Below are positions 1 to 40,518 of a stretch of 40,518 bases of DNA, in pieces. Under the pieces are notes generated by a model, which saw only the letters and a list, made by a program, of their open reading frames with translations, was not told the origin of the DNA and did no database searches. Both the position numbers and the translations under genes were made by a program. The stretch covers positions 1-40,518 of the forward strand of contig JAQXTC010000046.1 of assembly GCA_029219285.1 (NCBI GenBank), written 5' to 3'. This DNA is from Clostridiaceae bacterium (lineage in GTDB: Bacteria > Bacillota > Clostridia > Clostridiales > Clostridiaceae). How positions within the stretch are numbered: the first letter of the stretch is position 1; every line of letters starts with the position of its first letter.

Positions 1-60
1 TCCGTATATACATATTGTATGACTATTTTCATAAATTGGCAATAGGAAAATAAATAATGT

Positions 61-89
61 TTGACTTTTTTTTTCCTTTCAATTAATAT
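61..89 (+). promoter_or_regulatory. Sigma-A-type promoter of the glnA operon
   Basis: TTGACT at 61-66 and TAATAT at 84-89 are separated by exactly 17 bases, a good vegetative promoter. Transcription would begin near 95-97, so the glnA message would carry a leader of about 145 bases containing the hairpins described next. Confidence 0.75.
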
Positions 90-101
90 TAATACATGGA
101 A

Positions 102-145
102 TATATGGGATGTTGTTCATATAATTATAAAGAGCAACGGCGTTC
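102..145 (+). promoter_or_regulatory. Tandem hexaloop hairpins, probable ANTAR-protein binding site in the glnA leader
   Basis: Two small hairpins can be drawn. P1 pairs 102-109 with 116-123 (two G-U pairs) around the six-base loop ATGTTG at 110-115. P2 pairs GAGC at 132-135 with GTTC at 142-145 around the six-base loop AACGGC at 136-141. ANTAR-domain proteins are known to bind paired hexaloop hairpins with A at loop position 1 and G at position 4. P2 fits both rules; P1 has the A but T at position 4. P2 uses bases 142-145, which also form the 5' arm of the following terminator, so P2 and the terminator cannot coexist. An ANTAR gene lies directly after glnA. A competing hairpin (112-118 with 132-138) could hold the OFF state. 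Pairings were found by eye, not by folding software. Confidence 0.7.
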
Positions 146-195
146 AAAAAAAAAACGTGTTTTTTACGTTTATTTTATGGACGCCTTTTTTATTT
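139..195 (+). terminator. Intrinsic terminator (attenuator) in the glnA leader
   Basis: GGCGTTC at 139-145 pairs with GGACGCC at 179-185 (one G-U). The stem is continued inward by an A-rich arm facing a T-rich arm, and a TTTTTTATTT tract follows. It lies between promoter and glnA start, so it must act as an attenuator. Its 5' arm overlaps hairpin P2 (132-145), the arrangement used in ANTAR antitermination. Confidence 0.8.
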
Positions 196-240
196 GTCCT
201 GAATAATAAAGACTAGATTAATAAATGAGGAGGGAGAAAA

Positions 241-1569
241 ATGGATCAAACTATTAAGGAAATATTAGACTTTGTAAATGAAAATGATATTAAATTTATT
301 AGATTGCAATTTTGTGATATTTTAGGTGAATTAAAAAATATATCTATAATGTCATCCCATTTAGAAAAAGCTTTTTTACATGGTATAAGTTTTGATGCTT
401 CTGCAATAAAAGGCTTTTTAGATATAGATGAATCTGATCTACTTCTATTTCCAGATCCATCAACATTGACAATACTTCCATGGAGACCCCAGGAAGGAAG
501 AGTGGCTAGATTTTTCTGCTGTATTAAAACTCCAGAAGGTAAAATTTTTGAAGGAGATTCTAGAAATCTCTTAAAAAAGACTGTTGAGAATTTATGGTCT
601 TTAGGTTATACCTCAAAAATTGGACCTGAATGTGAGTTTTATTTATTTAGAAGAGATGATGAAGGTGAACCTACATTAGTTCCTCATGATAAGGCAGGAT
701 ATTTTGCAGTTTCACCTTTAGATAAAGGTGAAGATATAAGAAGAGAAATATGTTTGAATCTTGATGAAATGGGGATAGTTCCTGAAACATCACATCATGA
801 GTCTGGACCTGGTCAAAATGAAATTGATTTTAAATGTGATTCACCATTAATCTCAGCTGATAATTTTATTACATTTAAGACAGTTATAAAAACTATAGCA
901 AATTTAAATGGACTTTATGCAAGTTTTATGCCTAAACCATTTAGTGATAAAAGTGGCTCAGGAATGCATATAAATATTTCAATTGAAAAGGAAAATGAAA
1001 ATTTGTTCCATAATTTAGATGGAATACATTCAGAAGAAGCTGAAAGCTTTATTGCTGGAATAATGTATAGGATAAAGGAAATAACAGCAGTTTTAAATCC
1101 TAATCCTAATTCATATAAAAGATTTGGAGTTTATGAGGCACCTAAGTATATAACATGGTCCCATGAAAATAGATCTCAACTTATTAGAATACCAGCATCA
1201 AAAGGTGAATACAGCCGAATGGAGCTTAGAAGCCCTGATAGTACATGTAATCCATATTTAGCATTTACACTACTTATGGAAGCTGGTTTAGAAGGAATAA
1301 AAGAAAAAAGAATACTCCCTAAAGCAGTGGATGGCAATCTTTATAATGAAAGAGATATTGTTAAAAAATTAGATAAACTTCCTTTGAATTTCAAAGAAGC
1401 TTTAGATTATATGAAAGAGAGTGACTTTGTAAGAAATGCATTAGGTGATTTTATCTTCAATAAGTATCTAGAACATAAATATAAAGAATGGCATGAATAT
1501 GAGATAAATTGTAAATCACATGAAGAAGTTAGCGAATGGGAATTTAATAATTATTTCCATGTGCTTTAA
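241..1569 (+). CDS. glnA: Glutamine synthetase, type I (GSI-alpha)
   Basis: Catalyses ATP-dependent formation of glutamine from glutamate and ammonium in the cytoplasm, as a dodecamer in this family. The 442-residue length is that of Firmicute GSI-alpha enzymes, which lack the extra segment and adenylylation site of proteobacterial GlnA. Visible signatures are GPECEFYLF (catalytic Glu region), GSGMHINIS (ATP/glutamate binding), NPNPNSYKR and RMELRSPD. The ATG follows GAGGAGGGAG at a good distance. The gene sits behind an attenuator and directly before an ANTAR regulator. By eye-alignment, the position of Bacillus subtilis Arg62, a feedback-inhibition residue, is Asp here (GFLDIDESD), so control may differ from the GlnR-linked Bacillus enzyme; that point is inference. 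Confidence 0.97.
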   Translation: MDQTIKEILDFVNENDIKFIRLQFCDILGELKNISIMSSHLEKAFLHGISFDASAIKGFLDIDESDLLLFPDPSTLTILPWRPQEGRVARFFCCIKTPEGKIFEGDSRNLLKKTVENLWSLGYTSKIGPECEFYLFRRDDEGEPTLVPHDKAGYFAVSPLDKGEDIRREICLNLDEMGIVPETSHHESGPGQNEIDFKCDSPLISADNFITFKTVIKTIANLNGLYASFMPKPFSDKSGSGMHINISIEKENENLFHNLDGIHSEEAESFIAGIMYRIKEITAVLNPNPNSYKRFGVYEAPKYITWSHENRSQLIRIPASKGEYSRMELRSPDSTCNPYLAFTLLMEAGLEGIKEKRILPKAVDGNLYNERDIVKKLDKLPLNFKEALDYMKESDFVRNALGDFIFNKYLEHKYKEWHEYEINCKSHEEVSEWEFNNYFHVL

Positions 1570-1595
1570 TAGCAATTTTAATTAGGGGGTGTTGT

Positions 1596-2165
1596 ATGGA
1601 TAAAATACTATTAGTATGTAGCTCAGAGAAAGGCAAGAAAGTTTATACTGATAATTTAAAGGAAATGGGGTATGTCCATATTGACACTGAAAGTAATGGT
1701 GGGGCTGCAAGACGTAGATTACTTAGTGAAAGTTATAATGTAATTATTATAGATACGCCTTTGAAAGATGAATTCGGTACAGAATTTGCAATTAAGATGG
1801 CAGAAACGTCAACTTCAGGAATAATAATGGTTGTCAAGTCAGAAAATGCAGAGATAGTTTATTCAAAGGTTGAGGAGTATGGGATTTTTATTATACCAAA
1901 GCCATTTACTCGTTCTATCTTTCGTCAAGGGATTAGATTTGTATTTACATCATTAAAGAGATTTAATGCTATGAAAACTAAACAAAATAAATTGATGCAA
2001 AAGGTAGAAGATATAAAAAGAATAGATAGAGCAAAGTGTCTTCTTATTCAACATGAAAAAATGACGGAAGAGCAAGCACATAAATATTTAGAAAAACAAG
2101 CTATGGATGCTAGATTATCTAGGCGAGAAGTAGCTGATAAAATAATAAGTTATTTAGGAGTATGA
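1596..2165 (+). CDS. Receiver-like plus ANTAR-domain RNA-binding antitermination regulator
   Basis: A 189-residue protein with an N-terminal receiver-like fold (about 1-120), a short helical linker, and a C-terminal ANTAR domain (about 125-185, with the [19 protein letters not shown] pattern). ANTAR domains bind paired hexaloop hairpins in mRNA leaders and prevent terminator formation. The receiver has an Asp at the phosphorylation position (D53, IIIDTP) and the conserved Lys (K102, IPKPF). The acidic pair normally near residues 8-10 is missing (VCSSEKG), so Mg2+ binding and phosphorylation are doubtful. It lies 26 bases after glnA, and its stop overlaps the region of the dapF start. The likely target is the glnA leader at 102-195. 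Its activating signal cannot be read; the usual partner would be a histidine kinase, and none is adjacent. Confidence 0.9.
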
Positions 2166-2167
2166 TT

Positions 2168-2998
2168 ATGGAATTTACTAAAATGCAAGGGATAGGTAAT
2201 GATTATATCTATTTTAACTGTATGGAAAAAGAAGTAGAAAATCCATCAGAACTATCAATTAAATTAAGTGATAGACACTTTGGTATTGGTAGTGATGGTA
2301 TTATTCTTATTTTACCATCTAAAGTAGCCGATTTTAGAATGAGGATGTTTAATGCAGATGGTTCAGAAGGTGAAATGTGTGGTAATGGAACAAGATGTAT
2401 AGGTAAATATGTATATGATAAAGGGCTTACAGACAAAAAAATTGTGACTTTAGAAACTTTAGCTGGAATAAAAACTTTAAAGCTTAATGTAGAACATGGC
2501 AAAGTTGTTTCAGTTGAAGTTAATATGGGTAAGGCTATTATTGATTCTAAAAAGATACCAGTTGTATCTGACAAAGATACTGTTATCAATGAAAATGTAG
2601 TTATAGATAATAATAGTTATAATATTACATGTGTTTCAATGGGAAATCCTCATTGTATAGTATATATGGATAATATTGACGATTTAGATTTAGAAAAAAT
2701 AGGACCTAAATTTGAAAATAATCCTATATTCCCAGAAAAGGTTAATACTGAATTTGTAGAGGTCATTGATGGAAAAACATTAAAGATGCGTGTATGGGAA
2801 AGAGGAAGTGGTGAAACTCTAGCATGTGGAACTGGAGCTTGTGCAGTTACAGTTGCTTCAGTACTAAATAATTATTGTAAACAAGATGATGAGATAACAG
2901 TGAAATTATTGGGTGGAGATTTAAAATTAAAATATCTATCTAATGGATTAGTTTATATGACTGGTCCAGCTGAATTTGTTTTTGAAGGAAGGATTTAA
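2168..2998 (+). CDS. dapF: Diaminopimelate epimerase
   Basis: Converts LL-diaminopimelate to meso-diaminopimelate, the precursor of lysine and of the peptidoglycan cross-link. The protein is 276 residues, normal for the family. The two catalytic cysteines are visible in MCGNGTRC and ACGTGACA, and the N-terminus [13 protein letters not shown] is typical. An ATG at 2162 overlaps the upstream stop, but TTAGGAG at 2154-2160 leaves only one base to it and seven to the ATG at 2168, so 2168 is preferred. It shares an operon with dapL, which makes its substrate, and with pyrG. Confidence 0.95.
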
Positions 2999-3004
2999 TT
3001 GATT

Positions 3005-4603
3005 ATGAATAAGAAGTATATTTTTGTAACTGGTGGAGTTGTATCAGGTTTAGGAAAAGGAATTACAGCAGCATCTTTAGGAAGGCTTTTAAAAAGTAGA
3101 GGATTAAAGGTTGCAGCACAAAAATTTGACCCATATATTAATATTGACCCAGGTACAATGAGTCCATTTCAACATGGAGAAGTGTTTGTAACAGATGATG
3201 GTGCAGAAACAGATTTAGATTTAGGACACTATGAAAGATTTATAGATGAAAGTTTAAATAAATATTCTAATATAACAACAGGTAAAGTTTATTGGAATGT
3301 TTTAAATAAGGAAAGAAATGGTGATTACTTAGGAGAAACAGTTCAAGTTATACCACATATTACTAATGAAATAAAGAATCAAGTATATTCAGTTGGAGAT
3401 GTTACAAATAGTGATATTATAATAACTGAAATTGGTGGAACTGTTGGAGATATAGAATCAACACCATTTTTAGAAGCAATAAGACAAGTATCTCATGAAG
3501 TTGGTAGAGAAAATTGCTTATTTATTCATGTAACTTTAGTTCCTTATATTGCAGGCTCTGAAGAACTAAAATCTAAACCAACACAACATAGTGCAAAGGA
3601 ACTACAAAGTCTTGGAATTAATCCAGATATCATTATTTGTAGATGTGATATTCCAATGACAGAAGAAGTGAAGAATAAGATTGCTTTATTCTGTAATGTC
3701 AAAAAGGATTGTGTTATTGAAAATAGAACAGTTTCAGTATTATATGAAGCTCCATTAATGCTTGAAAAGAGTAATTTCTCTGAAATAGTATGTAGAGAAC
3801 TTGGAATAAAAGATACAAAGGCTGATTTAAATGAGTGGACTGCATTAGTAGATAAAATAAAGAATATAGAAGACAATGTTACTATAGGTATAATTGGTAA
3901 GTATGTTCAATTGCATGATGCGTATATATCAGTTGTTGAAAGTTTAAAGCATGCTGGATATGAAAATGGAGTAGATATCAATATCGAATGGATTGATAGT
4001 GAAGAAATAACTGCTGATAATGTTGCAGAAGTACTAAAGAACTGTAAGGGAATAGTTGTTCCTGGGGGATTTGGTAACAGAGGTGTTGAAGGTAAAGTTC
4101 AAGCTGTTAAGTATGCTAGAGAAAATGATTTACCTTTCTTAGGAATATGCCTTGGAATGCAAGTTGCAGTTATGGAATATGGACGTAATGTTTTAGGATT
4201 AAAAAATGCTACATCTAGAGAATTTGATGAACTTGCTAAATATCCAGTTATTGACCTTATGAGTAATCAAGTAGGAGTTCAAGCTAAGGGTGGTACAATG
4301 AGACTAGGATTATATCCTTGTAGTGTTCAACCAGGAACTAAGTTACATGAACTTTACGGAAAAGATTTAATTCAAGAGAGACATAGACATAGATTTGAAT
4401 TTAATAATGAATATAGACAACAATACATAGAAAGTGGATTGACTTTAAGTGGTATTTCACCAGATGGAAGATTAGTTGAAGCAGTTGAACTTGATGATCA
4501 TAAATTCTTTGTTGCAGTTCAATATCACCCAGAATTCTTATCTCGTCCAAATAGACCACATCCACTATTTGTAGGATTAGTAAAAGCTGCTAAGGAGGAC
4601 TAG
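3005..4603 (+). CDS. pyrG: CTP synthase (glutamine-hydrolysing)
   Basis: Makes CTP from UTP, ATP and glutamine in the cytoplasm. It is 532 residues with an N-terminal amidoligase domain (P-loop-like [11 protein letters not shown] near residue 9) and a C-terminal class I glutaminase domain (nucleophile Cys in GICLGMQ, late His-Glu in YHPEF). The ATG at 3005 is chosen over a TTG at 2999 because it is spaced correctly from GGAAGG at 2988-2993. It is embedded between dapF and dapL rather than in its common position elsewhere. The enzyme consumes glutamine, the product of the first gene of the operon. Confidence 0.97.
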
Positions 4604-4607
4604 ATAA

Positions 4608-5792
4608 ATGCTTAAAATTAATGAGAATTATTTGAATTTAGAAGATAGTTATTTGTTTTCTGATATAGCTCATAAAGTAAGTAAATTTAAAGAAGAAAAC
4701 CCAGATAAAAATATTATAAAACTTGGAATTGGGGATGTAGTTCAGCCTTTATGTGAGCCAGTAATTAAAGCACTTGAAGAAGGTGTTGAAGAAATGGCAT
4801 CAATAGATACATTTAAAGGATACGGCCCAGAACAAGGATATGATTTTTTAAGAGAAGTTCTTCAAAATTATTATAAGGAATTTTCAGTTGATTTAGATAT
4901 AAACGAAATATTTGTAAGTGACGGTGCTAAAAGCGACTTAGGAAACATATTAGATATATTCTCTAAAGAAAATGTAGTATTAGTACCTGATCCAGTTTAC
5001 CCAGTATATGTTGATACTAATGTTATGGATGGAAGAAAAATTGTTTATATAAATGGAAATAAGGAAAATAATTTTTTACCATTACCTGATTATAATGTAA
5101 AGGTAGATATAATATATATATGTTCACCTAATAATCCAACAGGAGCTGTTTATAACAGAGAACAATTAACTAAATGGGTAAATTATGCAAAGGAAATAGG
5201 AGCAATTATTCTTTTTGATGCAGCATATGAATGCTTTATAAGCGATGAAACTTTACCTCATAGTATCTATGAAATACCTGGAGCTAAAGAATGCGCTATA
5301 GAATTTTGTTCATTTTCTAAAACAGCAGGATTCACAGGTGTTAGATGTGGATATACAATAGTTCCTTTTGATTTAAAGGTTGGCAATACACAGTTAAATA
5401 AATTATGGCTTAGAAGACAAACAACAAAGTTTAATGGTGTTGCATACATTGTTCAAAAGGCAGCAGCTAAAGTATTTTCCAAAGAAGGAAGAGTAAAGAC
5501 TAAAGAAGTAATAGATTCTTATAAAGAAAATGCTAAGATATTAGGTAAAGTATTAGATGAACTTAACATTGAATATATAGGAGGAAAAAATTCACCATAC
5601 ATATGGTTAAAGTGCCCGAAAGATATGACTTCATGGGATTTCTTTGATAAGTTATTACAAGAAGTTAATATAGTAGGAACTCCTGGTGCTGGTTTTGGTA
5701 AGAATGGAGAAGGATATTTTAGATTAAGTTGTTTTGCTTTAAGAGAAAATGTTGTGGAAGCAGCTGAAAGATTAAGAAAATTAACTTTCTAA
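4608..5792 (+). CDS. dapL: LL-diaminopimelate aminotransferase
   Basis: PLP-dependent class I/II aminotransferase of 394 residues. It converts tetrahydrodipicolinate directly to LL-diaminopimelate with glutamate as amino donor, bypassing the succinylase and acetylase routes. The PLP lysine lies in [14 protein letters not shown]; the N-terminus ([17 protein letters not shown]) and [12 protein letters not shown] segment match the LL-DAP-aminotransferase type. It starts four bases after pyrG behind AAGGAGG. Together with dapF it gives the last two steps to meso-diaminopimelate. A general aminotransferase of the same fold is possible, but length, motifs and the dapF neighbour favour DapL. Confidence 0.92.
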
Positions 5793-5812
5793 TTTTATTT
5801 TTAATGTACTAG

Positions 5813-5858
5813 ATAAGTTCTTTTACTAATTTAATTTAGTAAAAGGGCTTATTTTATT
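5813..5858 (+). terminator. Terminator of the glnA-dapL operon
   Basis: A near-perfect 17-bp stem (5813-5829 with 5836-5852) around a six-base loop, followed by a TTTTATTT tract. It closes the five-gene operon. Confidence 0.85.
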
Positions 5859-6012
5859 TAATTATAAAAATACTATTATCAACATATTTCTTTCTGAGTT
5901 AAATATAATGATAAAGAGAGTAGGTCATCTATATATTTTTTATTGCTTACTAAAGGAGAAGGATTTAAATTAATTTAATTAAACTTCATATCAGTGATAG
6001 GGGGGGAAGGAA

Positions 6013-7383
6013 ATGAATTTTGGTGAAAGTTTAAAAAAAAGCAGTAGAGAAATGATAGTAAAACGTGCATGTAAACTTTTAGAGAAAAATCCAGAGAAAA
6101 ATGTTGATAAACTATTTACCATTATGAAGGCTTTATCAAAAGATAAAGATAGTAAGAAAGCTATAGAAGATATAATGAAAGATTATAATGAGAAGCCTTC
6201 AGTAAAGGAAGAGGTATTAGATGTGTTGAAAAATACTAATTCCAATTGCTTACAAAAATTCTTTAAGAACTTTATAGCAGATGCTATATGGGATGGAATA
6301 CCTAAACGACAAAAATGGTTGGATAAAGAAAATACCAAAATACCTTTTGTATTACTTATAAGTCCTTCTATGAGATGCAATTTACATTGCAAAGGATGCT
6401 ATGCAGCAGAATATCCTAAAGACCAAGGGTTAAAGTATGAAGAGGTTGATAGAATAGTAGGAGAGGCTAGAGAACTTGGAATCCATTTTATAATAGTCTT
6501 AGGAGGAGAGCCATTCTTTGTTGATTACATGTATAAGATTTACGAAAAATATGATGATGTATTTTTTGCACCTTTTACAAATGGAAGTTTGTTTACTGAA
6601 GAAGTAGTTCAAAAATTAGCTGAATTAGGTAATGTAATGCCAATGCTTTCATTAGAAGGTTTTGAAGAAGAGACCGATGGACGTAGAGGTAAGGGTACCT
6701 TTGCAAAAGTAATGAATGGCATGGATTTATTAAAGGCTAAAGGAATTCCATTTGGTGTATCGTCAGCTACTTCTACACATAACATGGAGAAGGTTTCTTC
6801 TGATGAATTTATTGATATGCTTATTAAGAAAGGAGCAAGAATTGGTTGGTATTTCTTATACATGCCAGTTGGTTTAAAGCCAAATGTAGATGATATGTTA
6901 AAGCCAGAACAAAGAATTGAACTTGGCAGAAGAATAAGAAGAATAAGAACTACAAAACCATATTTTGCTATAGACTTCTTTAATGATGCGCCTTATGTAG
7001 GTGGATGTATTGCAGGAAAATACTATTGCCATATTAATTCAGCAGGTGATGTAGAACCTTGTATTTTTGCACATATTTCAAAAGATAATGTAAAGGAAAA
7101 GAGTTTAATAGAAGTATTTAGAAGTCCATTATTCAAGGAATTAAGGAGTAGACAACCCTATAATAAAAATATGTTAAGACCTTGTATGATGATTGATAAT
7201 ACTAATGTAATTAGAGAAGTGGCAGAAAAAATTGGTACACATACTACTGATGATAGTTTTAAAGATATGCTTTATGATGAAGAGTTTAAAGGCAAACTTG
7301 ATAAGTTAGCAGAAGATTTTAAACCATATGCAGATAAAGCTTGGAAGGATGACTTTAATGAAAAAGGAAATGAAATGCTTTAA
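6013..7383 (+). CDS. Radical SAM protein with SPASM-like C-terminal cysteines
   Basis: A 456-residue protein. Residues 1-110 are a helical, lysine-rich leader without recognised motif. The radical SAM core begins near 111 and carries the CxxxCxxC cluster motif (C122, C126, C129) and the GGEP motif near 164. Cysteines at 332, 339, 350 and 391 (GGCIAGKYYC, VEPC, RPC) suggest an auxiliary iron-sulfur cluster of the SPASM type, as in enzymes that modify peptides or proteins. It is monocistronic, with its own strong Shine-Dalgarno (GGGGGGAAGGA) and terminators on both sides. No precursor peptide or partner gene was found, so substrate is unknown. Confidence 0.85.
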   Translation: MNFGESLKKSSREMIVKRACKLLEKNPEKNVDKLFTIMKALSKDKDSKKAIEDIMKDYNEKPSVKEEVLDVLKNTNSNCLQKFFKNFIADAIWDGIPKRQKWLDKENTKIPFVLLISPSMRCNLHCKGCYAAEYPKDQGLKYEEVDRIVGEARELGIHFIIVLGGEPFFVDYMYKIYEKYDDVFFAPFTNGSLFTEEVVQKLAELGNVMPMLSLEGFEEETDGRRGKGTFAKVMNGMDLLKAKGIPFGVSSATSTHNMEKVSSDEFIDMLIKKGARIGWYFLYMPVGLKPNVDDMLKPEQRIELGRRIRRIRTTKPYFAIDFFNDAPYVGGCIAGKYYCHINSAGDVEPCIFAHISKDNVKEKSLIEVFRSPLFKELRSRQPYNKNMLRPCMMIDNTNVIREVAEKIGTHTTDDSFKDMLYDEEFKGKLDKLAEDFKPYADKAWKDDFNEKGNEML

Positions 7384-7400
7384 GTTAAAATGACATAAGT

Positions 7401-7463
7401 GTGGATGTATATTTTGAGGATTTTATGCTAAGTAGAAGTTAAAATATATATCCACTTTTTTTT
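7401..7463 (+). terminator. Terminator after the radical SAM gene
   Basis: GTGGATGTATATTTT at 7401-7415 pairs with 7441-7455 (one G-U) around a 25-base loop, followed by eight T residues. Confidence 0.8.
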
Positions 7464-7514
7464 GGTTTAATTTTGGGGTAAACTAAGAATGTGTAATTCT
7501 ACATAAGGAGTGTT

Positions 7515-7790
7515 TTGTATTTGGAAGATATAAAAAAGAAAAAAGATATAATTAATAGATTAAAAAGAATAGAAGGACAAGTAAAAGGAATTCAGGGAAT
7601 GATGGAGAAGGATAGTTGTTGTAGAGATATCTTGATTCAAGTTTCAGCAATAAGATCAGCTATAAATAAGGTTGGAGCATTAATGATTGAGAATTATGCT
7701 TATAATTGTTTAGATATGGGCAGTGAAAGTGAAGAAGAAAAGAAGAAGCTAGATGAACTTATAAGGGTTATGAATACATTTATCAAATAA
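7515..7790 (+). CDS. CsoR/RcnR/FrmR-family transcriptional repressor
   Basis: A 91-residue all-helical DUF156 protein, recognised by NRLKRIEGQVKGI and the cysteine motif DSCCRD. The family consists of tetrameric repressors that release DNA on binding Cu(I), Ni/Co, formaldehyde or persulfide. Copper-sensing CsoR uses Cys, His and Cys; here the first is C35 or C36 and the last is C65, but the residue four before C65 is Tyr61, so the His ligand is absent. Copper sensing is therefore unlikely by comparison; a persulfide or other thiol-based signal is possible. The start is TTG at 7515 (AAGGAG at 7505-7510); a TTG at 7521 is also possible. The next gene is an ion exchanger, but no operator was recognised and a regulatory link is unproven. 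Confidence 0.87.
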   Translation: MYLEDIKKKKDIINRLKRIEGQVKGIQGMMEKDSCCRDILIQVSAIRSAINKVGALMIENYAYNCLDMGSESEEEKKKLDELIRVMNTFIK

Positions 7791-7836
7791 AAGAAAATAT
7801 TTTTATATATTCAATAAAAATGAAGGGAAAGATAAT

Positions 7837-8793
7837 ATGGATTATTTATTATTAATAGTAGGATTTATTTTACTTATAAAAGGTGCAGATATTTTTGTGG
7901 ATGGAGCATCCTCCATAGCTAAAAAGATAGGAATACCAAGTGTTATAGTTGGTCTTACTATAGTTTCAATAGGAACAAGTGCTCCAGAACTTGCTGTAAG
8001 TTTAATATCAGCTTTAAATGGAAGCAATGATATAACAATTGGAAATGTACTAGGTTCAAATATTTTTAATACATTAGTAGTTTTAGGAGGTACAGCTGTT
8101 GTATCACCAATTATATTTAAAAAGATAACTATAAAAAGAGATTTCATAGTTAACATATTAATATCTTCTTTAGTATGTGTATTAACTTTTGCTATATCTT
8201 TTGGTGGAGATAATACAATTTCAAGATTTGAAGGTATATTACTTTTTGCAATATGTATTGTTTATATGTATGTTTTAGTTAGAGCTTCTAGAAAAGAAAG
8301 TTCTAAGGATGAAGATTACAAAGATATAAACATATTTAAAAATATATTATTATCAATAGTAGGTGTAGCAGGAATTGTTATTGGAGGAAACTTAGTAGTG
8401 GATTCTGCTAGTAATATAGCACTTACACTTGGAATGAGCGAGAAACTTGTAGGTCTTACAATAGTGTCAATTGGAACATCACTTCCAGAACTTGTTACTT
8501 CTATAGTAGCTGCATTAAAAGGTGAAAATGAAATTGCTCTTGGAAATGTATTAGGGTCAAATATATTTAATTTAGTATTAATACTTGGAACATCAGCAGC
8601 TATAAGTCCAATAATGGTATCAGGAAGTTTAATTATTGATTTTATATTTCTTATAGCAGTTACGTTGTTTATTGGGGTATTAATATTCTTTATTAATAGA
8701 AAAAGTGATACCAAGAAAATAACTAGATTCGAAGGAATGATTTTTGTTTTATTATACGTAGGATATTTGGTATATATAATAATGAGAAATTAA
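7837..8793 (+). CDS. Ca2+/Na+ antiporter of the CaCA (YrbG-like) family
   Basis: A 318-residue inner-membrane exchanger made of two homologous halves of about five membrane helices each. Each half contains the alpha-repeat signature: GLTIVSIGTSAPEL plus GNVLGSNIFN in the first, and GLTIVSIGTSLPEL plus GNVLGSNIFN in the second, in opposite topology as expected. The acidic residues of these repeats bind the cation. Family members exchange Ca2+ (or other cations) for Na+ or H+; the exact ion cannot be read. It lies 46 bases after the CsoR-like gene on the same strand and ends at a clear terminator. Confidence 0.92.
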   Translation: MDYLLLIVGFILLIKGADIFVDGASSIAKKIGIPSVIVGLTIVSIGTSAPELAVSLISALNGSNDITIGNVLGSNIFNTLVVLGGTAVVSPIIFKKITIKRDFIVNILISSLVCVLTFAISFGGDNTISRFEGILLFAICIVYMYVLVRASRKESSKDEDYKDINIFKNILLSIVGVAGIVIGGNLVVDSASNIALTLGMSEKLVGLTIVSIGTSLPELVTSIVAALKGENEIALGNVLGSNIFNLVLILGTSAAISPIMVSGSLIIDFIFLIAVTLFIGVLIFFINRKSDTKKITRFEGMIFVLLYVGYLVYIIMRN

Positions 8794-8801
8794 TATATAA
8801 G

Positions 8802-8843
8802 TGAATGGAATGATTTTTTGAAATCGCCATTCATTTATTTTTT
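8802..8843 (+). terminator. Terminator after the cation exchanger gene
   Basis: TGAATGG at 8802-8808 pairs with CCATTCA at 8827-8833, with an inner GATTT/AAATC stem, followed by a T-rich tract. Confidence 0.75.
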
Positions 8844-8845
8844 AC

Positions 8846-8874
8846 TTTACAATAGAACATATGTTCTATATAAT
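8846..8874 (+). promoter_or_regulatory. SOS promoter with LexA-type box filling the spacer
   Basis: TTTACA at 8846-8851 and a perfect TATAAT at 8869-8874 are 17 bases apart. Between them lies the 14-base palindrome AGAACATATGTTCT (8854-8867), containing GAAC-N4-GTTC, the Firmicute LexA operator core. A bound repressor would cover the whole spacer and block RNA polymerase. The downstream gene is a translesion polymerase, a classic SOS target. Confidence 0.88.
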
Positions 8875-8914
8875 ATTGGTATAGAATAAAGGTTATAGGA
8901 AGGAGTGCGGTTTT

Positions 8915-10161
8915 ATGGATAATAGTAATATTATTTTCCATATTGACGTTAATTCAGCCTATTTATCATGGACTGCAGTTAGTAATTTACAAAAGGGAGA
9001 AGAAATTGATTTAAGAAATATACCTTCTGTTATTGGAGGGGATGTAAATAGTAGGCACGGAATAGTACTTGCTAAGTCAATTCCAGCTAAGAAGTATAAA
9101 ATATCAACTGGCGAAACTTTGTATTCAGCACTACAGAAGTGTCCTGGTTTAATAATACAACCACCCAATTATAAGTTGTATATGCAATGCAGTAATGCAA
9201 TGGTAGAGCTTTTGAGAGAATATTCACCTAAGATACAGAGGTATTCAGTGGATGAATGCTTTTTAGATGCAACTCATATGAGAGAAAACTATTATGAAAA
9301 AGCTGTAGAAATCAAAAATAGAATAGAAAATGAACTGGGGTTTACAGTTAATATTGGGATATCTAGCAATAAACTTCTAGCTAAAATGGCTTCGGATTTT
9401 CAAAAACCTAATAAAATACACACTCTTTTTAAAGAAGAAATAAAGAAAAAAATGTGGCCATTACCTGTTGAAGATCTTTTTATGGCAGGAAGAGCTACTG
9501 TTAAGAAACTTCATAAGTTAAATATATATACAATAGGAGAACTTGCAAATTATGATTTGGATATTCTATTAAATATATTTAATAGTCATGGAAAGGTTAT
9601 TTATAATTATGCTAATGGAATTGATGAATCTACAGTTAGGGATCGAAATTATATTGAAATTAAGGGAATGGGTAATTCAACTACAATAGCATACGATGTT
9701 GATACTAAAGAGGAATCATACAAAATATTATTATCTTTAGTAGAAAATACAGCAGCGAGAGTTAGGGAAAATAAAAGTTTGTGTCAAGTTGTTTCAGTGA
9801 AGATTAAAAATAAAGATTTAATTAGTTATTCGCGTCAAAAAAAGATTGTAGTACCTACGGATTGTACAAAAGTAATATTTAATGAAGTAAAAAAATATTT
9901 AATGAACTATGGAAAGGGGAACCTATAAGGCAGTTTGGCATAAGATTATCTTCTTTAACAAGTAATGATTTCTATCAAGCATCTTTATTTGAAGAGGAAG
10001 ACATAGAGAGAAACAGAAATTTAGATAAAGCTATAGATACCATAAGAGAAAGATTTGGAGAGTATTCAGTAGTACGATCTACATTTATACATTCAGGGGT
10101 TAATCCATTAAGTGGAGGTAATGGTGAAGTGGACTATCCTTTTATGGGCAGTTTTTTATAG
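8915..10161 (+). pseudogene. Y-family translesion DNA polymerase (DinB/UmuC-like), interrupted by one frameshift
   Basis: Copies past damaged bases with low fidelity; normally induced in the SOS response. Residues 1-327 in frame 0 hold the catalytic core (FHIDVNSAYLSW, YSVDECFLDATH with the metal-binding Asp-Glu) and the start of the little-finger domain. Frame 0 then runs to a stop at 9926-9928. The rest of the little finger continues in the -1 frame from 9895 to the stop at 10159-10161 (KIFNELWKGEPIRQFGIRL and onward). Joined, the product is about 415 residues, a normal length. The break lies at the A7 run 9889-9895; one extra A restores the frame. The ATG at 8915 follows GGAAGGAG. It may be a sequence error, a real mutation, or a slippage site. 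Confidence 0.88.
9889..9895 (+). other. A7 frameshift site in the polymerase gene
   Basis: Codons GTA AAA AAA place A AAA AAA in the X XXY YYZ slippery arrangement. Adding one A, or a -1 ribosomal slip here, joins the two halves of the polymerase reading frame precisely. Confidence 0.8.
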
Positions 10162-10176
10162 GAGGAAAGAAAATAA

Positions 10177-10437
10177 ATGAGGGTAATAGCAAAGCCAATT
10201 GAAATGGTTGCATGGTTTGAGAATGAAGGTAGAATTAATCCGGTTAGATTTAGATTAGAAGATGAAAATGAAAAAAGAGTTATTAAGATTGACAAGGTAT
10301 TAAAAAGAGAAAAAGAAAAGCTTGCAGGAAACCCCAATATGGTGTTTACATGTACTAGCAATGTTGATGGTGTAGAAAAAATTTTTGAAGTTAAATACGA
10401 AATTAATACCTTTAAGTGGATTTTATTTAAAATGTAA
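10177..10437 (+). CDS. Small conserved-looking protein linked to the SOS polymerase
   Basis: An 86-residue, highly charged soluble protein that I do not recognise. It has no signal peptide, membrane helix or known motif; visible features are the N-terminal MRVIAKPIEMVAWF, a basic-acidic middle (DENEKRVIKIDKVLKREKEK) and a single Cys in VFTCTS. The ATG follows an AGGAGG that overlaps the polymerase stop, so the two are co-transcribed from the LexA-controlled promoter, and a terminator follows at once. The arrangement resembles the small partner genes beside Y-family polymerases in Bacillus (YolD type), but the sequence does not show the YolD pattern to my eye. An accessory role in translesion synthesis is inference. 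Confidence 0.75.
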   Translation: MRVIAKPIEMVAWFENEGRINPVRFRLEDENEKRVIKIDKVLKREKEKLAGNPNMVFTCTSNVDGVEKIFEVKYEINTFKWILFKM

Positions 10438-10486
10438 AAAGATAAAAACTCATCTATCATATCTAGGTGAGTTTTTATCTTTTTTT
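10436..10486. terminator. Bidirectional terminator between the SOS operon and the exporter pair
   Basis: A 21-bp stem (10436-10456 with 10464-10484, a few G-U or mismatched bases) with A5 at the left edge and T7 at the right, so it can work in both directions. The last bases of the minus-strand exporter gene lie inside it. Confidence 0.85.
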
Positions 10487-10909
10487 AGTATTATAAGTTT
10501 TAAATAATCTTGTTATAGTTGAAACGAATATTATACCTAAAGCAAGTGTACCAGCACTAGCTATAGTATTTATTGCTAAAGTTAATGAATCATTTATATT
10601 ACCAGTAATTACTTCATACATGGTATTATACATACCAGCTCCAGGTACTAAAGGAATTAAGCAACATATAACTATTATGGTAACAGGAGTTTTTAAAACT
10701 CGTGCCAATACTTCGGAATATATACTGAAAATTATTGAAGCTATAAACAATGAACCAATATCGCTAAAATTAAAATATAAGCACAAAGAATAAACAAACC
10801 ATCCTAAGCCACCACCTAGTGAGGCAAAGATAAGTTTTTTACCTTTGATATTAAAAATTACACCAAAACAAAAGGAGGCAATAGTAGAAGCAATAGTGTT
10901 TAAAATCAT
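10475..10909 (-). CDS. ThrE-type exporter, small subunit (ThrE_2/DUF3815, YjjB-like)
   Basis: A 144-residue integral membrane protein with about four to five hydrophobic segments, including GSLFIASIIFSIYSEVLAR, the CCLIPLVPGAGMYN motif and a final GTLALGIIFVSTI helix. The Pro-Gly-Ala-Gly segment is typical of the C-terminal half of threonine/serine exporters of the ThrE family. Here the two halves are separate genes, as in E. coli yjjP/yjjB. The start lies one base after the stop of the larger subunit; its AGGAGG is inside the end of that gene. Substrate could be threonine, serine or a dicarboxylate such as succinate; sequence does not decide. Confidence 0.87.
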   Translation of the reverse strand: MILNTIASTIASFCFGVIFNIKGKKLIFASLGGGLGWFVYSLCLYFNFSDIGSLFIASIIFSIYSEVLARVLKTPVTIIVICCLIPLVPGAGMYNTMYEVITGNINDSLTLAINTIASAGTLALGIIFVSTITRLFKTYNTKKR

Positions 10910-10910
10910 T

Positions 10911-11684
10911 TTATATAGTACCTCCTAATGAGTTAATCCATATGCTAAGAATAGCACCTGTACCAACAGCAATTGATATAGCAACTAAAAAAGCTTCGGC
11001 AGCCTTAGTTATTCCTGCTAAATAATCACCAGCTATAGTATCTCTAACGGCATTGGTAATTGCAAGACCAGGTACTAAAAGCATTATGGAGCCTATTATA
11101 GTTTTGTCTATATGGCTGGCAATGCCTAAGTTGTAAAGAAGTATAGCTAATAAAGCGGCTACACTACCACCCAGAGAATTTATAAAAAACTCATTTATTG
11201 ACATTCTTTCGAATTTAATAGCCATTAGTTTTATTACAATACCGATTATCATACAAGAGAATAAATCTTTTAAGTTTCCGCCAAATAATAGTGAGCAACT
11301 TCCTGCCCCTAATGACGAACATAATAATGTAACCCAAAAAGAATATCTTGGTTCACTATCAATTTCTGTTAATTTTTTATATATTAAATCAACATCTGCA
11401 TCTATGGTTTTATTTTGCAAACATCTTGATAAATCGTTAATTTTATGTATTTTATTTAAATCTACGCCTCTAGAAGTTACACGTTTTACTAAGGAAGAGG
11501 TAGAATCACCATTTGAAATTGATACTATTATTCCGGTAGGAGTTACAAAACTATCGGTTATTTCCATACCTAGAGAAGTACAAATTCTACATATTGTCTC
11601 TTCGACTCTATAGGTTTCAGCACCACTTTGTAATAATATTTTTCCTGCGTAGGTGGCTACTTTTAAAACTTTATTTATGTTCAT
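10911..11684 (-). CDS. ThrE-type exporter, large subunit (DUF1212, YjjP-like)
   Basis: A 257-residue protein. The N-terminal 115 residues are soluble with the family pattern GAETYRVEETI and TPTGIIVSI; the rest forms about five membrane helices, with the LLVPGLAITNAVRD motif near residue 200. In single-chain ThrE exporters this part is fused to the domain encoded by the next gene; the two proteins presumably form one complex in the cytoplasmic membrane. The start ATG follows AGGAG. An extended -10 promoter lies upstream at 11717-11725. Confidence 0.9.
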   Translation of the reverse strand: MNINKVLKVATYAGKILLQSGAETYRVEETICRICTSLGMEITDSFVTPTGIIVSISNGDSTSSLVKRVTSRGVDLNKIHKINDLSRCLQNKTIDADVDLIYKKLTEIDSEPRYSFWVTLLCSSLGAGSCSLLFGGNLKDLFSCMIIGIVIKLMAIKFERMSINEFFINSLGGSVAALLAILLYNLGIASHIDKTIIGSIMLLVPGLAITNAVRDTIAGDYLAGITKAAEAFLVAISIAVGTGAILSIWINSLGGTI

Positions 11685-11716
11685 AAAAAGTCTCCTATCA
11701 ACATTAAATTACTACA

Positions 11717-11725
11717 ATTATATCA
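11717..11725 (-). promoter_or_regulatory. Extended -10 promoter for the exporter pair
   Basis: On the minus strand TGATATAAT (TG-N-TATAAT) is a good extended -10 element about 35 bases before the exporter start. No convincing -35 box accompanies it. Confidence 0.5.
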
Positions 11726-11825
11726 TATTGACCTAAAATATTATATGTAATTATTACCTAATAATAAAAGTAAAAAGAAAAATTAAGAAAATAAAGTTTA
11801 AATTAAATATATTTCACTAATTTAG

Positions 11826-11854
11826 TTGATAAAGTATGAAATAAAATTTATAAT
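11826..11854 (+). promoter_or_regulatory. Promoter of glyA
   Basis: TTGATA at 11826-11831 and TATAAT at 11849-11854 are separated by 17 bases, about 33 bases before the chosen start codon. No riboswitch-like structure is apparent in the short leader. Confidence 0.75.
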
Positions 11855-11887
11855 TTAGTAATAATAGAAAAAATTGGGGTGATAAGT

Positions 11888-13123
11888 TTGAATTTTGAAA
11901 ATGTATCAAAAGTAGATGAAGAAGTTTATTCATTAATTAACAAAGAATTGAAAAGACAACAAAAAGGGATTGAATTAATAGCATCCGAAAATATTGCTAG
12001 TAAAGCAGTTATGGAAGCTATGGGATCCTATTTAACAAATAAATATGCTGAAGGATATCCAGGTAAAAGATATTATGGTGGTTGTTATGTAGTTGATGAA
12101 GTTGAAGAAATAGCTAGGGAAAGAGCAAAGAAGTTATTTGGAGCAGAACATGCTAATGTTCAACCTCATTCAGGTTCACAAGCTAATATGGCAGTTTATT
12201 TTACTATACTTAATCCAGGAGATACAGTTCTTGGTATGGATTTAAGCAATGGAGGGCATTTAACTCATGGTTCTCCAGTAAATTTCTCAGGAAAGTTATT
12301 TAACTTTATTCCTTACGGTCTTAATAAAGAAACTGAAGAAATAGATTATGAAGAAGTAAGAAAATTGGCTAGAGAGCATAAGCCTAAGTTAATAGTTGCA
12401 GGAGCTAGTGCTTATCCAAGAATAATTGACTTTAAGAAATTTAGAGAAATAGCAGATGAAGTAGGAGCTTATTTTATGGTAGATATGGCTCATATAGCAG
12501 GACTTGTAGCCGCAGGTTTTCATCCATCACCAGTTCCATATGCTGATTTTGTTACAACAACAACTCATAAGACTTTAAGAGGTCCTAGAGGTGGATTAAT
12601 TTTATGTAAAGAAAAGTTTGCTAAGGATTTAGATAAAAATATATTCCCAGGTATGCAAGGTGGTCCACTAATGCATATTATTGCCGCCAAAGCTGTATGT
12701 TTAAAAGAAGCATTAGACCCAAGCTTTAAAGTTTATGTTGAACAATTAGTTAAAAACTGTAAGGTATTAGGTGATGAATTAGTTAAAAGAGGATTTAAAT
12801 TAGTATCTGGCGGAACAGATAATCATTTAATTCTTGTTGATTTAACTAACAAAGACATAACAGGAAAAGATGCTGAAAAATTATTAGATTCAGTTGGAGT
12901 AACTTTAAATAAAAATACAGTTCCAAATGAAACTAGAAGCCCATTTGTTACTTCAGGAGTAAGAATAGGAACAGCAGCAGTTACTACAAGAGGGTTTAAA
13001 GAAGAAGACATGGTAAAGGTTGCAGAAATAATTGATGAAGCAATTAAAAATAAAGATGGAGATTTATCAAAGGTAAAAGCAGATGTTGAAGCTTTATGTG
13101 CTAAGCATCCATTATATGAATAA
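11888..13123 (+). CDS. glyA: Serine hydroxymethyltransferase
   Basis: PLP enzyme that interconverts serine and glycine while loading one-carbon units onto tetrahydrofolate. The product is 411 residues; the PLP lysine is in [14 protein letters not shown], with further family motifs [10 protein letters not shown] and [17 protein letters not shown] at 11879 would give three more residues but has no Shine-Dalgarno; the TTG at 11888 lies seven bases after GGGGTGA, so TTG is chosen. Monocistronic with its own promoter and terminator. The folC gene at the end of the window serves the same folate pool. Confidence 0.96.
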
Positions 13124-13128
13124 AAATA

Positions 13129-13175
13129 AAAAAGGAGTATTACTTTAGTCAGTAGCTAAAGTAATACTCCTTTTT
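13129..13175. terminator. Bidirectional terminator between glyA and the metallo-beta-lactamase-fold gene
   Basis: A perfect 20-bp stem (13129-13148 with 13156-13175) around a seven-base loop, with A5 and T5 at the ends, so it can serve both convergent genes. Confidence 0.92.
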
Positions 13176-13177
13176 AT

Positions 13178-13816
13178 CTATACGGAAACCTTTACGGAGG
13201 TTATAGGTTTGCCAAAACTAGGATAAACTAGTTCGATATTTAATGAAGTTAATTTTTGTATGCTTTTTCTAAGCATATCAATATCCTCTGCAATCAATGA
13301 TTCTGTAGGATATAGAATATTCATAAATATGTCGCCAGCTATTAGTTGATTACCATTTAGTAAAATTCCAATAGAACCTTTTGTGTGACCTGGAATATGA
13401 AGTATAGTAGCATCTATACCAAATTCATCAAGGGTTTGCCCGTCTTTAAGAAATATATCAGGTTCAAAATCCTCTATAGTAGACTTTTTAAAGTTTCTAA
13501 GTGATATAAATTTAAATAAATTACCTAATAAAGAATTAGGATATATAGTATTAATAGTATTATTTTTTGAAAGTTTATAATCTGCGTGATGCATTGCTAT
13601 TTTTGCATTAAAATGTTTAGCTAAAAATGCAGTATTTCCTATATTATCAACATGACCATGAGTTAAAATTATTAATTTTATATTATAATTGCTTAGTCTT
13701 TTAAGAAGATATTGTCTATATTTTTCCTTAGCAGTATCTATTAAAATAGCAAAATCACCGCAATCAACTAAATAACAATTAACATTGCTACAGGGGATAG
13801 TTATTATTTTGTACAT
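13178..13816 (-). CDS. Metallo-beta-lactamase-fold hydrolase with incomplete metal site 2
   Basis: A 212-residue protein of the glyoxalase-II/metallo-beta-lactamase type. The metal motif reads THGHVDN (H53, H55, D57, N58) instead of HxHxDH, followed by PGHTKG (H144), AGD (D162) and YPSFG (F201) where a final His is usual. The site 1 ligands H53, H55, H144 and D162 are therefore present, while two of the site 2 ligands are replaced (N58, F201). It could be a one-metal enzyme or have changed function. Single gene between glyA (convergent) and a divergent phosphoesterase operon. Substrate unknown. Confidence 0.88.
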   Translation of the reverse strand: MYKIITIPCSNVNCYLVDCGDFAILIDTAKEKYRQYLLKRLSNYNIKLIILTHGHVDNIGNTAFLAKHFNAKIAMHHADYKLSKNNTINTIYPNSLLGNLFKFISLRNFKKSTIEDFEPDIFLKDGQTLDEFGIDATILHIPGHTKGSIGILLNGNQLIAGDIFMNILYPTESLIAEDIDMLRKSIQKLTSLNIELVYPSFGKPITSVKVSV

Positions 13817-13944
13817 ATGATTTCCACCGCCTAAAAATGATTTGAATTTAGTATAGCATAAACAAGAAAAAATTACAATAAATGTAATAAAAAGGAAAAG
13901 AAAAATATAATTTTAATAATAGAATAATTTAGGCTGGAGAATAT

Positions 13945-14850
13945 ATGTATAAAGATTTGATGAAGGTGTTTGAAAAAAGTAAAAGAGTTAGTATAAATTC
14001 TAAATCTAAAATTGTAATTATAAGTGATATTCATAGAGGTGATGGTAGCTATTCAGATTCACTAGTTAGTAATAAAAATATATATAAAGCTGCCTTAAAT
14101 TATTATTTTAAGGAAGGCTATGTATTAATTGAAGCAGGAGATGGAGATGAACTTTGGAAAAACAAAAATTGTATGGATATTGCTTATAATTATAAGGATG
14201 TGTTTAGAATACTCAATAGATTTAATAAGGCCAATAGATTATACTTATTGTATGGAAATCATGATAATGTTAAAGTGAATAAAGAATACTTTAAAAAGCA
14301 GAAAAAGAAATTTAGTAAAATAGATATAGGGTTTGGATCTGATTTTCTCTATTTAATAGATAATATAGAGTTTAGTGAAGGTTTAGTATTAAAATATGAA
14401 GAGGTCAATAAAGAAATTTTTATAACACATGGGCATCAGGTAGATTTATTTAATTATGAATTAAAATTTTTAAGTAAATTTCTTGTAAGACATATATGGA
14501 GACATTTAGAAGGAATTGCAGGATTTAAGGCACCAATAAGTCCAGCTAATAATTATAAACGTGGTGGTATAATTGATAATGAATTAGATGAATGGGCAAG
14601 AGAAAACAAAAAAATGATTATATGTGGACACACTCATCTAAGTAGATTTCCCCAGGTATCAGAGGGAACTTATTTTAATGATGGATGTTGTGTATTACCA
14701 TATTCAATAAGTTGTATAGAAATAAGCAGAGGACTCATTATATTGGTAAAATGGACTATTGAATCTAGGGAAGATCGAAGTCTTTATATAATGAAACAAA
14801 TAATAGGAGGTCCAGAAAAGTTAGAAAATTATTTAAAATATGTAGATTAG
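13945..14850 (+). CDS. Calcineurin-like metallophosphoesterase
   Basis: A 301-residue cytoplasmic phosphoesterase. The five signature blocks are all visible: ISDIHRGD (near residue 26), EAGDGDELW, LYGNHDN, ITHGHQ and CGHTH, giving the two-metal site. The family includes nucleotide, phospholipid and nucleic-acid phosphatases, and the sequence does not tell which. There is no signal peptide. It is the first gene of a tight three-gene operon with the M19 dipeptidase (23-base gap) and the YmfI-like reductase (11-base gap). The ATG follows CTGGAGAA. Confidence 0.88.
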   Translation: MYKDLMKVFEKSKRVSINSKSKIVIISDIHRGDGSYSDSLVSNKNIYKAALNYYFKEGYVLIEAGDGDELWKNKNCMDIAYNYKDVFRILNRFNKANRLYLLYGNHDNVKVNKEYFKKQKKKFSKIDIGFGSDFLYLIDNIEFSEGLVLKYEEVNKEIFITHGHQVDLFNYELKFLSKFLVRHIWRHLEGIAGFKAPISPANNYKRGGIIDNELDEWARENKKMIICGHTHLSRFPQVSEGTYFNDGCCVLPYSISCIEISRGLIILVKWTIESREDRSLYIMKQIIGGPEKLENYLKYVD

Positions 14851-14873
14851 TTTATTTTTAGAAAGGTGTTAAT

Positions 14874-15809
14874 ATGAAATATATAGATTTACATTGTGAT
14901 ACAGCAGGAAGAATTTTATATGAAAATGGAAAATTAGAAAAGAATGATTTTAAAGTAGATATAGAAAAGTTAAGGAAAGGAAATGCATTAGCGCAAGTAT
15001 TTGCATTTTTTATAGATGTGGGAATAGTTGATGCACCTTTTTTAGAATTTGAAGTAATGTATAAAAACTTTATGAATGAAATAAAGAAAAACTCAGATTC
15101 AATTCAGCTTGTTAGAAATTTAGAAGAATTAAACAAAGCAGAAGCGGAAGGAAAGATTGGTGCTTTTTTATCCATTGAAGAAGGGGCAGTATTAGAAGGG
15201 AATATTGATAATTTACAAAAGGTTTATGATAAAGGAGTGCGATTAATAACTCTTACATGGAATTATAAGAATAAACTGGGCTATCCAAATTATAAGTATT
15301 TATATAAAGATAAAGGACTTACGGATTTAGGGATTGAAATGTTGGGACTAATGGAGGAATTAGGTATTATACCTGATGCTTCGCACTTGTCAGATGGAGG
15401 ATTTTATGATTTAGTTAAGATATGTAAGAAACCATTTGTAGCTAGTCATTCTAATAGTAGAGAAATCACTAATCATACAAGGAATTTAACAGATGATATG
15501 ATAAAATGCTTAGCCAATAAAGGTGGAGTAATGGGAATTAATTTTTGCTCTAAATTTATTGGTAAAAATAGAGTATCATTAATAGAAGATATGGTAAGAC
15601 ATATAAAACATATTAAAAACGTAGGTGGAATTGAAGTTATCTCTATAGGAAGTGATTTTGATGGTATAGATAATGAAGTTGAAATCAAAGATACTTCTCA
15701 AATGGGTAAACTAGCATTAGCACTTAATAATGAAGGTTTTACTGATGATGAAATAGAGAAAATATATTATAAAAATATATCTAGAGTTATGATGGAAATT
15801 TTAAAATAA
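14874..15809 (+). CDS. Membrane-dipeptidase family (M19) peptidase
   Basis: A 311-residue zinc dipeptidase of the renal dipeptidase family. Metal-binding motifs are DLHCDT (His, Asp, near residue 4), SIEEG (bridging Glu), DASHLS and VASHSNSR, and GSDFDGID is near the C-terminus. No signal peptide or membrane helix is seen, so despite the family name it is probably cytoplasmic. Members cleave dipeptides, including those with D-residues, which would suit peptide or peptidoglycan recycling. Second gene of the operon; AAAGGTG precedes the ATG. Confidence 0.92.
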   Translation: MKYIDLHCDTAGRILYENGKLEKNDFKVDIEKLRKGNALAQVFAFFIDVGIVDAPFLEFEVMYKNFMNEIKKNSDSIQLVRNLEELNKAEAEGKIGAFLSIEEGAVLEGNIDNLQKVYDKGVRLITLTWNYKNKLGYPNYKYLYKDKGLTDLGIEMLGLMEELGIIPDASHLSDGGFYDLVKICKKPFVASHSNSREITNHTRNLTDDMIKCLANKGGVMGINFCSKFIGKNRVSLIEDMVRHIKHIKNVGGIEVISIGSDFDGIDNEVEIKDTSQMGKLALALNNEGFTDDEIEKIYYKNISRVMMEILK

Positions 15810-15820
15810 GAAGGGAAAAA

Positions 15821-16561
15821 ATGAAGAGATTATTAGGAAAAGTAGCAATAATAACAGGGTCTTCAAGAGGGATTGGAAAGGCAATAGCATTAGAGTTTGC
15901 TAAAGAAGGAGCTTCTATAGTTATTAATTATTCAAAAGATATAGAAGGAGCAGAAAAGACTTTAAAAGAATTAAAAGAAATAGGTGTATCTGCAATTGCT
16001 ATAAAAAAAGATGTTTCTACTTTTGAATCAGCAGAAGAGATAGTTAATGAAACCATTGCTCATTTTGGAAAGGTAGATATCTTAGTGAATAATGCAGCTG
16101 TAAGTACTATTGGATTATTTATGGATGCTTCAAAAGAAGAAATTAATAAAATTATGTGTACAAATTTATACGGTCCTTTATATTTAAGTAGAAATGTCAT
16201 TAGACATATGATTGGAAGAGGTGGTGTTATTTTAAATATATCTTCCATGTGGGGAGAAGTTGGGGCATCTTGTGAAGTTTTATATTCCACATCAAAAGGT
16301 GGAATAAATTTATTTACTAAAGCATTAGCTAAGGAAATGGCACCATCTAATATAAGGGTAAATGCAATAGCTCCAGGAGTAATAGATACTAAGATGAATT
16401 CATTTTTAAGTGAAGAAGATAAGAAGGCATTAGAAGAAGAGATTCCTATGGAACGTTTTGGACTTCCATCAGAGATAGGAAAAACTGCTGTATTTTTATG
16501 TAGCGATGAATCAAGTTATATTACGGGGCAAGTGTTAAGAGTTGATGGGGGAATGATTTAA
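15821..16561 (+). CDS. ymfI: Short-chain dehydrogenase, probably YmfI-like EF-P 5-aminopentanone reductase
   Basis: A 246-residue SDR with the NAD(P) motif ITGSSRGIG, structural NNAA, and the catalytic Ser, Tyr and Lys in ISSMWG and YSTSKGG. The segment GEVGASCEVLYSTSKGG and the end SSYITGQVLRVDGG closely resemble B. subtilis YmfI, which reduces the 5-aminopentanone on translation factor EF-P to 5-aminopentanol. A FabG-type ketoacyl reductase is the main alternative; no fatty-acid genes lie nearby. The gene ends the operon with the phosphoesterase and dipeptidase. EF-P itself is not in this window, so the YmfI assignment rests on sequence memory. Confidence 0.8.
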   Translation: MKRLLGKVAIITGSSRGIGKAIALEFAKEGASIVINYSKDIEGAEKTLKELKEIGVSAIAIKKDVSTFESAEEIVNETIAHFGKVDILVNNAAVSTIGLFMDASKEEINKIMCTNLYGPLYLSRNVIRHMIGRGGVILNISSMWGEVGASCEVLYSTSKGGINLFTKALAKEMAPSNIRVNAIAPGVIDTKMNSFLSEEDKKALEEEIPMERFGLPSEIGKTAVFLCSDESSYITGQVLRVDGGMI

Positions 16562-16623
16562 ATTAAGAATTAATAGCTAATTATTAAGAGTTAAGGACAA
16601 AACTCTTTCAGAACTTTGAAAAT

Positions 16624-16661
16624 AAAAGCGGGAATTGCCAAAAAACAATTCCTGCTTTTTT
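16624..16661. terminator. Bidirectional terminator between the reductase and the histidine kinase gene
   Basis: AAAAGCGGGAATTG at 16624-16637 pairs with the segment from 16646 (one G-U), followed by T6. The A-run on the left makes it usable for the convergent kinase gene as well. Confidence 0.85.
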
Positions 16662-16689
16662 AGTAGAAAGTAGTAAAAAAGAGTTTTTA

Positions 16690-18210
16690 TTATTCTGAAG
16701 GTTGATTTTCTTTTGGTATATAGAAAGTGAAGCAAACTCCATTTTCTACATTGGTTAAAGAATATTTAAAGTTATGAAGTTCAAGTATATTCTTAACTAT
16801 AGGTAGTCCTAAACCAGTACTGTTAGTATTTCTTTGTCTAGCCTTATCAACCCTGTAGAATTTATCAAATAATTTATCCAAATTTACTTCTTCAATATGA
16901 GCATTCATATTTGTAATTGATATTTTATACAACTCATGGATGATATCAATAGCAATAATAATATCATTATGTTCAGGAGTGTACTTAATAGCATTTGTAA
17001 GTAGGTTAGTGAAAACTTGTTCCATCTGAAAAGTATCGGCTTTAACATATGAATAATCAGTATTTTCATTAAAGATTATAGTTAAATCTTTTTCAGATGC
17101 TGATAAAGTATGTTTACTAATTACTTTTCGAATAAGCCTATTAATATTGAATACTTCAAATTTAGGTTTTATTACACCTGATTCTAGTTTAGATAATTCA
17201 AGCATATTATTCACTAAAGTTGCCATTTTTTTTGACTCATCAATAATTGTTTCAAGATATATATGTGCATTTTCATCAGAGACAATACCATCTTTAATAC
17301 CTTCTGCATACCCCTCAATTATCCCTATAGGTGTTTTTAATTCATGACTTACAGAATTAACGAAGTCTTTACGCATTATTTCAAGATTACGTTCTTTTTC
17401 TATATCTTCTCTTAATTTTTGGTTTTTTAGTTGCAAATCTTTTAAAGCACTATCAAGGTTTGAAGATAAGAAGTTCAATGTATTAGCTAAACTACCAATC
17501 TCATCAGTTCTATCAGTGACACATTTTTCTTTAAAATTCATTTTACTCATCTGCATTGCTGCTTTATTTAATTTAATAAGTGGTTTAGAAATAAAATTTG
17601 AATAGAAAAATGATAAAAATATGGAGACAAATATAAAACCAATACACAAATATCTAAAAAATTCAGTCATTACTTCTGATGCTTCTTCAATAGGCTGAAT
17701 TGGAGCTACGACAATAACAAGAGCATCATTAGCTGAATTTATTGACATTGGTGACACTGCCCCTATTTTTTTATTGTTACTATTATTTTGAATGGTGAAT
17801 TCTTGAACTCGTATATCGCTTGAAGATAATACACTGCGCAAAATATCGGCATTACTAATAATCTCTTGACAAAAAGTGGTTAAGGAATTTACATTATCAG
17901 GGTTTTCACCGTATTTATCTAATGAAACCAAAGACTCGCCATCTAATGAAAATATAGCAATCTTTGAGTTTGTTGTGTCTTCAAAATCTAGCATTGCACT
18001 TTTTATGCTGGTGGTATTATTAAGCTGATAAGAATAATTTTGTTTGAATTTATACACTGCATTGCTTAAAATATTTTTCTTTTTCTCTACGTAAAAAGAA
18101 GGAAAGAAAAACACTTGAAAGATTGTAAGGATAGCTATCAAAATAAGAAGTGAACTTAATGTGATAACAAATAGCTTTGCAGATAACTTCTTTGAAAAGT
18201 AATTTTTCAT
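16690..18210 (-). CDS. Membrane sensor histidine kinase
   Basis: A 506-residue kinase. Order: TM1 (about 13-37), an extracytoplasmic sensor loop (about 38-183), TM2 (184-206), HAMP (207-260), coiled-coil, HisKA with phosphoacceptor H289 (VSHELKTP), and a C-terminal HATPase with an N-box (TNLLTNAIKYTP) and STGLGLPIV. The loop has a PAS/CHASE-like look (SKIAIFSLDGESL) but no clear ligand motif. The start overlaps the stop of the response regulator gene by one base (TAATG), so the pair is translationally coupled. No adjacent target gene reveals the signal. Confidence 0.94.
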   Translation of the reverse strand: MKNYFSKKLSAKLFVITLSSLLILIAILTIFQVFFFPSFYVEKKKNILSNAVYKFKQNYSYQLNNTTSIKSAMLDFEDTTNSKIAIFSLDGESLVSLDKYGENPDNVNSLTTFCQEIISNADILRSVLSSSDIRVQEFTIQNNSNNKKIGAVSPMSINSANDALVIVVAPIQPIEEASEVMTEFFRYLCIGFIFVSIFLSFFYSNFISKPLIKLNKAAMQMSKMNFKEKCVTDRTDEIGSLANTLNFLSSNLDSALKDLQLKNQKLREDIEKERNLEIMRKDFVNSVSHELKTPIGIIEGYAEGIKDGIVSDENAHIYLETIIDESKKMATLVNNMLELSKLESGVIKPKFEVFNINRLIRKVISKHTLSASEKDLTIIFNENTDYSYVKADTFQMEQVFTNLLTNAIKYTPEHNDIIIAIDIIHELYKISITNMNAHIEEVNLDKLFDKFYRVDKARQRNTNSTGLGLPIVKNILELHNFKYSLTNVENGVCFTFYIPKENQPSE

Positions 18211-18881
18211 TATTTCACCTCGAATTTATAACCGCTACCTCTAACAGTAACAATATAAGAAGCCTTTGTACCTAGTTTTTCTCTAAGACGTTTAACGTTT
18301 GTGTCTACAGTTCGTATGTCTCCATAATAATCCATTCCCCATACATGATCTAAAATATTATCTCTACTTAATGCTATGGATTCATTCGAAGTTAAATAAA
18401 TTAGTAGATCATATTCTTTTGGAGAAAGGGATAGAATTTTATCATTAACTTTCACTTCTTTAGAAAGCTTATTTATAACAAGACCATTAAAGTCTTGAAG
18501 ACTTGAATCAATATCTGTACGTGTTCTTTTTAATAATGCTTTTACTTTAGCTACAAGTACTTTTGGACTGAAAGGTTTTGTCATATAATCATCAGCACCA
18601 TATTCATAACCTTCAAGCTTGTCATCCTCTTGGCTTTTGGCAGTCAAAAGGATTACTGGAAGAGTAGAAACTTGGCGTATTTTTTCAAGCACAGTTAATC
18701 CATCCATTATTGGCATCATAATATCTAGGATTATAATATCTATTTTATTTTCTTTGAAAGATTTCAAGGCTTCTTCACCATTTTCAGCTTCATATACTAT
18801 AAAATCTTCTTTTAAAAAGTAATCTCGTAATAAAAATCGTATTCGAAGTTCATCTTCTACAATTAATATTGATTTTTTCAT
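18210..18881 (-). CDS. OmpR/PhoB-family response regulator
   Basis: A 223-residue regulator with a receiver domain (acidic pair E9-D10, phospho-acceptor D53, T80, K102 in TKPF) and a C-terminal winged-helix DNA-binding domain (about 128-222, ending VRGSGYKFEVK). It is the first gene of the pair and partner of the downstream kinase. It is divergent from the M16 protease operon; the shared intergenic region carries two copies of AAAGGGATATA 50 bases apart, but no defined operator. Confidence 0.95.
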   Translation of the reverse strand: MKKSILIVEDELRIRFLLRDYFLKEDFIVYEAENGEEALKSFKENKIDIIILDIMMPIMDGLTVLEKIRQVSTLPVILLTAKSQEDDKLEGYEYGADDYMTKPFSPKVLVAKVKALLKRTRTDIDSSLQDFNGLVINKLSKEVKVNDKILSLSPKEYDLLIYLTSNESIALSRDNILDHVWGMDYYGDIRTVDTNVKRLREKLGTKASYIVTVRGSGYKFEVK

Positions 18882-19048
18882 TTTTAATCTCCTTAAGTAA
18901 TATAAAAATTTAAAGTGGTTAATTTTTATTTATACTAACATTATATATAAAAATAAAGGGATATAAAATAGAAGAATAGAATAATATATTGTATTTATAT
19001 AGAAAAAGGGATATATTTAAAGTTACAGATGTGAATAGGAGATGTTTG

Positions 19049-20296
19049 ATGTTTAAGCTTAATTTTGATGTGAATAAATTTAAATTAGATAATGGATTGG
19101 AAATTTTAACAATAAAAAAAGACACTCAAATTTCATCCATTAATATTGGTATTAAAGTAGGTGCTATGTATGAAAGTATGGATGAAAAAGGAATAAGTCA
19201 TTTTATAGAACACATGCTTTTTAAAGGCACTAAAAAAAGAAATAATGAAGAATTAAATGAAGAACTTGAAGCCTTAGGCGGAGAGTATAATGCATATACA
19301 GATTATGATGCAACAGTTTATACAATAAGTTGCTTAAGTGAAGAATTGAAAAATGCGGTTGCATTACTTTCAGATATGGTTACATCGTCAGTATTTGATG
19401 AAGAAGAGTTAGAAAAAGAACGTGGGGTTATTTTAGCTGAAATAAGAACAAGTAAGGATGATATAGAAGATTTAAGTTTTACTAAAGTTAATGAAATAGC
19501 CTTTGTGAATAGTCCGTTAAGATATGATGTCACTGGAATAGAAGATAAAGTTAAAAACTTTACACAAAAAGATATAAAAAGTTTTTATGAAAAATATTAT
19601 ACTCCTAAAAATGCTTTAATAACTATAGTATCATCAATGGAACATGAAGAAGCTAGAGATTTAATTGAAAAAGAATTTGGGAATTGGATTGGAGATAAGG
19701 TTAAACAACCTAAGATAGTGCTAGAAAATAATATTCCGATAAAGAAAATAAGCTATAAAAATGATATGGAACAAAGTACTATAGTTTATTTGTATACATT
19801 TTATGATTTAGATAAGGAAAATGAACTTGCACTTAGAATTTTAAACCACAGACTTGGAGAAAGTGCAAATTCCTTATTATTTAGAGAAATAAGAGAAAAA
19901 AGAGGACTAGCTTACGATATTTATACACAGTTAGAAATGACAAAAAATATAAAAACTTTATATATCTATACAGCGGTATCTAATGAAGATGTAAATGAAA
20001 CTATTGAAGCTATAAATGAAACTCTTCAGTCAATTGTGTCAGGTAAAGTAGTTATTGGTGATAGGGATTTAGAAGTAATGAAAAAAGTTCATAAAACTGC
20101 TGTGATATCAACACTTGAGGATTCAGCAGAACTTTGTAATTATATACTACATCAAGAACTAGAAGGTGAAGATATATATGAATTTGTAAAGGATATGGAA
20201 GGATTAAATAATCTTGAAAAGGGAAGAATTTATGATGTATCTAGATTAGTTTTAAAAAATCCTAGTATTCATATATTAGCATCTTCAAAGGAGTAA
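19049..20296 (+). CDS. M16-family zinc protease (pitrilysin/processing-peptidase type)
   Basis: A 415-residue single-unit M16 protein. The inverted zinc motif HFIEH (HxxEH) is near residue 49, followed by the third-ligand region ALGGEYNAYTDYDATVY; the C-terminal half holds the substrate-binding ERLRGLAY-like segment (REKRGLAYDIY). These are cytoplasmic metalloproteases that degrade or process peptides. The frame is open back to a TTG at 18989, but AGGAGA at 19037-19042 places the start at ATG 19049, giving MFKLNFDVNKF. It leads an operon with recX two bases later. Confidence 0.9.
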   Translation: MFKLNFDVNKFKLDNGLEILTIKKDTQISSINIGIKVGAMYESMDEKGISHFIEHMLFKGTKKRNNEELNEELEALGGEYNAYTDYDATVYTISCLSEELKNAVALLSDMVTSSVFDEEELEKERGVILAEIRTSKDDIEDLSFTKVNEIAFVNSPLRYDVTGIEDKVKNFTQKDIKSFYEKYYTPKNALITIVSSMEHEEARDLIEKEFGNWIGDKVKQPKIVLENNIPIKKISYKNDMEQSTIVYLYTFYDLDKENELALRILNHRLGESANSLLFREIREKRGLAYDIYTQLEMTKNIKTLYIYTAVSNEDVNETIEAINETLQSIVSGKVVIGDRDLEVMKKVHKTAVISTLEDSAELCNYILHQELEGEDIYEFVKDMEGLNNLEKGRIYDVSRLVLKNPSIHILASSKE

Positions 20297-20298
20297 AA

Positions 20299-20937
20299 AT
20301 GGGAAAGATAACAAAAATAGAAATTCAGAAAAGAAACAAAGAAAGGGTTAATATATATATTGACAATGTTTATTCTTTTGCTGTTAATGCAGAACTTGTT
20401 TATAAAGAACATCTAAGTGTGAATGAAGAGGTTGATGAGGTAAAATTAAAGAGAATTGCTAGAGAAGAAAATTTATCAAGATGTAAAAATACTGCTCTTA
20501 GAATAGTTGAAAAAAGTTACAAAACTGAAAAAGAAATATATGATAGACTTATTGAAAAAGGATATGAGAAAGAAACCATAGATCCAGTTATAGAATTTCT
20601 AAAAGAATACAAGTTTATAAATGATGAAGCTTATGTAAAAATGTATACTAAAGATAGAATGAGAAATCAAGGGACTAATAAGATAAAGTATGCTTTGAAA
20701 AGAAAAGGCATAGAAAATGAAAAAATAGAAGAAGCATTGAGTCATATTTCAAAAGAGGATGAAAAATCCATTGCCAAAGAATTAGCAATGAAAAAATACA
20801 AGATGCTTGTTAAAAAAGAAGATGATAAGTATAAACTTTGGAATAAATTATGCAGATTTTTGGTGGCAAAGGGATATGATTATTCTTTGACCAAGGAAGT
20901 AATAAAAGAAGTAGTGTCAATTGATCCGGAGTTTTAA
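20299..20937 (+). CDS. recX: Regulatory protein RecX
   Basis: A 212-residue protein built of tandem three-helix repeats, with typical RecX segments ALRIVEKSYKTEKEIYDRL, VIEFLKEYKFINDEAYV and the RMRNQGTNKIKYALKRKGI pattern. RecX binds RecA filaments and limits recombinase activity. It starts two bases after the M16 gene and is followed 13 bases later by the transglutaminase gene. recA is not in the window. No LexA box was seen near this operon. Confidence 0.9.
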   Translation: MGKITKIEIQKRNKERVNIYIDNVYSFAVNAELVYKEHLSVNEEVDEVKLKRIAREENLSRCKNTALRIVEKSYKTEKEIYDRLIEKGYEKETIDPVIEFLKEYKFINDEAYVKMYTKDRMRNQGTNKIKYALKRKGIENEKIEEALSHISKEDEKSIAKELAMKKYKMLVKKEDDKYKLWNKLCRFLVAKGYDYSLTKEVIKEVVSIDPEF

Positions 20938-20950
20938 AAAGGAGGAAAGT

Positions 20951-22009
20951 ATGAACATTGATCTAGAAACAGTAATTTACATTATAGCTATTGGGGTATC
21001 AATAATATCATCTATATCAATGGTAAAAAGAACTACAAGCTTAAAGGAAGTTATAAAACCAATACTTGCAGGGTGCTCTACAATCATAACTTTTTTTCTT
21101 TTTTTAACATTGTTTGAGAACTTTAATCAAATATCTAATGAAATAATAGATAAATACTTTCAAACTACTGTTAATAAAGGATTAGTTAATATAGGAATTA
21201 TTGCTCTTATGTTTATTGCAGTTAAATTAGTAATAGAATCTATTCTTATGTTGATTAATTCTTTTGCTTTTCATAATTCTATAGACTATAGAGAGAAACA
21301 TAAACCTATACTTTTAGTTTTTGCAGTGATTTTTGGGGCTGTTAGAGGTATGATTATATTAGTACTAATTTGTATACCATTTGTATTTTATAACAGCATA
21401 GCAGATAGCAATAAACGAATAGATGTTTTTGATAATTTTCATATATATAATAAAGTAGAAAAGCTAGTGGATAGTAATAAAATAAAGAATATATCTAATG
21501 GACTCTTACAAAATGTTACTGAGAATCAAGTATATTATTATAATGGAATAACTATAGATGAAGGAGTTAAATCCAATGCAAGTATTGAAAAAAAAGCTAA
21601 AGATATAGTTAAGAATTATTCTAAAGATAGAGAAAAAGCAAAAGCATTATACACATGGGTTGGTGGTAGTATCACTTATGATGATAATAAAGCAACTAAA
21701 GTGTTAAGTGGACAAACGGGGTATGAAAGCGGTGCAATCCCAACATTTAATAGTAAAAGAGGAATATGCTTTGATTATTCATGCTTATATACTGCTATGG
21801 CAAAATCAGTTGGATTAAAAACTAGAGTTATAATTGGTGAAGCTTATAATGGTAAAGAATTTGTAAGTCATTCTTGGAATCAGGTATATTTAGCTGATGA
21901 AGGTAAATGGGTTAACTTGGATTGTACATTTTATAGTGCTGGTAATTACTTTGATAATAGTAACTTTAATTCAGAACACAGACAAACTAGTGTGGCAGGA
22001 GAATTTTAA
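20951..22009 (+). CDS. Membrane-anchored transglutaminase-like protein
   Basis: A 352-residue protein. The first about 145 residues form four membrane helices; the fourth (FGAVRGMIILVLICIPF) resembles a CvpA-type segment. The C-terminal transglutaminase core has the Cys-His-Asp triad in GICFDYSC, FVSHSWN and WVNLDC. By family, such domains act as proteases, cross-linkers or peptidases; here the core is probably outside the membrane. The start ATG follows GGAGGAAAG; an upstream TTG at 20921 overlaps recX and lacks a ribosome site. Third gene of the M16-recX operon. Function unknown. Confidence 0.83.
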   Translation: MNIDLETVIYIIAIGVSIISSISMVKRTTSLKEVIKPILAGCSTIITFFLFLTLFENFNQISNEIIDKYFQTTVNKGLVNIGIIALMFIAVKLVIESILMLINSFAFHNSIDYREKHKPILLVFAVIFGAVRGMIILVLICIPFVFYNSIADSNKRIDVFDNFHIYNKVEKLVDSNKIKNISNGLLQNVTENQVYYYNGITIDEGVKSNASIEKKAKDIVKNYSKDREKAKALYTWVGGSITYDDNKATKVLSGQTGYESGAIPTFNSKRGICFDYSCLYTAMAKSVGLKTRVIIGEAYNGKEFVSHSWNQVYLADEGKWVNLDCTFYSAGNYFDNSNFNSEHRQTSVAGEF

Positions 22010-22015
22010 ATAATA

Positions 22016-22078
22016 AAGCTATAGCTGTTGACGTGAAGAATTTTACAATTAATTCGCTAATGTCAATAGCTATAGCTT
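22016..22078. terminator. Large inverted repeat, possible bidirectional terminator
   Basis: A 17-bp stem (22016-22032 with 22062-22078, one G-T) around a 29-base loop that can itself pair GAATT with AATTC. It sits between convergent genes as a terminator would, but flanking T tracts are short and interrupted on both sides. Confidence 0.6.
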
Positions 22079-22091
22079 ATATTTTGAGATT

Positions 22092-22445
22092 TTATTGCTT
22101 TTTAAATCTTGTGGTAATTAATTTTATAGCTTTTTCGCAATCTATGTCTTCATTATTTAATGACCATGCCATATTAAAATTAATAAGTGCTTTGTTTGTT
22201 ATATCTTTCATAGCATAACAATATCCTAAATTAAAATAATATTTACTTTCCTTATGTAATAATAAGGCGTTTTTTATCATTTTTATTGCATTATCATAGT
22301 CCTTTAATTTAATGAAACAAACACCAGCATTGTAGTAGGAGCAAGCTTCATTATCTTTAGTTTCTATAGCTTTTTTATAGTAATCTATAGCTCTTTTATA
22401 ATCTTGCGTATTATAGAGTTTGTTACCTTCATTAAAAAAGTTCAT
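22092..22445 (-). CDS. TPR-repeat protein
   Basis: A 117-residue soluble protein made of about three tetratricopeptide repeats (NEGNKLYNTQDYKRAIDYYK; YNAGVCFIKLKDYDNAIKMI; FNLGYCYAMKDITNKALINF). TPRs act as protein-binding scaffolds. The frame is open to 22496, but AGGAGGTAAC directly precedes the ATG at 22445, which is chosen. Isolated on its strand between the transglutaminase and the dehydratase activator; partner unknown. Confidence 0.83.
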   Translation of the reverse strand: MNFFNEGNKLYNTQDYKRAIDYYKKAIETKDNEACSYYNAGVCFIKLKDYDNAIKMIKNALLLHKESKYYFNLGYCYAMKDITNKALINFNMAWSLNNEDIDCEKAIKLITTRFKKQ

Positions 22446-22580
22446 GTTACCTCCTAAGACGTTACTACAATTGTTATCTATAATAAGTATAGACATAGCT
22501 TTTATATTATATACAAAATAAATACTAGTTATTCCAGTATTACATAAAGTTTAAATCAATCTTAAAAAAAAGGGCATAAC

Positions 22581-22608
22581 TTGAAAAAGCTTCAGTGATG
22601 GTTATAAT
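22581..22608 (+). promoter_or_regulatory. Promoter of the dehydratase-activator gene
   Basis: TTGAAA at 22581-22586 and TATAAT at 22603-22608 have a 16-base spacer; the start codon is 37 bases further on. Confidence 0.6.
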
Positions 22609-22645
22609 AGTAAAGTAGGTATATTTTTGTTAAGTAGGTGTAAAA

Positions 22646-25600
22646 ATGAAAAATTATAATATGGGCCTTGATGTAGGTTCAACTACAGTAAAAGTAGTGC
22701 TATTAGATGAAAATGAGAATATAGTTTATAGTGAATATCGTAGACATTTTTCAGACATAAGAAGTACAATAATCGGATTAATACAAGAAGCTTATGAAAA
22801 AGTAGGTGAAGTAGAAACTACAATAAGTGTTACTGGATCTGGTGGATTATCTGTATCTAAATGGCTAGGAATAAATTTTGTGCAAGAAGTTATTGCATGT
22901 ACAAAAACTGTTGAAGAATTAATTCCTGAAACAGATGTAGCTATAGAACTTGGTGGTGAAGATGCTAAAATCACTTATTTTAAAGGCGGTATAGAACAAA
23001 GAATGAATGGTTCATGTGCAGGTGGTACAGGAGCATTTATTGATCAAATGGCAACACTACTAAATACAGATGCTAAAGGTCTTAATGAACTTGCTAAGAA
23101 ACATACTATAATTTATCCAATAGCATCAAGATGCGGAGTATTTGCTAAAACAGATGTGCAACCATTAATAAATGAAGGTGCTAAGGTTGAAGATATTGCA
23201 GCATCAATACTTCAAGCTGTTGTTAATCAAACAATTAGTGGACTAGCATGTGGTAAACCTATAAAAGGGAAAGTAGCGTTTTTAGGAGGACCATTATATT
23301 TCTTGTCGGAATTAAGACAAAGATTTATTGATACATTAGAACTAACAGATGAAGATATAATTTTTCCTGATAATTCACAATTATTTGTTGCATATGGTGC
23401 AGCAATATTATCTAGAAAATATGAAATTGTTTCATTTAAAGATTTAGTATCAAAAGTTGAAAAAATTCATGGTGTTGAAGATGATAATGTAGATAGACTT
23501 GAACCATTATTTAAAAATGAAGAAGAATATAAAGAATTTGCTGAAAGACATGCTAAGGCAAAGGCTAGAAGAAGAGATTTAGCATCTTATAAAGGTAAGG
23601 CTTATCTAGGGATTGACGCAGGTTCTACAACAACAAAAGTTGTATTAATTGGCGAGGATGGAAGCATATTATATGATTTTTATGGCAGTAATGAAGGAAG
23701 TCCATTAAACAGAGTTATTTTCATAATGAAAGATTTATTTTCTAAGATGCCTGAGGGAGTAGAAATAGTAAATTCAACAGTTACAGGATATGGAGAAGCC
23801 TTAATTAAAGCAGCATTACATGTGGACCTAGGCGAAATTGAAACTATTGCCCATTACAAGGCTGCTGAGTATTTTTTACCTGGTGTTGACTTTATATTAG
23901 ATATTGGTGGACAAGATATGAAATGTTTAAGAGTGAAGAATGGAGTTATTGATTCAATACTTTTAAATGAAGCTTGTTCTTCAGGATGTGGATCATTTTT
24001 AGAAACTTTTGCTAAATCATTAGATATGAGTGTTGCTAGTTTTTCCAAAGAAGCACTAACCTCTAAGGCGCCAGTTGATTTGGGTTCAAGATGTACTGTA
24101 TTTATGAATTCGAGAGTAAAACAAGCGCAAAAAGAAGGCGCTGAAGTTTCGGATATATCAGCAGGACTTTCATATTCAGTAATCAAAAATGCTTTATTTA
24201 AGGTTATAAAAATAAGAGAACCTAAGGCGATGGGGAAAAAGATAATAGTTCAAGGAGGTACATTCTATAATGAAGCTGTACTTAGAAGTTTTGAACTTAT
24301 ATCTAAAAGAGAAGCTGTAAGACCAGATATTGCTGGACTTATGGGTGCTTTTGGTGCAGCCTTGATTGCTAAAGAAAGATATGTTGAAGGAAATAAATCT
24401 TCATTAATTGCTAGAGATAAAATTGATAGTTTTACAATGACATCTGATTTTAGAAGATGTGGCAAGTGCGGAAATAACTGTTTATTAACAATAAATAAAT
24501 TCTCAACAGAAGAAGAATTTATTTCAGGAAATAGATGTGAAAGAGGATTAGGTATTGATAAGATAAAAAATGAAGTGCCAAATCTTTATAAGTACAAGCT
24601 TCAAAGAACTTTTGGTTATAAACCATTAAAGAAGGAAGAAGCCAAAAGGGGAGTTATAGGTATTCCAAGGGTATTAAATATGTATGAAAATTATCCATTC
24701 TGGTTTACTTTATTAACTAAGCTTGGATTTAGGGTTGAACTTTCGCCAATTTCAAGTAAAAAAATATATGAATTAGGAATAGAAACAATACCATCAGAAT
24801 CAGCTTGTTATCCAGCTAAGATTTCTCATGGTCATATAATGGCTTTAATAAATAGAGGAATAAAAACAATATTTTATCCATGTATTCCTTATGAAAGAAT
24901 AGAATTTAATGATGCAAACAATCATTATAATTGTCCAATGGTAACTTCTTATCCGGAAGTAATTAGAAATAATATGGATGTTTTAAAAGAAAAAAATATT
25001 AAATTCATACAACCTTTCTTTTCATTAGCAGATAAAGATGCACTAGTTAAGAGAATAGAGGAAGAATTTAAAGATTTTAATGTTACTAGAAGTGAAGCTA
25101 AAGAAGCAGTGGAAGCTGCGTACAATGAAAGAGCTTCTTTTGATAAAGATTTAAGAAATAAGGGCAAAGAAGTTCTAGAATATCTAAATAAGACTGGTAA
25201 GAAGGGAATTGTACTAGCAGGTAGACCATATCACATTGATCCTGAAATAAACCATGGTATTCCAGATATAATTACTTCATTTGATATGGCAGTATTAACA
25301 GAAGATAGTATTGCTTACTTAGGGGAGCTAGATACTTCACTTAGAGTTGTAGATCAATGGATGTATCACTCAAGATTATATAGAGCAGCAGCTTTTGTTT
25401 CAAAACAAAGTAATTTAGAACTTATTCAACTTAATTCCTTTGGATGTGGACTTGATGCGGTAACAACAGATCAAGTTGCAGATATAATGGCATCTAAAGG
25501 GAAGATATATACATGTTTGAAAATTGATGAGGGTAATAACTTAGGAGCAGCAAAGATAAGAATAAGGTCACTAAAAGCTGCAATTGAGGAAAGAGAAAGA

Positions 25601-26935
25601 AATAATTATGTCCCTGTAGAAGAAGACATATCATATGATAATCCAGTGTTTACAAAGGAAATGAGAAAAACTCATACAATATTAATACCACAAATGTCGC
25701 CTATTCACTTTAATTTGGTTGAAGATGCAGTAAGTTCTTGTGGATATAATGTAGTAGTTTTACCATCTATAGATACAGAGGCAGTTGATGAAGGGTTAAA
25801 ATATGTAAACAATGATGCTTGTTATCCATCAATTCTTGTTGTTGGACAAATGATTCATGCATTGAAGTCAGGTAAATATGATTTGAACAATACATCTGTT
25901 ATTATTTCACAAACTGGCGGTGGATGTAGAGCCACAAACTATATTGGATTTATAAAGAAAGCACTAAAAGAAGCAGGATTTTCAAATGTGCCAATACTTT
26001 CATTAAATGCAGTTGGTCTTGAAAAACAACCAGGATTTAAAATAACGTTACCTTTAGTGAAAAGAGGTCTTATGGCATTAATCTATGGTGACTTGTTTAT
26101 GAGAGTTTTATATGCAACAAGACCTTATGAGAAAGTTAAAGGGTCAGCTAATAAACTTTATGAAAAATGGAATGAAATAGCTAGAGAAAATGTTAAGAAT
26201 GGTAGTAAGAGAGAATTTAATTCTAATGTTAAAAAAATAATTAAGGAATTTGATGAATTAGATTTATTAGATATTGTTAAACCTAAGGTTGGTCTTGTAG
26301 GTGAAATATTAGTTAAATTCCATCCAACAGCTAATAACGATGTAGTTAAGACAATTGAAGAAGAGGGAGCAGAAGCTGTAATGCCTGATTTAATGGATTT
26401 CTTCTTCTATTCAGCTTACGATGCTAAGTTTAAATATGAAAAACTTGCAGGCGGAAGAATGTCAAAAAATCTTAACATGATAGCTATCAAATATATGGAA
26501 AGCTATAGAAAAACTATGAAAAAAGCGTTAAATGCATCAAAGAGGTTCCATGCACCAAAACATATAAAAGAACTTGGAGATATGGCATCCCCAATTCTTT
26601 CACTTGGAAACCAAACTGGAGAAGGATGGTTTTTAACAGCAGAAATGATAGAACTTATAGAAAGTGGTGCAGATAATATAATATGTATGCAGCCATTTGC
26701 ATGTCTTCCTAATCATGTAACAGGTAAAGGAATGATAAAGGTTCTAAAAGAAAAATATCCTAAAGCGAACATTGTTGCAGTTGATTATGATCCAGGCGCA
26801 TCTCATGTTAATCAAATAAATAGAATTAAATTGATGTTATCAGTAGCATTCAATAAACTGGAAGAGAAGACATTAGAACTCCCTGGAGATAAAGAAATAG
26901 AAAGTGATAATGCTGTTATTACATTAGATCGTTAA
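22646..26935 (+). CDS. Giant 2-hydroxyacyl-CoA dehydratase activator-like protein (two ASKHA ATPase domains plus DUF2229 and dehydratase-like region)
   Basis: A 1429-residue protein. Residues about 4-260 and 318-580 are two BadF/BcrA-type ATPase domains. Each keeps its own cluster cysteines: C124 and C163 in the first, C443 or C447 and C483 in the second, with a 39-residue spacing in the first like that of HgdC activators. A cysteine set C605, C608, C612 and C631 (CGKCGNNC) follows and may bind metal. The DUF2229 region (about 667-890) and a region resembling dehydratase D-subunits (about 1000-1390) complete it. In such systems the activator passes electrons at very low potential to a dehydratase. 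No separate dehydratase, electrofer or CoA-transferase gene is adjacent, so the true substrate is unknown. Cytoplasmic; monocistronic. Confidence 0.88.
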
Positions 26936-26953
26936 TATTTGTGCGAATAAGTT

Positions 26954-26990
26954 AAAAGTGTTGATTCAAAGAATCAACACTTTTTTGTTT
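26954..26990 (+). terminator. Terminator of the dehydratase-activator gene
   Basis: A perfect 14-bp stem (26954-26967 with 26971-26984) around a three-base loop, continuing into a T-rich tract. Confidence 0.9.
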
Positions 26991-27018
26991 TCGAAAATAT
27001 AATATAATTTAGTAATAT

Positions 27019-27047
27019 TTGAATAAATTATGCGATTTTGATATAAT
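27019..27047 (+). promoter_or_regulatory. Promoter of the zinc-ribbon membrane protein genes
   Basis: TTGAAT at 27019-27024, 17-base spacer, TATAAT at 27042-27047; the start codon is 29 bases further on. Confidence 0.65.
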
Positions 27048-27075
27048 AAATTATCGAAAATAAGGAGGAATAGTA

Positions 27076-27987
27076 ATGTTTTGTATTAATTGTGGGAAAG
27101 AAGTAAAGGATGAAGACGTATTTTGCGGATATTGTGGACAACCTACTAATGGAGGTAATGAAGGGATAGATTCAAATTTAAGTGGGAATTTGAATAATAA
27201 CAATGTCAATGGAAGTATGAATACAACAGTAAATAATTTTAATAAAGTTGTTTCGGAAAATACATTTAAAATAGGGAAAATATTAAAAATTTATTTTAAA
27301 AATCCATTAAAGTTTTTTGAGGAATTTAAAGGCCAAGATTTGTTAAAGGAATCCGTAATAATGTTAATTGTATTAGCAATATTTAATGGAATTATAAATC
27401 TAATAGAAAGATCAGCAATCATATCTTCAATTATGAGAAGTGTAAATAATATGGCAAATGTATTTACTGCTGGCACTTCATCATATAATGCAAGGGGCGA
27501 TGTGAATGGCATGCAAACAGTTTTAAATACAATAATAGATAGGGGACAAATATTTTTATTTGGAATTTTATACGCTGCTATCTTTATAGGAGCAACAACA
27601 TTAATAATTTTAATTTTAAATGCAACAATTTTTAAGAATAAAATGTTAATAAAAGATATATTCTTTATTTCAACAATGTCATATATACCAGTTGTTCTTG
27701 GAATGGTAGTAGGAGCTATTATAACATATTTAAGTTTTGGACTTGGAATTGTATTTATTGTTGTAGGTTATCTTGCAGGTGCTATTACTTTATTTAATGG
27801 AATTAAAAAATATTCAGAAGAAAATGAAAATAAAGTTTTTGTAATAATGCTAATATATTTTGCTGCTATATTAATTATAAGTTTCTTTGTAGTACAATAT
27901 CAGACGAAAGAAACTGTATTAAATGTAATGCAAAATATTGGTAAAGCAAAGAATTCAGCTTTTAGCATAATAAACGGATTATTTTAG
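27076..27987 (+). CDS. Zinc-ribbon membrane protein (Yip1-like)
   Basis: A 303-residue protein. The N-terminus is a zinc ribbon with two CxxC pairs (CINC at 3-6, CGYC at 17-20), followed by an Asn/Gly-rich linker (about 25-60) and a membrane domain of about five helices from residue 90 on, resembling the Yip1 fold. A shared zinc-ribbon start and a 37-base gap suggest it works with the next gene. Strong GGAGGAA ribosome site. Role unknown; zinc-ribbon membrane proteins of this kind are common in clostridia. Confidence 0.82.
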   Translation: MFCINCGKEVKDEDVFCGYCGQPTNGGNEGIDSNLSGNLNNNNVNGSMNTTVNNFNKVVSENTFKIGKILKIYFKNPLKFFEEFKGQDLLKESVIMLIVLAIFNGIINLIERSAIISSIMRSVNNMANVFTAGTSSYNARGDVNGMQTVLNTIIDRGQIFLFGILYAAIFIGATTLIILILNATIFKNKMLIKDIFFISTMSYIPVVLGMVVGAIITYLSFGLGIVFIVVGYLAGAITLFNGIKKYSEENENKVFVIMLIYFAAILIISFFVVQYQTKETVLNVMQNIGKAKNSAFSIINGLF

Positions 27988-28024
27988 ATATAAAATATCA
28001 TTTGTTTAAAATGGCGGTGAGAAA

Positions 28025-28990
28025 ATGAAATATTGCATTAACTGTAGTTCTGAATTACAAGATAATCAAAAATTTTGTTCCAAATGTGGATATAAAGTTA
28101 AAGATGATAATGAATTAAACAAACAAACAGAAGTAGGATTGAAAATCAAGGAAAAAACAAGAAAGAAAAAAAGTAATAAGTTTTTTATATTTGCAATTAT
28201 TTTTATTATTGCTGCAGTATTAATTAGTATAGGAATTTATTATAAAGTAACAACTGATAAAATTAATTCAAGAAAAATAGAAGTTTTAAATACTAATACT
28301 GAGAATTATCCTAATATTGAGATAACAATTAAGGCTTCTGATTATAATAAAGATATAGTGTCTCAAAATTTAACTATAAAAGAAGGGGATACTATTCAAA
28401 AAAATGTATCAGTTAAGAAATCTTCGGAAAGCGGAGAGTATATATTATCTTACAAAACAAATAATGAGGAAAATGATGATAGTGTAAATTTTGTTATTTC
28501 ATATTTAGCAGACAATAGAGAAGTTGAAGTGAAAGATAGTTATAAAGTTGAAAAAAAATCTAGGAAAAGTATAGTTAAATCAGATAATAGTAACAACATA
28601 AAAAGTTCGTCAAATTCTGAAAAAGAGATAAAGAATTTTGTTAATAAATATCAAACTGCCTTTATTAAAGCAGTAAATACTAAAGATATATCCTATGTCA
28701 TTGATTTATTAGATCATTCAGGTACTATGGATAAGGAATTTTCTGATTTACTGGAAAGTTATAAGAAGCAGGATATTACTGAAAGCTTACTTGAGTTTGA
28801 AGTGGAGGATATAAAACAAATAGATGATAATTCTTATGAAGTAACTATATACGCAGGATACCATATTAATTATGGAAATAAGAATGAATCGTCAGATCTT
28901 TATTTTAGAGATATACATATTATAAAAAAGACTACTTCCGGATATAAACTTAATAAGATAAAAGAAGTTAATAAAGTTAATAAGAAATAA
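28025..28990 (+). CDS. Zinc-ribbon, single-pass membrane protein (TcaA/YvbJ-like)
   Basis: A 321-residue protein with an N-terminal zinc ribbon (CINC at 4-7, CSKC at 18-21), a basic stretch, one membrane helix (about 54-74) and a large extracytoplasmic part. The last about 110 residues (NFVNKYQTAFIKAVNTKD onward) look like the NTF2-type domain of TcaA, a protein linked in staphylococci to cell-wall and glycopeptide response. The middle (about 85-180) looks like a beta-rich domain. GGCGGTGAG precedes the ATG. Ends in a terminator. Confidence 0.82.
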   Translation: MKYCINCSSELQDNQKFCSKCGYKVKDDNELNKQTEVGLKIKEKTRKKKSNKFFIFAIIFIIAAVLISIGIYYKVTTDKINSRKIEVLNTNTENYPNIEITIKASDYNKDIVSQNLTIKEGDTIQKNVSVKKSSESGEYILSYKTNNEENDDSVNFVISYLADNREVEVKDSYKVEKKSRKSIVKSDNSNNIKSSSNSEKEIKNFVNKYQTAFIKAVNTKDISYVIDLLDHSGTMDKEFSDLLESYKKQDITESLLEFEVEDIKQIDDNSYEVTIYAGYHINYGNKNESSDLYFRDIHIIKKTTSGYKLNKIKEVNKVNKK

Positions 28991-28994
28991 ATAT

Positions 28995-29034
28995 AAAAAG
29001 TGATATTGGTTTTTAATTGATATCACTTTTTTTG
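28995..29034 (+). terminator. Terminator after the TcaA-like gene
   Basis: AAAAAGTGATAT at 28995-29006 pairs with the arm from 29020, followed by T7. The last T residues are the first bases of the next promoter. Confidence 0.85.
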
Positions 29035-29060
29035 ACGAGAATAAATAGATAACTTATAAT
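29032..29060 (+). promoter_or_regulatory. Promoter of the phosphodiester glycosidase gene
   Basis: TTGACG at 29032-29037 and TATAAT at 29055-29060 with a 17-base spacer, fused to the end of the preceding terminator. The resulting leader is about 105 bases and contains a hairpin at 29112-29148. Confidence 0.75.
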
Positions 29061-29111
29061 TAATATGGGATAAGGTGGATATCAATCCATTAATTAATAA
29101 TTAATATGTTT

Positions 29112-29148
29112 GTAATATCTTTAAAGCAAAATTGCATTAAGATATTAC
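29112..29148 (+). other. Stem-loop in the glycosidase leader
   Basis: A perfect 10-bp stem (29112-29121 with 29139-29148) with a possible inner GCAA/TTGC pairing. No T tract follows, so it is not an intrinsic terminator; it may affect mRNA stability or bind a protein. Confidence 0.5.
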
Positions 29149-29172
29149 TATACACTAATCTAGGAGGGTGAG

Positions 29173-30207
29173 ATGGGGAAAGTATCAAATGAAAAGAAAT
29201 TAAAGAAAAATAAAAAAGCAAGAAATAAAAAGATTAAAACATCGATATTAACATTAGTATATGTAATAACATTATTAGTTATAACAACACCAATAGTTTT
29301 ATTAGTAGGTCCGTATTCGAAAACAAGAAAAATGTTTATATCTACATTATTGGCAACAAGACATGCCTATTTATTAACGGACTATTTATCGGAAGATACA
29401 TTGAAAGAAATGCAAGGTATAGAGGATAAAGAAATTGAAAATGAATCAACTGCAGAGCAGGATCTAGGAAAAATTGAAGTTAAGTGTACTAGTGGAAATG
29501 ATATCAAGAGATTTAATATAACAAATAGTAAATATGATGGATATCTTCTTGAAATTAAGAATCCATTAAGTGTTAAAGTAGCAATGACCAATGAATTAGG
29601 TGTTGTTGGCGAAAAGACAAGTGAGATGGCAAAGAATAACAATGCTATTGCAGCAATTAATGGTGGGGCATTTGCTGGCAGTTCTACAGATGGAGTTGAA
29701 TGGGCTGGTACAGGTGCAACGCCTTCAGGATTTGTTGTGAGCGATGGAAAGGTTATTTATAATGATTGTGGTGAGGATAGCTTACAAAATGTTACAGCTA
29801 TAACCGATGAAGGAAAACTAATAGTAGGAAGTTATACATTGAAACAGCTTCAAGAAAAAGGAGTTAAGGAGGCAATGTGTTTTACTAAAGAAGAAGCACC
29901 TTTTATTATTAGTGGAGAAAGACAGATAACAGATAAGTACGAAGGTGGCTATAATCCAAGGACTGCTATAGGACAAAAGGCTGATGGTACAATAGTATTT
30001 TTGGTTACTGATGGAAGAACTATCGCAAAGCCTGGTTCAACAAGATATGATATACAGGAAATTATGCTTAAGCATGGTGTTGAAAATGCAGGGGCACTTG
30101 ATGGTGGATATTCATCAACAATGTATTATAAAGGAAAGGTGATAAACTCGCCAAATTCATGGACTGGAGAAAGAACTGTTGCTACGGCATATTATGTTGA
30201 GGGTTAA
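29173..30207 (+). CDS. Membrane-anchored phosphodiester glycosidase-family (NAGPA/DUF2233) protein
   Basis: A 344-residue protein. A very basic N-terminus (about 1-24) is followed by one membrane anchor (about 25-47); the rest is extracytoplasmic. The NAGPA-type catalytic domain fills about 105-343, with AAINGGAF, GYNPRTAIGQ, LVTDGR and ALDGGYSSTMYY, the characteristic blocks. The family hydrolyses sugar phosphodiester bonds and in bacteria is linked to surface polysaccharides. AGGAGGGTG precedes the ATG; a further membrane-anchored gene follows 17 bases later. Confidence 0.88.
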   Translation: MGKVSNEKKLKKNKKARNKKIKTSILTLVYVITLLVITTPIVLLVGPYSKTRKMFISTLLATRHAYLLTDYLSEDTLKEMQGIEDKEIENESTAEQDLGKIEVKCTSGNDIKRFNITNSKYDGYLLEIKNPLSVKVAMTNELGVVGEKTSEMAKNNNAIAAINGGAFAGSSTDGVEWAGTGATPSGFVVSDGKVIYNDCGEDSLQNVTAITDEGKLIVGSYTLKQLQEKGVKEAMCFTKEEAPFIISGERQITDKYEGGYNPRTAIGQKADGTIVFLVTDGRTIAKPGSTRYDIQEIMLKHGVENAGALDGGYSSTMYYKGKVINSPNSWTGERTVATAYYVEG

Positions 30208-30224
30208 CAAGATAAGGGGGACTT

Positions 30225-31259
30225 ATGAAAAAGTTTAAATTAATATTAATATGTACGATAGTAACTATATTCTTACAACAACTAGCTTTTTTATATGTTG
30301 AGAATATATATATTTCTAGAGATGATAACATTGAAGCGGTTGAAGTAGAAGAGAATGATGAAGAAGAAAATGAAACTATCACATTAAAGGATAATGCCGA
30401 AAATATCAATGTATCTACAGATGGGTTGTATGTAGCATACAATAAAGGAGATAATTTATTGGTATATAATAGTGAAGATGATAGTATAAATGATTTATCT
30501 AGTAAACTTGAAGGACAAGTAGTGAGCTATAAATGGACTGATGGAAGCAAGATGTACATTATAAAGAAAGTTTCAGAAGAAGACGGAAATTACTTCAAGG
30601 CAACATTGTATGATGCAAAGGAAAAAGAGTTTAAGGATCTAATAGATTTCGATAAGAATGATGTGAAAATAGCTATAGAAAATAAAAATGATATGATTGG
30701 AGATTTTACTTTTTCAACAGCATCAGCAGTTATGTATATAAAAGTGAATAAAAGCAATGGTAATTCGGATTTATATATGTGTGATACAATGAATAAGCTT
30801 AAGAAAGTAAGAAAAAATAAGGAAATTGGAGACATTGAACTTCCAACCAATTTAGGAAAATGTATAATGACTTTATCTGGTGGAATTACTATTTTAGATG
30901 GAAATGATATACCGATACCAAAAGGTGTTAATCCTAGAATACTAGGAAGTAGTTTGAAGGATAAAACAAATTACATATATATAGGTAATGAGGAGAATGG
31001 TAAAATTACCAAAATGTTTTATAAGCAATTAGATTCAACTGGAGAATGGAATACAATTTCATTAAAAGCGCCAGTATTAAAATCAGATATTAAGGTTACT
31101 AAAAGAGGTAACGTATATGTGAATTATAGTAATGAAAAATTGGTACTTAATGTTGATACTGAAAAAGAATTTAAGTATAAAGGTGAATTTGTTCAATATT
31201 ATGCTGATGGATTTATATCTAAACAGGACAATGATTTAATTAAAACACCAATTAGCTAA
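30225..31259 (+). CDS. Membrane-anchored extracytoplasmic protein, possibly beta-propeller
   Basis: A 344-residue protein without a recognised family. It has an N-terminal signal-anchor (about 5-26), an acidic linker (about 30-55, many Glu and Asp) and an extracytoplasmic domain with repeating strands such as VSTDGLYVAY, NLLVYNSEDDSI and YKWTDGSKMYII, resembling beta-propeller blades. It shares the operon with the phosphodiester glycosidase (GGGGG ribosome site 17 bases after it), so a partner role at the cell surface is plausible but inferred. Confidence 0.75.
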   Translation: MKKFKLILICTIVTIFLQQLAFLYVENIYISRDDNIEAVEVEENDEEENETITLKDNAENINVSTDGLYVAYNKGDNLLVYNSEDDSINDLSSKLEGQVVSYKWTDGSKMYIIKKVSEEDGNYFKATLYDAKEKEFKDLIDFDKNDVKIAIENKNDMIGDFTFSTASAVMYIKVNKSNGNSDLYMCDTMNKLKKVRKNKEIGDIELPTNLGKCIMTLSGGITILDGNDIPIPKGVNPRILGSSLKDKTNYIYIGNEENGKITKMFYKQLDSTGEWNTISLKAPVLKSDIKVTKRGNVYVNYSNEKLVLNVDTEKEFKYKGEFVQYYADGFISKQDNDLIKTPIS

Positions 31260-31269
31260 TAAATTAAAT

Positions 31270-31298
31270 TTGACAAATAAAAAAAATTACGATATTAT
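31270..31298 (+). promoter_or_regulatory. Promoter of valS
   Basis: A consensus TTGACA at 31270-31275, 17-base spacer and TATTAT at 31293-31298. It lies only 11 bases after the preceding stop codon and feeds the T-box leader. Confidence 0.8.
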
Positions 31299-31303
31299 GA
31301 GAA

Positions 31304-31566
31304 TAAATTAAAAACTTAAACAGCAATGATAAAGAGGAGTAAAAGTTTAGAAGTATTATAAGAGAGAGGATATTTGCTGAAAGTCCTTATACGGAAAACT
31401 TTGAAGGTAGCTTTTGAGCTTCTTTAGTGAAATATAAGTAACTAAAGACGGTTTGTCTAAATCGTTAAAATTTTAAGAGCCTATAAATAGCTTTATTAAG
31501 CTTGAGTAGGAATAAAGGTGGTAACGCGAGTCTTCGTCCTTTTGTGGATGAAGACTTTTTTTATTT
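31304..31566 (+). ncRNA. T-box leader, valine-specific (GUA specifier)
   Basis: tRNA-sensing leader of valS. The T-box core AGGTGGTAACGCG is at 31516-31528, and an intrinsic terminator stem (31529-31539 with 31546-31556) plus T7 follows. Stem I has AGAGAG at 31361-31366. The basal helix pairs AAAAG near 31341 with CTTTT at 31411-31415; the codon beside it on the 3' side is GTA (31407-31409) followed by a purine, the position of the specifier. GUA codes for valine and the gene is valS, so reading and function agree. Uncharged tRNA-Val would favour the antiterminator. This accounts for the gap 31260-31596. Confidence 0.93.
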
Positions 31567-31596
31567 TCTATGATAATAAATTTTAGGAGGAGAACA

Positions 31597-34239
31597 ATGG
31601 AACAAAAAAAAGTTTTACCAACTACATATGACCCAAAAGAATTTGAAGATAGAATTTATAAAAATTGGGAAGAGAAAAAATATTTCACACCGAAGGTGGA
31701 TAAATCTAAAAAACCTTATACAATTATAATGCCACCACCAAATATAACTGGGCAGTTACATTTAGGGCATGCATTTGATATAACTTTACAAGATATGCTT
31801 ATAAGATATAAGAGAATGCAAGGATACTGTGCATTAATGCTTCCTGGTGAAGACCATGCTTCTATAGCAACAGAAGTTAAAGTGGCTAATGAACTTGCTA
31901 AAAAAGGAATAGATAAAAAGAAGATAGGAAGAGAAGCATTTCTTGAAAAAGTATGGGAATGGACAGATGATTATAGAGCAAGAATAAGAAATCAATTCAA
32001 GAAAACTGGTGTATCTGCGGACTTTACAAGAGAAGCATTTACTATGGATGAAAACTTAAGTGCAGCAGTTAAACATGTATTTGTTAAGCTTTATAATGAA
32101 GGCTTAATATACCAAGGAAATAGAATAACTAACTGGTGTCCTCATTGTCAAACAGCCTTATCAGATGCTGAAATAGAATATGAAGAACAAGAAGGTTCTT
32201 TCTGGCATATTAACTATCCATTAGCTGATGGATCAGGAAATTTAGAAATTGCTACAACAAGACCAGAAACATTACTTGGAGATAGTGGTGTTGCTGTTAA
32301 TCCTAATGATGATAGATACAAACATCTAATAGGAAAAACAGTTATTTTACCACTAGTAGGAAGAGAAATTCCTATAGTTGGTGATGAATATGTAGATTTA
32401 GAATTTGGTACTGGTGCTGTTAAGATGACTCCAGCACATGATCCTAATGACTTTGAAGTAGGTAAGAGACATAATCTTGAAATAATAAGAGTTATGGATG
32501 ATAAGGGAATCATTAATGAAAAAGGCGGCAAATATCAAGGTTTAGATAGATACGAAGCTAGAAAAGCTATAGTTAAAGATCTTGAAGCAGCAGGTCAATT
32601 AGTAAAGGTTGTACCTCATACTCATAATGTAGGAACACATGATAGATGTGGAACTACTGTAGAACCTATTATTTCTAAACAATGGTATGTTAAAATGAAA
32701 ACTTTGGCTGCTCCAGCTATAGAAGCGGTTAGAGAAAAGAAAATTAAGTTTGTACCTGAAAGATTCGATAAGATATATTTCAACTGGATGGAAAACATTC
32801 AAGATTGGTGTATTTCAAGACAGTTATGGTGGGGACATAGAATACCAGTTTATTATTGCCAAGATTGTGGTGAAATGATGGTATTAGAAGAAACTCCATG
32901 CAAGTGCTCAAAATGTGGAAGTACAAACATTAAGCAAGATGAAGATGTATTAGATACATGGTTCTCATCTGCATTATGGCCTTTCTCAACACTTGGTTGG
33001 CCAAATGAAACAGAAGATTTAAAATACTTCTATCCAACAAGTACATTAGTTACAGGACATGATATTATATTCTTCTGGGTTGCTAGAATGATATTCTCAG
33101 GTCTTCATAATATGGGAGAAGTACCATTTGATACAGTTCTTATTCATGGACTTATAAGAGATTCACAAGGTAGAAAGATGAGTAAATCATTAGGAAATGG
33201 TGTTAATCCACTTGATGTAATAGAAGAGTATGGTGCTGATGCATTAAGATTTATGATAGCTACAGGTAATGCTCCAGGAAATGATATGAGATACTATCCA
33301 GAAAGAGTAGAAGCTTCTAGAAACTTTGCTAATAAGATTTGGAATGCTTCAAGATTTGTAATGATGAATCTTGATAGGGATATTATGAATAAGTACAAAG
33401 ATTGCACAGAGTACTCATTAGCAGATAAATGGATATTATCAAAGATGAATACACTTGTTAAAGAAGTTACAGAAAACATGGATAAATTTGAACTTGGAAT
33501 TGCTATGTCTAAAGTTTATGACTTCATGTGGACAGAATTCTGTGACTGGTATATAGAACTTGTAAAACCAGTATTCTATGGTGAAGATGAAAAGGCAAAG
33601 GGTATAGTATATAATGTATTAAATACTGTACTTATAACAGGTTTAAAACTTCTACATCCTGCAATGCCATTTATAACTGAAGAAATATATACACATTTAA
33701 CTGGTGAAGATACAATTGTTAATAAGGAATGGCCAAAGTATGATGATGCTTTAGCTAATAAAAAAGCTGAAGAAGATATGGCATACGTTATTGAAGCTAT
33801 TAAGGGATTAAGAAATGTAAGAGCTGAAATGAATGTACCACCATCAAGAAAAGCTAAGGTTATTTGCTATATTTCAGAAGAAGCTAAAGAAGCATTTAAT
33901 GCAGGAACTAGTTATATTGAAAAGTTAGCTTCTGCATCTGAAGTAGAATTTATAAATGACAAAGAAACTGTTGATCCAAATGCAGTAGCTTTAATTGTTA
34001 AAGGTGGAGAGTTATTTATGCCTCTTCTAGATCTTGTAGATAGAGAAAAGGAACTTGAAAGATTAGCTAAAGAAGTTAAAAAACTTCAAGGTGAAATAGA
34101 AAGAATAGATAAAAAGTTAAGTAATCAAGGCTTTGTAGCTAAAGCACCTCAAGCAGTAGTAGATGGTGAAAAAGCTAAAAGAGTTAAATATGTGGAAATG
34201 CTTGAAGCTGTAGAAGCTAGAGTAAAAGCATTAAATTAG
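31597..34239 (+). CDS. valS: Valyl-tRNA synthetase
   Basis: Charges tRNA-Val with valine in the cytoplasm. It is 880 residues, the usual size, with the class I motifs [12 protein letters not shown] (HIGH) near residue 44 and KMSKS ([10 protein letters not shown]) near 530. The editing domain lies between ([17 protein letters not shown]), a zinc-type cysteine set ([15 protein letters not shown]) is near 425, and a C-terminal coiled-coil arm (about 810-880) ends it. The frame is open to 31570, but AGGAGG at 31585-31590 places the start at ATG 31597. In many Firmicutes folC follows valS directly; here about 5 kb of other genes lies between. Confidence 0.97.
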
Positions 34240-34265
34240 TCAAAATGTTATTAAAAAATTAAAAC

Positions 34266-34307
34266 ACTATACTAACAAGAATTTTCTTGTTGGTATAGTA
34301 TTTTTTT
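34266..34307 (+). terminator. Terminator of valS
   Basis: A 16-bp stem (34266-34281 with 34284-34299) with G-T pairs, a tight loop and a T7 tract. Confidence 0.88.
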
Positions 34308-34442
34308 ATAACATAAATAAACTTAATTATTAAGAAAACTTAACTAATATTAAATTAATCATAAATTATTGGAAAGATATTTCAATTAAAGGGTTTTTAT
34401 AGTATTATGTTAAGGAAATGTAAGGAGATAGGAGGGACAACA

Positions 34443-35174
34443 TTGTTAGAAGTTAAAAGTTTAACAAAAAGATTTAAAGACGTAACTGTAGTAGATAACT
34501 TATCCTTTACTGTAAATGAAGGTGAAGTTGTTGGACTTCTTGGGGAAAATGGTGCAGGAAAAACTACTACGTTAAGAATGATTTCAACAATGCTAAAGAT
34601 AACAGCTGGGGAAGTAAAAGTAAATAATATTGATGCAGGAAATGAACCAGAAAAGGTTAGAAAAGAAATAGGAATACTTTTTGGTGGGGATGTTGGATTA
34701 TACGACAGATTAAGCGGAGAAGAAAATATAAGATATTTTGCTAATCTTTTTGGTATGACTAAGGAAGAAGCAGATAAAAGAATTGATGAATTGTCAAGAG
34801 AGTTTAGTATGGCAGAATATATTAACAAAAGGGTTGGAAAGTTTTCAAGAGGTATGAAGCAAAAGATTTCTATAGCACGTTCTATAGTACATAATCCTTC
34901 AGTGATGCTTTTTGACGAACCTTGTACAGGCCTTGATGTAACTGCTACTAGAATAGTACATGATTTTATAAGACATTGTAAAAATCAAAATAAAACAATA
35001 TTGTTTTCAAGTCATTCCATGACTGAAGTGGAAAAGTTATGTGATAGAGTAGTAATTATTCATAAAGGTAAGCTATTAGAAAATGCTACTGTTGATGAAT
35101 TAAAGAAAAAATATAATAATGATGACTTAGAAGAAGTTTTTGTTTCTTTAATTGGAGGTGAAAACAATGAATAA
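34443..35174 (+). CDS. ABC transporter ATP-binding protein (NatA-like)
   Basis: A 243-residue ATPase with Walker A GENGAGKTT (near 38), signature FSRGMKQK (near 138), Walker B SVMLFDEP and an H-loop (SSHSM). The sequence resembles NatA-type subunits paired with ABC-2 exporters. The frame is open to an ATG at 34407, but GGAGGG at 34431-34436 is six bases before the TTG at 34443, giving MLEVKSLTKRF; TTG is chosen. Its stop overlaps the permease start by eight bases, so the two are coupled. Substrate (Na+, drug or peptide) not readable. Confidence 0.9.
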   Translation: MLEVKSLTKRFKDVTVVDNLSFTVNEGEVVGLLGENGAGKTTTLRMISTMLKITAGEVKVNNIDAGNEPEKVRKEIGILFGGDVGLYDRLSGEENIRYFANLFGMTKEEADKRIDELSREFSMAEYINKRVGKFSRGMKQKISIARSIVHNPSVMLFDEPCTGLDVTATRIVHDFIRHCKNQNKTILFSSHSMTEVEKLCDRVVIIHKGKLLENATVDELKKKYNNDDLEEVFVSLIGGENNE

Positions 35175-36357
35175 TTTATGGACTGTATTTAAGAAAGAAC
35201 TTACTGATATTTTGAGAGATAAGAAGACTTTAGCGTTTACCATAATACTACCTATTCTTATTTATCCAATAATGTTTAAGGTTATGGGATATGCCATGGA
35301 TAGTTCTAAAAAGGATGCAGAAAAAGAGATAAAGTTAGTTGTTGAAGGTAATACAGATTCAAATCTTGTTAACTTATTAAAGGAACAAGATAATATTACA
35401 ATAGAAGATAAAATTGAAGATCCTAAGAAGGCTTTAAAAGATGGGGACATTCAAGTTATAGTTAACATTCCTGAGAAAATGGATGAATCAATAAAAAATA
35501 ATCAACAAGTAAATTTGGAATTATTAATTGATGATCAATCAAATAAGTCGACAATTGCTTCAAGTATGGTTAAAACTTTAGTTGAACAATATAGTAAAAT
35601 AATTGTTGAAGGTAGATTAACTTCAATAGGGGTTGATTCTAGTATAATAACACCAATTAGTGTAGAAGAAAAATCTGGTGTGAGTGATGATGGTGAAATG
35701 AACCCAGTTGCTAGTATGCTTATGGGAATGTTACCAGCTATGTTAGTTATTATGCTTCTTGCACCAACAATGGGACTAGCTTCAGATATTGGAGCTGGAG
35801 AAAAGGAAAGGGGAACTTTTGAACCACTACTTTCTACTTCAGCAAATAGAAGTTCTATTTTATGGGGAAAGATATTAAGCATATCTGTTATTTCAGCTAT
35901 AGCACTTACAGCAAGTATGATATCTTTAATTATATCATTTAAGGATTATGCAGCTACTCTTAGTGGAGAAAATGTAGCATTAAGTATTAGTGGCAAATCT
36001 ATTGCATTAACAATGGTACTTGCATTATTCATGATAATAACTGTTGCGACTATGCAAATAGGTATAAGTATTTATGCAAGATCTACTAAAGAAGCTAATA
36101 CTTATCTATCAGGACTTATGATGCCAATGATGATCTTAGCCTTTATACCTATGTATATGGATGTTAAATCACTAAATGAGATACTATTCCATGTACCAGT
36201 AATGAATGCTGCTGTACTTATAAAAGAATTCTTCTTTGGAATTTATAATATAAGTCATATTGTTATAGTTTTAGTATGGCATTTAGTATATGTGGGAGTA
36301 GTAACTTTAGCTGCTAAATGTATGTTCTCTAAAGAAGAAGTAATATTTAGAAGTTAG
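35167..36357 (+). CDS. ABC-2 type exporter permease (NatB-like)
   Basis: A 396-residue membrane protein with one N-terminal helix (about 20-38), a long extracytoplasmic loop (about 39-175) and five to six C-terminal helices starting near 180. The motif GAGEKERGTFEPLLSTSANR after the second helix is typical of the NatB/ABC-2 group. The start ATG at 35167 follows GGAGGTG and overlaps the ATPase gene. Together they form an export system in the cytoplasmic membrane. Confidence 0.9.
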   Translation: MNNLWTVFKKELTDILRDKKTLAFTIILPILIYPIMFKVMGYAMDSSKKDAEKEIKLVVEGNTDSNLVNLLKEQDNITIEDKIEDPKKALKDGDIQVIVNIPEKMDESIKNNQQVNLELLIDDQSNKSTIASSMVKTLVEQYSKIIVEGRLTSIGVDSSIITPISVEEKSGVSDDGEMNPVASMLMGMLPAMLVIMLLAPTMGLASDIGAGEKERGTFEPLLSTSANRSSILWGKILSISVISAIALTASMISLIISFKDYAATLSGENVALSISGKSIALTMVLALFMIITVATMQIGISIYARSTKEANTYLSGLMMPMMILAFIPMYMDVKSLNEILFHVPVMNAAVLIKEFFFGIYNISHIVIVLVWHLVYVGVVTLAAKCMFSKEEVIFRS

Positions 36358-36380
36358 TAATAGGATAAAATTTAGATAAG

Positions 36381-36456
36381 AAAATGAGGATTCGAATTGA
36401 TTCATCCCTTGTATATTTGACAAGGGATGAACCAAATTAAGAATCCTCATTTTTTA
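36381..36456. terminator. Two-tier hairpin, bidirectional terminator
   Basis: Outer stem AAAATGAGGATTC (36381-36393) with 36441-36453, and inside it a second perfect 12-bp stem (36401-36412 with 36420-36431). A and T runs at the ends let it serve both convergent genes. Confidence 0.85.
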
Positions 36457-36468
36457 TTAATATAATTT

Positions 36469-37404
36469 CTATTTAGCTGAATGAGAATAAATATTAGCAA
36501 TTATAGCTCCAGAAATATTATGCCAAACACTAAATACTGCGCCTGGTATTGTAGCTAGTGGATATTGAGCAAAGTGAACTGTAGCTAAAGATGTTGCAAG
36601 ACCAGAATTTTGCATTCCCACTTCAATAGATATTGCTCTACATTTAGTAGTATCTAGTTTAAGTACTTTACCAATGGCATATCCTAATAAATAACCAATT
36701 ACATTATGGCATACAACTACAGCAATAATTAAAAAACCACATGTTAATATTTTTGAAGAATTTGCAGATACTACAGCAGCAACAATTGCAACTATAGCTG
36801 TTACAGAAACTAGTGGTAATACTTTAACAAGCTGTTTTGTAAAACTTGAAAATAATTTATTTATTATAAATCCTAAGATTATTGGTATAATTACAACTTG
36901 TATTATAGATAAAAACATACTTTGCATATTTACATCAACACTTTCACCTGCAAGTAAATAAGTTAAAAGTGGTGTTAAAAAAGGTGCAAGAACAGTTGAT
37001 ACAGCAGTCATTCCTACAGATAAAGCCACATCACCTTTTGATAAATAAGTCATAACATTAGAAGAAGTACCTCCAGGACAAGTTCCTACTAGAATAACCC
37101 CAACTGCTAATTCTACAGGAAGATTGAAAGCTTTACTCAAAAGATAAGCCAATAGAGGCATAATAGTAAATTGAGCTAAACATCCAATAATTACGTCTTT
37201 AGGACGGCTAAAGACTATTTTAAAATCACCTAATTTTAGTGTAAGCCCCATGCCAAACATTACTACCCCTAATAATGTATTTACATAGCTTGTCTTTATC
37301 CATGATACTGAATTTGGAATAAACAAGGCAAGAGCTGCAATTAGAATAACAAATACAGCCATATATTTTCCTACGAAACTACTTAATTTTTCTAAAAATT
37401 TCAT
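36469..37404 (-). CDS. Bile acid:sodium symporter (BASS) family transporter
   Basis: A 311-residue membrane protein with about nine to ten helices. It contains the family motifs GVVMFGMGLTLKLGDF, VGTCPGGTSSNVMTYL (near 107) and EVGMQNSGLATSLA, the segments that form the sodium and substrate sites in BASS proteins. Bacterial and plastid relatives carry bile acids, pyruvate, ketopantoate or other 2-oxo acids with Na+. The leader is an isoleucine-type T-box, which suggests that the cargo relates to isoleucine supply (for example a branched-chain 2-oxo acid); this is inference. GGGGG precedes the ATG. Confidence 0.92.
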   Translation of the reverse strand: MKFLEKLSSFVGKYMAVFVILIAALALFIPNSVSWIKTSYVNTLLGVVMFGMGLTLKLGDFKIVFSRPKDVIIGCLAQFTIMPLLAYLLSKAFNLPVELAVGVILVGTCPGGTSSNVMTYLSKGDVALSVGMTAVSTVLAPFLTPLLTYLLAGESVDVNMQSMFLSIIQVVIIPIILGFIINKLFSSFTKQLVKVLPLVSVTAIVAIVAAVVSANSSKILTCGFLIIAVVVCHNVIGYLLGYAIGKVLKLDTTKCRAISIEVGMQNSGLATSLATVHFAQYPLATIPGAVFSVWHNISGAIIANIYSHSAK

Positions 37405-37433
37405 TTTAGAACCCCCTTAATATATATTGTATA

Positions 37434-37720
37434 ATAAAAAAATCCTTTATCTCTTAAAAACCAAGAGACAAAGGATTAAATCATCTGCGGTACCACTCTT
37501 ATTGCTAAAAATATAAGCCACTTTATTCATATCAAACAATATGAAACATTATAACGTATGTTAATCGTTTCTGCTTACAGTATAGTTTTTTCGGCAGAAA
37601 TTCTCAAAGGTGATTTTCATATAAATAATAATACTGAATTACACCAATTATCAGCTCTCTGAAATTATTAGTTTATATTACTCTTCCTTATCATAGAATA
37701 TATTTACAATTACTAATTTA
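37434..37720 (-). ncRNA. T-box leader, isoleucine-type (AUC specifier), before the BASS transporter
   Basis: On the minus strand the T-box core AGTGGTACCGC (37487-37497) is followed by a terminator: 37463-37477 pairs with 37441-37455, then T7. Stem I carries AGAGAG (37655-37660) and GGTG (37642-37645). The specifier region reads GAAA-ATC-ACCTTTGAG, matching the usual layout of specifier, purine, basal helix and GAG; ATC is at 37612-37614, an isoleucine codon. The same layout gives the correct valine codon in the valS T-box of this window. This leader fills most of the 364-base gap 37405-37768. Confidence 0.88.
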
Positions 37721-37726
37721 ACAATA

Positions 37727-37755
37727 ATATTATACCTAATGGGACAAAATGTCAA
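37727..37755 (-). promoter_or_regulatory. Promoter of the BASS T-box leader
   Basis: On the minus strand TTGACA (37750-37755) and TAATAT (37727-37732) are 17 bases apart. It lies 14 bases after the stop codon of the DUF4179 gene, and no terminator is seen between them, so some readthrough from the sigma-factor operon is possible. Confidence 0.78.
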
Positions 37756-37768
37756 ATTATATTTAAAT

Positions 37769-38770
37769 TTATTTTATGTTTATATTAAAGTCAGAGATTA
37801 TATCATTATTTTCAGTATTTTTATCAAAAATCACAATTCTTAAACAAGTTGCATTTTCATCAACCTTTGGAAAGCTCCAAGTATAAGTAGTAACTCCGTT
37901 AGACTCTAATTCATGACCTTCATCAAAATACAAATGATTATTATTATTGTCAATAACGTCAATTATAGCACCACTTGGCAATTTTGCAGAACTTTCATAA
38001 ATTATTTTTGTACTAGATGGTGTTACTAATACTTCTTTTAAAGTGCAACTATTATTTGTTAGATTAGGCTTAAGATCAATATTATTACTAGTATCAATCA
38101 TAGTTTCAAAATTAAAATTCCATGCACCATATATTTTAGTGTAAGGTTCATTTTCATCAGAAGAAGCAAATATTACCTCAGATATTTTGAGAGAAAAGTA
38201 AAGTGGTTTATCTAAATCTAAATTATCCTTATCTATTTGAGACAAATCAATTGTTTGCATTCCTGCAAAGGTATTTTCATTAAGATAATTTCCTTCTATT
38301 GAACTAACTTCTAATCTAGTATTTATATTATTTAATTTGATTTCAGGATATAAACTAAAACCTTCTGCATTTGGATTACGTAAAGGATTATCCCCTTCGA
38401 TAAGATAAGATACTGAGGCTTTATTTCCGTCGCATGATACTTGAGACAGTGTGATTGTTATGCCATTATCTCTAGCTACTGTATTTAAAGTTTTACAATT
38501 TTTATATTCATCACCAGATTGGTAAGTAGATTTAGAATCAGCTGAAGAATGAAGGTACTCAAAAATATCGCCTAAAATTGGAATTGATGATGCAGTTACG
38601 GGATTACTTATTCCTAGTCCTATAGTTGATAATAAAACTACTGCTGCAGCTATTTTTATGATTTTATAATTTGCTTTTCGCTTTTTTAAATGAAGGCTAG
38701 CTTTATTAATAGTCTTATCAGTTATCTCATCCAAATTATTAGGTATTTTAATCATATCATATTTATTCAT
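37769..38770 (-). CDS. DUF4179-domain membrane protein, likely regulator of the adjacent sigma factor
   Basis: A 333-residue protein. A short cytoplasmic N-terminus (about 1-40) is followed by one membrane helix (about 41-60, IIKIAAAVVLLSTIGLGI) and a large extracytoplasmic domain. PVTASSIPILGDIFEYL just after the helix is typical of DUF4179 proteins. The gene starts inside the end of the sigma-factor gene (eight-base overlap, GGAGG site), the arrangement of an anti-sigma factor with its ECF sigma. The anti-sigma role is inferred from position and topology; there is no zinc-binding anti-sigma motif. Confidence 0.87.
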   Translation of the reverse strand: MNKYDMIKIPNNLDEITDKTINKASLHLKKRKANYKIIKIAAAVVLLSTIGLGISNPVTASSIPILGDIFEYLHSSADSKSTYQSGDEYKNCKTLNTVARDNGITITLSQVSCDGNKASVSYLIEGDNPLRNPNAEGFSLYPEIKLNNINTRLEVSSIEGNYLNENTFAGMQTIDLSQIDKDNLDLDKPLYFSLKISEVIFASSDENEPYTKIYGAWNFNFETMIDTSNNIDLKPNLTNNSCTLKEVLVTPSSTKIIYESSAKLPSGAIIDVIDNNNNHLYFDEGHELESNGVTTYTWSFPKVDENATCLRIVIFDKNTENNDIISDFNINIK

Positions 38771-39318
38771 TACAAATATCCTCCTTTAAAATCTTATACA
38801 ATTGTTGTTTAGATCTTCGTATGTGCGATTTAATTGTGTTCTCAGACATGTTTAGCATTAATGACATTTCTTTAATAGAAAAACCATGAAAATATTTTAG
38901 AATTATGATAGTTTTTTTATCAACTGGTAAACAATCAATTGCATTATATAAATCAAGTTTCTTTTCAATATCTAAATCATTTTCTTCTATAGTATAAATA
39001 TCATTATTATCAATAGATATTTTTTGACTTTTATCTTTTAACATATCATTTGCATTGTTAATAAGAATTTTAGTTATCCATGTTTTGAAAAATTCTGGAT
39101 TCTTTAACTTGTGTATATTAATAAAAGCTTTATATATAGTATTTTGATAGAGTTCAATTGCATCCTGTTCGTTTTTTTACATAAAGGAAAGCAGTCTTAT
39201 AAAGATAACTTTCATATTCTGTAACAACTTCTTTAAATGAAGTTTTACTACCTTTAATTGCTTTTTTAATAGTTATGTTCTTTTCTGTAAAAGCAATATT
39301 TGTTATTGTTGTTTGCAT
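38763..39318 (-). pseudogene. ECF-type RNA polymerase sigma factor, interrupted by one frameshift
   Basis: The product without the break is 184 residues, normal for ECF sigma factors. Starting at ATG 39316-39318 (AGGAGGGTAATA before it), region 2 runs in frame through YLYKTAFLYVK, then an A7 run (39172-39178) shifts the frame into an early stop. With one A removed it continues as NEQDAIELYQNTIYKAFINI and KTWITKILINNA, then region 4 (LPVDKKTIIILKYFHGFSIKEM, NTIKSHIRRSKQQL), a typical helix-turn-helix. The coupled DUF4179 gene supports it being a functional pair. Sequence error, mutation or phase variation are all possible. Confidence 0.88.
39172..39178 (-). other. A7 frameshift site in the sigma factor gene
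   Basis: The minus strand reads GT-A7-CG; six A residues would keep the sigma factor in a single 184-residue frame. This is the second A7-linked frame break in the window, in the opposite sense to the one at 9889. Confidence 0.8.
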
Positions 39319-39335
39319 TATTACCCTCCTAAAAT

Positions 39336-39347
39336 TAATCCGGATTA
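39336..39347. repeat. 12-base palindrome between sigma promoter and start
   Basis: TAATCCGGATTA is a perfect palindrome lying between the ECF-like promoter and the ribosome site of the sigma gene. It could be an operator for another regulator; no known motif was matched. Confidence 0.4.
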
Positions 39348-39360
39348 GTTATTTCATACA

Positions 39361-39390
39361 TTAGACGTATAAGTTAATAGAAAAGTTGCA
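39361..39390 (-). promoter_or_regulatory. ECF-type promoter of the sigma factor operon (probable autoregulation)
   Basis: On the minus strand TGCAAC (39385-39390, followed by TTTT) and CGTCTAA (39361-39367) are 17 bases apart. This matches the Bacillus ECF pattern of an AAC-type -35 and a CGTC -10 with a 16-17 base spacer. It lies about 43 bases before the sigma start, suggesting the sigma factor drives its own operon. Confidence 0.72.
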
Positions 39391-39422
39391 CCTGTTGAAA
39401 AAAGATAGAAAAGTATGATGAT

Positions 39423-39451
39423 TTGCTTAGTTAATTATTTATAATTATAAT
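39423..39451 (+). promoter_or_regulatory. Candidate promoter of folC
   Basis: TTGCTT at 39423-39428, 17-base spacer, TATAAT at 39446-39451. A second TATAAT six bases upstream makes the exact choice uncertain. Confidence 0.5.
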
Positions 39452-39492
39452 ATAGCTAAGTAATATTGGTAAAATAGGATAAGGTGATATAA

Positions 39493-40518
39493 GTGAATTA
39501 TAATGAAGCGATGGAATACATACATGAAGTTGGTAACTTTGGTTCTAATTACGGATTGGAAAGAACCCAAAGATTATTAGAACTCCTAGGTAATCCACAT
39601 AAGAAGTTAAAATTAATACATATTGCAGGAACTAATGGTAAGGGTTCTATTACAGCAATGATTACAGAAATGTTAATAGGCAAAGGTTATAAAGTTGGAA
39701 TGTATACTTCTCCTTTTTTAGAAGAATTTGAAGAGAGAATACAAATAAATGGTGTAAATATTCCTAAAAACAGATTAGCTGCTCTTGTAAAAAAAATAAG
39801 AGAAGTAGTAGATAAGGTAATTGAAGAAGGATTAAATCATCCTACTGAATTTGAAATAATAACTGCCTTAATGCTTTTATATTTTTCAGAAGAAAAGGTA
39901 GATTATGGTGTAATAGAAGTAGGACTTGGAGGAAGACTTGATTCTACCAATGTAATTACGCCTATTTTGTCTGTAATAGCTTCTATAAGCCTTGATCATA
40001 CTAATCTTTTAGGAACAACAATAGCTGAAATAGCTGCTGAAAAAGCTGGAATTATAAAAGGTAATATACCAGTTGTTATATATCCTCAAAAACAAGATGC
40101 GTATGAAGTGCTAAAAGATAAGGCCAACGAAATGAATTCAAAATTATATGAAATTATAGATATAAGTGCAGAATTTATAGAGACAGTTGAATTAGATAGA
40201 ATATATCAAAAGCTAAAGGTAAAGATGGACAATGAAAGTTTTTATGTAAACTTACCTTTACTTGGAGAACATCAAATTAATAATTTTTTAACAGCACTTA
40301 AAGCCTTTAAAATAATTTGTGAAATTGAAAATGTAGAATTTAATCATCAAGAGATTATAGAATCTATTTCTAAGGTTAAATGGATTGGAAGGCTTGAAGT
40401 AATGAATAGAAAGCCATTAGTTGTTATAGATGGAGCACATAATATTCAAGGAATACAAGCCTTAAGAAGGAATGTAGAAAAGTATTTTAAATATAAAAAT
40501 GTTTATCTTCTTTTAGGA
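39493..40518 (+). CDS. folC: Folylpolyglutamate synthase/dihydrofolate synthase (3' end cut by window)
   Basis: The first 342 codons are present and the frame is still open at the window edge; the family is about 430 residues. It adds glutamates to folates and in many bacteria also makes dihydrofolate from dihydropteroate. Visible motifs are the P-loop GTNGKGS (near residue 47), SPFLEEFEERI, the SISLDHTNLLG block and VVIDGAHNIQG near the cut end. The start is GTG at 39493 behind AAGGTGAT, giving MNYNEAMEYIHEVGNFG. In many Firmicutes it follows valS directly; here it is displaced by an exporter, a T-box transporter and a sigma operon. Confidence 0.95.
   Translation, partial: MNYNEAMEYIHEVGNFGSNYGLERTQRLLELLGNPHKKLKLIHIAGTNGKGSITAMITEMLIGKGYKVGMYTSPFLEEFEERIQINGVNIPKNRLAALVKKIREVVDKVIEEGLNHPTEFEIITALMLLYFSEEKVDYGVIEVGLGGRLDSTNVITPILSVIASISLDHTNLLGTTIAEIAAEKAGIIKGNIPVVIYPQKQDAYEVLKDKANEMNSKLYEIIDISAEFIETVELDRIYQKLKVKMDNESFYVNLPLLGEHQINNFLTALKAFKIICEIENVEFNHQEIIESISKVKWIGRLEVMNRKPLVVIDGAHNIQGIQALRRNVEKYFKYKNVYLLLG

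Follow-up and report, generated by a model that had tools for sequence, protein, structure and literature searches.

The window, as we call the whole 40,518-nucleotide stretch of Clostridiaceae DNA that was analysed, carries on its minus strand a gene (36469..37404) for a 311-amino-acid transporter, preceded on the same strand by a T-box leader RNA. An initial annotation of this DNA had placed the product in the bile acid:sodium symporter (BASS) family, and its score against Pfam SBF (174.9 bits, cut-off 24.3) upholds that assignment. No second SBF gene was found in the window genome. The protein is 54.6% identical over 306 residues to ASBT-NM of Neisseria meningitidis, and its best NCBIfam match is PanS (NF047939), with 301.3 bits against a cut-off of 400; the score for the bass subfamily, TIGR00841, is likewise below its cut-off (294.5 against 326.3 bits). 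The gene is apparently monocistronic. Since the genes upstream on the same strand (for an anti-sigma-like protein and a sigma-factor fragment) stop before a promoter-like site and the downstream gene is convergent, the transcript seems to contain the BASS gene only, and this single gene behind its T-box shows no linkage to panC or panD. The sigma-factor ORF at 38763-39044 (-), which adjoins the DUF4179 anti-sigma-like gene, has 93 amino acids and looks truncated, its match to such factors being confined to their C-terminal part (region 4).

The leader runs from stem I to the antiterminator at 37461..37703 (-) and scores 121.7 bits against the covariance model RF00230 (E 1.2e-26, cut-off 93), which rules out a chance T-box. 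Its core, AGAGTGGTACCGC, contains the bulge UGGU at 37492..37495 (-), which is predicted to pair with the 3′ end of the tRNA and is invariant in 24 of 24 aligned leaders. The discriminator position of tRNA-Ile is an A, with which a UGGU bulge is compatible. An intrinsic terminator, a stem followed by a T run, lies at 37441..37477 (-) and is overlapped by the antiterminator, so that the leader combines a UGGN bulge with competing terminator and antiterminator, the features by which a T-box is recognised. One terminator was found here, compared to a mean of 0.1 in shuffled sequence, and its hairpin folds with −17.8 kcal/mol (z −5.67 versus shuffles) and shows compensatory changes among the 24 aligned leaders. 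The T-box core and terminator that the annotation had seen on the minus strand are thus both present. Taken in isolation, stem I of this leader folds no better than shuffles (z −0.10), so the stem I call depends on the covariance model; the isolated antiterminator (−6.6 kcal/mol, z −0.19) likewise does not surpass shuffles. Flanking the leader are a promoter-like site, TTGACA-17-TAATAT at 37727..37755 (-), which is a consensus match only and weak evidence given 14 such sites in the region against a shuffle average of 5.5, and a ribosome-binding site, AAGGGGG at 37412..37418 (-), read from the sequence.

The specifier, located from the sequence and the leader alignment, is the isoleucine codon AUC at 37612..37614 (-). 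This reading can be judged against the other T-boxes of the window genome (2.87 Mb in 262 contigs), which yields 22 T-box matches, 19 of them above the cut-off. When the specifier is found by counting back from the GAG that closes stem I (GAA in trpS), the codon obtained by this layout is the cognate one for every match with a recognised gene, 17 of the 22: cysK (UGC), brnQ (AUC), leuS (UUG), valS (GUA), alaS (GCU), pheS (UUC), trpS (UGG), glnS (CAA), ileS (AUC), thrS (ACU), argS (AGG), asnS (AAC), tyrS (UAC), proS (CCA), glyS (GGA), trpE (UGG) and ilvN (AUC). These downstream genes were identified by eye from their N-termini, and valS by NCBIfam as well. The valS leader is the second T-box of the window, at 31317-31544 (+) with 124.7 bits, and serves as a layout control; the claim that one layout yields GUA for valS and AUC for the BASS gene holds for both. 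The five matches outside the layout check are the BASS leader itself, L005 (a regulator-like ORF, GCA), L006 (a small membrane protein, UGG), L020 (no ORF) and L022 (partial). Other specifier frames, such as AAU (Asn), are ruled out because AUC is invariant amid variable flanking bases in 24 leaders and because the layout holds for all 17 usable genes. Among the UGG leaders, that of the trpE-like gene (L019, 1007-1343) seems to have two antiterminator-terminator units behind one stem I, and that of L020 (195-463) is close to the end of a contig, no 60-amino-acid ORF being visible downstream of it.

The covariance-model search with specifier prediction that the initial annotation had proposed as a check therefore ends with a score over the cut-off and an AUC codon, and the isoleucine T-box upstream of the window BASS gene is confirmed. 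We consider it very likely that uncharged tRNA-Ile regulates the gene. In an isoleucine shortage, this tRNA would pair at two sites, the AUC of stem I and the UGGU of the antiterminator; with the tRNA bound, the terminator would fail to form and the BASS transporter would be made. The leader resembles the isoleucine-class T-boxes of ileS, brnQ and ilv operons in its stem I, AUC, UGGU, antiterminator and terminator and in passing the Rfam cut-off, but it differs from them in controlling a BASS carrier and in having the variant GGTACCGCAGA in its antiterminator.

To survey BASS genes for T-boxes, another check that had been suggested, we compiled 117 distinct BASS loci including the window: 80 from named genomes, 5 from relatives, 13 from the class and 19 from the G074 family, with loci L109-L133 (31% identity or less) excluded from the counts. 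The core pattern was searched upstream of all 117 over 600 nt (700 nt for L168-L180, less at contig ends) and the Rfam search covered about half of them, so a divergent T-box could be missed. A T-box core lies directly upstream of the BASS gene at 20 of the 117 loci. Sixteen of these leaders (the window, L107 and 14 others) pass the RF00230 cut-off; the other four (L026, L030, L033 and L191) have the core without reaching it, L026 being cut by a contig end. At seven further loci (L041, L045, L047, L049, G606, G496 and G491) the T-box, in each case over the Rfam cut-off, precedes ilvD and then the BASS gene, 18-71 nt after the end of ilvD in all seven. Counting both arrangements, all 26 readable leaders carry AUC; L026 is unreadable. 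In an alignment of 24 of the 27 leaders AUC and UGGU are invariant, and at least one two-sided, pair-keeping change occurs in 28 of 44 predicted pairs, a count that gives rough support only, as the 44-pair consensus mixes competing structures.

The association is patchy. At 89 of the 117 loci we found no T-box and no T-boxed ilvD next to the BASS gene; among these are G032 of the same genus, several Lachnospiraceae (L035, L037, L042) and other Firmicutes. Many of the loci without a T-box belong to phyla in which T-boxes are rare or absent. The nearest relatives of the window protein occur in Lachnospiraceae-type genomes and the like (L024, 81% identity), and a close relative is present in only three of 35 same-genus genomes: G032 (64%, no T-box), G019 (48%, T-box) and G013 (48%, none in 310 nt). 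The antiterminator variant GGTACCGCAGA occurs eight times among 60 core matches, counting both strands of 51 T-box loci, and since all eight are in BASS or ilvD-BASS leaders, this distribution suggests that leader and gene moved together. Some BASS relatives have other neighbours; in two Treponema MAGs (L046, L031) they adjoin an O-acetylhomoserine sulfhydrylase-like gene, recognised by eye, rather than ilv genes.

What a BASS carrier might bring to a cell short of isoleucine is suggested by ilvD. We searched 32 hand-picked genomes for IlvC (PF01450), IlvD (PF00920) and IlvB (TIGR00118, at E up to 1e-50 only) and found IlvD in 31, IlvB in 28 and IlvC in 27. Only three of the 32 have IlvD with neither IlvB nor IlvC detected: Fournierella massiliensis DSM 100451 (G074), Gemmiger sp. 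An50 (G075) and a Pygmaiobacter MAG (G076), all three from the Oscillospiraceae, for all of which the lack of IlvB and IlvC means undetected in assemblies of ungauged completeness. All three carry the T-box(AUC)-ilvD-BASS arrangement. Their IlvD proteins score 794-800 bits against a TIGR00110 cut-off of 618; G074 and G075 have the branched-chain aminotransferase ilvE_II (399-401 bits, cut-off 250), and G076 has two matches to the wider aminotransferase family (PF01063). Because the three are close relatives, IlvB and IlvC may have been lost in a single evolutionary event. Elsewhere in the set, G066 is without IlvC only, G073 has a BASS gene with none of IlvB, IlvC and IlvD detected, and the other genomes with a same-strand ilvD-BASS pair, G078 (which, like the three, is among the seven with T-box-ilvD-BASS) and G399, have both IlvB and IlvC. 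The branched-chain pathway variants in the accessible part of PMC9026213 include no IlvD-only variant.

An IlvD without IlvB and IlvC would be useless unless its substrate came from outside, which points to that substrate as the cargo. The leader, the specifier, the gene family, the conserved linkage, the ilvD operon and the failure to detect IlvB and IlvC are supported computationally, and from them we infer the tRNA response, the sodium coupling, the direction of transport and the cargo. Import of an isoleucine precursor is likely. We favour, with moderate confidence, an isoleucine T-box-controlled importer of 2,3-dihydroxy-3-methylvalerate, a counterpart of the panDC-panS salvage of pantoate. 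The carrier would probably be sodium-coupled, and its cargo would most likely be the (2R,3R) form of this acid, the substrate of IlvD, possibly along with 2,3-dihydroxyisovalerate; IlvD and an aminotransferase would then turn the imported dihydroxy acid into isoleucine (and valine). In some relatives, in which IlvB and IlvC were not detected, import would be the only route. We regard as evenly balanced the broader proposal that this is an unnamed salvage, by which an isoleucine T-box, dihydroxy-acid dehydratase and a BASS importer enable gut Firmicutes no longer possessing acetohydroxyacid synthase and reductoisomerase to convert 2,3-dihydroxy-3-methylvalerate from their neighbours into isoleucine, and in which the window gene is a stand-alone importer.

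The same linkage bears on the other cargoes that might be considered. Isoleucine itself, or a broad range of branched-chain substrates, would suit an isoleucine T-box, and a brnQ-like gene of the window genome (L002, by eye) is also under an AUC T-box; the BASS carrier would then duplicate BrnQ. We consider this very unlikely, since it leaves the linkage to ilvD unexplained. Moreover, to our knowledge the substrates of BASS proteins are organic acids and bile acids, with no amino acids among them, which also counts against it. Similarly improbable is a carrier that exports or re-imports leaked intermediates, balancing an IlvD with a fragile iron-sulphur cluster instead of scavenging from neighbours. 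Such a role would suit G399, where the order T-box(GUA, valine)-ilvC-ilvD-BASS-ilvB-ilvN places the gene among the enzymes of a present pathway, and dihydroxyisovalerate is described, in the available part of PMC5678825, as accumulating extracellularly in engineered yeast limited at this step. However, where no IlvB or IlvC is detected the intermediate should not be made, and there would be nothing to leak. In G399 an AUC T-box (L217, 4598-4401 (-)) diverges from the valine T-box of that operon; the roughly 550 nt between this AUC T-box and the next gene contain no ORF of at least 90 amino acids on the strand of the T-box. In Campylobacter sp. MIT 21-1684, ilvD and the BASS gene are divergently oriented.

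A branched-chain 2-oxo acid, either 3-methyl-2-oxovalerate or 2-oxobutyrate, that reaches isoleucine by transamination or through the pathway deserves more weight, although we still think it unlikely. It would accord with the isoleucine specifier of all 26 readable leaders and with the cargoes of related carriers: plant BASS5 and BASS2, of the same family and with organic acids as cargo, as the window protein would have, are 2-keto acid and pyruvate carriers (according to the available text of PMC10645422), and Salmonella PanS is reported, in the part of PMC12570885 accessible to us, to transport both ketopantoate and pantoate, which makes a 2-oxo acid possible as cargo. Such a cargo leaves unexplained why ilvD is retained in genomes without detected IlvB and IlvC, and the binding pocket also speaks against it.

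The positions of the two-sodium site and cross-over helices of ASBT-NM, Q77, S114, N115, S128, T132, E260 and Q264, are conserved in the window protein, as are Thr112, Asn265, Gly267, His294 and Asn295. In the window protein, Thr, Asn, His and Asn occupy the positions that contact pantoate. The 18 pocket and sodium positions examined do not differ among the 17 distinct directly T-boxed and seven ilvD-linked proteins compared, groups that exclude L107 and L191, L195, L196, L201 and L202 (internal stops); L057, L093 and L172, which are without a clean reading frame from the start of the match, were excluded from this comparison and from the trees. L107, 48% identical and under an isoleucine T-box, differs in the pocket (V112, A266, S295). 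Where ASBT-NM has Phe, Ile and Ala at 15, 47 and 113, the window protein and the other compared T-boxed proteins have Met, Val and Ser, a pattern that is non-specific because it is also frequent in T-box-free relatives. As far as the accessible part of PMC10645422 goes, ASBT-NM holds pantoate through its carboxylate and 2-hydroxyl and binds pantoate but not ketopantoate, which did not stabilise it; plant BASS carriers are described there as having serine and glutamine at the positions of Asn265 and Thr112, which the authors suggest may permit keto acid binding, whereas the window protein keeps Asn and Thr. The pocket is thus that of a protein that did not bind the 2-oxo acid offered to it. Together with the ilvD linkage and the undetected IlvB and IlvC, it points to a dihydroxy acid. 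From the initial annotation, which had named 2-oxobutyrate, 3-methyl-2-oxovalerate or isoleucine, import of an isoleucine precursor therefore survives as the likeliest role, and the exact molecules that it named are probably wrong.

Pantoate and 2,3-dihydroxy-3-methylvalerate are isomers, both C6H12O4. Another reading is that the window gene encodes a PanS-like carrier of pantoate or ketopantoate that came under isoleucine control because the two pathways share enzymes. PanS is its top NCBIfam match, and six relatives at 47-53% identity adjoin panC or panD. The score below the cut-off does not help to decide, as the five of these six relatives that were scored (228-290 bits) fall short of 400 as well, and we rejected the cut-off as a discriminator. 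Other evidence makes this reading quite improbable. A tree of 52 rows groups five of the six pan-linked proteins in a clade of their own (support 100/99), and the pan-linked relatives have Ala at 47 in five of six and at 113 in all six, against Val and Ser in the T-boxed proteins. Furthermore, pantoate comes from the valine branch, so valine control would be expected, not isoleucine control. In the same tree, six T-box-BASS and six T-box-ilvD-BASS proteins form a clade of 12 (100/99), and two paralogues of G399, one beside panC and panD and one in the ilv operon, pair as sisters (100/99); no settled position emerges for the window protein, and L107 joins another long branch. Just 3′ of one pan-linked BASS gene, on the same strand, lies a SAM riboswitch (L178, 1185-1280 (-)).

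Our favoured importer of a dihydroxy acid nevertheless has its closest parallel in the salvage of pantoate. The available part of PMC6593275 describes a panD-panC-panS arrangement in predicted auxotrophs among gut Firmicutes, and the likeness lies in a partial pathway plus importer, where a related BASS carrier adjoins the enzyme acting on the imported intermediate. The differences are the partner enzyme, IlvD, the control by an isoleucine T-box and the score of the window protein, 301 bits where the PanS cut-off is 400. T-box control of a BASS gene is not seen in the accessible parts of Wels 2008 (PMC2494555), PMC3766115, PMC7778990, PMC11477304 or PMC12452182; dihydroxy acids are absent from PMC7470985, and nothing was found in PMC11651100. 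Among the matches listed, no title concerns T-box control of a BASS gene or the import of dihydroxy acids, although an earlier mention is possible. If the proposed role is correct, an orphan subgroup of BASS proteins, present in many genomes from gut and rumen, would gain a testable substrate, and the family name "bile acid symporter", which hides such a function, would be corrected. It would also suggest that an intermediate of branched-chain amino acid synthesis is traded between microbes, as has already been argued for pantoate, and calls of isoleucine auxotrophy would change for genomes that keep only ilvD.

The window organism itself can probably make isoleucine, to judge from its gene content. 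Its genome has ilvN-cimA-leuC-leuD-leuB-ilvD-ilvB-ilvC-leuA in one run, in which cimA, ilvD and leuA were identified by NCBIfam, ilvC and ilvB by profile search and the rest by eye. The only PF01063 aminotransferase match in the genome is one fragment at a contig end. As this organism has a full ilv-leu operon, salvage through the importer would only supplement its own synthesis. Upstream of the operon (L167, 1160-1326, contig C30) there is a T-box-like stem I with AUC that scores a sub-threshold 80.1 bits; a UGGN core is not recognisable in this leader, which may be degenerate or work differently.
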